A stretch of DNA of 64,000 bases from Halichondria panicea (lineage: Eukaryota > Porifera > Demospongiae > Suberitida > Halichondriidae), in contig NC_087391.1 of NCBI RefSeq assembly GCF_963675165.1, positions 2,685,001-2,749,000 of the forward strand, read 5' to 3'. Below the pieces are notes generated by a model. That model searched no databases and was not told the DNA's origin. It worked only from the letters and a program-made list of their open reading frames with translations. Made by a program: the position numbers and the translations under genes. Each line of letters opens with the position of its first letter. The first letter of the stretch is position 1. Below are positions 1 to 64,000 of this stretch, piece after piece.

Positions 1-521
1 ATCGCACAATTTAATAATTCGAGGCCTCTAAATCGCGGTACACCACATGATGCACAGTGCAGTGAGTGCAAGCTTTAAATACTTACGCAAATTGCTGCAA
101 TATAATGTGTATGACAATAATGATAATAATCACTAAAATCACAGAGAAGAGATAAACTTTGGATCTGCCAGTTTAATATGGAGCATGCCTCAAACCAAAC
201 AATCAAGTCGAAGTCACACACACATATAATTTCCCTCACCCCTGTCCGCTGATCACACTGTACTAGACAACTGACGATAGATGTAGTCTAATGTAGCTCT
301 AAAGGCCAACTGTTTATAGGCATCAATATCATGTCAATGCAATATCAATGTCACGATCAAGTTGTGGACCACGGGGACTGTGTGTTTTACCACGTGAGCA
401 CGTCATAGCAAAGGTCGTGGGAAGCAGCAGCCAAGGTCATTCACCTGGGCCGAAGTGTAAAGGGAATCCAAAAGATAGTGCTCGTACCCAGCAACTGAAC
501 ACCAGTCTGCTGTTGTACAAA
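1..521. other. Upstream flank of UGP2, no gene recognised
   Basis: AT-rich sequence with no recognisable exon. From 348 an open frame runs in phase into the UGP2 start at 522, but its translation resembles no UGP2 N-terminus, so I treat it as probable 5' untranslated sequence. The promoter presumably lies here; no TATA box or other element could be assigned with confidence. Confidence 0.4.
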
Positions 522-6048
<5,527 letters not shown>

Positions 6049-6499
6049 ACAAAAAAAAAACATATTTTTTAAGGTTACAGATTTCAGGTTTATATATTAA
6101 TAGTTAATAGTCAGAGTGTAGTATATCGATTTTTAGAGAATGTAACGAACAAATTAATTGTGCATAATGATAATATTATGATTGCATGTGTGGCCATGAA
6201 AACAGATACCTCATTTGAAAGCTTCAATCGCTGTCGAATAAAAGCGACAAAAAGCTAATAATATTCCAAGCTTACCATGGACGTCAACATTAATTATGTT
6301 TGTAAGCTGCCTGATTGTCATGCACTATAATTATATTGTGTGCCGGCATAATATTATTATCCATTTATTCAAAAAAACCTATATATACAATCACAATTGT
6401 ACACTACCTGTAAAAACAAACCACACATTATAAAAAGCAGCTAGCACACACTATGTCCTCATCGAACCAGCCGTTGAGTCTTTAATGTATGATCAGTTA
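6049..6499. other. Convergent 3' intergenic region between UGP2 and lipase A
   Basis: This holds the 3' ends of two convergent genes. AATAAA at about 6238 would serve UGP2 on the plus strand, and TTTATT at about 6364 (AATAAA on the minus strand) would serve the lipase. No other gene or repeat was recognised. Confidence 0.6.
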
Positions 6500-9400
6500 C
6501 TAAACAAGTCGTATTTTTTCATCAGAGTCTGTGGACATGCTGACAGAGTTACGGTGTCTTCGATGGCGAGAGTATGCGAGTGCTGCGACAACACCAATAA
6601 CGATGGCTATGGCAACAGTGAATGTGGTTAATCCACTTCCGAGCAGAATGCCCAGGAAGCTGCCAGTTTGAGAAGGGTTTCGAGTCACATTGGGGTCAGG
6701 GTTTACAGCACCGAAACCGGAGGGGGGTGGTGAATTTTCTCCTGTAAAAAAGTACGGATACTCCTGGAGGAGCAACAAGAGATATTGATACCATAAATAA
6801 TTATCACCAAAACACCAAATTCATACAGAATCAGCAAAGTATGGTTGGATTGGCTGACCTCAGTTGGGCACTTTAATAGTGGATTTTCTTCCCAGTTGAT
6901 AGAGTCCTTCTTTTCCATCTTAAACGACATCTGGACCAACAGTATAACAAGCTATAAAATAGATAGTTTGCACATATTCAAACAAATACCATGTTGTTCC
7001 AGAGTGCTCGAGCTGCTTCACAGTGACCCTTACGATTGAAATGGAAACAGTCAAGTCCGAAGTATGAGTTGGGGTCCTATGTATAACAGCAGCAAATTAA
7101 GACAGCGTTAAAGTTTATGGTTGAACGAGAGCTCACCTTATCTGGGAGTTTCAAGTTCTTCATGAACGGCTGAAGAACAACGGCAAAGTCATCCGTGTTA
7201 TAACTGTTGAAGTCAATGTTTTCCAGCTCATCCTATACATGTGTATACATAACATGCGTAGGTCCCAAAAGGTACTGTCAGGATGTACAAAGATGTGTGC
7301 AAAAACATGGAGTCGTGGAGATCAAGGTACGTAATAATGCTGTTATTGCAAGCTAGTATAGATATCAATTGTATGTACAAACTATACGAGACATACATTA
7401 TAAAACCCTGATGCTTTGGTGGTAGAGGCGTCATTGTTACAGCTACAGGCAAACCTGTCACATAAGGTAAAGCGTAAACACTATATAGCACAACGTTACA
7501 TAACACAGCTTACAATTTTACTGCAGAACAAAGCAGACTTCCTTTCAAACCCTCCAGTTCGGTTACATCAAGGATTTGAACCAGATTAACAAATGTCCTG
7601 GGTAACTGCGTTGTGGAAATGCATGATGAGGCATACAGGCAGTAGAATCGTAATAACGGATCACTCACCTCAGCTTTAAGGATGTCCAAGCCCTCTCTAA
7701 TGTGCTTCACATACTCACTAGGACTATACTTTGTCTGCACAACAAATATTTATTAATTGTATGCTATAAAATGACTAATTACAAGTGCTGAATTCATGCC
7801 GAGTAAAACCGCATTGAATTTCAATGAGCTTTACCTTGTCATTGCAGTAAGCACACAGATCATTTCCTCCAATCCATATCGTTATCATCTTCCAGTCTTC
7901 ATTAAAGCTTTCCATACTCTGTGATTTGAATGAAATTCAAAAGACACATAATAAACGCTTAGAATACCAAGGAAATTTGCCTAATGTACAAACTGATTAT
8001 GAGGTAATAGATACAATAAATGACATCAAAGCTTTACAATATCATTCTTTATCTTGTCCACGAGGGTTCTAACTTGTCCTGGTATATCCCTGTGAAAAAC
8101 AAAGCCATACATTATTATTTTGCCTGATAACTTCAACAAGGTGCAAATTACTCTGCTATTGCCCCAGATACTGCTTGGTTGAAGTGAGCATTAGATGAAG
8201 TTGCCTTTCCCTTTCCAACAGAGAAACCTTTGACATTAGGGTTGAACTCCTTCACAATATCTAACACATTATAATAATTATATTATACATAATTTCAAAA
8301 GTTATAAGCTGTATTCATCACTAACTTGGAATCGTAGTGTAGCCATCATCACCGCCGATACTAAAAATAGAGTAAAAATAAGAACTGTCAACTTAGTACG
8401 GCATGAAAGTAAATATGACTTACCTCCACGAAACACCACGATATTCTGTTAGCGCCTGAAAAATATTGGTTGCCAAGGCACCGAACCCAGCCTGGTAATA
8501 AAATTAGTAATGATTGAGCAAGGGTAACTATATAACATTGCTACTGGTTACGCTACGCAGAGGTGTACGGTTGTAGTTGTGTGTGTGCTGTGTACGTGTT
8601 GCTGTTCCTGCTCAAGAAATTCTCTATCGGCAAAGCTTGCGTGGTTCTCGAGTTATGGCTATAAGAGTTTTACTGACATTGACGGCAGTGAAGTATATAC
8701 TCTCTTCAGACTTGTTGGTAAAAATCTGTTAGCATAAAGGTTGACTTACTAGTTGGCCTTGCATTTGATAGCTACAAGAGTTGCAAGACCTTTTTTGGTG
8801 TAATTATTAGGGATAAACTCATTGATAAGAAATGCACATGCACTCCCTCAAGAAATACTATTTGGAAGTAGCGAGAAAATACCTTTATCAAGGCATTTTC
8901 ACAGCAGGTGCGCGCTCTTCTTAGTAAAACAGTGAGTCTCTATTCACTGAACTGGACTACTGAACTCACCTTTGACATTATTTAGATTATGTACTTAATT
9001 GTCAAGGAGATGGAAGCCAAAGAGTTGTTTTTCTTATAAGATTTAGCGAAGTGATGGTATAACGAGTGCTGCAAGCTGCGCTGTGCTAATGCCTCTCGCC
9101 ATGTTTTGCTTTCGCTTAGAGTGTTATAGAAGAGGTAATTATAGTTTGCTTTGTATCGTTGTATCGTTATATGTTGTATAATTATGCAATTGTTGTGACA
9201 ATGAATGAATTAACGAACAGAAGTCTTATATCTGATGGCTTGATGAACTAGAGACACTGAAGTGCTAACCCTCGGCTGTTGACATGAATAAATTAATAGA
9301 TCTATAATTACCAGCGGAGTAACAACTTACAATTCTACTTTTAATAGAGACTGGTAAAAGATCACTTCAGCTGCAAATATGTAGATATACCTCGAATAAA

Positions 9401-12400
9401 GGTCGCGTCTAGGCAACGTGCCAGTTTAAGCTTCTTAGCTTCTTAGCTTTTGCTCGCTTTTATACGACAACAAAGCTTTAAATTAACATCGAAATCTGCG
9501 ACTTTTAAAACTAATAACTTAACTAGAGCACTAAAGTGCAAACCCTCGGCTGGTGCCATGATTATAAGAGTATAGTGATGTAATGCAGTGCATGTAGAAA
9601 CTCAATAGCCCATAAATTGAAGAGTTAACTCTTCAATCTATGATAAAACTAAACCAGACTGGAGAGGCATGCATGCTGAGAACAGTGGTACATGAGGCAT
9701 GCATTGTGGAAACCTGGCCATGGAGTCTTAGAGAAGTATGACCTGCCAGGCTGCTGCATAGATAAAAGAGCTAGCTACTGGATCGGATCCCAATAACCAG
9801 TCACAATTCTAGCTTTCTACTTTAGTGACCCTATTCCATTGTTCCTGGTACGGGATCACTTCAGCTGCAAATACCTAGTCTGCCACGTGTAGCTACTTAG
9901 CTAGCTAGCTAGCTGCCAACGTGCAACGTGCAAGTTCAAGCCCAAAGAAGTTTTAACATCAAAACCTGCCACTATTTATATTGTTGTGTGAAGGCTGTAA
10001 ATGCAGTGCTGTGGCATCCAGGTGAGTAGAAAAGGCTATCACAAACAAACAAACCAACAGACTACTATACCCGTGTCCGCCCACGCACGCCTCGGGTAAC
10101 AAACCAACGTAGTACTATACCTGTGGCCGCCCATGCACGCCTCGGGTAATAATCTATAGAAGCAACTGCATTCGTCTGGGGGCCAGACCTTTTCTCAGAG
10201 GGGGGAGGGGGAAGACTTAGAGAGAAAGAGGTCTGGAGAGTGGAGACTCTAGTAGCACTTCTGTGTGCTCTTGGAATGTCAATTAGGGAGGAGACTGTGA
10301 TATTGGATGAAGGAGTAGATGTAGCAATGCTCTCATTTCATTGGCTGTATCCAAATTCCATTGGCTGTAAATCCAAATTCCACATAGGCAATACTCGCAT
10401 TTCATTGGGTTAAAAATCAGGATATGCATTTCATTGGCTCTGGCCACATTCCGCTAGAGCACACAGAAATGCTGCAAGAGTTTCCAGACCTAATCCTAGC
10501 TCTCTAGATTTTTCCCCCCGAGCTATTAGGTCTGGCCCCCAGACTAGCAACTGCATGTAGATCTAATTCAGACTATTTTACATTTCCAAAATAAAAAGGG
10601 GAAAGAGTTGTGTATCTACATGGTAGCATAGTGTTTCGTGGCTTAAGGACTTCATGAAAAGAAAAAGAAATTGTATTCTGTCTTACGATATCACACACGT
10701 GAGATTGAATGTGCATGCGCATAAAAAGGGGTGTATCAATAGGTTAAAGTTCGCAACGGCTGCTACAGTACAGCTTCGCAGCTCTTTTCTGACTCTTACA
10801 GCTAACAAAAAAGTAGCGCTTTAGAGCAAGGCTAACATCATAAGTTGAATCAACTTTGTGCGAACATACATTCTGCAGAGACTGCAACAGCCTTCACTGT
10901 AAGTAAAATTTGCCCTAACTGGAGAACAAAGCTTTAGTTTGCAAACCCACGAATCAAACCCAAAAGAATGTAATGTAGCTTGAAGCCTGTTAGTTTTTGT
11001 CGCATTGCAACCGTTGGAGCAGTTACAGCTGGAATACGCACGCACGCACGACACAATCAGCTTTGCTGTATCCCTCGTGTGGCTACGCCTCGAGCCATAA
11101 TTAATCATTTGGACAGTTCAGACTTTTCAGGTGACTACACACACACTTCAAACTGAGTCATGTCGGCAGGTAATGCCTTGTCAGTGATTTGTTCGAGGAC
11201 ATTGATCAAGCAAACTAGATAAACAGTTGTAGTAGACTTTGAGCATCCTATTTAGCATCATCAATCATGGTCGATAATTTCCCACTCATTTAGTTTCCCT
11301 GTGATTACTAGTAATCTTCTAGTAAATGTTAACCGTTACGTTTTTAGGGGTGTGGTAATTGAACAATGACATCTGATTCTAGCTAGTCGTTCGCGTTCAA
11401 CGTTCAGAGCTGCTCACTGCACACCGATAGGAGACGATCTCTTCACAAAAATCATCTAAATAGAGACAATAGCCGAGTTGATCATCTTCACTTGCACTCT
11501 TTACTCACTGTTAACAAATTCTGTGCGTTGCGTAATGTATGCGGAAACGTCATCAATTGCGAGTTGCTCGCGTGCAATTGACAGGATGTCACGTTTAACT
11601 TTTTTGTGTAGAGGTATCGGTAGTTCGACACTCTTCTTCTTATATACTCTTGATAATAAATAATTATGGCAGCCCACTTACAGTGACTGAATCCCCCACA
11701 GCTCCCATCACTCTTATATTGTACGGAGTCAGCTTATGGACTATGTGGAGGGAATAAATGGCAATTAAAGAAACGTTTATCGAGAAAGGTAACCAACTGC
11801 ATGTGAAAATACGCTCACCTGAAGTTGGATTTGTGTTGATATAGTGGTCCGGTAGTTTAGCGCAATTTAATGGAGGAACAATGCACTGCAAAATTTCAGC
11901 TGATCGTATAATTACTATGGCATGCATCTAGATTCAATACCTCATTAGAAGATAAGTCTGAGATGAGTGTCTCATCGTAGGGGATTCCAGTTGAATTCAG
12001 GGCAGCTTCATACTTCTTAAGGAAAATTTCTGCATAATGTGGTGATAGTAAAATTACCTCACCATTCACTGTACAATAATAGATTTAAATTATAGCCTCG
12101 ATCAGCCACAATTAAGGCACATGTAACCCTAATATCGGATAACTCGGCTAAATGAGTGTTACATTTATGGGAGAGAAAAATCAACTTGACATGGTATAGG
12201 TTTAGCCTTGCGATACACACATGCAGCTCTTTCATACATTCTCCAAATACGCAGTTAACATTAAATCCCCAGTCAACAATGAAAACTCATGTGATTTTAA
12301 TCAGGTTGCGGTATCATTGTACATGTATGCACTATTATAATAATTATGCACAATTAAACATTACACACACACGAGTAATAATTTAGCTCAAGGAATCTAC

Positions 12401-13549
12401 TGTTCTATGTGCAATAAAAGTTTTTTCAAGTTTGTGAGTCAGCAATAAATAGCTTACAGACCCTTGCCTCTGATTCAGGAAATTGCTCTACCCAGTAGTA
12501 CTCGACCTCTACACAGAATGATGTGTTCTAATAATTCTATTCTATAATTCTGTATACTTCTGTTCCAGTTATTAATGACTATGCAGCGCAGCGAACTGTA
12601 GCCAGCAGAGTTTATGCAAGGCCAACTAGCTACCCAATTGTCTGACATTCGCACTTGCAATGTTTTGCGGGCATCAAGCATATGCGAGTGTTAATCTCTT
12701 CAAAAACCTATACCAGTGCTTGTATGACATCACAATCCTTGCCAGAATGTAAAATAAAAGTATCTGTTGATTTGGATCGCTTTTCACTCGCAAAATACAG
12801 TAATATATAATAAGTGAGTACGATCATGTTCTACTACTATAGCTATACTGTAGTTGATATAATTACAGGTGCGCCAAAATAAAATAATACACTTTTAGAG
12901 CGGCGCACTTTTGAGAACCCACAAAATTATGAACTAGCTCTTAATATTAGCTTATGGGCTACAGCTAGTGTAGTATCTAGTGCAGTCTCTTAGCACTTAA
13001 TCGGTGGATCTACTGTTTCGTTGTTGGTCTCTGTATGCTACAGCCACATATAGACAACCGTTACACAACACAGCTATATGCATCAAATGCATGATTGCAC
13101 AAAGTTATACTGCTATAGGCCAAAAAGTATAAAGGCGATTTGCCTTTTATAAACACCATAAAAAATTAATTACAGGAACCGTTGGTGCTTAAATTATGGT
13201 GGCGCTGTAATTACATCAACTATGGTACTGTCATGCAACCCGCAGATTTAAGATTCCATGTCTAAATTGCAAGCCAGACGTTTCATCAGGGAGGTACCTA
13301 CTATTTTTGGGTCTGGCTTCTTCCGCGAGACTAACTCCCTGTGGATCTAAACTAAGTTACACAGGTTTCGCACAAGTCACAAGAAGTACTTGACCGTAGG
13401 AGCCTGGTACTATATACATGCATACCATTAAATATAATTATTGGCTCAGTATAGATTTTTATTAATAATTATTATGACTCACCCTCACTAGTCTGTGCAG
13501 AGCAGATTCCCAGCAGCAGACTGATAAAAAATGGAGCAATGATCCTCAT
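6500..13549 (-). CDS. Phospholipase B-like GDSL lipase, copy A
   Basis: A secreted or surface GDSL (SGNH) esterase of the PLB1-like family, predicted to hydrolyse acyl esters of phospholipids. Sixteen exons, 5' to 3': 13483-13549, 11941-12029, 11819-11885, 11682-11740, 8424-8491, 8326-8360, 8152-8260, 8038-8089, 7835-7918, 7669-7734, 7514-7605, 7397-7454, 7137-7232, 6990-7076, 6859-6930, 6500-6763. They join to 454 codons. Residues 1-19 are a signal peptide ([19 protein letters not shown]). Block I is GAVGDSVT with nucleophile Ser about 92, block III is IGGNDLC (Asn about 201), and block V is DCFHF (Asp about 323, His about 326), so the catalytic set is complete. A C-terminal membrane helix (about 403-431) and a short basic tail make it type I. 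The paralogue lies 303 bp upstream. Intron 4 is inflated to about 3.2 kb by repeats. Confidence 0.93.
8530..8990. repeat. Family S repeat in lipase A intron 4
   Basis: It carries the family start GCAGAGGTGTACGGTTGTAG and the later block ATAGCTACAAGAGTTGCAAG, matching the copies in UGP2 intron 5 and CCDC88 intron 15. Non-coding, boundaries approximate. Confidence 0.5.
9240..10150. repeat. Compound of CCGAGGGTT-family fragments in lipase A intron 4
   Basis: Two end copies (about 9248-9282 and 9521-9550) read as the complement of the element in UGP2 intron 8. Two near-identical stretches containing CACGCCTCGGGTAA lie at about 10060-10100 and 10110-10150. It looks like successive insertions or an internally duplicated element. 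Confidence 0.5.
10175..10550. mobile_element. MITE with GTCTGGGGGCCAGACC terminal inverted repeats
   Basis: GTCTGGGGGCCAGACC near 10179 is mirrored by GGTCTGGCCCCCAGAC near 10529-10544, giving an element of about 365 bp. Inside are four copies of a TTCATTGG/TTCCATTGG block spaced irregularly (about 10335-10440). No open frame. Confidence 0.75.
10690..11110. repeat. Family S repeat, inverted copy, lipase A intron 4
   Basis: Blocks such as GCAGCTCTTTTCTGACTC, TTAGAGCAAGGCTAAC and GGCTACGCCTCGAGCC match the complement of the family seen at 2430-2890. Non-coding; boundaries approximate. Confidence 0.5.
11300..11660. mobile_element. Palindromic element, R5 family, copy 1
   Basis: It aligns along its length with the complement of about 56995-57490. 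Shared landmarks are GTTTTTAGGGGTGTGGTAATTG, TAGCTAGTCGTTCGCGTTC, CGAGTTGCTCGCGTGCAATTG and GAGGTATCGGTAGTTCGA, each within the 20-base limit or split here. Relative to copy 2 it lacks about 60 bases in the middle. It sits just upstream (gene sense: downstream) of the GDSV exon of lipase A. Confidence 0.7.
12630..12815. repeat. Fragment related to the GAATGTTTTGC MITE, lipase A intron 1
   Basis: CAATGTTTTGCGGGCATCAA and the following CATATGCGA, CCTTGCCAGAA and GCTTTTCACTCGCAAAA blocks match the element at 34548-34790. The copy is partial and diverged. Confidence 0.5.
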
Positions 13550-13852
13550 CTTACTGAAAACTTGGTACCGTAAGCTGAGTGATTTTACTGCACCAGTATC
13601 TCTAGCTGCTATCTATCTATGCTGCTATGTAATGCTTCAACATAACATCACATGGTGTGCAGCAGCATGTGACCAGCCCTGCCCATCTTTCACCTTCGTG
13701 CAAAATAATAATTATATGTACGCATGCGCCAATTACAACAATTTAAAATCAATATTTCAAATTTACACCTGCATTTCCCCCGGAGTAAAAACACACACAC
13801 ACACACACACACACAAAGTGGAACACAGAGTTAATGTTATTGTTGTTAATCA
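13550..13852. other. Spacer between the two tandem lipase genes
   Basis: These 303 bases separate the stop of lipase B from the start of lipase A on the minus strand, so they hold the 3' end of one and the promoter of the other. A (CA)n run lies at about 13790-13816. A 191-codon plus-strand frame that spans this spacer is antisense to the last exon of lipase B and is not taken as a gene. Confidence 0.7.
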
Positions 13853-16800
13853 TTATTGTTGGAATATGAGCCGGGTTTTCTCAGTATCCATAGAAACGCC
13901 CACACTGACACCGCCAGCTCTAACACCACGGCGACCTCGTCTGTACACCATAGCAACAACAACTACAGCAATCGCTACAACAACTACAACCACTGTTAAT
14001 CCTGTTCCTAGCAACACAGCAAGGAGATTTATGGGTGATGTGTCAGTGTCAGTGTTAGGGTCAGGATTTTCACCATTTGAGGAGACGAAAGACTTGGAGT
14101 TTTTATCAGTGTAGAAATATGGAAAGTCCTGGGGATAGAGGAGGGCATGTAAAATAGTTAAAAGGTTCACACGTTCAAGGACTCACAATGGAGGGACACT
14201 TTAACTTTGTCTCTGTTCCCCAGTCAACTTTGTCATCCTTATTCCCAACTGGTTCCATCTAGTATGTACAACACACACTAATACACTTGAAACAAAACTA
14301 GAGTGTTCTACATTACAAGAGCTATAATTATCAGGTGTATTTCGATGGTATAGGAACTTTTGTGAAAGGACGGTTAGAAAGGATTTCGCGGATTTCATGT
14401 TCATAGAGTATTAGCCTTTCGTGCAAGTGATATTAATGTTCGTGGGTATAAATGCTCGCGGTACATGCCTAATCAGCGAAAAACGCGAAGTTTATAATCT
14501 TGAAACACACCCTCTATACAGCAGTTACATGTATAATGTACGTAGCATACATGTACTAACTAACCATGTTGTTCCAGAGAGCACTGGCTATCTCAGCATG
14601 ACCTTTGACAGTGAAATGAAAGCAGTCCAGTCCAAAGTATGACCGGTCACCATCACCATCAGCCTATGAGAATCGGTGAAAGTCATGTACAAGACTTTGA
14701 ACAATTAAATGTAGGGTACAAATTGGCTATAGTGCCATCAAGGCCTTGAATGTACATGCAGCACAACAAGAAGATGTGTGTGTGTGTGCTGGATAGTAAG
14801 TTCTTACATTTGAGGGGAGACCTGTGTTCTTGAAGAATGGCTGAAGAACCACTGCGAACTGGTCAGAGTCATGATACTCGGGAGTTTTTTCTATCATATC
14901 TTCCAGAAGATCCTGCAAGTAGTTAATAATAATTATAGTAAAATCAGACAGTGAATTCTTACATTGTAGTCCCTGGAAGCTTGAGATGTTTCGCTCCAGT
15001 ACTTGCTGTTGGCAACACAGGGGCACACAGCTCTGGGTTAGGAGATGTGAGGTTGTTAATACCAATGCAACATAGTAAATTCAGAGTCTAAAATGATGAC
15101 CACATCGAACTCTTGTGAAACACTTAAGTGTACAAACTAGAGACAATAATTATGATCACAGTTAATTAGCTCACAAATGGATGAGGTCGCAAAACAATCC
15201 TGTCTTCAGTGCTCCCAGTTTAGTGACATCCAGAATCTCCACAACATTGACATAGGTTCTCGGCAGCTGCACAAAAGATATATAGAAACATCACAAGAGG
15301 CCCGGATGGTGTGGCTTGATCCACATTCAATATTGTATGTACATGTTTGAAAGTGCATACCTCAGCTCGTATTATGTCCAACCCTTCTTTAATCTTCTTC
15401 ACATAGTTTTCTGCACTCTTTTTCACCTGGAAGTTGTACCAGAAGTATAGGTTTGTGTGCCATTCAGTCTTACCTTTTCTTTACAGTAGTTACACAGATC
15501 GTTTCCTCCAATCCACAAAGTGATGAGCTTCCAGTCTTCCTCCACATTGATGCTCTGTGCAATTAAATGGCACATGTATGTTACTCCTGAGTCATCACAG
15601 AGTGGCTATTTCCAGGCAAAACAGAAGCAGTATTTAACCACCACAAATGGCGTGGTGTATATACTGCATGTGTTCCTGCATGTGTTCCTGCATGCAGCTA
15701 AAAGCATACAAATGAATGCCTGGGTTTTCCCAAAATCAGCATCGAAGTTTCTAAATTAAAGCTAATGATCAACTGTACCCAGAATCTGGGGGTAGTAACA
15801 AAAATCCAGTCATTGCAACACCACACAACAAGTTTCGATATAATTATGTAGGAGATGAAAGCACCGCAGGTGCTGATGCCTCGGTGCAGGTGCCAACGCT
15901 ATGCTACTAATAGCTTTTATACACATAATTATGATTTTGCTGCATGCAGGCAGAATCCAGAATCACAGGGAAACTCAAGGAGTGGGTAGGCCTAATGATC
16001 AACCATGATGGTTGATCAATGCCAAATTAAGTTCAAGTCTAAAATCAATGGCTGCATCAGCAGAGCCTTGCAGCTCTCTTCTCACTCTTGTAGCTAGCAA
16101 TAGCTAGCGTTCTAGTGCAGAGCTAACTACTAAGTAGAGTAGCAACACTCGGTGAACAAGTTTGCTACGCACTCTTCTGAAAAGGCTGCAATGGCATTAC
16201 CAGTAAGCAAAACTAGGCATAACTTGAGAACAAAGCATTATATTGCAAATCCACAAATTGAAATCCAAGAGTAAACATGATAAGAAGCCTATAGACTCTT
16301 ACTTGCACTCGATTGATCCTTGAGCATCTGTAGCAGTGTACACAGACAGACAGACAGACAGACACACACTATTACCATATAGCGCATGCGTATCGAGGCA
16401 TAATAATACCGTATAGCGAGCAATTTTTGTGCAAATTCCTTCTAATGGCTGGAGAGTCCCCAGAATAAATGTTCACAGTTGTAATATTTGCGGTTCACTG
16501 CAAAGAAACCACACCCACCAACAAGCTTTGCATAAAAAATACTGATGCGTGGGAGTTTCTCCCGGTTTTAGTCTAAACGTTAACTGTTCTGCCCCCGAAA
16601 AACGTGACAATTTGCACTGTGTGAAAATGTTCCGCTATACGGTACTCTACGTACTGGCATGCGCAATAACAAATATTATATACCTGATCTGCTTTTATCA
16701 TCTTGACAAGCTCCCGCACTTCCCCCGGTATTTGACTGCATAGAATTTAAAATTGATGCCACACCACGTGCATACAGTTTCATATATTTGTGTTTAACGA

Positions 16801-19800
16801 AAGAGAAGCTTTCAACGGTCATTGGAATGGTATGAGATTTGTATTGTTATAGATTGGCATACAAGTGATAGATCAAGTCTCAATGTCAGTTTTGCCCAAG
16901 AATGATAGTAGTCATGGAAAGGGAAATTTTCAGCATCATAGGATACGATATACATTGTTCACAATCCCAGATTTAAACATGTACATGTATAGGCTGCAAA
17001 ATGGAGTGGATGGCCAAAAGCAGACATCTTAGAAGTGTTTCCTTGTTTTAAACCACAAACACTCAACTATTCCTTATTAAGTCTGCGTGTTACGGGCACG
17101 CACACCAACAATGATATCACTTACAGAAGCTATTTCTATAGCAAAAGGTATTAATTGCTATTCATCACTGTCACTTTAAGTCTATGCCAGAATACATTGC
17201 TGTAAGTAGAATGTACAACTCACTCTGAAACAGCTCCAGATACGGCTCGATTAAAGTGTGCATTCACTGACGTTTGCTTCCCCGTTTTTACAGAGAATCC
17301 TTTGACGTTTGAGTTAAACGACCTCACAATGTCTATAATCATGTATGCGTGTATATATGAATATTATATTGTTTCGTTCAATCACACTGCTCTTTCCCCT
17401 TATGTGCAGCTATACTTACAACCACATAGGTTTGCTCCCCATACCCTCCTCGAGCTATGTCCATTTCTACCGTGAATTATCATGTAATCATAGATTGAAG
17501 AGAGAGGGATTGGCAACGGGGTGTGCTTCCGGTGCCATCCGTGTTTCCCCGCGGTTTCAATTGAGGCTTACTCCTAATGTGGGAGTCTAATGAATAATTC
17601 ATGAGAATTGTTTTTGCTGTCTGTAAAAAGTGTACGAGCTGTTCTGGTGCTATAAACATGAACTTAACCTCATGCTTATGGCCATTTGGTACATAGCACA
17701 CTACTTAGTAACACAATCTATATCATAGGTGGTATAGGAACACAAGCATGAAAATGTGCTCTGTGTACCTCGATCTAGCTACTTCACGACAATCATGATT
17801 ATGCTTCATTTCCAAATGATACTCATCATCAGGGGCATTTGTTTAAGTGTTGGAGGGGTCTTTGAGAAGCATGCGTTAGACACAATAAGTTTCCCGGATT
17901 TTCGCGAGAGTTTTAGGGCGAAACACGGATGGTTTCAGGCCCATTTGTGTACACTGAATGTACAAGCATCACGTGAACTGCCTCCGTTGCCAATCCCTCT
18001 CTCTTCAATCTACATGTATGAATTCAGGGGAAGAGGTGACATGCATTTAGGATGCTGATGTCAAACTAGTCATACTTACTACATATTGCCTTTTATGGTT
18101 CTGTGTGTGTATAAATACAGCAAATTTGAAACCGCCTGTTGCAACCATTACATCACACTAAATTACACGACTAAAAGAAGAAGACTCTAGAAGCATTATG
18201 GAAATAAGCTAGGAAGTGACTTTTGGGCTTCTGTTTACAAAATAATGGATACTTAATCCAGAATGTTCTACATCTGATAGTTGACATTGCTCTAATCGCT
18301 AACCTGTTGCCTTGATACATAATTACATATGTATATATAGCACTATTCCCAAAATTGAGTAGGTGTGTTGCTATGTAAAGTAAACACAAGCACATTACCA
18401 TAATAATATTATAGCTGACTTATAATGTAGTAAGCTACACACACACACGCAGCAACACTGGGTATAACTTACTTGGGAGAGTCATAGCACCACTGTCCCC
18501 CCCAATACTGCATAGGAAAAACAACATCCTTGTAGTAACGGTAGCTTTACAGCACATCACAGGAAGAACAGTCAGTGAAACCACACACACACACACACGT
18601 GCACGCACGCACACACACACACACACACGCACACAAGGTTACTTACCTCCAGGATACGCCTCGATACTCGGTCAAGGCTTGCAACAAGCATTTTGCCTTG
18701 GCCCCAAAACCAGCCTGAAGCAATGCAGGATTGTACACGTACAATATCAATTGTTTGGTGGCATGTTCAGTGAGGCCTTTCTAATTGTCATTCGTCTTTT
18801 AATGGAGGTACGTCACTCTCCAATTATAGCCCCACAACCTTAATTCACTACAATATAACTATGTGCATCTTTCGATTTAAAATAGCATGCAGCCTACTTA
18901 ACTTTTTATTACAACCCATTGGGTTTTCAAGAGTGATAGCAAGAAAAAGCTTCACTGCATAATTATACTGTACAGATTTTATTGGTCCCAAAGTGACCTA
19001 CATAATTATTAATCATGAATACATGTCGAAGCCAATACTGTTTCGCATTGTATTTTGCAAACAGCAATATGATCAACGAGTTAGTTCAACTCACTGTAAC
19101 TGAATCTCCCACAGCACCAAGGACCTTGATATGGTACGGAGACAGAGCATGCACTGTGGAATGAACACTAAAGTGAAAGTCAATTTAACATACACATGTA
19201 TCCACAACCAAATTAAATAAATGGTATACGGGGTCTGTACAACATTTAACCAGAGCTCCTAAATTAACCATCTGCTTTTGTAACTAAATCTATACATCAC
19301 CTGACGTAAATTTTGGATGGGTACTCTACTACTGATTGTCATTATCTGGCATCAGTTCACTTGTATGACATTTTGTCTTGCAAAACTGACAATTAAGTTG
19401 TCTGCTATGACTATGGTGACTGGCTATCACAAAACGTGCCTGATGTAGCAGGAATCTTTATGACGGAGTCTGGCAGTGGTGGGCAGTATTCAGTAGGTTG
19501 AGGCTGAGAAAAAGGGAAAACGATAAACGATAAACGATGGAATACTCATTGAGCAGTCATGCATCACACAATTGCACCATCACCTCACCACCATAAACTT
19601 ACAACAGAAAACAAGTGCTAAGTTAAACGTAGTTGTATTGCCTCAAATTGATATATCGACATGCATCATTCACCTCCGACTCCAAGGATAATATGTCAAA
19701 GATGAGTGTCTCATTGTATAGGATTCCAGACTCTACCATAGCATTCTCATACTGTTGCAGGTAAAGCTCTGTGCAAAGAGGTATCACAACAATGAATATT

Positions 19801-20194
19801 ACCTGTTGAGTTTCACTTAGAAAACACATGTGACTGCATGTATTCATTGAGCACAATTTAAATGGCCATAGTCAGCATGACACATACAACCGGTAATTGT
19901 TTGCTCTGAGTACGATAAATATTTAAGCGCATAAAGATAGTCACACAAGTGGATATCTGAGAGGCTTCGGTTGAAGTACTAACATATAAAATAGCCGCAT
20001 ACCGTTTAATGCACTGTTTACTGCGTAAAGAAAAATTTATGTTTGGTAACATTGCAATAAGCATCAGATCAGTGATTGACTACCAGTATGTTTATACACC
20101 CTCACACAAATCACAAATTACCATCTGACCGTGCAGTACGACATAGCAGCAAAACTACAGCCAAGAAAGCAATCAGGAAAGCAAGTCTAGTCAT
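13853..20194 (-). CDS. Phospholipase B-like GDSL lipase, copy B
   Basis: Tandem paralogue of the neighbouring lipase with the same predicted activity. Sixteen exons, 5' to 3': 20122-20194, 19674-19768, 19440-19503, 19095-19153, 18647-18714, 18473-18507, 17224-17332, 16684-16735, 15474-15554, 15361-15426, 15175-15266, 14963-15032, 14808-14912, 14565-14663, 14187-14258, 13853-14128. They join to 471 codons with the same intron phases as copy A. The signal peptide begins [18 protein letters not shown]. The catalytic set is GAVGDSVT (Ser about 95), IGGNDLC (Asn about 203) and DCFHF (Asp about 336, His about 339). A valine-rich membrane helix (about 414-442) and an Arg/Gly-rich tail close the protein. 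Exon 3 ends CAG|GCACGT, so the frame requires a GC-AG intron. It faces the C/EBP-like gene across 548 bp. Confidence 0.93.
15850..16400. repeat. Family S repeat in lipase B intron 8
   Basis: It contains GGTGCTGATGCCTCGGTGC at its left end and CTAGCGTTCTAGTGCAGAGC, the complement of the family blocks at 2430-2890. A (CAGA)n tract lies at about 16346-16365. Non-coding. Confidence 0.55.
16405..16645. mobile_element. MITE of the CCGTATAGCGGG family (R4), lipase B intron 8
   Basis: ACCGTATAGCGAGCAATTTT at 16409 is mirrored by CCGCTATACGGT at about 16631-16643, giving a palindromic element of about 235 bp. It ends only about 40 bases from exon 8 (16684-16735). Confidence 0.65.
17485..18015. mobile_element. 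MITE with GATTGAAGAGAGAGGGATTGG terminal repeats, lipase B intron 6
   Basis: The left end (TAGATTGAAGAGAGAGGG, about 17491) is mirrored by CCCTCTCTCTTCAATCTAC at about 17995-18013, with roughly 28 of 30 bases matching. Length about 520 bp. GAAACACGGATGG near 17920 and CCATCCGTGTTTCCC near 17535 extend the palindrome inwards. No transposase frame. Confidence 0.75.
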
Positions 20195-20742
20195 GGCTTC
20201 AATCCACAAGTGAACTGGCTGATCTGACACGTACACCTAAAAACAAAATAATGACAACATTAATTTATCAACTGAAGTGTCTTGCTAGCTAGATCTATTG
20301 TTTCAGGGAAAAGTGCTAAACCTGCTAGAAAAGCACTCACACAGCTGTACTGCACTGGTCTTCTCTTTGTGCAGTAACTTGGAGTCTGTGGCTCTGAAAC
20401 CTTGTTTGCGCCGCGTTTGCAATAAGCATGTGACTCAGCCCTGCCCCCTCTTCGAGAATTACGTGACATGCGCACAACCGTTGCCAAATATAACACACAA
20501 AATCATGACGTAATGCGGTTTTATTTGCCACACTATAAGATCTGTGCCGATTGCATCAGATCAGTGAATATTGTGAAAACCAAGTTTTAAACGTGGAAAC
20601 AGCAGTGCTAACTATTAAAGAAATTCCATTACCTTTTCTCCTAATAGCCTTCAATGTAAGTTGACCAACATATTAAAGAATAATGCTGCATGTATATTAA
20701 ATGAAAAGGATATGATTTATCTGTCTTTGTCTTTGTTCAGAT
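20195..20742. promoter_or_regulatory. Head-to-head intergenic region, lipase B and C/EBP-like gene
   Basis: Only 548 bp separate the two start codons on opposite strands, so the stretch probably contains both promoters. An intron in the 5' leader of the C/EBP-like gene is likely: a GTAAGT donor at 20656 and TTTGTTCAG acceptor ending at 20740 leave two leader bases before the ATG. No TATA box was identified. Confidence 0.55.
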
Positions 20743-21537
20743 ATGGACGGTAGCTTTTTTGAAGATTTGAGGCAATTTGAGTTCTTCGGTGGGGACGAGA
20801 AGCCTGTACAATTTGGTACCACTAGCCGAACTCCTGTTAGCAGTACGGCCCATTATTCAGGTGAATACGTCCAAGGAATTTACCAAGACGAAGAATCAAT
20901 TGACCTTACCTCTATCCTCGAGGCTTGCAACTCGTCACCTACAACCGCTGTGAGCTCTCCCAATAGTGTGTTCTCCCCTCCACAAGTTAGCCCACACTAC
21001 AACTCTACTCCTGACTTAGTCTCCAGCTCGATTAGCCCTTTGGAGTCGGTATTTTCTTTCTCTGGGTACTGCCCCCAAGTGTCTGTTGCTCAAACAATGT
21101 ATGGAAATGAAAATCGTCAACCCATCACTCTACCGTCGGAAGTGTCCAACAATCCAGTCGAAGCTCTGGTCTCTCTGACTTCAATGTCTTCCTCTATTTC
21201 AAATGGCCATCTTGATCCTCTAGCTGGAACACAACCGTCTCCTGGAAAGATCAGCCGTAAGATAAGGAAACAGCCCGTTGTTAAAGACACTGAGGAATGG
21301 AGGCATAAGCGAGATCGAAACAATGTTGCGGTTCGAAAAAGTCGAGAAAAGAGTAAGCTAAGGATCCAGGAAACAGAGGGTCGTGTCAAAGAGCTTGAAG
21401 AGGAAAATCGCCACCTCCAGTCAAAAATCACCCTCCTCTCAAAAGAGCTGAATGTGCTCAAGAGTCTCTTTACCAGTGCTGGAGTTTCTCAACCGCCTCT
21501 ATGTGTGAAAGAAGAACTTGTTCCCCACATTCCGTAA
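20743..21537 (+). CDS. C/EBP-like bZIP transcription factor
   Basis: A 264-residue nuclear protein with a C-terminal basic leucine zipper. The basic region (about residues 185-207) reads HKRDRNNVAVRKSREKSK, closely matching the C/EBP signature RNN.AVRKSR. The following zipper carries leucines in heptads (KELEEEN, LQSKITLL, LSKELNVLKSLF). The N-terminal two thirds is Ser/Pro/Thr-rich and looks like an unstructured activation region. A CVKEEL motif near residue 255 fits the psi-K-x-E sumoylation consensus. The coding region has no intron, but the 5' leader appears to have one (20656-20740). It could instead be a diverged PAR/C/EBP relative. The NNVAVRKSR core argues for C/EBP, but I give no symbol because orthology to a particular paralogue cannot be read. 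Confidence 0.88.
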   Translation: MDGSFFEDLRQFEFFGGDEKPVQFGTTSRTPVSSTAHYSGEYVQGIYQDEESIDLTSILEACNSSPTTAVSSPNSVFSPPQVSPHYNSTPDLVSSSISPLESVFSFSGYCPQVSVAQTMYGNENRQPITLPSEVSNNPVEALVSLTSMSSSISNGHLDPLAGTQPSPGKISRKIRKQPVVKDTEEWRHKRDRNNVAVRKSREKSKLRIQETEGRVKELEEENRHLQSKITLLSKELNVLKSLFTSAGVSQPPLCVKEELVPHIP

Positions 21538-22894
21538 CTCCAAACCCCAAGACTTTCTCTGACAACCAAGCTATGACATCAGGATATGGATAACTGGACA
21601 TGGACACAAATCGGTCAGTGCCCTGCTTTTGGACACTAGGCCGTATCAAGAGTTTTTGGAGAAGATCAAATCGAAACATCCTTTGGAACAGTTGCTATAC
21701 TGGTTTATATTTATATGTTTATATTTCAGTTTTAGTTGTGAATGTGTGTGTTGCTTTTGTATTACGTTTAGTTACCACCAAAATTCCTTTGCAAATAGGT
21801 TAGGCCATAAGTCCCTTGAAAGTTTTGTTTCTTTTTATTACTTTCATTTTTTTTTATAGCACTGTAGAGGATGCATAAGAGAAAAAAATCTTCAAAACCA
21901 AAGCTTGACCTGTAGAGTCGTATTTGGGTACTATACTGTTGGGTTCATAATTTCTATGAAAGTATTATAGGAGAGATCGCTCGATCAATGGTTAGCAGGA
22001 GCAATAACACACCACTGCACCATGGATATAATATAATGGAGATTTAACAATAGTGTCAGGGTTATTCATTGAGCATGTGAGTGCTGGGCTAGCACAACAG
22101 GTGGTGTATCAATAGCAGCAAAGTTATTTTTGGAATCCTAATTTTACAATTTTATCTAGAATCTCCAATTATGGCAGAATCTATTTTTGGTATTCTGCGG
22201 TTGCCAAGACACAGGAAGTAAAGCCAAGATTAGAAATTGAAGTTAGTTATTTTTGTTCTGCATCCAGTCAACATTCCACATGTACATGGTGAGATGATTG
22301 GCATCACCTAGCAACACAGAACGGACTCCCCAATGCCTTAGCCTCAGTAGCAAAGGAGGGCGACATGCATAGGTGCTGCTAACTCTAATAAACCCTCCAT
22401 AATAATAATTATAGGCATGCTATTTAATACCCTAACCCTTGATGGCGCTACTATAAATTTACCCTCCTAATTATTACTGGTTGCTAAGGCTAACCCTAAC
22501 CCTTAATATTCCACACTGAATGGCATGCTGAATAAGATAGCATAATCATCAAAAAAAGCAAAAACTGCACCTTATAAAAATGGTCCCATGCCATGTACAT
22601 AATCTCGATTCCAGGCCGCAAGGAAAGGCTACACACACGCATGCATGCATGCACGCACACACACACACAAAACAGATTGAATTGCTCGATGAAAATCCCT
22701 TAACAAGTATGTATATATAGGAGCATGCATCCTGGTGTCAGGAATAATAATTATAGTTCTGAAACCTAATATATAGCTACGAGGAATGGTTGCAATGAGA
22801 TGCATGTCTGAGACAGTGAAACCTAACGCACAATGAACTACGATAAACTGCTGTACGTACATACATTGTACATGTATATAATTATGATATTGAT
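21538..22894. other. Intergenic region downstream of the C/EBP-like gene
   Basis: It holds the 3' untranslated region of the bZIP gene and AT-rich DNA. A (CA)/(CATG)-rich simple tract lies at about 22630-22670, and a short TAATTAT-rich stretch near 22390-22500 contains repeated CTAACCCT blocks. No exon was recognised. Confidence 0.5.
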
Positions 22895-23095
22895 GCCTCG
22901 ATCCATGTTGCCTCCTTCACAGGCTCTCCTTTTTCTGTTCTTTAATTGTCACTAAGATAAAATACGAGACGAATTGGAGGAACAAAGAAAGAAAGAAAGA
23001 AGAGACGGTGTTGTTTCCTTCTTTCTTTCTTTCTTCCTCCAATTTTCCTCTTCTTAACTTATTGTGACAAAGAACAGAAAAAGGATCGAGGGCGT
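22895..23095. mobile_element. Palindromic MITE with GGCTCTCCTTTTTCTGTTCTT end (R8)
   Basis: TTTTTCTGTTCTTTAATTGTCAC near 22930 (shown here over the 20-base limit only as two halves TTTTTCTGTTC and TTTAATTGTCAC) is mirrored by GTGACAAAGAACAGAAAAAG near 23064. The centre is a hairpin of (AAAG)n against (CTTT)n at 22986-23035. A second copy lies at about 46565-46725. Confidence 0.7.
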
Positions 23096-23178
23096 GCCTC
23101 CATGCATACAGTTCCTCTAACCATTTTTCACTTTACCCTCTAGCTAGTAGCAGGAGCGTATTACTACTAGATCTAGCT

Positions 23179-23405
23179 ATCGTATAGCGGGAAATTTTTG
23201 TGAGGTTTAAAATTTCGCGTTTTTCAAAGGCAGGCAGTTAACGCGCAAATTAAAACAGGGATAATTAAACTACCATGCACTGGCATGCAAAGCTATTGGT
23301 GGGTGGGGTTTCCTGGCATTGAAACGCGAATATTAAAACCCACGAAAAGTTCTGCTGAGCCAAATAGCGAAAATGTGCACCCGCGAAAATTTCCCGCTAT
23401 AATAC
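23179..23405. mobile_element. MITE of the CCGTATAGCGGG family (R4), intergenic
   Basis: CGTATAGCGGGAAATTTTTG at about 23180 is mirrored by CGCGAAAATTTCCCGCTATA at about 23382-23401. This is the clearest complete copy of the family in the window, about 225 bp long. Confidence 0.8.
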
Positions 23406-23693
23406 AGTATTATAATATAATTATTATGGTCTCCTGCTGCCATTGTTTTCTTAAGAGCTAAGCCTTCTATAATTATATGCAGTTTCTCGACCAAGCAATT
23501 AATAAGAAGTGGGGTCGACGAGGCTGTAGGGCTTAATTCCCATGCATAAAATAGTTGTAAACATATTGATTGTCTCTACTGTGACTGCGTCATAGTACGA
23601 ATATCACCAGACAGCAACAATTACAATAAAAATAATGCGACGACTTTATACATTACAATACAAAACCTAATAAGCAGAATGCACGGCTTGACA

Positions 23694-25610
23694 TTAACCA
23701 CATGACTTATTACTGGTTCCTGTCCCCTTGATTATCACTGCCTCACCTCCCTCCAAAACAATAGAAGACAAGTCGACCGTTGCTTCTTTCTTTCCAGGTA
23801 ATGTGGACAGTTCGTATTCAGGATCTTTAAACCAATCAGAGGTCGAGTTCAGATTGACAGTCATTTTGTCTTCAGAAAAGTTAACAACTACAATAAACTC
23901 ATTGCTGCTGCTCTTGTGATACCGGTGATAGACATAAATTTCTGTAGTGTTGAGAACATTGGTATAGTTGATGTGCTGGAAAGCAGGGTTCGAGCTCCTC
24001 ATTTTCACCAGGTCCATGTATAAGTTAAGCATAGAATTGCTACTTTTGCTTTCAACATCAACATTGTATGTAGTATAGTTCGAGGGTACAGGAAGCCAAG
24101 GATCAACTGTACTGAAGCCAGCATTTGCACTAGTGTTCCACTGCATTGGAGTTCGCTCTGAGTCTCTTCCTTGATATTTGTCGTGGGTCTTATTAGGTGG
24201 AACGTATACATCAGTCATAAGTATTTCCTCACCATAATAAGTGGTAGGTGTTCCAGGCAAAGTCAGCAGGAGAACATTAAGAGCCCTGGCTAGATACAGT
24301 CCAGCTTTGTTTGCAATTCTTTGATTGTCATGATTCCCGAGTACCCAGTTGGGCCAAGCACCTTCGGGCATGTTGTCCAGCCAGTCAGAAACGATTCTAC
24401 TAACATCACTACCGGTCCAATTTTTGTTTTCGAGAAGAAAGAAGTTAAACGGAAAATGAAACTCGGAACTATTGGAATCACCATAATAGGTCATGACAAG
24501 ATTGAGAGGATCATAGGCTTCTCCGACCATAAACCTGGTGTTCTCATAAGAATCAAGGGTTGCTCTCCACTGACGAAAGATTGCATGGATATCATGAAGA
24601 TTTGTGGTCTCATTGTGTAGTAAGCTGTGGTAGCAAGCAGGATCAGTAATGTTCGTAGTACAATTATTGGGTTCACTATACGATGGATCAGTAGTCTCGT
24701 TACGGAAACGAGAATCTTCAAGTAGAAATATCACTGCATCCATTCGAAATCCATCAACTCCCAAATCTAACCAAAACTTCAAAATGTTAACCATTGCAGA
24801 GCAAACGTCAGGATTGGAGTAATTCAAATCCGGTTGAAATTCTGAAAACTGGTGCAGGTAATACTGCTCTCGATTGCTATCAAAAGTCCAAGCACTTCCA
24901 CCAAAAACAGAAATCCAATTACTAGGTGGTCCTCCAAATTCGTTTGGATCAGCCCACACGTACCAGTCCTTCTTTGAACTAGTCTTATTATTCCGACTCT
25001 CAACAAACCAGGGGTGCTCGTCTGATGTATGGTTGGGTACAAAATCCATGAGAAGGTGGATCCCTCTACTGTGTAATTCTTGCAATAGAGACTTGAAATC
25101 ATTCATAGTACCGAATAGCGGGTCTATAGCCATGAAATCTGAAATATCGTAACCATTGTCCTTTTGCGGTGACTTAAATATCGGATTTAGCCACACAGTG
25201 TCCACTCCAATGTCTGAGAAGTATTGAACTCTTTTCTCGATTCCTTTGAGGTCTCCTTTTCCATTGCCACTGGTGTCTTGGAAAGAGAGGGGGTAGCACT
25301 GATAGATCACAGTTGTTTTCCACCAGGCTAAATCGGACTGCCCTTTACAAGGAGGTGAAACCGCAATCAATGTGATTGCAGCAGCAAGAAAGCCAAAAAG
25401 AATCACAAAAGTCCCAATGCCAAGAACTATCCTAGCAATCTTATATGCTTTCTTCTCTGGACGGGGGTCAGTGCCTGGATACTCGAGTTCTTCTTCCTCT
25501 TCATCTTCCAGGAGATTTGCTGTGTCCCCTGGGTCTAGATCAGCATCACCTCCAAGATCATCATCCTCTTCCCGCTCATTGTTAATCGCTGGAGTCTTCT
25601 CAGATGCCAT
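23694..25610 (-). CDS. SLC3A/rBAT-like membrane GH13 alpha-glucosidase
   Basis: A 638-residue type II membrane protein in one uninterrupted frame. The N-terminus is acidic and cytosolic (rich in D/E), a single helix lies at about 59-84, and a GH13 alpha-amylase-fold ectodomain follows. Its start (WWKTTVIYQCYPLSFQD) and DFVPNHTSDEHPWF are typical of rBAT and insect maltases. All three GH13 catalytic residues are present: nucleophile in GVDGFRMDAV (Asp about 291), acid/base in VGEAYD (Glu about 364) and LGNHDNQR (Asp about 428). Cys about 88, in VSPPC just outside the membrane, matches in position the rBAT cysteine that pairs with a light-chain transporter. The start MASEKTP is preferred over an upstream in-frame ATG because it has a purine at -3. 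Many N-x-S/T sites fit a glycosylated ectodomain. It could be an active maltase, a transporter heavy chain, or both. Confidence 0.92.
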   Translation of the reverse strand: MASEKTPAINNEREEDDDLGGDADLDPGDTANLLEDEEEEELEYPGTDPRPEKKAYKIARIVLGIGTFVILFGFLAAAITLIAVSPPCKGQSDLAWWKTTVIYQCYPLSFQDTSGNGKGDLKGIEKRVQYFSDIGVDTVWLNPIFKSPQKDNGYDISDFMAIDPLFGTMNDFKSLLQELHSRGIHLLMDFVPNHTSDEHPWFVESRNNKTSSKKDWYVWADPNEFGGPPSNWISVFGGSAWTFDSNREQYYLHQFSEFQPDLNYSNPDVCSAMVNILKFWLDLGVDGFRMDAVIFLLEDSRFRNETTDPSYSEPNNCTTNITDPACYHSLLHNETTNLHDIHAIFRQWRATLDSYENTRFMVGEAYDPLNLVMTYYGDSNSSEFHFPFNFFLLENKNWTGSDVSRIVSDWLDNMPEGAWPNWVLGNHDNQRIANKAGLYLARALNVLLLTLPGTPTTYYGEEILMTDVYVPPNKTHDKYQGRDSERTPMQWNTSANAGFSTVDPWLPVPSNYTTYNVDVESKSSNSMLNLYMDLVKMRSSNPAFQHINYTNVLNTTEIYVYHRYHKSSSNEFIVVVNFSEDKMTVNLNSTSDWFKDPEYELSTLPGKKEATVDLSSIVLEGGEAVIIKGTGTSNKSCG

Positions 25611-26559
25611 TCCATTCACTAGCACTGCACACTTCACTGAATGATAGGCGTGTCTAAAGAGTTGTTTTGTTAAAGTCACATGGTGTATGTGCATGTGGTG
25701 TGCATCGGTACGGTGTAAAGAACACATTTAAATATGGAGTTTGGCTGTACACCTGGTGACCTGTATGCTGGGTATATAGTGGAGGACAGTGACTTAGAGT
25801 TTTCTGACTGCTCAGGAAAAGAAAGGTAGATTCTATAATTATAACATGCTCTCCATACTGCACTGTAGCAAATTCCTGCAACTGAGACTAGCCTTTCTTC
25901 TAATACAGCGCCACCCTAATAGAAGCGCCAAGTCTGGAAGCGCATACTCCAATTGAGCGTGCGCCAAGTAAATTTTTTTGGCTGGCGTTATCACGCGGCC
26001 TGAAATCGAGGCTACATATGCTATTATAGCCTCGTGGAACAGCTACCGTAATTGATGTAACTACCATAATTAATTTTAAGTGCCACATCAGCATCAGCAT
26101 CAGCATAATTTTTTAGGTCCTAAAAAAGCGCCAACCGTTGCTGGAATTATTTTTTTCTGGCACTTATAAAAAGGCTTGTTTGAGACATCAAGACAATCAT
26201 TCTGCATCTTTGACCCTTCACACTTCTAAACAGTTGTCTAACCCATAGCTACAGTCAATAAACGTTGTTCACGAGTCATTCAGCTCTCAACGGTGCAACT
26301 AGCAAGTGAAACTGAGCTAAACCACTCCCATTTTCTCTACAAATTCTATTCTAGCCTCGATTCCAGGCCGCACTGAGGCCTTGTGAAGGAGGCTAATTCT
26401 ATACTAGCTGTAGAACATAAAGGCCACTATAATTTAGGCGCCAGCTGGACTGAACGCAATTTTTTGTAGTCTAAGAGATGCACCACTCAGAAATGATATT
26501 GTTGAATAAATTGTGTGGGTTGACTGCTTACCACACCTTTATTCTTTGCACGTTATACA
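25611..26559. other. Intergenic region upstream of the SLC3A-like gene, repeat-rich
   Basis: The proximal part should hold the SLC3A-like promoter. From about 25890 to 26470 there are repeated GCGCCA / AGAAGCGCC blocks related to the element at 51278-51890, and a copy of TAGCCTCGATTCCAGGCCGC at about 26353, a motif repeated near 22610, 49880 and 58465. The first exon of EAPP could lie here but was not recognised. Confidence 0.5.
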
Positions 26560-26945
26560 GTAGACTCTCCAGTCACCTTGGGACAGAGCAGCTTGGCCGG
26601 AATAGCGAGGTGGCTGTATTTCAGGAAATAGCCGTGGCTTAAAAACAACCTTACCTCGAATCTAATGACTAATTTTGCGGTTCTTGTCTCGAGGATAATG
26701 AAGGATAATGAATCATTCAACTATGTAAGTGTAATCCAACCAAACCACACCCAAAACGTCATATCCGGCCGTAATTGAAAACCTAATTTGGGGCAGCTAG
26801 CACTGGCCAGTATACAAAATAGCGAGTGGCCGCACTTCAGGGTGAGTTTTGTGCGGTAAACATCTAGCTAGCAATCTGTGCCAAACCAAATGACCGGTAT
26901 ATCGAGGTGGCCGTACTTCAGAGAGCCGGAATAGCGTTAGCAATT
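26560..26945. mobile_element. Repeat with CCGGAATAGCGAGGTGGC blocks (R1), copy 1
   Basis: It begins CAGTAGACTCTCC and holds several related blocks, CCGGAATAGCGAGGTGGC near the left and CGAGGTGGCCGTACTTCAG near the right. The complement of the whole unit is found at about 49220-49600, including the TACAGTAGACTCT end. Non-coding. Confidence 0.7.
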
Positions 26946-26946
26946 A

Positions 26947-27022
26947 AACAATTTTCGTGTAGGATTGCTAACCCACGAAAACAGCGAAATTAAGCCCCTC
27001 GAAATTTCACTCTCTACGGTAA
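26947..27022. repeat. Partial R4 MITE immediately upstream of EAPP
   Basis: GTAGGATTGCTAACCCACGA and CTCGAAATTTCAC blocks match the R4 copy at 52291-52515. It ends about 60 bases before the first recognised EAPP coding sequence. Confidence 0.5.
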
Positions 27023-27084
27023 ATCATCAGTAATACATGTTTGTATACCTTTTCTCTCTCAGCTCAGGCGAAGATGGAGAAGAG

Positions 27085-28358
27085 ATGGGCCATTGCAAAT
27101 CTGCTCAGCATGGCCCCAGTGGCGATTCAGACGATGAGTTTTCCAGGGAAATGGACAAGGAGTTATTGTCAAAGATACAGTTCTCAGTGTCACCCAGCGT
27201 AGCTCAGGCAACTAATATTACCCGGATGTGTGAAGTAATTGCTAAACCAAAAGAGGAACCGGCAATGTCAACTGGTAAATAATTATAGTAATAGTTGCAG
27301 GCCGCGCTATTGAATTATGTTTTCATTTTGGTTGCATTTCATTTTGTTATGCCTTTGAGGAAGGACACACTGGTTCTGCATAAATGTTACTTTTCTGTTG
27401 CAGGCTCCCCCAAGCCCAAGTCGATAATTGTTCAACCACAGAACTCTCATGAAGTCTATGATGAGCTCTGCTTTGATTCATCAGAAAGTGAGGGTGAGGA
27501 TGACCAGGCAGGAAGCACCCGATATGTGGGCAAGAAAGTTAGCAAGCTGTCTAATGACGAGCTGTTCTATGACCCTGGTCTGGACGACGAGGACGAGAGA
27601 TGGGTCAACAGGCAGAGAATGGCTTATCATAATGGTTGGTTACCGATGTTGGCCATGTCCCAATAAGGCAAAAAGACACGAGCACATGCAACATGTACAT
27701 TGTGATTATAATGGGATACGAGCTGCTATTAGCATACAGATACAAGAATGTTTTACAATAATGACTGTACTGTGCTTGAATTAATACTTTACTTCAGTTA
27801 AGGTGTCTCATTCACTCGAGAAGCAAAAGAAGAGTAAGCGAGCCTGGTCAAAGCCTGCAAACACTGGGGAACACGTTGGGTCTGAACACAAGACAGAAGA
27901 TAACGAGACAGTGAAAGATGCAGCAGCTCAGGATTTGGAGTCACGCCTGTCAAAGTCGGATGCTGTGTTAAACTGTCCTGCTTGCATGACAACTCTGTGC
28001 CTCGACTGTCAAAGGTAAAATTAATATTGAAAATTGAAGCTAATCACCATGTGTGGATAAACTATACACCTTCATGTTAATTTTTCCTAATTCCTGCCAC
28101 AGACATGACCAATACGTGAGCCAGTACAGAGCGATGTTTGTCCTCAATTGTGTGATTGTGAAAGAAGAGACACTCACCTATAATCCAAAATCTGGAAAAA
28201 AGGGTCAGAAGCGGAGAAGAGGGAAGGATAAGGGAAATGTGACTGAGGAACAGTCTGCCTACCATCCCGTAAAATGTCACGAATGCAATACCGAAGTTGC
28301 TGTTTATGATCACGATGAGGTGTTTCACTTCTTTAACGTTTTAGCTAGTGCTCCATGA
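27085..28358 (+). CDS. EAPP: E2F-associated phosphoprotein
   Basis: EAPP is a conserved nuclear protein linked in vertebrates to E2F-dependent transcription. Exons 27085-27274, 27404-27634, 27798-28014 and 28103-28358 join to 297 codons. An acidic N-terminal half (SGDSDDEFSREMDKEL, FDSSESEGEDD, NDELFYDP) precedes a diagnostic C-terminal zinc-ribbon-like block. That block reads LNCPACMTTLCLDCQRH, then YRAMFVLNC and CHECNTEVAVYD, ending DEVFHFFNVLAS. This end is almost identical to vertebrate EAPP, including the CPAC / CLDC / CHEC cysteine pairs. The 27085 ATG has a good context (AGAGATGG), but the frame is open upstream and a CTCTCTCAG acceptor lies at about 27053-27061. A further 5' exon encoding the usual DYDPY start may therefore exist. 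Exon 2's donor GTTGGT is weak. CCDC88 begins 420 bp downstream on the same strand. Confidence 0.9.
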
Positions 28359-28778
28359 AGCAAATCATTTCTGTTCCCTTCAAGTGCTTATTGCATTAAT
28401 TATGTTGACAGCATTCATGATTAAAACCACATTCATAGTCAATTGTTCTCTGGGTGGAGCAGATCATGTGATCTGTATGAATATCATTATCCTAACACCT
28501 GGATACATTCTAATTGAACCCCTGTTTTAAAGTTTTAAAGTATTAGACCCATGGTACATGACTAGACTGTTGTTGTTGAAGGCACGTATCATTATACGTA
28601 CACGGCTGTGTGCTCTCTGGGTATTAGTCTATGTACAGAGCTACAAGATACTGATACGACGTTGTTTGTATCCTACAATCACTGGAGTCTATTTGTGTGT
28701 GGGGGAAACTTGGCTACCAAGGCCACCCAGGTAGCTGTATTCAGAGCTACTGTACTGTAGAGAGGAGCCTAGAGAATC
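28359..28778. other. Spacer between EAPP and CCDC88-like gene
   Basis: It contains the EAPP 3' end and the presumptive promoter and leader of the CCDC88-like gene. No repeat or exon was recognised. Confidence 0.5.
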
Positions 28779-31700
28779 ATGTCTAACTCTACAACACCCA
28801 CTGGTCCCACAAAGGCTGAGCAGTTTATGAACTCTCCTCTAGTGGCATGGGTGAGTTTTGTATTAAATGTTGTTAATTAATAGATACTATAGAACTCAAT
28901 GGCACGGTTTTTTGTTGCTAAAAGACTTTGTTTAGTCTTCGATTAAAGTTGATAATTGTGTGTCATTATGTGTGATCAACGTTCCAAGTCATTGCCTAAT
29001 GGTTTTAATATACGAAAGGTAGCATATGTCCCAATGGTACACACGTAGCCTGGACTACTGTAGTTGTTTGCGCTCTTGCCAACTGTGTGTGGAGAGATAC
29101 TACATTTATCTTGGTGTTTTGATGTTGTTGTCGATAAGCTAATTAGATTTCCTTTATTAGGTAAAGAGTTAGGTAAAGAGATGCGCTGTAGTACAAATAC
29201 ACCATTAGTACACGCACAAGTGTATGTTTATATTGTCTAATTCATGTTTATACAATTCCTGATCCTGTACATGTAGTACACAGTCAAAAGTAGAGGTAAT
29301 AAGAGAGCGAGGGTGGAGAGCAAGAGTGTCGAAAATAGCTATACATGTGTGCTGCATTGCGTTCGTTTCAGCGTATCAAGTTTATTGCGTAACAAGAGTG
29401 GTTTCCATCCTCTCCAAGACAACTACTGTCTTTGTTTAGGAATAGAGCTTTCTACAGGTATATACTGGTAACCGCCTTCTATCTACTAGACTGTCTATGC
29501 ACACATCTAGCCACACATGTAGCTAAACTGCACTAGCATGCGAGCAGCTTCACAATGAGTTATAAAGCGCCATGCAGCTCATGTACGTCATGTATGTCAT
29601 GTTACTTTCCACACACACACTCCCTCTCTCATATTTTGTTATGCACTCCTCATAGGTGCTTATCGCGATCGAATAATGATTGCCGACAGTATTGATTAGT
29701 TTGTGCTTTTTGTTGCTATGATGAGGGAAAATGGGTATGTAATGTACATTTAGTCGCTGTAATTATGTAGATACGTATAGGATATACCATTCCTACGAAG
29801 AGGATATACGTGAGTGCATATCCTCTGAGTAGGTGTGGTGACTTACACCACGTGACTGCAGCACTATAAAAAGACCTCCCCCACGATGCATACTGCAAAA
29901 GAGCAAAGCTATGTCAGATTTTGCAGCCGTCAAAGAGCCAGTTGAGCAACATGTCGATTCCTTGGTCCAAGCGTTGTGCATTCGACGTCCCTTACTGGAG
30001 TTGCAAGGGATAAAATGTATCTGAACCACGCCCATGGACCCATGGAGGCTTATATTAGCCATCTTGTTGGAGAGCAGCTTCCGTGTTTTTGCGGTCGCTT
30101 TGAGTCTTAGTACCATCAAGCATAGCTCCTTTCTCTTTGCTTACACTTTCGAACAAATGAAAACACCTTGAAAACTGTGCATGCCTGGGACTGTATGTTA
30201 TTTTTCTATGTATCATACAGCTGTTGACCAATGAGATCAATTAGTGGTGACGTAAGTGTGGTACAAAACAGTGAAAGATTAGGTACATGTACGTATGTAC
30301 ATGTATATGCTCAGTATTAGTAGGTAAGGTGCAATGTGTTTCGTGTCAGGCTTCTAGGAACTTTCAATCTTTTCAGTAATACAATTGAATCCATTATAAT
30401 AGTACTCTCCGAATGTACTGTGTTATTTGTAGCTATCTGGTTTTGACAAGGTACATTAAGCCAACTATGGTTGTGTGTCAACGTAGTGTGAATTGCTGCT
30501 GAGCCTTTGACGTATTATATTGTGCACTATAAATGTACGTTGCTCTTGTGTCAATTATCAATTTGTTTGTTCCTCAGTTTTGATTGTCCCATGATAGATA
30601 GATGTACATTCATGTTGGCAGTTACTAGTTTCCTAGTTCACTCGGTTGCAATATTGAATTGAAATTATGCCTTAGGATGAGTTCCATGTCAAAGTGGATG
30701 TACTATTATGTTTCAGCAACGCTGTTCCTTCAAACTTGAGCCAGAGGCTTCAATATTTGTAGTAGAACAGAAAATAGATGTTCCTCGAGGGTATGCCAAC
30801 CATTAAATTTTAACCAACCCAGTATTTGAGCCGTCAAACTAATAGGCAGTTTTGGTCTGATTTATGTCATAATGTGAACTTTATTAATACCTGCAGCTCA
30901 AAACATTTGACCAGACTGTGCCAATAGAGACTGTGCATGACCTGAGCAATGGAGTACTGCTCAACAAAGTTATGTACACTGTGTAAGTGAATGATAAAGT
31001 AATCAGCCACTCTTGAAACACTTTTTGTATTGTGTAGTGTTCATTGTAGTGGGATTTGCAGCTTAATATTTGTGAATTGTTCCTCTGATTGTATGTACAG
31101 TATACAATTATTTTTTATCTGTTTTTCAGGGACCCCAATGCCTACAGCATGTCCAAAGTTAACAGGAGTGTCACCTTGGACTTGGCTTTGTGTCTACAAA
31201 ACTTCCAAATTTTGGTACAGAGGATTAAGCACTTTTACCTCACTTCTGTCCAACAGCTCGTCATTTGTAATCTCCCTAACATCTCGTCAATCTGCTACGA
31301 TCCAGAGTCAGGTGTGTAGAGCATACAGTATACGTACATGTATACTTACTGGCGTGTCTAACGAGGGGCTTTGGAGGCTTGAGCACCCCTCTGGCCTCCC
31401 AGACAACCATGAGACTATATAATCTAGCTATCAGCACTGGTGTAGCTTAACTGAGCAGTTTTATCGAATTCTCTATGCATATGAATTTACATTTATTGGC
31501 TTGATTGAGCAAGCAAATAGGGTATCAACAACTTTTTTTCCTGTAAATCCTGAGCACCCCCTGCTTCAATTTCTAGAAATGCCCCTGTTCACAGTACATG
31601 CAACATGAAGTATGCATAATTAATTCACACAGCCACTTTGTGTGTGTATGGCACCCCAAGTTTTCTATTTACATTGTAAATGCCTCAAGCATCAAATGAA

Positions 31701-34700
31701 TTGTATTCCTTTGCTGTAAGTGTTCCTAAACCCATAGCTCAGGCTTGCATCATAACTTTGTGGGGTCAACCCATAAATTGCTAATTGTTCTTCCCCCAGA
31801 CTTTAGTCTAGACCAGTTGGAGAAGTTGCTCACTCTGCTACTGGGCTGTGCCATACAGTGCGAATCCAAGGGCCCCATCATTGAAAACATGAAGAGCATG
31901 GACCTATCTCAGCAACAGTCACTTGTGCTGCACATCCAACAGGTCACTGACTCCACCGACTATGTATGCTCCATAGACTGGAACGACCTCGAGGAGATCT
32001 CGAAACAGTGAGAGCTGCAAACAGTATTGTATTCCATAGCTGTACGTGTGAAATCAAACAAGCAGAAGCTCAATGCAATTTGTTCTTGGTCTGTATTGTC
32101 ATACTCCCATACTCTATCTACATACTTCCAGATTATTGTCATACATACACTATCAACTTGCTTTCAGGAGCCTTGAAGGGCTATGTCGGCACGCCTATAT
32201 TCACCTTCAACGTGTAGCCAAGGAGCGAGACCACCACTATGACCATATCACAGAGATCCTACTAGAGAGAGATTATTACAAGAGCCTTCATGACTCACAG
32301 AACTCTGAGCTCTCTGTTCATCATGTAAACGGTTTGCCAGTATCGTCACCGATAAGATCACCCTCTGTAAATCCTGAGATGATTGAGCTCAAGAAAAAGT
32401 GTAGGGCACTGCAAGAGAAACTGTGAGTTGTGCTGACATCTGTATAACAAAAGTTACTTTGTTCAGTTTATGTAGACAGGTACATGCACATAATAATGCC
32501 CGTAATTAGTATTATGTGCGTGACCAGTGCACACATCCTACCAAGTACATGTACAATGTATGGCATGAACAACGTACTACATGTATGTACAGTAGAACCT
32601 CATTATCCGGAAGTACATGCCACACCTACGAGGAGGATATGTACCTACATGTGTACATGTATATTATGTTCTCCGAGTAGGTGTGGTATATCATATCTGC
32701 TACCGTGGCATGTGACTGCAGCATTATAAAAGGACCTCCCCCTAGCAACAATTCAGTGCATGATGCATACTGCAAGACTATGTCGGATTTTGCAGCACTA
32801 GTTAAGCAACACGTCGGGTCCTACGGATGCTCAGGAGCTTCCTAGGTCCAAGCGCTGTGCATTCGATGTCTTTTGCTGCAGTTGCAAGCTCTTCTTGGCT
32901 AAAATGTATACAGACCCATATAATATAGAGGGCTTAACAATCTTATTGGAGAACATTTTCCGTGCTTCTGCCGTCATTTGGAGTCTTAGTACCGTCAAGC
33001 ATGGCTCCTTTCTGTTTGCTTACTTTCTTTGACAATTAATGACAAACACCTTAATATCTGTGCATGCCTGCATGGGGCCGTATGTTATTCTTCTATAATA
33101 ATCCTACAGCTGACAAATTTTTCTACGATGGAGACAAATCAGAAAATGGGCATGTCTTTTAAATACGCAATGAATAACTGTTTCCATGGAGACATGCATG
33201 ATATCTTCTGTGCATGCCTAGACGACCAGGTACACTAAATTTGGATCAATAAGTGGGTGGATCAAGGCGTAGTTTATCTGCATCTGGACTAAGGTGTCTG
33301 GATAATTGTAGTTCTACTGTACCTTTGTTTAGTATTAGGGTTAGTAAGTATAATTTAGCAACTTAGCAGGCCTTTATCTAATATCCAAATAAATTTTTGT
33401 TCCGAGATAGCATCAATTCTCGGGTACTATACTGACAATAAGAATTTCCCGGGGGGCGAGCGCCTCTCCCCTAAATGAAGCCCTGCTTTAAGTACTTGCC
33501 TGATCCGTTTTACCGTTATTGCCCACATACACAGAGACGGCAGGGCCGAAACTCTTTCTGATGCCCGCGAGGAAGGTGACAAACTGAGATTGGCTGTGAA
33601 ACAGCTCCATCAAGAAAAGAGAGAGTTGGCTGAAGATGCTAAGAGTGTGCGGGTGTACAGGGATGAAGTTGAAGCTCTCAGAGTTCAAAGTGCAAAGGTT
33701 GAAAAACTTGAGATCGAAGTAATTAAGTACAAGCAGAAGGCCGAAGATACTGATTACTTGAAGAAAAGAATTGCTGTAAGTCTCATCAATCACGTGAATA
33801 TCAAAATCCTCTTAGTCTATTATGCATCACTGTACTATGTACATGTACAGGATATTAAAACTTTTACCTCACTCTTCCCCTCAGGACCTTCAAGGCCAGA
33901 ATGACCTGATGTCACAAACCAAAAAGCTCCTGGAGCAGAAGGCCACTTCTTTGTCTGCCAAGACTGAGGGTATGGATGAGCTTCAAGAAGCTGTAGTGTC
34001 CTGCAAGGTGAGAGCGGAGGCTCTGGAGGAGGAAAAGGAGATGGACAGTCAGAGAATAGAGGAGCTACTCAGTAACAATACGCGACTGGAAATAGACAAC
34101 AGGCAGTAGTGAGTATTGTTGTATTGTGTGGAACTAAAGTATTAATTGACACAAATACATTGTACATATTTTTATGTGCATGTACAATACTTAAATCTGT
34201 TGCATGGCAACCAAAGGCTTAGTTTGTTATTTGTTATGTGAAAATGTGTGCACTGCACTGTTCAGAGCTGTACCGTAATGGAATGGAACTCGTTCAGTTT
34301 ATAAGCTCAATTTCTTTCATTCCAGTCAAGAAAAGTGTGCTCTGCTGACTAGTGAGCTGGAATCCTTAAGAGAGTCGTCTGCCTCCAGCATTGGAGCTCC
34401 AGGAGAATCTAGTAGCCTTAGCTTTGAGCTAACAGAGGCTGATTTGTAAGTAATGCACACGCACCTTCTCCCACACACAAAGTGCTGACGAACATTTGCT
34501 ATAATAATGTCGTAAGTGGATGTTAATTATTTTGATTGCTAATGTACTAGAATGTTTTGCGAGCATCAAACATATGCGAACTTTGCGATGGTTGATCAAT
34601 TTGCAACAATAAAATCCGCAAAACCTAAATTATTACTAGTAAATACACACGATCCTTGCCAGAACGCAATAGTTAGATCGCAAAGGGTAAAATTTGCTGC

Positions 34701-37700
34701 TGATTTGGTTAGATCGCAAAGGGTAAAATTTGCTGCTGATTTGGCTCATTCGCAAAGGTTTTGACCAGCAAAACATTCTAGTAATACGGTACTGCACCAG
34801 GAGTGCATGCCTGACTGCACATTGTACACATACAACACCTGTACTGTACACAAAATATAATTATAACTTGTGTGGATGTTTGTATGTGAATGTAATTTGA
34901 TCACTCTGCAAATGTCTATGTGCATGCTTAGAAGTGTCTCATTCTAATCTCCTGTCCCATCAGAGCATCAAAGGTGAAGGTGGTCCGGCTTGAGAAAGAG
35001 GCTCGTGAAATGGAAAAGACAATGGAGGCTTTGAGGCATGCCCAAGCCAAAGGAGCTGAGCTGGAGAAAACTACCAAGAAACTTCATGCTCAGACACACA
35101 GTGACAGGAAAGATATAATTAAGCTGAAGGAAGAGAATGAAGTGTTGAAGGTGAAGGCCAGTCGTGTGGACAAGCTGCAGGTGGAGCTCAGCACTCAGAG
35201 GGAAAGGCTTGATGAGGCCAATAGGATAGCACCAAAGTTGAAGGTTGGTGATTTACTAGTGCGACGAGATTTAGACCATAGTGCTGTGCCAGAAAGCATG
35301 CTATAATGTGCCTGTTCTGTTTGTGGTAAAAGGTCACCACATGTGGTCACCAATTACATGTACATCATCTTTAGAAGTGTGTAATAAATTCAATGCTGTT
35401 CATAATTATATTCAGAATATCAAAGTTCGCAATGAGAACCTCTTGGAAGCTAAGGCTAAACTGGAGGATGAAGTGGAGGCCCTTCAGGCTAAAGTGGCCC
35501 TAATCAGTGAGTATTGTCTCTGTAGTAAACGCTTTACATTATGTCTCTATTAATTCACTCAAAGGTCACATTCAGGATGAAAATGCTTCTCTCAAAGTCC
35601 AACTAGACTCTCATAACTCAGTAAGTTGTGTATACTACTATTGTATACCTGCTACCTGCTTGCATTAAATGTGTATTCTTCACAGCATTATTGTATACAT
35701 TCTTGCATACCCGCTGTATTATTATGGTTAACATACTGTACAATGGTTGTGCTATAATTGTTACTGTGGTAACACTTTAGGAACATGAAGAGGACCAGAG
35801 AAGACTGCAAGAACTATTAGAACAAAACGCACAGCTAGAACTGGAGAAAAAGAAAGTGTAAGTAAAAAGATTGCGTTAGTAGCTCATGTACTGAGCTTTG
35901 CACTGTATTTTCACTTTAGATTTGAAGAGTCTGAGGCACAGCGAGCCCAATTGTTGCAGCTGCAGACTAGGAGCAGTTCGAGTGCTCACAAGACGATACT
36001 CAGCCCTCCAAGGGTCTCAGAAGCTGAAATGTATGTTCATTAATTTTATACAGATTATTACAGTGTAGTAGTTGCACAATGTAGATGCCTTATACAGTTT
36101 GAGGTATCACGTATGCAATTCATTTGGTAGCAAATGATCTATGCATGTAGTCATGCACTCCTAGTGTGTAGTATACATTGTTTGTTGCCTTTTGACCTTT
36201 GAGATCAAAGGAAATGCAGTCCCAGTACATGTATATGGCATAACCATTGTAGGGCCGATATATGGCATAATTATTGCAGTGAGTTAGAGGAAGATGCTTT
36301 GAGTCGCATTCTCAACCTACTATTCATTTCCAATACCCGGTACCCTATTAAAATGATTGTATATACAATGTAGCTCTATTAATGCCTGGGAGTAAACGGT
36401 TGATACTTTCCTTATCACGTATTTTTGCACCAGAGTGTCACTTTGAAGTACATGTACATGTATACGTGTTACATACATACATGTAACCGATCCAGCTATG
36501 GAAAGCCTGGCTAATTAGGTGGTCTTAGGTGAATTCTTGGTTTTGGGGTTGCCCGGTACCTGAATGCAAATGTTGGGGGGGGGTTTGAGCCAGTGGGGGG
36601 ATATCCCCCCTTTTCAAGTGTGTACTTTAAGTTCGATTTTAAGATAGAAAAATGCAGTGACGTGTGTTGTGCCTTTCCCAGAGCATCTCGTGCCAAGCTC
36701 CAAAGATTAGAGAAAGAGACTCGTGAGTTAGAGAAATCGATAGAGGCTCTGAGGCATTATCAGGCTAAGTGTGGAGAGCTAGAAAAGATGAACAAAAAGC
36801 TTCAATCACAGGCTCACACTGATCGAAGAGAAATCATCAGACTTAAGGAAGAGGTCCAAGGAAGTAGGTCCAAAGTAACACGACTAGAGATACAACAGTC
36901 TGAAATGAAAAGCCAGGAAGAGCGACTCGAGGATATTGACGGAGCTAGTACCAGAAAGATGATGGTGAGTGCTCCTGGACACATTGTGGCACATACTGGT
37001 CGGTATACGATGTACTAGTAGATATACATGTGCAGCATTCACACCTGGGAGAGTCTAGTGCAGTGTGTATAACAAACCCACAGATACATTGTTACGTAAC
37101 ATGTAGTTCATAAAAATATCTGGCGATCGTTACGTATACTAGCCAATATTGTTACACACATTCTGTGTCTGTCATTCACTTAGGAGCTGCGTCAGCAGAA
37201 TGCCCTCCTCTCGGAGACCAAGGTGTTGCTAGAGGAGGAGCTAACTGGGCTGCATGCCAAACTGGAGCAGTTGGGTGACATTCAGGCAGACAATGCTGCC
37301 CTCAATGTGAGAGTGGAGAGTCTGGAAGATGAGATAAATGAAGAAGGACTCAGGATGCAGGAGCTCCTACAGCAGAATGCTCAGCTTGAGATGAGCCAGG
37401 ACAGCAAGTAAGGCATGCATGGTCGTCAATCTTCTGTTTTGCAGTCTTTTCATGACTCTGTCCAAGCCTGTACTGTACGTATAATTAGTTTTAAATCTTT
37501 TACCGTGTTGCTACAGTATTGTGTATAATTATTGTGTGTGGCTAACATAATTATTATTATTTACAAAAACTTTGTGAGTGCTTATGGCTTTGCAAGAACG
37601 ATCAACAGCAAGTAGTAAATACGGTTGGATTAGCTGTTACGTTGATTATTAAACTGAGATGTGTAGACAGCCGCCGGTTATAGAAGTCAGTCAGTGTCGT

Positions 37701-40700
37701 TTGTCTGTGTCTGTGTATTCTGAGTCTGCTCACCTGGACGCCAAAAGTGCTGTGCTGAAAGCCTCATAAAACAAGTTATTAGTTGTGCCTTGGTGTGCGC
37801 ATGCGCAAGCAAAGTATACGATAGAGTACTGTAACAGTATTTGTGTCTCTCAATCTGTGTGTCTGTCTGTGTAGACTGCTATAGCTGCTCAATAATCATC
37901 GAAGTGCAAGTAAGGGCTTCTACATGTACATGTATATGCATTGGATTTGCAAAATAATGCTTCATTCTTGAGCTAAGCCCAAACAATGGCAGTCTTTCCA
38001 AATAGTGCGTATCAAAACTTTTCTACCCTACTACTCTACTCAGTTAGCTCTGCACTAGAAGGCTGGCTAACTATTGGCTGTAGCTGCAAGAGTGAGAAAA
38101 GAGCTGCACCTGAGCTGAGGGGGCCACCCAGGCCCACCCTCAACAAAACTTAAAGCAGCTACGAATGGACTTAATTCTTAGAAGTGCAATGTGCACATTG
38201 GCTAGCATAATTAACTGGTTTAATTTATAGTTCCTTGCATATGCGAAATATAACCACGTGGAGCCCTATTTGTTTCCATGCGAATGCTCAGGGTTTCCTT
38301 GATGACTCTGCTGTAATTACAGTCCCAGATGACCTACCACTACCAGTGGCGTGTACAATGGGGGGCTTTGGGGGCTTGAGCACCCCCCTGTCCTCCCAGA
38401 CAACCATGAAACTAATCCTATCACTCGTGCAGTAGCTAGCTAACTGTGCAGCTCCAAAGTACGTACGTGCAGATTTCTATCTCATTACAACGATTACAAG
38501 TCATGACCACGCCCAATTGAGCATGCGCAATCAGCATTGCCATATTCCAATGTTGTTATGTAATGCATAATAGCTGATCAAGATCCTCTGGACTCTCCCA
38601 GTCACCTCTTGCTCCACTGAGAGATTTTGAGAAGCAATGACTAACACTAGAGTGACTGGACATCCCCATTGCAGTGATTGACCAGTTTGCTAGGATGTAC
38701 CCCAGACAGAGCCTCCAAGTAGAAACTTTTCTTTTCAGTATTAATCAGCTCATTTTTCTGTATTTAATGATGATTTTCAGTATAAAACGATGTACAAAAC
38801 ATGGAAATTCGATGAAATGCTGTTTAGTGGCTTTGTACTTGCCCCGCCCCTTCAATAAAGGGGCGTGGCAAGCGAAACAAATAGCTGTCTTTCAGCACCA
38901 GACTCACTACCAGCATAAGGCGTAGAGCTACTACAGCTGTAGGGATGCTACTAGATCCTTCGCTGTCAACTATAGAGGTTATGCAGATCCGCCCACTTCC
39001 GGCCAAAACTCCCTAAAACTCATTAATTAGGGGGCGTGGTTACATATGTCTGCCATTTTGAGTGGCAAAAAGCACGAGTGGCAAGCAGTAGCAATGTTAT
39101 TTGCAAAAGTTTGCAGCTCTACTATGGCTGAGTGTGATGCAGGGAGAGTCTCCAACTACTTTCAAGAACTAGAACAGGGTGCTATAAAGCTATCATGTCA
39201 AGAAAAGGAGCATAAACAACAAGACAATGGATAAACCATGCAAACCAATTGACTGAATTGTAGATTTATAGAGCTGCACACACGTGAAAATGTTTGTCTA
39301 TTGCACTGATTTCTGTTTCCATATCATGTTTATGTTCAGTATCTCTGGAGAGAGAGCGTCTTGACTCTTTCTGCCTGTGATAGAGTGAATAACAAAAAAA
39401 TTAATGCGGGGGTGTAAAATTGCGCGCTATGCACGCCGCCCTATTTTTTTCTGTGCTCTTGAGCACCTCCCTGCTTCAATCTCTAGAAACGCCCCTGACT
39501 ACAGTATTACCAATCCCATTATCAAAGCCTTGCCACAGCTTTGTAGGTTTACATGTTAATAGTGGCCGGTGGCTTCTCTACTTACTTCATCATGCATGCT
39601 ACTGCTTTTACAGCATTCCTCTAGTTGTGAGACATGCTATTGATCAATGCTCTAGTTGATTGTTATTTGTGGTATTCTACTCGGCAGGTTGCATGCACTG
39701 TGTAGTGTTTGGATATCTGTTAATCTGTTGCATTTGTATGTATAGGTCTGTTGAGATTGAGACATTGAAGAGTCATGTGGCACAACTTAAGTTGAAACTC
39801 TCCAATGAAGGTTCGTACTAGAAATGCCACTAGAGTCTATAGTTTATAGGCTCCTGGAGTCGATGTGCGGATATATATTTATTACCCCTCAGATTTTACT
39901 ATTAACAACAATATTACTTAATGTTATAGACACAGACTCTAACGGACAAACTCAGCCAAGTGGTGTGGACCTGTGAGTAGCGTTTGTATTATGTACAATA
40001 AAGTGTGGCTGATTGTGTACATATTATGTGGCGTACCATATATGCTTGATCAGAGGCTGTGGCGTACCATATATGTTTGATCAGAGGCTGTGGCTACTAA
40101 ATGTTTCATTTTGCTGGCAGAGGAGGCTACAATTCGAGAGAGGCCACTGTCTGAGAGAGGCGTTTAGTAGGCCTACATGTACTAACACCCCAACTAATTC
40201 AGTTTTTAGTTTGTCATCAAAAGTATTTTCACCTGGACAAACTTGACTTAAATTTTCAAAAGCAATAACAAGTTGGTACCTAGCTAGCTGCTACCATAGA
40301 TACCAGTATCAATATAACTGAGGCTACTATTTGAAAGGGGCTTCTATTGCACTGAAGATGGGCTGTAGGTAGGCTACTATTTGAGTGTGGTCTCTGATCA
40401 AGCATATACGGTACTGTACGACCCTTTCTTTATATTTTAGTGTGTTGCTTTTTACCTAATGTATGTTTGAGTGTGTCTCTTACTATTCCAGTGAGAGTCA
40501 GACAAAGCTCTTGCGCTTGGAGAGGCAGAATCGTGAGCTGGATAGGTCACTGCAGGTGCTCAAGCAGAGCAGTGAGAGGGTCAATGCAGGGGTCGAAAAG
40601 ACAAACAAAAAGTTAACAGCCCAAATCCATGCCGACAATAAGGAGATTGCTAGACTCAAAGAGGTGAGGTGATTTTTGCTGGTTCACTATACTGGAAGAA

Positions 40701-43700
40701 AATTTTGAATTATACATTCATGTGTAAATAAAATAATGTGTGCAGTAATTTATGTTTTGGTGGCTTTTGTAGGAGTTGAGGAAGGAGCGCAACCAGCATG
40801 CCAGACTCAGTAGATTAAGCTCAGTTGGAGATGAGCATGACTTGCAGGAGACAAGGTGCATTTTCCTGTCTGCATAATAATAATTATATACATGGCGTAC
40901 GTGTGCCGGTAGAGTTCTCACGCATGTACATGTAGGTCATTTCAGTAAAGGTCGATTCAATAAAGGTCAATCCTTATAAAGGTCAAACCCAACAATAAAG
41001 GTTTCTCTTTATGGTTTGGAAGTTAATGGTTTGGAAGTTATTGTTTTGGTGGTTAGCCCGTAGATAGAGGGCAGAGGTCAGATAGTTTACAAAAAACTTG
41101 ACCTTCATCTTCTGCCAGCATTCAACAGGACTTGTGTTTCATGGGGTTCAATGCGTGTGCGTGTGCGTGTGCGTGTGCGTGTGCGTGGACGTTGATATCA
41201 CAGAATCGCTGGGCTTGCAAAAAAATGATAGAGCTATGCAAGATCTCTTAGAATTTTAGAATTCTAATGCCTTTGGACAGACTAGAAGTACAGGGTAGCC
41301 ATCAAAATAAAGATACCCTTGAATAAGGGCAAAGGGGGAACTTTGTTTTAAAAGTGACAAGAATATGCATATCGATGGGTAAATGAGTATAGGTGAACTG
41401 CTGGGTACAGTTGTGTTATTGCCAATTTTTTCATGTATCAGGCAACTCCAAGAGCTAGAGTCCAAATTCAAAGACTTCTACTCTCAGAGCCTGAGCAACA
41501 AGGATGACAGGATTAAGGTGCTTGACAGCAGAATAGAGGAACTTACAGATGAAAATCACCAACAAAAGCAAGAAATCAAGGACCTTCGTATGAGTATAGA
41601 CAGACTTAAAGAGGTTGGAAGCCCCCGCATTGTGAGCAGAACCCATTCTCCTAGGGAGATGAACCGTCTCAAGGAGCAGGCTGCAGATGCGCTACGTCTC
41701 AGGGACAAGTTTCATGCTATACAAGAGGAGGTGAGTATACACGTACATGTAATTTTGTTTAGAAATATGTTATGCACCTACGTACATATCAATGTTTCCA
41801 ATTGATATTTATTATTACTGGATGGTGTAACAGATTGACATTCGACTTTCTCGTGCTTGTTTCCATGCTTTTTGGTGTTTCCTTGCCTTGCAAATGTAAA
41901 TGTGCAATACAGCAAGCGTTTTTCCCCCGTTATTGACCTATACACTACAACTGCATTTGCCAGCAGTGCTCTTCTTTCCTTATACAGAATAACCATCTCA
42001 CTAGAGACTTCCTAGAGGCAAAACATGTGATCCAACAACAAGACAGTCACAACCAGAGGCTCAATGATCGCCTTCAGATGCTAGAGCAACTGAACCAGAC
42101 ACTAGAGGAAGAGAAAAAGACCCTCTTGCAGCAGGTCAATAAGATGCTGGAGAAAAACCAAGAGCTACTGGTCAAGACTTTAGAGAGCAAAGACCAAGCC
42201 TTTGAGGATGAAAGATTTTTGGCGTGAGTTAGGTAGATTTAATGGACAAGCACAAGGCTTATGCTTTCAGTGTGACGTCAATACTTGTATTGATAAAAAA
42301 AATGTATATGTACTGTATCATGCACTCCTGACTCATTGACTGTATACATGTACATGTATTAATGTATGTTTGCTTTACAGTGATCGTCTTGGTGAGCTAG
42401 AAAGAGACAAGGCTCGTCTAACTGAGAAACTTATTGCTCATCAAAAAGAGCACATCTCCAAGGAAATGGACCATTGGAAGAAAAGTAAGAGCAAAAACAT
42501 TCTTAAGAAAGGCTTTAAGAAGCTAAAAGGCAAGATTCAAGGTCGCAGTCACGTGTTTGAAGTTCCTGAGCCAGGAGCTTTGGGCAGTAGCAACACCGTA
42601 AACAGTGGGTCAATGGGCTCTCCATCTGGTAGCTCTGGCGTGTTAGGAGGAGCTCTGTATGCAATAGATGGAAACATGTCTCAGAGCAGTCAGTCCATCT
42701 CTTCATCCAACAGTGGAAGACACTCCGAGGATATGGAAGAGACAGAGCAGCTTGAATCGTGAGTTTCAACTACATGTATTACTGCCCTCCATACCAGACA
42801 AACCCTTTTACATTTTTTAGTGTACATGTGGTAAATTTATATGGCTATGCATAATTAGCTGTTATTCGTCCCACTTGTTTTTTGCTTTGACAAGGTCTAG
42901 CTTCTAATTGTTGGACTTATAATGTTCTGTTGCTTCAGTAACTCGTATGTTCCTCGTGCTCCCACACTGGATGGCAGTCCTTTCATGCGTCCAAGAAAAA
43001 CTCGTTCCTACACACTGCCTGGTTCTGGAGCAGTGAAGATGAGACATGCTCAAGCTGGTGCTTCGTTGAGCTTTGAACCAGAGAGATCAGATAACAACCT
43101 TATCACACTGGAAGATTTCCTGGCTGAGAGTGAGAAAACTCCTAATAAGGTGATTTAAACTTTGGTGTACACTGTGCATGAATTGATTTGTAAATATTTA
43201 CTGAAGAAGACTGTGTTTTGGTGTTTATAAAATTTTATGTATATATTCGATCACTCAGTGGTGATTGAGCCCATGCAAAATAAATAATCATGTGTACCAG
43301 GCTGTCTTTTCAAGCTGCCTGGAAGTGATTTATGCTCGGCACATGTACAATGTACATGTATAGTGCTGGCTGCAAGAGACTTGGTACTGTACATGTACTA
43401 CTACATGTACGTGTATATCTATATTGCTTCTTATGCTATATTTCCCTTTTTAGCGTCGTGTGATGGAATTAAAACGAGCCTCACTCATCATTGGTACTCC
43501 TCCGTCCACACCTCGTAACAGTATGCTCTTACCTGTCCCTCCACCGAGTAACAGCAGTCAAATATTCGACCTCTCAGAGTTCCTATCCAAATTTGATCCT
43601 GGAGATGCATCTGGCACCATTCCTGAAAATGAAGAGCTCCAGCAACTCTCAGCTGCAAGAGACTTCAGAACATCTCAGCAATCTGTGTCACAACGCTCCA

Positions 43701-44545
43701 AGTCCAGTAGTAGCTTGCAATCTGCACCTAGTCAAACATCGCTATCAAGCAAAAATGATGGTGTTCCTGTGATCATCAACCCAGCTGCAAATGCAAACTT
43801 TAATAATAACAATAATCCCCCTGTGCCAAGTATTTTTTTTTCTGGAATTGGTACACAGTTATCTGGACCTTCATCATCTACCCCTAATAGTGAATCTAAT
43901 CCTTTCCAGGATACTTCCCAAATCAGTTCTCAAAGCTACACTGGTAATTTTCGACCACAACAAACTTTGGCAGATGAGCAATTGTCCTTGACAGAAGCGT
44001 TAGCATTTTTAGAGCCTCTCAATGAAGTCAGAGAAGAGAAAAGTGCGACTGTAAGTGCTAGTCACATGTCGAGAAGTAAAAGTACTGATGCATTAAAAAA
44101 AGATAGCAAGCAGAAGACAAAAAGCCGAGGACTGTTTAAGAGAAATTTTCATCGATCCACAGAAGGCTTAGTTGATGAACAAAAATCTAAAGTGAATAGT
44201 GGCAAGCCTCCGATGGGGAAGCCTGCAAAAAGTGGAAAGAAAATTTTTGAAGAAAAGAGGAGACAAAGCACATCGTCATTAGAAGCCAAACATGTGAATG
44301 AGAAACGTCGAAGCACTCCCAATCTTTCAGCTCTCACAGATATAAACCAGCCTCGAGACTTATCACAAGCTGACCAAGCATTCACACCATCAAAGAGAAA
44401 ATCGTACGAGAATGTTCAATTTGAAAATGATTCTGATCCCTTTTCAAAAATCGACGGGAGCTTCTCTTCCTTATATCAGCCTGCCAGTGTTAGCTCAAAA
44501 ATTCCTGAGGAAGAATCAGTATGGCAAGAATATGGCCCTTTCTAG
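28779..44545 (+). CDS. CCDC88: Girdin/Daple-type HOOK and coiled-coil protein (CCDC88 family)
   Basis: A cytoskeletal and G-protein-linked scaffold. Twenty-four exons: 28779-28850, 30897-30982, 31130-31311, 31800-32007, 32168-32422, 33535-33775, 33885-34108, 34326-34445, 34964-35243, 35416-35506, 35565-35620, 35781-35857, 35920-36030, 36682-36964, 37184-37407, 39746-39810, 39930-39972, 40492-40663, 40773-40855, 41442-41730, 41988-42223, 42381-42758, 42939-43149, 43454-44545. They give exactly 1692 codons. Residues 1-200 form the HOOK domain (EQFMNSPLVAW, LTLLLGCAIQCESK, LVLHIQQVTD), followed by the family ERD repeats. About 270-1130 is coiled coil, with NKMLEKNQELLVKTLESKDQ shared with Hook/CCDC88. 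Then come a basic stretch (KKGFKKLKGKIQG) and a Ser/Pro-rich tail. Candidate G-alpha-binding motifs are TLEDFLAES (Phe about 1319) and DLSEFLSKF (Phe about 1372). Introns carry many MITEs. Orthology to a single vertebrate paralogue is not implied. Confidence 0.95.
29779..30252. mobile_element. Repeat (R3) in CCDC88 intron 1
   Basis: It matches in direct orientation the interior of the element at 32588-33317: CTCTGAGTAGGTGTGGTGAC, GACTGCAGCACTATAAAAAG, GCATACTGCAAAAGAGC, TTGGTCCAAGCGTTGTGCAT. It lacks a clear terminal repeat at either end. Open frames within it do not resemble a transposase. Confidence 0.65.
31340..31595. mobile_element. Short element with GGGGCTTTGGAGGCTTGAGC block, CCDC88 intron 3
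   Basis: The left part (GGCTTGAGCACCCCTCTGGC, CCCAGACAACCATGA) and right part (CTTCAATTTCTAGAAATGCC) match both ends of the longer unit at 38335-39505, as if one were an internal deletion of the other. Confidence 0.65.
32588..33317. mobile_element. Pogo/Tigger-like non-autonomous element, CCDC88 intron 5
   Basis: TACAGTAGAACCTCATTATC at 32588 is mirrored by GATAATTGTAGTTCTACTGTA at about 33300-33319 (one mismatch cluster), flanked by TA. Length about 730 bp. It contains the R3 unit also present in intron 1, and its right part matches the shorter element in UGP2 intron 9. No transposase frame. Confidence 0.75.
34548..34790. mobile_element. MITE with CTAGAATGTTTTGC ends and internal tandem repeat, CCDC88 intron 8
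   Basis: CTAGAATGTTTTGCGAGC at 34548 is mirrored by GCAAAACATTCTAG near 34768-34781. Inside, a 36-base unit containing TTAGATCGCAAAGGGTAAAA is present twice in tandem (about 34673-34744). A diverged partial copy lies at 12630-12815. Confidence 0.8.
37680..38175. repeat. Family S repeat in CCDC88 intron 15
   Basis: GTTAGCTCTGCACTAGAAGG and GCTGCAAGAGTGAGAAAAGA match the copy in UGP2 intron 5 in the same orientation. The left border contains TCTGCTCACCTGGACGCC, also seen near 4176 and 49982. Confidence 0.55.
38335..39505. mobile_element. Longer copy of the GGCTTGAGCACCCC element, CCDC88 intron 15
   Basis: It starts ACCAGTGGCGTGTACAATGG and ends CTAGAAACGCCCCTGACTAC, the same ends as the 255-bp unit in intron 3. 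The internal 1 kb has no convincing transposase frame. The family could be hAT- or Harbinger-like, but this cannot be decided from the ends alone. Confidence 0.55.
40028..40092. repeat. 32-bp tandem duplication, CCDC88 intron 17
   Basis: A unit containing GTGGCGTACCATATATG and TTGATCAGAGGCT occurs twice head to tail with one base difference. Confidence 0.9.
41153..41187. repeat. (GTGTGC)n microsatellite, CCDC88 intron 19
   Basis: About five to six hexamer units of GTGTGC lie in the intron before exon 20. Confidence 0.9.
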
Positions 44546-47283
44546 GTAAATAAGAATGTTGGTACGTGACTAAAACTTCCACAAAGTCTATATATTTAGT
44601 GTACATACATTTCATCCTTAGTTTGCTCCTCAAATATTTTGTGTTCTCAGCTGTAAAGTTTATTTTAATGCTCACAAAGCTGTTGTTTTGTGTAGCATTA
44701 CAATGTCATGTATAGAATATGCAGTAATGGTCCTTGCTCTTTTTTAAAATAATTATATATTAATGAGGTTGTCAACTTTGGTGTAATGGTGTGCTTGATC
44801 TATTACATATAACGATGTCTTTCAATTTATTCCCTCTAAACCTTTGTGGAGAGATGCGTTGTGTAAATTTTTACACATTACTAAAGCTTGTCCCTAACAA
44901 TGTGTTTTTGTCTCCTTTTGATACGTCTGACAGCATACTTGTACATGTATGACGTTTTAGTCTTCTATGGGTCGAACAATACCCCAGCCACAGGACAGTC
45001 AGCTTCAACCCTGATGTATAAATAACACATCATTCTTGATTGTCCTGGCAAAGTGTCTTAGCATAATATAATTTGTTCTGTCATCAGGTGATATTGGTTG
45101 CACACTAAAAATTACCTATGCAATGTCCTTAGTTATCTATAAAAAAAAGGAGGGTAGGGAATGTAAGGTATAGCTCATAAAATTTCATAAAATCTTGTCT
45201 AATCAACTTGTCACTCTACTGCATTGCTATAATTATCTAGGCCTGCTCTTGACATCAAACAAAGACCATGGTTGGTATGAGATCATTATTTTAGTGCGCA
45301 TGCGCACCTTAACTATGACCTTTTTGCCTTCAGTATTTGCACGCTACCTTAAGGTGATATATTTTCACGGGTAGATTTGTTTGCGTTTTCACTGTTAAGC
45401 TCGTATTAAATTCTGCTAATCCTGCTCAAATTGTGATATTCATAGCGTTTCTAATTACTCGCAAGTGGTTTTATCATTGCATTTTCCATTATCTGCGAGT
45501 ACACATTTTTGTGATTTTATTCTCGTTCGCAGAAATTAATATTAATACCGGTACTCGCGAAAATATGCTAAGGTTGACCGAGCAAGTATAATATTATAGT
45601 TAAATGACCGGCTAATTGCTTGGAAATTAGCCGATGCCCAACTGTTATTTATACCTCTGCAACCCAAATTTTATTCTAAAAAAAGTTATACCTGCATGTT
45701 GTAGCCTATATACATTACAATTTCAGTTAAGAGTCTGAGGGATGGTTATTGCGAATTACTCAGGTAGAATCATTTAATTTTCGTATGATGCTCTTCAATA
45801 TTATACAAAAATTCCACCATACGAAGATAATTATAATAGTGTGGATAAAACAGTTGGCATTCCATTGCTCTGTTTTGAGTCACCTAAGGAAGCCATGCAT
45901 CTGCAACAGTGATCCAGAGATTGCTATCAACTGTCTCATAATTGCAGTAGCCTCGTTCCCTGGCCTTACTTTTTCTTGCTGTTGTCACTGTTCATCCATG
46001 AAAGACATAGTGCTAGTGAGGCAGCAAAGAAAGAAATGGGCGTACAGTTAAGAAAAAGTAAGGCCTGGTTTGGGAAATCGCGTGATCCACAAGGATTTTT
46101 ATGAACGTGGGCGATATGTAGCCCACAATCGTGACGTAAGGTATTCTCCCACGCATTCAGAGTTAATAAGACTGTACTGAGACAACCACCAAGCTGTGCT
46201 GCAAGTCAGATCAGAGAACCAGCGTGGCCAGCTCTGGTGGCAGTAGCTACCTGCTATATATGATAATGATGACTAACTTAAGCTATTCTTGATCTATACT
46301 AGCATGTAGAAAGACACAAGAAAAGGTAATAGTCTGATAGAATCTGAACACACAATCTAGACTAGTAGATCATCTAGCTAAGCCTAAGGTATATAGCTAG
46401 CTATAGTGCTTGCAAACTTCCAGTTCCAAGTCCATGTCCAGCTTGCATGCTGCAGGCAAAGTTTTATTAGTCATAGATATCTGTGTGGGCAGTCCAACAT
46501 CTCTAGCTCAGCATGCCCACGCTCATTTTCACCCTTCTACCACCCTTCTACCCTCACGCGACTTCCCGATACAGGCTCTCCTTTTTCCTAACTCTACGTC
46601 TATTTCTTTCTTTATTCCTCTAATTAACTACCGTATTTTATCTCATTGAACGATTAAGACAGTATTTTATCTTATTGAACGATTGTGATAAAGAACAGAA
46701 AAAGGAGAGCCTGTGTAGAGGCTATAATTGCAGTGCAGCTGCTTGATATTATTTTGGGATCACACCAGTCTATAGTACGTCTATTGATTGTAGCCAATTT
46801 TGAGCAGAGAAGTGCAAAATTTGTTTGCCTCCAAAGTTCCAGTGAACGAACGCATCCAGTATCACGTGGCTTGTCCCATTGTTTGTACCCTTCATGTCTT
46901 ATTACTTACTGACTTATAACAGAATTTGTTCTCTTCTGCCTATACACTTCCTGTCTACCTTTATGATCCAGTCTACTTCCTGCTGATGTTTGGGATCACA
47001 CCAGTCTATACTATAGTACGTCTACATGCAGCCAAGAAGAGTTTGCAGCTAATTTGCGGTCATACCGAGGTGCGGCAGGTATATGAATCGTGGTGGCACA
47101 TGTTCCCTCATGTGCATGTGGTGGTCTGACATTCATAGGATTCTGGTACGTGGTGTGATGTCGCTTCTGAAGGGTGACCTTGCACACACGTAAAGGTAAA
47201 GTATATCAGTAGAGCTACCGTACAGTTATACTCTCTCTACTTAATTCTCTCTTGGGCGTATATGCACTCTAGCTAGCAAAAAA
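44546..47283. other. Intergenic region between CCDC88-like and methyltransferase genes
   Basis: It contains the CCDC88 3' region. An R8 MITE lies at about 46565-46725, with CAGGCTCTCCTTTTTC mirrored by GAAAAAGGAGAGCCTG. A direct repeat of a TTTGGGATCACACCAGTCTA block occurs at about 46753 and 46990, and palindromic blocks beginning AGCCTCGTTCCCTGG / CCTGGTTTGGG lie at about 45950-46075. No exon was recognised; short frames here are not supported. Confidence 0.5.
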
Positions 47284-48267
47284 ATGTCTTTCATTTTGTA
47301 CGGTGTTGGCACTGCAGTTTTAGCTCTAATTGTGTATGTGGCTTACAGTTTTGTGAGCAGGCAGAGGAAAGCTGCTGATTTCAAAAGAAGAGAGAAAAAA
47401 GAGTTTGCAAAAGAAGGCACACAGTGGAAAAAAAGCCAGCATGAATACTATGTCGAGAAATTTTACGGAACTGGAGTGACGGAGAAGCATGACTTCCATG
47501 GTGGCTATTTGAACTTTGGATACTGGGTCGATGCAAACAAAGACTACATCAAGGCAAGTGAAGGTCTTCTCTCTCAAGTGGCAGATTCTGTACGTCTTGG
47601 CAAAGATAGCAGGCTGCTGGACATAGCGTGTGGTATGGGATCTCAAGACATTTTTTTCTACAATAAGTACAAACCTGAACACATCGACATGCTAGAAGCC
47701 ACACTCACCCACCATATCATTTGCAAAAAGCGTATTGAAGAGGGTGGCTTGGAAGATCATTTAGCAGCTCACTATGGAAGTGCTACACAGATTCCTTTCG
47801 ATGAAAACAGTTTTACCCACGTCTTCTCTATTGAGGGTGGTGTTCACTACAGATATCGGAAAAACTTTTTCAATGAGACTTTTCGTGTTTTGAAGCCTAA
47901 CGGCTGGATGTCACTGGCTGATTATGCTATGCCAACGCCTCCTAGGAATTTTATCGAAAACTTCTTTGGACGGATCTGTTCAAGCTTGTGGAACGCACCT
48001 TTAGAAAACTGGTGCTCTCCTGAAGTTTTCAAGAAGCGTGTTGAGGAAGCCGGCTTTGTTGATGTTGAAGTGAAAGACATTGGAAAACACTGCATCCCTG
48101 GTTACTATGAAGAGTCGATTCGACCCGAAATTCTGAAAGAGTTGACCAAAATTAGGGGCTGGTTCACTACGTATATTCTTTGTCGTATTCTGGATGAACT
48201 TATTTTATGGGCTTTCAATCATCGTCTCCTGACAGAAGTGCTAGTTCGGGCTCGTAAGCCGGAGTGA
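47284..48267 (+). CDS. Membrane-anchored SAM-dependent methyltransferase, sterol-methyltransferase-like
   Basis: A 327-residue class I methyltransferase in one exon. Residues 4-26 form a membrane helix (ILYGVGTAVLALIVYVAY), followed by a very basic stretch. The Rossmann fold shows motif I LLDIACGMG (111-119), an acidic post-I residue in MLEAT (Glu 138), motif II FTHVFSIEGGVHY (177-189) and FRVLKPNGWMSLADY (about 200-214). The order and the IEGG / FRVLKPNG spacing resemble sterol C24 and related small-molecule methyltransferases. However, the sterol-specific YEYGWG and IEATCHAP boxes are replaced by HGGYLNFGYW and IEGGVHYR. The substrate is therefore unknown; a lipid or sterol fits a membrane-anchored enzyme. 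The start at 47284 follows AAAAAA and begins the only frame with the helix. Lack of introns contrasts with most neighbours but not with the SLC3A-like gene. Confidence 0.85.
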   Translation: MSFILYGVGTAVLALIVYVAYSFVSRQRKAADFKRREKKEFAKEGTQWKKSQHEYYVEKFYGTGVTEKHDFHGGYLNFGYWVDANKDYIKASEGLLSQVADSVRLGKDSRLLDIACGMGSQDIFFYNKYKPEHIDMLEATLTHHIICKKRIEEGGLEDHLAAHYGSATQIPFDENSFTHVFSIEGGVHYRYRKNFFNETFRVLKPNGWMSLADYAMPTPPRNFIENFFGRICSSLWNAPLENWCSPEVFKKRVEEAGFVDVEVKDIGKHCIPGYYEESIRPEILKELTKIRGWFTTYILCRILDELILWAFNHRLLTEVLVRARKPE

Positions 48268-49219
48268 TTTGACATGTTGTTACTACAGTCAGGCAAGTTT
48301 GTCTGTATTGTTGACAATGTTATTACAATAGGAGTCTAACTTGTTCATTATTTTTTTTCTCTTTGTATGGTTTTAACTTAGTTTCTTAAGTGCGACGTAT
48401 TTTTGAAAGCTCTTCCCTTTCGTGAGTTCACGAGGCTAAAAAACGTTTTAACTCGTTAAAATAATTGTAGTACAGATGTATAATTAGGAAGAGTGCAATA
48501 TGGGATGAGTAACAAGGATACTAATTGCATGAGGCGTAGCCGAGTGTATTAACCTTGCCAGTGCTTGTTATGAGTGCTATTAATCCCTTATTGCACGAGT
48601 AGCCATACTATGTAATAGTTTTGGAGGTGTCTATGGGATTTAGAAGCCCTCAGCCACTTCAGTACCCTCGCTACGCTCGGGATACTAAATCAGTGCCTTT
48701 GGGCTTCTATCCCATAGACAACTCCAAAACAGTGTCTAACTCAGATACTAGTGCGAATGCAAGGAACCGCTTGACTACAATACAATTACTTGACAACAGA
48801 ATACTAGGTATTATACTAAGTAAATAGCAGTCCCATAGTATACCTGCTCTGAGGCACTTTTCCCCCATGTAGATCTTATCAACTATAGTGTCTAATGATT
48901 GTTAATCGTTTGTGATGCAGTTTCAGTAAAAGAATTTGCCGTTATTCGAACGTGCGATCGTCAAGGCAGTAATTGCACGTTGTTAATGACGGCGTGCAAT
49001 TACTGATACGCAATTAATCACTGTACGAATCACAGTGAATAATAGGACAATATGCGTTTATAGTATGGTTAAGAGTGAAATTATAATTATGGGATTTAAT
49101 AGTAGCACAAGTAACAAACATGCAATTGCAATTGCACGAGGTGAAGCCGAGTGCTGTTTACCTTGCCACTGCTTGTTATGAATGCTTATTGCGCGAATAA
49201 CCATACTATTGATTTCTAC
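48268..49219. other. Intergenic region with palindrome and direct repeats
   Basis: A near-perfect hairpin at about 48622-48735 has arms GGTGTCTATGGGATTTAGAAG and its complement, split here as GGTGTCTATGGG / TTTAGAAGCCC. A block containing GCCGAGTG, AACCTTGCCA and GCTTGTTATGA is repeated directly at about 48530-48620 and 49130-49215. These look like non-autonomous element remnants. No gene was recognised. Confidence 0.5.
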
Positions 49220-49600
49220 ATTAGACTCTCGCTATTCCGGCTCTCAAAAGTACGGCCACCTCGATATACCGGCCATTTGGTTTGGCATAGATTAGATTAA
49301 TTGCTAGCTATTATGTTTACTGCCAAAACTCGCCCTGAAATGCGGCCACTCGCTATTCTATATACTGGCCAGTGCTGGCTGCCCCAAAACTAGGTCTTCT
49401 ATACGTTTATTAGCTAGGGCCAGATAATTTTGGGTGAGAGAGTTCGTTATCCTCGAGACAGTTTGCAAAATAGTCATTAGATAATGATTGTAAGGTTGTT
49501 TTTTTTTGCCGTGGCTATTTTTTAAAATGCAGCTACCTCGCTGTAACTCTGGCCAAAGCTGCACTGTCCCAAGGGTGGCCGGATTAACAAGAGTCTACTG
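49220..49600. mobile_element. R1 repeat, inverted copy
   Basis: It reads CTCGCTATTCCGGCTCTC, then GGCCACCTCGATATACCGGC, and ends AAGAGTCTACTGTA, the complement of the unit at 26560-26945 over its whole length. Confidence 0.7.
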
Positions 49601-50673
49601 TATGATGCACATGCAGTTCTCGCCAGTTTTTAACAGCTGAGGCTGTTATTCGAAAAATAGCCCCAATGCAATATGACGACGCCATGGACGTGCTATATTA
49701 TATTACCATAGGAGGTGCGAAGTATACTGGACCTTAGCTAATTACGGTCACTAAAATTAATACATAGTACATCTTGTTAACTCGATTACACAATTAACCT
49801 AAGTCACGACTCTATTTTGAACTGCACCATGTGTAAATGTAAACTTGTTGTTGGCACTACTGTGAGTCAGTTTTAGTCTCGGGTCCAGGCCGCGCTTTAG
49901 AAAAGAAAGTCTGGTCAGAAAACGAGCCTCGAGGTGCAGTAGTCAGTCAGTTTGTCTGTCTGTCGTCCTGTGTATTCTGAGTCTGCTCACCTGGATGCGA
50001 TATTGCTGTGTTTGTAGTATTTAATTTGATGTTAAAAGTAAACAAAAGCTAAAAAGCTCAAACTTGCACGTTAGCCATGCGGCTTTGACGCGAGGCTGTA
50101 CACTCATGCACTATACACTAGAATTTAATACATGTACAAGCAAAATGAGCTAAACAGTGAAATTACAGACTGTGTAATTAGATAAGTGCAAACCCTCGGC
50201 ATTAATTTGGTTTGTGAAATTATGTTATTGGTACTCCCAAGTAGTTAGACATTCGTTGCAGTTTTCAATTACCGATACTGATTTTTAGATTGACCCAGAA
50301 ACATGAAAATTACATCCGGAATTTGTCTACTGTACCACCGTATTATCAAAGGTCCGATGTACGTGCATGCATTGAATCGATCACTACAAGTGCATTGGTT
50401 TCATTTGTGGTCCACACCAGGAGCAGACGAAGATGGAGCACATTTACAAACTGTCGTCCCAGTAATGTTCTCTGTCAGGAGTACATGAATGTACTCCTGG
50501 CTCTGTGCATAGCGCATGTGGCTAATAACCAATCACTCATTTTCAAAAAAAGGAGTAACTGCGAGCTAGGGAGTTATTGTATTGTATCAAGAGTTTATGA
50601 TAGAGAACTCTTGATTGCAACATAGCGTTAAATTGGAGACAAATCGGCCTGGGAACGAGGCTACCGTAATAAA
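49601..50673. other. Upstream region of DGLUCY
   Basis: It includes GGGTCCAGGCCGCGC near 49881 (the recurrent AGCCTCG..CAGGCCG block) and fragments of the CCGAGGGTT family at about 49930-50200. The DGLUCY promoter presumably lies in the last few hundred bases. The 111-codon frame at 50290 shows no recognisable domain and is left out. Confidence 0.45.
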
Positions 50674-53600
50674 ATGTCTGCCACCAAGCTTGTTTCGATT
50701 TCAGCTCCAGCAAATGCAGCCAGGTTTTCCCCAAAAGATGCTAGAGCCATTTTCCGTAGAAATGGCTATTATGGAACTACTAGTGGGTTTTGTGTTGGCT
50801 ATGAACAAGCGAATGTGACCATGTTACCATCAAGTCTTGCGGATGATTTTGAGAAGTTTTGTCGCAATAATTATGGCTGTTTTCCTCTCCTGTATCGAAG
50901 TAATCCTGGTGAGATTTACGCTCCTCCACTTGCCAAAGACTCAGACATTAAGTAAGTTGTTGTCTGACCCATCTGGTAGATATTGAGTGCATGATTGATG
51001 CTAGCCTCGATCCAAGGCCCAGCGCCGCGCAGTCGCTAATCTAATCTAGGCTTTGGATAACATCGTATATGCTCAATAAAACAATGACGTCACAACGAAC
51101 GGAAGTGGTGGATTGAAGGAAGTAGATAGAAATTAATTTCGATTGAATTGTTTCTAGCCCATCTGATAGTATTCTGATAGCTACCCTTAGCCTTCTATGT
51201 TAACAAAAGACTCAATGCCCTGCAACAGTGTGGATGACAATCGTCTGAACGGAGTGAAAGCTGACAAGAGCCTACCGTATTTCTTCTAAAAGAGGTGCCG
51301 CTTTTTAATAATTACGATATTAGCTAGGGCTATAATTAGAGATAGAAAAATAGAGGCGCATAATTAGAAGGGCGCCTTATATAAAGGTTATTTGAGCAAG
51401 TGGTATCCTCAATTTCAGGCCGCCCTAAAAAAATTATGGAACTCGAGGTTCACAGGTCTGTAAAATGATCCTGAGTGTATCCTTGGCCTTCCAACTGGCC
51501 TTTTTGTGGCAACTACAGGTGGAGGAGGTGTCTCACACAACCTTAAAATAGAAGTGATACTGGCCTCCATTTAGCAAGGCGCCACCAAAAAATAATTTAT
51601 GTAGCCACCTCAGGGTGTCATACAGGATTTTGAAGTAGAGGGGGAAATAAGAAAAGTAACCAGAAAATTTTGCTAAAAAAAAGGTAAACTGTTATTTCAA
51701 TACCCTTATAGTATGTAAAATTGCCAGCTATGGACCCTCAGTCAGCAAAAAAAGGGGGGGGGGGTATCCCCCTTTCCCCCCTGTATGACACCCTGCACCT
51801 GAAGCTCTATATGGAGACCTCAAAATTTATTTTTCAGTCTAGGTGGCGCATAATTAGAAGGGCGCCTCTTTTAGAAGAAGTACAGTTGGTATAGGCTGCG
51901 CCCATCTCATACTAACTTTGATGAAAAGTACTGCTACTGACTCTAAAATAACTGTACAAAAAACTACAGCTCTGTCTCTAGCTCTGTGTATGCATGTTTT
52001 TTACTACTTTGTCAGGATATTTTCTCAGTATTATAGGAAATTTCACGGGATAAAATATCCAATAATTTTGCGCATGCACAAGCAGTCAGTAGTAGGCCTT
52101 CTCTTCAGGGGAGGCCAGTGAAGGAGGTTAGATTGCATAGTCTCGTGATACCATCCGGTAAGCGACTGCATTGGAGGGAGAGAGAACCGTCTAGTTACTC
52201 TGGGCATACTTTTTCTGTTCGTCAGATGAAATGTTGGTAGAGTAATGCTTACACAAGAATGTAAGATAGCTTTCAGGAGTACAAGAGTTTTACCGTATAG
52301 CGCGAAATTTTCAAGGGGTTCACTGTTTTCGTGGGTTAGCAATCCTACACAAAAATTAAGTCCACGAAAATGGTTTTTTAATTAGCTATAACGTGCAAAG
52401 ATTAAAGGCGTGGCCTCCGCTAAGCAGTCAACCTATGAAATTCATTCAACGAAATGCTTTTAGAGGCCATTCCACGAAATTTAAGTGCCTCAAAATGATT
52501 CCCGCTATACGGTATTTAGTGCGCATAACATTCCTGGGTGACAGAACAGAACACCCGGAGTAACCGGACGGTTCTCTCCCTCCTACGCTATTCATGAGAA
52601 TCGGCTGGTATCATGAGACTAGATTGATGCACTCATGGTAATAATATTGCATGGGACCGAGTGTTGAGACACAAGCACGAGTGCAAGAATAATCAGACAC
52701 AATGCATTCAGACACTGCAGTGATAAAAAAAATTCCTTTGCACCATCTAATTATAAGCATAATTATATGCGCATGTGCAGCGTATTGTGAGTGTGTGTGT
52801 GTGTGCGTGCGTGCGTGTTACCACTTCTATAGCTGCTTGACAGTTACACTTGAAGTAGCGGAAGTGATCAACTTTCGCATATGTTTAATGATTCTAGTAA
52901 TAGGGTATAGGCTTTTAGTTTTGCTTACCTATTCAAACGTGTGCATAGCAAAACCTGTTGATATAACTAGAAGGCTAGTATGCAAAAGAGCTGCACAGCT
53001 GCATTGTTTCATGAGCTTTCAGCATAATTACGTATAATTTTTTTATTAAGGTTGATCATTTCCCCAAATGTATATAATTATTATTTTAGTCAATTAATTA
53101 TTAGCAGGGCCTAGGAAAACAACCCTTATGGAAACGTTCAGTACGCAACGTTTAGTACGCTACAAAGTAAATTTTGACTCTCGGTTACGTAATGCACTCG
53201 GCTGTGTCTGGTGCATCACGTTAACCTCAAGTCCATCCTCGGCACACAGAGATTAAACACTAAAGGTTACAGTAAACCATTTGCTCATTAATTATTCATG
53301 AGCTAGGTCTAGTGACCGTGAGGAAGTCCAGCTGAAATGCAGTAGTCGGTCATTTCATGGCTCGAATAGACTAGATAGCTTAGGTACAGTCTACTGTAGT
53401 TTCACTATATGCAGGGCGGGTCAAAGAGATATTTCGAAAAAAGGCTTCTAAAAGCTCACAAGAGGCTGTTTTCCTTGGCTCCGACCGCCATTTTAAGTAT
53501 TATTTTGTGAGAGTTTCTTATCCTAGTGAGAAAAATGCTTTGACCCGCCCTCCAGAATGGTAAGAAGCATCATATAAGAGCAAGAACACAGAGCTAGAAG

Positions 53601-55930
53601 TGTTTTTGAAGTTTAAAATGACTACTAGTTTGTATTGTTTCTAGTAACTTGATCACTCAGAGCTTCCACTGAAAAATCTTTTGAAGACTGATACTTGTAC
53701 GTCATACACCAATATATTTATGTGCTTCAAACTTCTATCGTGGCATTTATAGTTTCACAAAATCGAAAATCATGAATATTCATGAGCAAACTTTTTACTG
53801 TAACCTTAATCTTGGCTAGGTGCACGTGTTCTAAATAATACTTAAAACTGCAAAATTGTTATACTCTACGCTATCATTCTGAGCTGTAGAATACAAAATA
53901 TTAAACTTAGTGGTTCAGACGAAAATTACCTGCGATACAGTATAATTAAAAACAAAGTATACTCATGTTTACGGGGTCTGTTGTTAAATAAGCTACCTTC
54001 CTTGCCACACGGCTGTTACCTAATCATTAGTCAGTAATCATTTTGGTACCGTAAATAAATATGCCACCTGATTCGCACACTCACTAGTTTTAAAGGCTCG
54101 AACACATTAAAAATATTATTTTATGCGTGAGATGTTGTTTGGTTATCTCAGCCTAAACACAAGTATATGATTCTCACGTATGCTACTACATGTTATCAAG
54201 GGCATATCAACCACCGAAAGTTAAATATTAATAAACTTTTGCAGATGGGACATTCCTCGGTATGTAATTTACGCCAATGGAAAGATGGTTGATGATGTGA
54301 TGGACTTAGATGGATTCTCTTCTACGTGGGGTGATGTTGTGTGTTTTTACACTGGTTGCTCATTTACCTTTGAGCATGTTCTGATTGAAAATGGCATTGA
54401 ACTATCCAATGTCAAAGCAGGAAAAAATTGCTCGATGTACTGTACAGATGTGATGCTTAGAGATGCTGGTCCATTTGCTGGAATTCAGATGATGGTAAGC
54501 ATGAGATCGATTCAAAAATCTCTTCTTAACACCGCTGTGACTATTACGGCACAATACCCACATCACCACGGTGCTCCCGTTCATATCGGCGATCCACTTC
54601 GAATAGGAATCACTGACATCACCAAGCCTGACAAAGGAGATTGGCAGGTCACTCTTGAGGACGATTCTGTTTTTGTTTTCTGGGCATGTGGTGTATCAAA
54701 CACAAACGCCATCACAGCAGCAAGTAAGTTAGAAAAGCAAATGTGATTGCAATACAAAAATAATCTTTACTACTGATCATTTTCCCCTTCAGAACCCAAG
54801 CTTACCTTTTGCCATTACCCCGGGTCAATGTTTATAGCAGATACAAAAGCAGAAAGGAAGATATTTACCGAAACGATACAAGTTGTTCAACTTTCCAGGC
54901 CACAGGATCCATACTTTGCCTCGATAATTGGAAGCAAAACTGTTGCCATACTTTCTCAGCTTGAAAAATCACTACTTGATGATCCAGGTAAACGGGGCAT
55001 AGCTCACTTATCAGTGGAGCATGATTTTATGAAGTCTGTGCTTTCCCTTTCCCATTCCAAAAGGGTTTTGATAACCACTGGGTTTCCTGCCAATGTTGAT
55101 CTACCGCAGAAACAAGAGACGGATGGCATATGTGGAGCTCTGTCAATGTGTCAAGCTTTGTTAGCTCTTGGCAAGCAAGTGAGCCTAGTATCCGATCAGT
55201 CAACTCATAGTATTTTGGAGAAGTGCGTGCAGAAGATGTTTTCACTTGGAGCGTTGACATCAAATATTTCTGTTATCTCCTTTGAGAATGCTACAAAGCT
55301 CATGGAAACTTCACCAAAAGATTTTCCGATTTATGATTGTCTTGTAGCTATTGAACGAGCTGGAAGGTCAGCAGACGGAACATACCGTACGATGAAGAAA
55401 AAAGATATATCTATGTTTGTAGATCCCATTGATGATTTGTTTTTGTATGCTGCTTCAAATCCGCTAGTGAGCACTATTGGAATTGGAGATGGTGGAAATG
55501 AACTTGGAATGGGGAAAGTTAGGGAAAGAGTTGCCGAGAGTATCAATTTCGGTGATGTCATTGCTTGCCATACTCCAACAGATCATCTTGTTGCAGCTGG
55601 AATCTCCGACTGGGCTGGTTATGCGATTTCTGTTGGACTGTATGCTGTCTCCCAGTGTCCTATTCATTGGAGATATACATGTCGTGCAATCAATGCGGAG
55701 GCTCCTCAGCCGTTTAAATCTTCGGAATTCCTCCCATCCAATGAACAGGTATATTCACAGATGAGGTGCTTGATCTAATTAATCTATTCCTGCAGGTTGT
55801 GTTACTTTTGGAGTACATGAATGACTCTCTGGGCATAGTTGATGGTATCACTAAGGGGAGTGGATCAGTCGATGCTATTCCCATTAAGACTGTTTTAGAG
55901 AAAGTAGGAGCTATGCTTACACTATTGTGA
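50674..55930 (+). CDS. DGLUCY: D-glutamate cyclase
   Basis: This enzyme converts D-glutamate to 5-oxo-D-proline; the vertebrate form is mitochondrial. Exons 50674-50951, 54245-54723, 54793-55748 and 55796-55930 join to 615 codons, matching the family's two-domain plan. The first domain (about residues 1-252, DUF1445 type) carries SPKDARAIFRRNG, SGFCVGYEQAN, DFEKFCRNNYGCFPLL, GCSFTFEHVL and GAPVHIGDP. The second (about 253-615, DUF4392 type) carries RGIAHLSVEHD, VLITTGFPAN, ETDGICGA, LVAIERAGRSADG, FVDPIDDLFL and IGDGGNELGMGKV, which are close to the human C14orf159 protein. The N-terminus aligns directly with bacterial DUF1445 proteins, leaving no obvious added targeting peptide. Intron 1 is 3.3 kb and contains at least four transposon-like insertions, whereas introns 2 and 3 are under 75 bases. 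Confidence 0.95.
51278..51890. mobile_element. Element with TTCTTCTAAAAGAGG terminal inverted repeats, DGLUCY intron 1
   Basis: TTTCTTCTAAAAGAGGTGCC at about 51281 is mirrored by GGCGCCTCTTTTAGAAGAAG at about 51862-51881. GGCGCATAATTAGAAGGGCGC blocks lie inside both ends (split here as GGCGCATAATTAGAAG / GGCGCC). Length about 600 bp. No transposase frame. Confidence 0.75.
52125..52632. mobile_element. Palindromic element interrupted by an R4 MITE, DGLUCY intron 1
   Basis: GGAGGGAGAGAGAACCGTC near 52175 and TAGTCTCGTGATACCA near 52139 are mirrored by GACGGTTCTCTCCCTCC near 52568 and TGGTATCATGAGACTA near 52606. Between the arms lies a complete R4 MITE. Confidence 0.75.
52291..52515. mobile_element. 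R4 MITE nested inside the 52125-52632 palindrome
   Basis: ACCGTATAGCGCGAAATTTT at 52292 is mirrored by TCCCGCTATACGGTA at about 52500-52514, about 224 bp apart. The interior shares GGGTTAGCAATCCTACAC with the partial copy upstream of EAPP (as its complement). Confidence 0.8.
53263..53812. mobile_element. MITE with AAGGTTACAGTAAA terminal repeats, DGLUCY intron 1
   Basis: AAGGTTACAGTAAACCATTT at 53264 followed by GCTCATTAATTATTCATGA is mirrored by TCATGAATATTCATGAGC and TTTTTACTGTAACCTT at about 53770-53808. Length about 545 bp, non-coding. Confidence 0.8.
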
Positions 55931-56872
55931 ATTATGTATGTGTGAGGATTTATCAATGTGTTGTAATGCTGACCTGTCCAATCTCCCCCAGGTAGGAAGT
56001 ACGACAGTGTCAATATAATTGGAGTCACTTTTCAAAGTCTATGTAAGTGGACTGGCCAAAAGTAGTGAGGGTAATAGTCCCTGGCGGGTTTTTAAATCAC
56101 ACGGCAACGTTAACAGCCATATTGGTTTGAACTTTTGATCTGACAGTACAAGTTAAGACTCAAGAGCCCATAATCATATAGCAAATAGATCGAGATAGGT
56201 CTGCAGAAAGTAATGTGACTTTCGATCTGTTTAGTAACTGCTGTACCCATGTGGGAAGGCGGTCACAAACACCTGCGTGCCACTCTATGATGACAACTAA
56301 AATGATACATGCACCCTGACTAACTCGAGGCAGCAAATTAATGTGCCAATAATTATATGCCCTTCAGGTAGGAAGTCGCGTTCTGCATACATCGAATGGA
56401 CGACATAATTAACCGTAGAGAATGTTCATAATTATTTTGTACCATAATTATCGTAATTTTGGGGTTTTCGTTTGAATCCCTGAGCTCAAATATTTTACAC
56501 GAATGAAGCATACTGTAAATACATGTATAGTATCTATGAATGAAGCGATCGTCGACCGCTACAAAGTATTTTAACCCACAAACAGACAAAAATAATATTG
56601 CTGTGAGGATTATAATTAGTTTCTCTCTTTCTATTGCAGGCCGATCGCAAGGGAGTACACTCGCCGAGAAAATGACATAAAATTGTACAGACCTAGCTAA
56701 AGTACAATTTCTATCCAGTTATCCTGTAGTTGCTATAATAGTGCGCATGCGTTATGGCACAGCATGATGCTGCAAACAGACCCCGTGCATTCTCCTGACA
56801 AGAAACGACCCCGTGGATTTTGGCTGCGTAGTCTTGACAACTGGAAAACAAAGAGATATCACAGTCCTGGAC
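55931..56872. other. Spacer between DGLUCY and CFAP36
   Basis: It contains the DGLUCY 3' region and the CFAP36 promoter and leader. TA-rich sequence with no recognised repeat or exon; the minus-strand frame at 56711-57220 is mostly antisense to CFAP36 exon 1 and to the palindromic repeat. Confidence 0.45.
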
Positions 56873-59800
56873 ATGGAAGTTTGGATTGTAGACGGTTTGA
56901 TTGGCTTCTTGCAATCTCCTGGATGGACATCTCCTATCAATAATTTTATTGATAAGAACTGTGTTGGTAAGGTATATAGATCTGCTATAATTATACCAAG
57001 TATTAAGAAGAGAAGAGTATCGAACTATCGATACCTTTACACAAAAACTTTGCACAAAGTAACGTGACATCCTGTCAATTGCACGTGAGCAACTCGCAAT
57101 TGATGATGTTTGCGCTCCATACATTACACAATGCACATAATTTGAAATTAAGTTAACCGTGACGTTTTTAGGGGTGTAGTAATAAGTGTGAGTAAAGAGT
57201 GCAAGTGAAGATGTGATCAATCCGACTATTGTCTCTATTTAGATGATTTTTGTGAAGTTCATATCAGTGTGCAGTGAGCAGCTATGAACGCGAACGACTA
57301 GCTAGAATAAGATGTCATTGATGTCATTGTTCAATTACCACACCCCTAAAAACGTCACGGTAAACATTAATTTTACTAGGAGATTATTACTAGTAAGTTT
57401 CCAATACTTTATCACGTACGAGTCATGTTACTTTGTGCACCGTTTTTGTGTAGAGGTGGTATCGGTAGTTCGAAACTCTTTTCTTCTTATACATGTGTGT
57501 GTAATCAGGCCATAATTTAAGCCTTCCAACTCAAACTAGCCAGCAGGTATACATGTAGTAGAACCCGGACACCTTGAGGCAGGCCGGATAACAGAATATG
57601 TCAGATAAATCGAATGGAACAAGTTGCACAACATAAGCTGCATTGCATAACTTCTTTTCCTTTTTTGAGTTAACACACCAAAAAATCCTCAGCAATAAGT
57701 TATCCACGCATTCCACGATGAAAAAATTGATCGTTTTGTAATGCTTAGGAACCCCCGTAAAACACTTTCGCATTAAGTCCAACCAGATTTTTAAGACTTA
57801 CAAATGCCATATTAAAACAGTTCCATTTTAAAAATCTGTGGATATGGGATTGGTCAGAGAGTCTAATACTTCTCTGCACTAGAACTGGTAGAGCAGCAGA
57901 CAAAAAAAGATGCACGGGAGCAGCCATTACGAACTCTATAATTATATACAAGTTAAAAAAAACCATTTTTAGTATCAATCATGTTGTGCAATTGGATGCA
58001 ATTGCAGCACACAATAGAGCCTGGTTATTTAACTTTTGAGCAAAGTTGTTAAAGTGTCGAGTTAGTACGTATAGGTGAATAAATTAATTTAGTGGCCACC
58101 ATTTGCACGTCACACTTGAAGCAGTGACGTCGAACAGCTAGACTAAGAGAGTATTAAAGTAAATAACAAGCCGCATTGGTTTTAGCATGCATTGCTTTTA
58201 TATTGGGGATATGACTACACCATTAGGGCTTGGAAAATTATGCTAGCATAATTTTTGGAATAATAGGGAGACTTTTAGCAACAAGCATAATTGAGAATAA
58301 TAGGTCACTTAGCATAATTTGACCATCAGACCTAATTTCACATCTTATAGATAGACAATAGATCTGTACCGTACGCACTAGCCACTAAGCAGGCATGGAG
58401 GAGTATTTTCTCTTTCGGTACAGAGGATTATATTTCATTTTTTCTGTAATACTATCTCAGGTATAGCCTCGGTCCCAGGCCGATTTAAAAAATATATACT
58501 AGCTAGAGACACAGCGAGGCTGGGAGCGAGGCTATAATACCTCAGGTAGTGCTATCAATACAACTACGTGTACAAATAAATTGTCTTTTCATTGATGTCT
58601 TTGGAGTAATAATAGGCTGACTTTTTGAGAATATAATTATAGTCAAAAAGAATAATAGGCGAAATAAAAAGTGTAATTTGCCAAGGCCTATACACCATCG
58701 TGTTTATAGAAAACCAGGGGCATTATTTTAGTAATTTCTTCTTTGTAGTGTTCAATCCAGGAGATGAGGACAAGTTCGTCTACGTCGACATTCACAATCA
58801 CTACAACACGTTGGTAAGTAAAATGTTCAAAGAGATGCTTATTTAATACTGATACCCACAGGTCGATCAACTGCTTAGTAAGTTCACAGCTGAGCTTGGA
58901 ATCACAGCGGAGCAGTTGGGACACGCCTGTGTGCAGAGTCAAACCTTGGGGGCATTATATCAAGTAAGTTGAATTTACCTGTAACGTCAATCCCAGGGGC
59001 TATTATTTTGGGATGTGTGTATTTATGCACAGAAACATAATTATTATGATGAAACTACTGCGGGTGCTGATACCTCTGCCTCGGTGGAAAGCTAGCAGCA
59101 CATGAAACACTGTTTTGCTATTTAATTTTGAATGGCATGAGTGGGACCCTGATTGTTGCTAAGACGGTACAGAAGGTTGCCAATCCAAAGTCCATGGTTG
59201 CATTCACATCAAGCAGTCCAGCTATTTTCCTCACTCTTGCAGCTGCCATTAGCTAGCATTCTAGTGCAGAGCTAACTCCTAATACATGTACATTGTAGCT
59301 AAGTTATATTGATATATCAACATATTTTGCTACATATGAATCTGAAATGGCCTAGCTTCGAAGTAAACAGAAGTATTATCATAATATATGAACAGCTGGT
59401 CTAAACACAGAGACACACACGTAGTACTGTATATATATACCTCGGTGTGCACATTTAAATGAGTAGGTTGAACCTTGTGATTTCGTGCATTTATTTCAAC
59501 AGCCATATGTATATAGCCAGACCGTGAAAATTGTGATTTTTGTAAGCAGTATAATAATTAATAGGCTGGGTATATACCGACATGTACATGTATACTACCA
59601 TGACATGTATACTACCGTGACTTACATGCTATATAAATTCGTTCCTTACAGAAGCCATTGGAGCAAGTGTTAGCAGCTGAGAATGTTGTGCTATTTAACT
59701 CTCTAATGGTGCAAAGAAATATTGATCTCGAATTCCAAGCACTTGAACTTCTTAAAACCCAGCTTGGACATGCCCCGGATGCTTACGACCCAAATTTGCT

Positions 59801-61008
59801 TCCACCCACTGCTCCTCTTGATAAAAATCTAAGCAACGAAGAAGAAATAATTCAACAAGCCTTGAAAGAGTCAAAGAGAGAATTTGAAGCCCAAAAATCT
59901 CTAGATGAAGAAGAGATGGAGAAGCTGATCAATATTGCCACCAATGAGAGCTTGAGGCTTTTGAAAGCATCTGAGAAAGAGAAGCAGTTGAAATTTGAAA
60001 CTTCTTTCGACAAGAAGAAAAGTACTCTAGAGAAGCAATCAGTTAAAACTTCACCGAAAACAACACAACAAGCACCTTTAGTTTCCATGTCCCCAGATTC
60101 TGAGAAAGAAAAGCAGCCGAAATTTGAAACTTCTTTCGATAAGAAGAAAACTACCCTAGAGAAGCAATCAGTCAAAACTTCACTGAAAACAACACAACAA
60201 GCACCTTTAGTTTCCATGTCCCCAATGCATGCAGTGTCCACTTCCACATCAGAGGCAGCCTCTATGTGGTTACGAAGTGCCAAAAATGAGTACGAGCAGG
60301 CCGAGGAACAACAAAAAGTTTCAGTACGTGTCAAACACTATAATTTATACAATACACATGACCAATATTGATATATCGGAGTCTGCTAAACAAAACCACC
60401 AATGTGGTATTATACCTCCCCCATTAAGCCCACGTTGGTTCCTTGACTTCTATTGGCAGGATCAAGCTTGCCTTTGTACTGAATTCTTGGAGTTAAGCTA
60501 AATCAACACGAGGCAGTATTTTTCACCCTAAAATATTGTATATCGGCGTGGGGTAGAGGCTAGTACCGTATTTTTTTTTAATGCAAACAAGGTTTGCTGT
60601 TTCAACGTACCTGATGAAAGGCTTTAACAAATTCCATGCAAACACTTATAACAATTCATGCTCATAATTATGATTATAGCTTAAGATTGATGTTTTGTGC
60701 TATACGCTACATGTGCTATTACTGTGCAGGTACAATTACCTTCTGATCTTAAAAGCAGGGAGGCATATCTCAAACGGCAACGTGATCACTTACTTAAAAT
60801 TAAGCGGCAAGCTAGAGCCAGGGACCTGGATTCCTACAACACAACTAAGAAAAAAACACCTCCAATGTCTCGCCCAGCAACACACACTTCTGACCAAAGT
60901 GCTGGATCTGTTGTCAAGCCAATAGAACATGCTATAAAGGAGAAGAAAGTTCACACAGGAGTGCTATGCAATGTCATAGCACGAAAAATGAAAGAATACC
61001 AACATTGA
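56873..61008 (+). CDS. CFAP36: Cilia- and flagella-associated protein 36 (BART domain)
   Basis: A ciliary ARL3-binding BART-like protein (CCDC104). Exons 56873-56966, 58749-58813, 58862-58963, 59652-60323 and 60730-61008 join to 403 codons; the human protein is about 342. The BART-like domain covers exons 1-4 start: WIVDGLIGFLQSPGW, VFNPGDEDKFVYVDIH, LLSKFTAELGI and VLAAENVVLFNSLMVQRNI. The last of these matches human LAAEDFTIFKAMMVQKNI closely. A glutamine/lysine-rich coiled region follows (EEEIIQQALKESKREFEAQ), then a duplicated 43-residue block, then the conserved end LKSREAYLKRQRDHLLKIK. The extra length is mostly the duplicated block. The ATG at 56873 is the only one in frame in exon 1. 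The stop lies 81 bases from the stop of the convergent transporter gene. Confidence 0.93.
56990..57495. mobile_element. Palindromic R5 element, copy 2, CFAP36 intron 1
   Basis: The outer arms are AAGAAGAGAAGAGTATCGAA (about 57003) and GTTCGAAACTCTTTTCTTCTT (about 57466), and the inner arms are GTGACGTTTTTAGGGGTGT (57160) and CACCCCTAAAAACGTCAC (57341). The inner palindrome of about 215 bp is nested symmetrically in the outer one. It begins about 25 bases downstream of CFAP36 exon 1. Confidence 0.8.
58465..58540. repeat. Short palindrome with AGCCTCG / CGAGGCT ends, CFAP36 intron 1
   Basis: TATAGCCTCGGTCCCAGGCC is mirrored by GGCTGGGAGCGAGGCTATA about 50 bases later. The same arm sequence recurs near 22610, 26353, 45950, 49881 and 51003. 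Confidence 0.65.
59040..59395. repeat. Family S repeat, inverted copy, CFAP36 intron 3
   Basis: It contains GGTGCTGATACCTCTGCCTC, TCACTCTTGCAGCTGCC and AGCATTCTAGTGCAGAGC, matching the copy at 15850-16400 in the same orientation. Confidence 0.6.
59970..60226 (+). repeat. 129-bp in-frame tandem duplication in CFAP36 exon 4
   Basis: Two head-to-tail copies, 59970-60098 and 60099 to about 60226, each encode 43 residues beginning SEKEKQ and ending near PLVSMSP. They differ at only a few bases, so the duplication is recent. The frame is kept. Confidence 0.95.
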
Positions 61009-61089
61009 CTGTAGGACAATCCATTCAACTCCATAGACCATTATAATTATAATTATAATTATGATTGATGTATTAAAATTATTGAAAAA

Positions 61090-61757
61090 CTAAAACTTTT
61101 GACATTCCAGTTCTCTCAGTGTCTCTGGCATTGGTTGACCTAGCGTCTCTGGTAGAGTGAAGCTTAGCAAGCCGGTCAGGGTACCAACAGATCCCAGAAC
61201 CAGCATAGGAAGACCCACGCCATAGCCGACCTAATGTGCACATAGCTATGTAAGGCATTCACTGTAGCAAGAGAATTTTTGCATTTCGTATATTAAATAA
61301 AATTCGTGTGTCTAAAGTGATTAGATTTAAGGGAATGCACAACTCTATTAGGCCGCTGAGCCAATAGTAGTAAAAAGAATTACTTACCAGCAGTAAAACA
61401 ATAGGAGCAAAAAATCCTCCCAGTCGTGCTCCGATTGTTGCAACTCCAGCCCCAATGTTTCTGACTTGGGTGGGGAATAGTTCAGCTGAGTACATTAGTA
61501 AAACCAGTAGGTTTTACATAGGATTGGCAGTGGGTTTGCCCGTGTTTAGCAATATTTCAATTATTTTGACTCATGTTTAAACTGTTCTATCTCTGCAGGG
61601 AAAGGCCACATCAAGGAACTGGCTAGACAGATAGTTTATTTAGCCTTTTCTCTCTTTGTATCTCTCATTTCATAATCCATGAACATTTCAATGAATGAAT
61701 ATTGTCATTTTAAAAATTGCACTATTTCTACGTTTCACCGCTCTTTGTCTGACTGAC

Positions 61758-61790
<33 letters not shown>

Positions 61791-64000
61791 TTCTTGCCCA
61801 GCATTTGCTCCAAGTACAGCCATCTCCAGGACATTCTGCACAGGGTTTCCAAACGACTACAACCTGGATTACAAAGCGCTTCTTCAGATTTGCGATTGCT
61901 TCCACGAGGCAGATGACCTCTCAGTCTCTATTTCTCTTATACCTAGACAATTCCGCCATCTTTAATGACTCAGCAATTGCTTTGTGGCCAATTAATAATA
62001 GATAGGCGTGGCTAATAAACCGTGCGCCTAAAATCAGTGCAGCAGTGCTTTTCCAGAGCCTGAGGTGTTGCTTTTCTTCACACTGTTCAGCTCTAGCTCC
62101 CTTTCTCTGACAGGCATGCTATATGCACTGGCTAGATATCATGCTCTTAAAATGGCTATCATTTAATACTGATTCGCAAATTCAACATATCAAGCAATAT
62201 TATACTAATTATTAGTACAGAGATATTCGAGAAGATATCTGATCAGTCCTGTCTTCTCTTCTTGAACTTCTGTACTGCCTCTTGACGTTCCACTTATGCA
62301 TGTCATGATACGTAAACTGTACTTAAAAAGAAAGGGAATCCGACTAGAAAAACATTTGCAATGTGAAAAATTGCTAGGATTGGCCAGGGGAACCACAAAA
62401 AAGCGTGGGAACAAGAAATCAGACGAGAGCATAACTCCAATCCGTTACAACGTCATGAACATGTACAATACATAGTATATTAAATAATAGACTGTGTTTC
62501 AGATCCATCTATCAGCTTCCATCCACCACATCATTCCATGCAGGTCACCAGTACGGTCCGTGCATGTTACTACACATGGATGGACTGTGTATACCTGTGC
62601 TCAACACTGCATGTATTAGGAACATCAATTCATCACAAATCATCATGATTATGTGCCCGCACATTCCAAAATGGATGTATAATAAATATATAGGGATTGG
62701 TCATCACTAAATAATATATTATTGCGTGGCATAATTGGCTGGGAAAACATGGGAAAACTACCAGTAGCTACATGTGATTGACGTTGTAACGGATTGGAGT
62801 TATGCTCTCGTCTGATTTCTTGTTCCCACGCTTTTTTGTGGTTCCCCTGGCCAATCCTAGCAATTTTTCACATTGCAAATGTTTTTCTAGTCGGATGTAG
62901 ATACAAACAAAGGAGCCTGACACTGCCAGTTTACCAAACAAGGCTACTGACGTCATTATTAGACGGTTGTCATATCCTATAATTATAATATTATAATGAT
63001 ATTTTTATATTCCTACTGAGAGATAGCTCACCAAACCACTGCATACAAGCAACAGCAAGACAAGCTATCCCTCCACTGGTCAGAAACACTCCATGTAACC
63101 TCTTGCGACCAATACTAAAAGGGATAAACAGTAACAAACATTAATTTTAGTGTTTATAATTATCTCACCTGTCAAGCAAAAAGTATCCGGCAATGTATGA
63201 AGGGATCTCAACCAGCCCTGCGAGGGCAATATTTACATATCGATTGCCACCCAACTCTCCTGCACTCATCGTTAGAGCATAGTATACTAAACAGTTTGCA
63301 AACCATGTTACAAACAGGATCACGGTTCTTCGGCGAATAACCTTTCCTCTGAACAAATCCAGCACAGAGACAGGCTCTGCTGAAGTTGGGTCAGTTGGTT
63401 TCTTGAGCTCTCCTGCAGGCATCTCGACTCCATTATCTGAGGCCAGTCTTGCCAGCACTGCTCTAGCCTCCTCTTGTTGTCCATTTACCAGCAACCATCT
63501 CGGAGACTCAGGGATGACTCTTAAAATATAAACAAGCTTATTCAAATGACAATCATAAATAGGTGTAATAATAACAATGTATAACATTTTAACAGCTTAC
63601 CTCCACAATAAAAGAACTAGGAGTCCACTCAGACTGCTTACACTGCTAAACAATCTCCAGTCAGTTATCAAGTAAGCTTGTGTAGCAAGTAGTGGGTGGC
63701 ACAGAGAGTAAAAAGCATTACTTAACATAACAATCTTTGTTCTTCCTTGAGTCCCAGTGAGCTCTATCGAGAGTACATAACTTGAGAGAATCAATCCAGT
63801 AACACTCAATGCCACAAGAAATCTAAATACGACAAATATGTAATAGTTTGGAGCAACACTGTACCCAAGTCCCATAGCAGCGGTAAGAACAACTGTGGTG
63901 AAATATATTTTTCTGCGACCTATTCGATCGGCAAGTGTTCCCCAGAGCCATGCACCCAACATAGCTCCACTGAAGAATATTGATTGGGAGAGCTTGGCCA
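61090..64000 (-). CDS. SLC22-type organic ion transporter, 3' part
   Basis: A major facilitator superfamily transporter of the SLC22 (organic cation/carnitine/anion) type, cut by the right edge of the window. Recognised exons, 5' to 3': 63601 to beyond 64000, 63169-63519, 63032-63114, 61388-61485, 61090-61230. The first contains the MFS signature after TM2 (GTLADRIGRRK) and TM3-TM6. The second has VIPESPRWLLVNGQ, the large loop and TM7 (ELGGNRYVNIALAGLVEIPSY). The third has IGRKRLHGV and TM9. The fourth has AELFPTQVRNIGAGVA and the fifth has the last helix and the C-terminus. The exon expected between the third and fourth, for TM10 with its usual GKF motif, was not found in 61486-63031. Direct joining of the two flanking exons is phase-compatible but would drop that helix. 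The gene is therefore either incompletely recognised or damaged. Confidence 0.85.
61757..61791. repeat. (AAGT)n microsatellite, SLC22 intron
   Basis: About eight to nine AAGT units precede TTTCTTGCCCAGC. Located in the interval where the SLC22 TM10 exon is expected. Confidence 0.9.
62338..62896. repeat. Perfect 118-bp inverted repeat around a 323-bp loop
   Basis: The sequence from 62338 (ATCCGACTAGAAAAAC) to 62455 (CGTTACAACGTCA) is repeated as an exact reverse complement at 62779-62896. I compared the arms base by base and saw no mismatch. It lies in the SLC22 intron. It could be a young foldback element, a local inversion duplication or an assembly artefact. Confidence 0.92.

Follow-up and report, generated by a model that had tools for sequence, protein, structure and literature searches.

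The window analysed here, a stretch of 64,000 nucleotides from the sponge Halichondria panicea (C15:2685001-2749000 in a 131-Mb genome of 39 contigs), carries a gene with 24 predicted coding exons, the spliced frame of which, in our manual splice model, continues without a break to a TAG over 1,689 residues. The N-terminus of the predicted protein is a HOOK domain (HOOK_N, E=1.1e-17; PF19047, 64.6 bits against a cut-off of 23.5), and the solved structures nearest to it are HOOK-domain chains of Hook3 and Hook1 (best E=4.2e-14). HOOK_N/HOOK matches were returned from two loci in the genome, this gene on C15 and another on C4. From its domain order, the presence of the separate HOOK gene and a likeness to girdin and DAPLE, we call the predicted gene a CCDC88 of the girdin/DAPLE type. 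It shares with that family a HOOK_N domain, a long region that reads as coiled-coil-like and a C-terminal tail, but differs in having three tandem copies of a unit made of blocks A, B and C. Human girdin probably has one A block. The gene, its repeated exons (E7-E8-E9; E10/11/12-E13-E14; E15-E16/17-E18/19) and the two introns of most concern here are as follows, in window coordinates.

28779..44545, forward strand: CCDC88-type gene, 24 coding exons, predicted protein of 1,689 aa (manual splice model, HOOK_N match)
33885..34108, forward strand: E7, unit 1 block A, 224 b, phase 0 to 2, uninterrupted (splice model)
34326..34445, forward strand: E8, unit 1 block B, 120 b (splice model)
34964..35243, forward strand: E9, unit 1 block C, 280 b (splice model, genome protein search)
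35416..35506, forward strand: E10, first piece of block A of unit 2 (91 b), phase 0 to 1 (splice model, ranking of splice forms)
35507..35564, forward strand: first extra intron (58 bp, phase 1), with AAG as acceptor; retention brings stops (splice model)
35565..35620, forward strand: E11, second piece of block A of unit 2 (56 b), phase 1 to 0 (splice model, ranking of splice forms)
35621..35780, forward strand: second extra intron (160 bp, phase 0), with TAG as acceptor; retention brings stops (splice model)
35781..35857, forward strand: E12, third piece of block A of unit 2 (77 b), phase 0 to 2 (splice model, ranking of splice forms)
35920..36030, forward strand: E13, unit 2 block B, 111 b (splice model)
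36682..36964, forward strand: E14, unit 2 block C, 283 b (splice model, genome protein search)
37184..37407, forward strand: E15, unit 3 block A, 224 b, phase 0 to 2, uninterrupted (splice model)
39746..39972, forward strand: unit 3 block B, E16 (39746-39810, 65 b), a copy-specific intron of 119 bp and E17 (39930-39972, 43 b) (splice model)
40492..40855, forward strand: unit 3 block C, E18 (172 b), a copy-specific phase-0 intron of 109 bp and E19 (83 b) (splice model, alignment)

The A blocks of all three units align without gaps over 74 residues at 28-41% identity; compared ungapped, they score 106, 134 and 139 in register and at most 20 in any other register within 21 residues. Across the units, phase is identical at each of three points: where A starts, at A|B and at B|C. 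When the unit-3 A block was searched against the whole genome at the protein level, a search that scores the best candidates only, three matches were obtained at E up to 1, all within the CCDC88-type gene; apart from the query itself these were the A block of unit 1 (7e-8) and that of unit 2 (0.155, a weak match to an intron-cut block). The unit-2 C block likewise found copies in this gene only at E up to 1, in unit 1 (7e-19) and in unit 3 (E18, 3.4e-7). The B blocks, or linkers, align poorly (10/36, 5/35 and 6/31 identical columns). With the three-block alignment as a pattern, orthologues were sought in one scan each of prokaryote genome contigs (172 hits) and viral contigs (82), and none of the hits was confirmed. 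These comparisons establish the three predicted A blocks as homologous, with their 224-base length unchanged. The coiled-coil region would then have been lengthened through tandem duplication of a three-exon unit consisting of A (224 b), B (about 115 b) and C (about 280 b), with boundary phases 0, 2, 2 and 0.

The middle A block is encoded in three pieces. An earlier note had proposed that E7 and E15, both of 224 bases and running from phase 0 to phase 2, correspond in the second unit to exons of 91, 56 and 77 bases that add up to the same length, and that introns of 58 and 160 bp interrupt this one copy of a duplicated exon; we could reproduce the coordinates and phases, and both introns are GT-AG and absent from E7 and E15. 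The first is a phase-1 intron within codon 31 and the second a phase-0 intron that follows residue 49, and retention of either or both brings a frameshift and stops. We ranked the two-intron GT-AG forms of this region that are open, have the right end phase and contain introns of at least 40 bp (n=1,052; one-intron forms, 65 of them open, were counted outside the ranking). Fourteen of these yield 224 bases, and the 91+56+77 form ranks top of the 14 in ungapped comparison (245, next 172) as well as top of all 1,052 by gapped scoring (245, next 227). The sequence thus fits a three-exon structure of the middle A block, from which we infer that the block is spliced as modelled: both introns would be removed, the block would encode the same 74-residue segment as the other copies, and its function would be ordinary. 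The 58-bp intron has the second weakest acceptor score in the gene, which would suit a different splicing of the block or a block that is partly non-coding. We nevertheless consider it very unlikely that the three-exon model is wrong, as the preferred form is the best of the 1,052 in restoring length, register and phase, retained introns bring stops, and an intron as short as 62 bp is also present in this gene.

The two introns were either gained in the middle copy or lost from copies 1 and 3. Grouped by sharing, three introns of the repeated region are common to all units, none is found in two, and four occur in one unit only. The shared ones, at the start of A and at A|B and B|C, are kept in 9/9 unit positions, so that losses after the duplication would seem infrequent (a flat prior gives 0.26 per intron per copy as the 95% upper bound), with the caveat that these classes were chosen because they are common to all copies. 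Loss alone predicts many introns present in two units, and a loss-only model fits worse: with the copies treated as a star and equal rates assumed, its logL is -9.1, compared with -4.8 for gain plus loss, which has one extra parameter, and the values become -7.3 and -3.8 if two shared classes are used. By our rough estimate the odds of loss per intron are 6% at equilibrium, rising to 16% if the ancestor was 3 times richer in introns and to 36% if it was 10 times richer.

The acceptor sites point in the same direction. None of the four copy-specific introns has a CAG acceptor, compared with 15/19 of the gene's other introns (Fisher 0.008), and, counted from the weakest of 23 acceptor scores, theirs take places 2, 3, 5 and 9 (exact p 0.008). 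All of the tests on gain and loss, the model fits included, are post hoc, confined to one gene and four introns, and treat the copies as a star with equal rates. The weakest acceptor of all belongs to E5/E6, which is outside the copy-specific set; the four show no weakness at the donor (exact p 0.52), and stops upon retention draw no distinction (4/4 against 18/19 of the other introns). Novel introns in Drosophila also have fewer CAG acceptors, bring stops on retention and are mostly of unknown origin, as described in PMC2809761; however, their polarity comes from orthologues in nine species and they are weak at donor and acceptor alike, whereas the sponge introns are polarised by copies within one gene and are weak at the acceptor only.

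We infer that gain in the middle copy is favoured over loss, and put the probability that the two introns of this A block were gained after duplication of the A-B-C unit, as precise insertions, at roughly two in three. On this reading the middle A block would have been interrupted at some later point by two precise insertions that became spliceosomal introns, with no codon added or removed; precise insertion is to be preferred over intronisation because no coding base was lost. The opposite course, in which both introns were already present in the ancestral A block and precise losses, through recombination with cDNA for instance, removed them from copies 1 and 3, seems to us unlikely, although some points speak for it: the ancestor of animals has been inferred to be intron-rich, at 8.7 introns per kb of coding sequence by the figure given in PMC5560861, and scattered intron positions in the coiled-coil tail of arthropod muscle myosin are read in PMC2257972, as that work presents them, mainly as losses. 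Under loss, however, both introns must have vanished independently in two copies while the boundary introns stayed in 9/9 positions, the fit of the loss-only model is poorer and the weak acceptors are left unexplained.

The HOOK gene of the same genome serves as an outgroup for this question:

C4, about 7509809-7513275, minus strand: HOOK-type gene in which four small exons (51-64 b) follow one another

Over the homologous stretch its exons measure 129, 54, 51, 60 and 64 b, and the first four introns are all in phase 0, after residues 43, 61, 78 and 98 of this stretch. Alignment of this stretch with unit 1 scores 71, compared with a mean of 44 and a maximum of 74 among 500 shuffles; against solved structures the stretch gave a single match at chance level (E 0.59). 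Past its first third the alignment is weak; in 3/3 MAFFT multiple alignments a gap of seven residues opens immediately after block residue 31 and takes in the second HOOK intron, and the third HOOK intron follows residue 46, so HOOK introns lie near both sites of the middle copy, as loss would have it. The sites are not identical, however: at the first, the intron of the middle copy lies within codon 31 and its phase, 1, is not that of the HOOK intron, and at the second (phase 0, after 49 in the middle copy) the two are three residues apart; pairwise alignments with other gap costs, or with the A blocks of units 2 and 3, move the HOOK introns elsewhere. By our own arithmetic (four introns over about 74 residues) the chance that a HOOK intron lies within three residues of a given site is about four in ten. 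The nearby HOOK introns may still leave room for old introns at these sites and thus keep loss alive, and on account of their nearness we lowered our confidence in gain from 0.72 to 0.66 and regarded loss, unlikely as it is, as somewhat less so than before. A long TG repeat lies just upstream of the exon that precedes the small exons of this HOOK gene.

The earlier note had suggested a search of the genome for a source element. A whole-genome DNA search with each extra intron, which skips simple repeats and very common words and could therefore miss a very common element, found its own locus only, with no second match at E up to 10. When all four copy-specific introns were compared with the gene's other introns and exons, the lowest p values over 46 comparisons each were 0.02 and 0.01 for the two of the middle A block and 0.03 and 0.005 for the others, none of which is convincing. 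The copying of introners and the tandem duplication of exon sequence are both described as routes to precise gain in the accounts of PMC9860276 and PMC3443670, but that the extra introns are recent products of either is most improbable given the single genome match of each, the weak similarity to sequences in the gene and, by inspection, the lack of AGGT at both ends of either intron. It should be noted that old age would erase the traces of a source, so these searches test a recent origin only.

The two introns were also described in the earlier note as a dated case of gain or loss. Gain is the better reading, as set out above, and the interruption of one duplicated copy stands, but the dating does not: codon agreement between copies is at chance, and all that holds is that the introns, if gained, came after the duplication of the block. 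Among residues identical between A blocks, codons agree at 8/21 (8.1 expected), 13/29 (10.3) and 11/30 (11.5), and in the C blocks of units 1 and 2 at 19/45 (18.2 expected by codon usage). Agreement at the level of codon usage means saturation, and the duplications are accordingly old.

As to their order, units 1 and 2 form the closest pair in their C blocks (48% identity; 1,986/2,000 resamplings), and the B blocks of the same units lean together (1,384/2,000), while for the A blocks the closest pair in 2,000 resamplings was units 2 and 3 in 1,101, units 1 and 3 in 864 and units 1 and 2 in 35. Such a pattern would suit a B-C-A segment as the last to be duplicated, A1-[B1-C1-A2]-[B2-C2-A3]-B3-C3, with an A part that hangs on the split of 1,101 to 864. 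With such a duplication, each intron of the middle A block requires one gain or two losses, and those in blocks B and C of unit 3 one event either way.

The latter introns accordingly carry less weight. The note had said that the last part of unit three is split in the same way, as 65+43 against 120 and 111 in the other units; the numbers are right (65+43=108), but the parallel is weaker than claimed, as the linkers align poorly and the split is not polarisable likewise. In unit 3 the C block stands apart from the other copies, and the B block does so less clearly, so that one gain or one loss equally explains this split. The note had also missed E18/E19, the fourth copy-specific intron, which lies in the C block of unit 3. 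It is a tentative suggestion, and one we would sooner doubt than accept, that all four were gained after the unit had been triplicated, in which case the repeated coiled-coil region would be a trap for new introns, whose weak acceptors were kept long after synonymous saturation.

Intron gain in paralogous genes and in internal gene duplications was reportedly treated by Babenko et al. in 2004 and by Gao and Lynch in 2009. Those cases have in common with the sponge gene that duplicated coding copies differ by introns, but here the copies are blocks of one gene, and the split lies inside a block whose exact length is kept. Gain is higher in paralogues according to the treatment in PMC3443670. 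In the Dystroglycan gene, too, lineage-specific extra introns lie within a conserved coding exon, but in the description given in PMC5216574 these are polarised across phyla, those in the sponge by repeated blocks. The sponge CCDC88-type gene is probably one good, ordinary example of a known process of intron gain. Repeated blocks inside one gene share their expression and mutational surroundings, which makes them natural replicates for the study of intron turnover, and with orthologues from other early-branching animals this gene could order duplication and insertion relative to each other and test how long weak acceptors persist.

Other parts of the predicted gene deserve mention. The C-terminal tail contains a GBA-like sequence, LITLEDFLAES, in E23 (window 42939-43149), where residues 1308-1321 read NNLITLEDFLAESE; the GBA peptide of GIV is printed in PMC5454376 as KTGSPGSEVVTLQQFLEESNKLTSVQ, next to that of DAPLE. 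A GBA-like pattern of our own, in a loose and a strict version, has one occurrence in the protein; among shuffles of the last 519 residues it turns up in 0.15% with the loose version and in 0.015% with the strict. Plain alignments to the GIV and DAPLE peptides were matched by 30 and 28 of 3,000 shuffles (about 1%), and a search of the peptide against solved structures gave no match. Support for a resemblance of this predicted sequence to the G-protein-activating GBA motif is thus moderate. Invertebrate CCDC88 proteins are said to be without the motif, which within CCDC88 is confined to vertebrates in the accounts of PMC10943482 and PMC8042451; if relatives confirm the sponge sequence, CCDC88 would have acquired its G-protein-activating module much earlier than these papers state. 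The protein ends (window 44528-44545) in EYGPF, close to the PDZ-binding end EYGCV reported for fly and worm GIV in PMC8042451.

The introns of the gene hold several repeats. Two copies of one element, 71% alike, lie at 29849-30223 (intron E1/E2) and 32709-33112 (intron E5/E6). Introns E3/E4 and E15/E16 share short paired matches of 83-88% (31350-31417 with 38347-38414; 31534-31596 with 39444-39506), which are perhaps the ends of one dispersed repeat, and intron E8/E9 contains two copies of an exact 36-base tandem repeat (34672-34743). Finally, the start of E6 (33535-33544) has two in-frame acceptors, the alternative one 9 bases upstream, and a small alternative splice is possible there.
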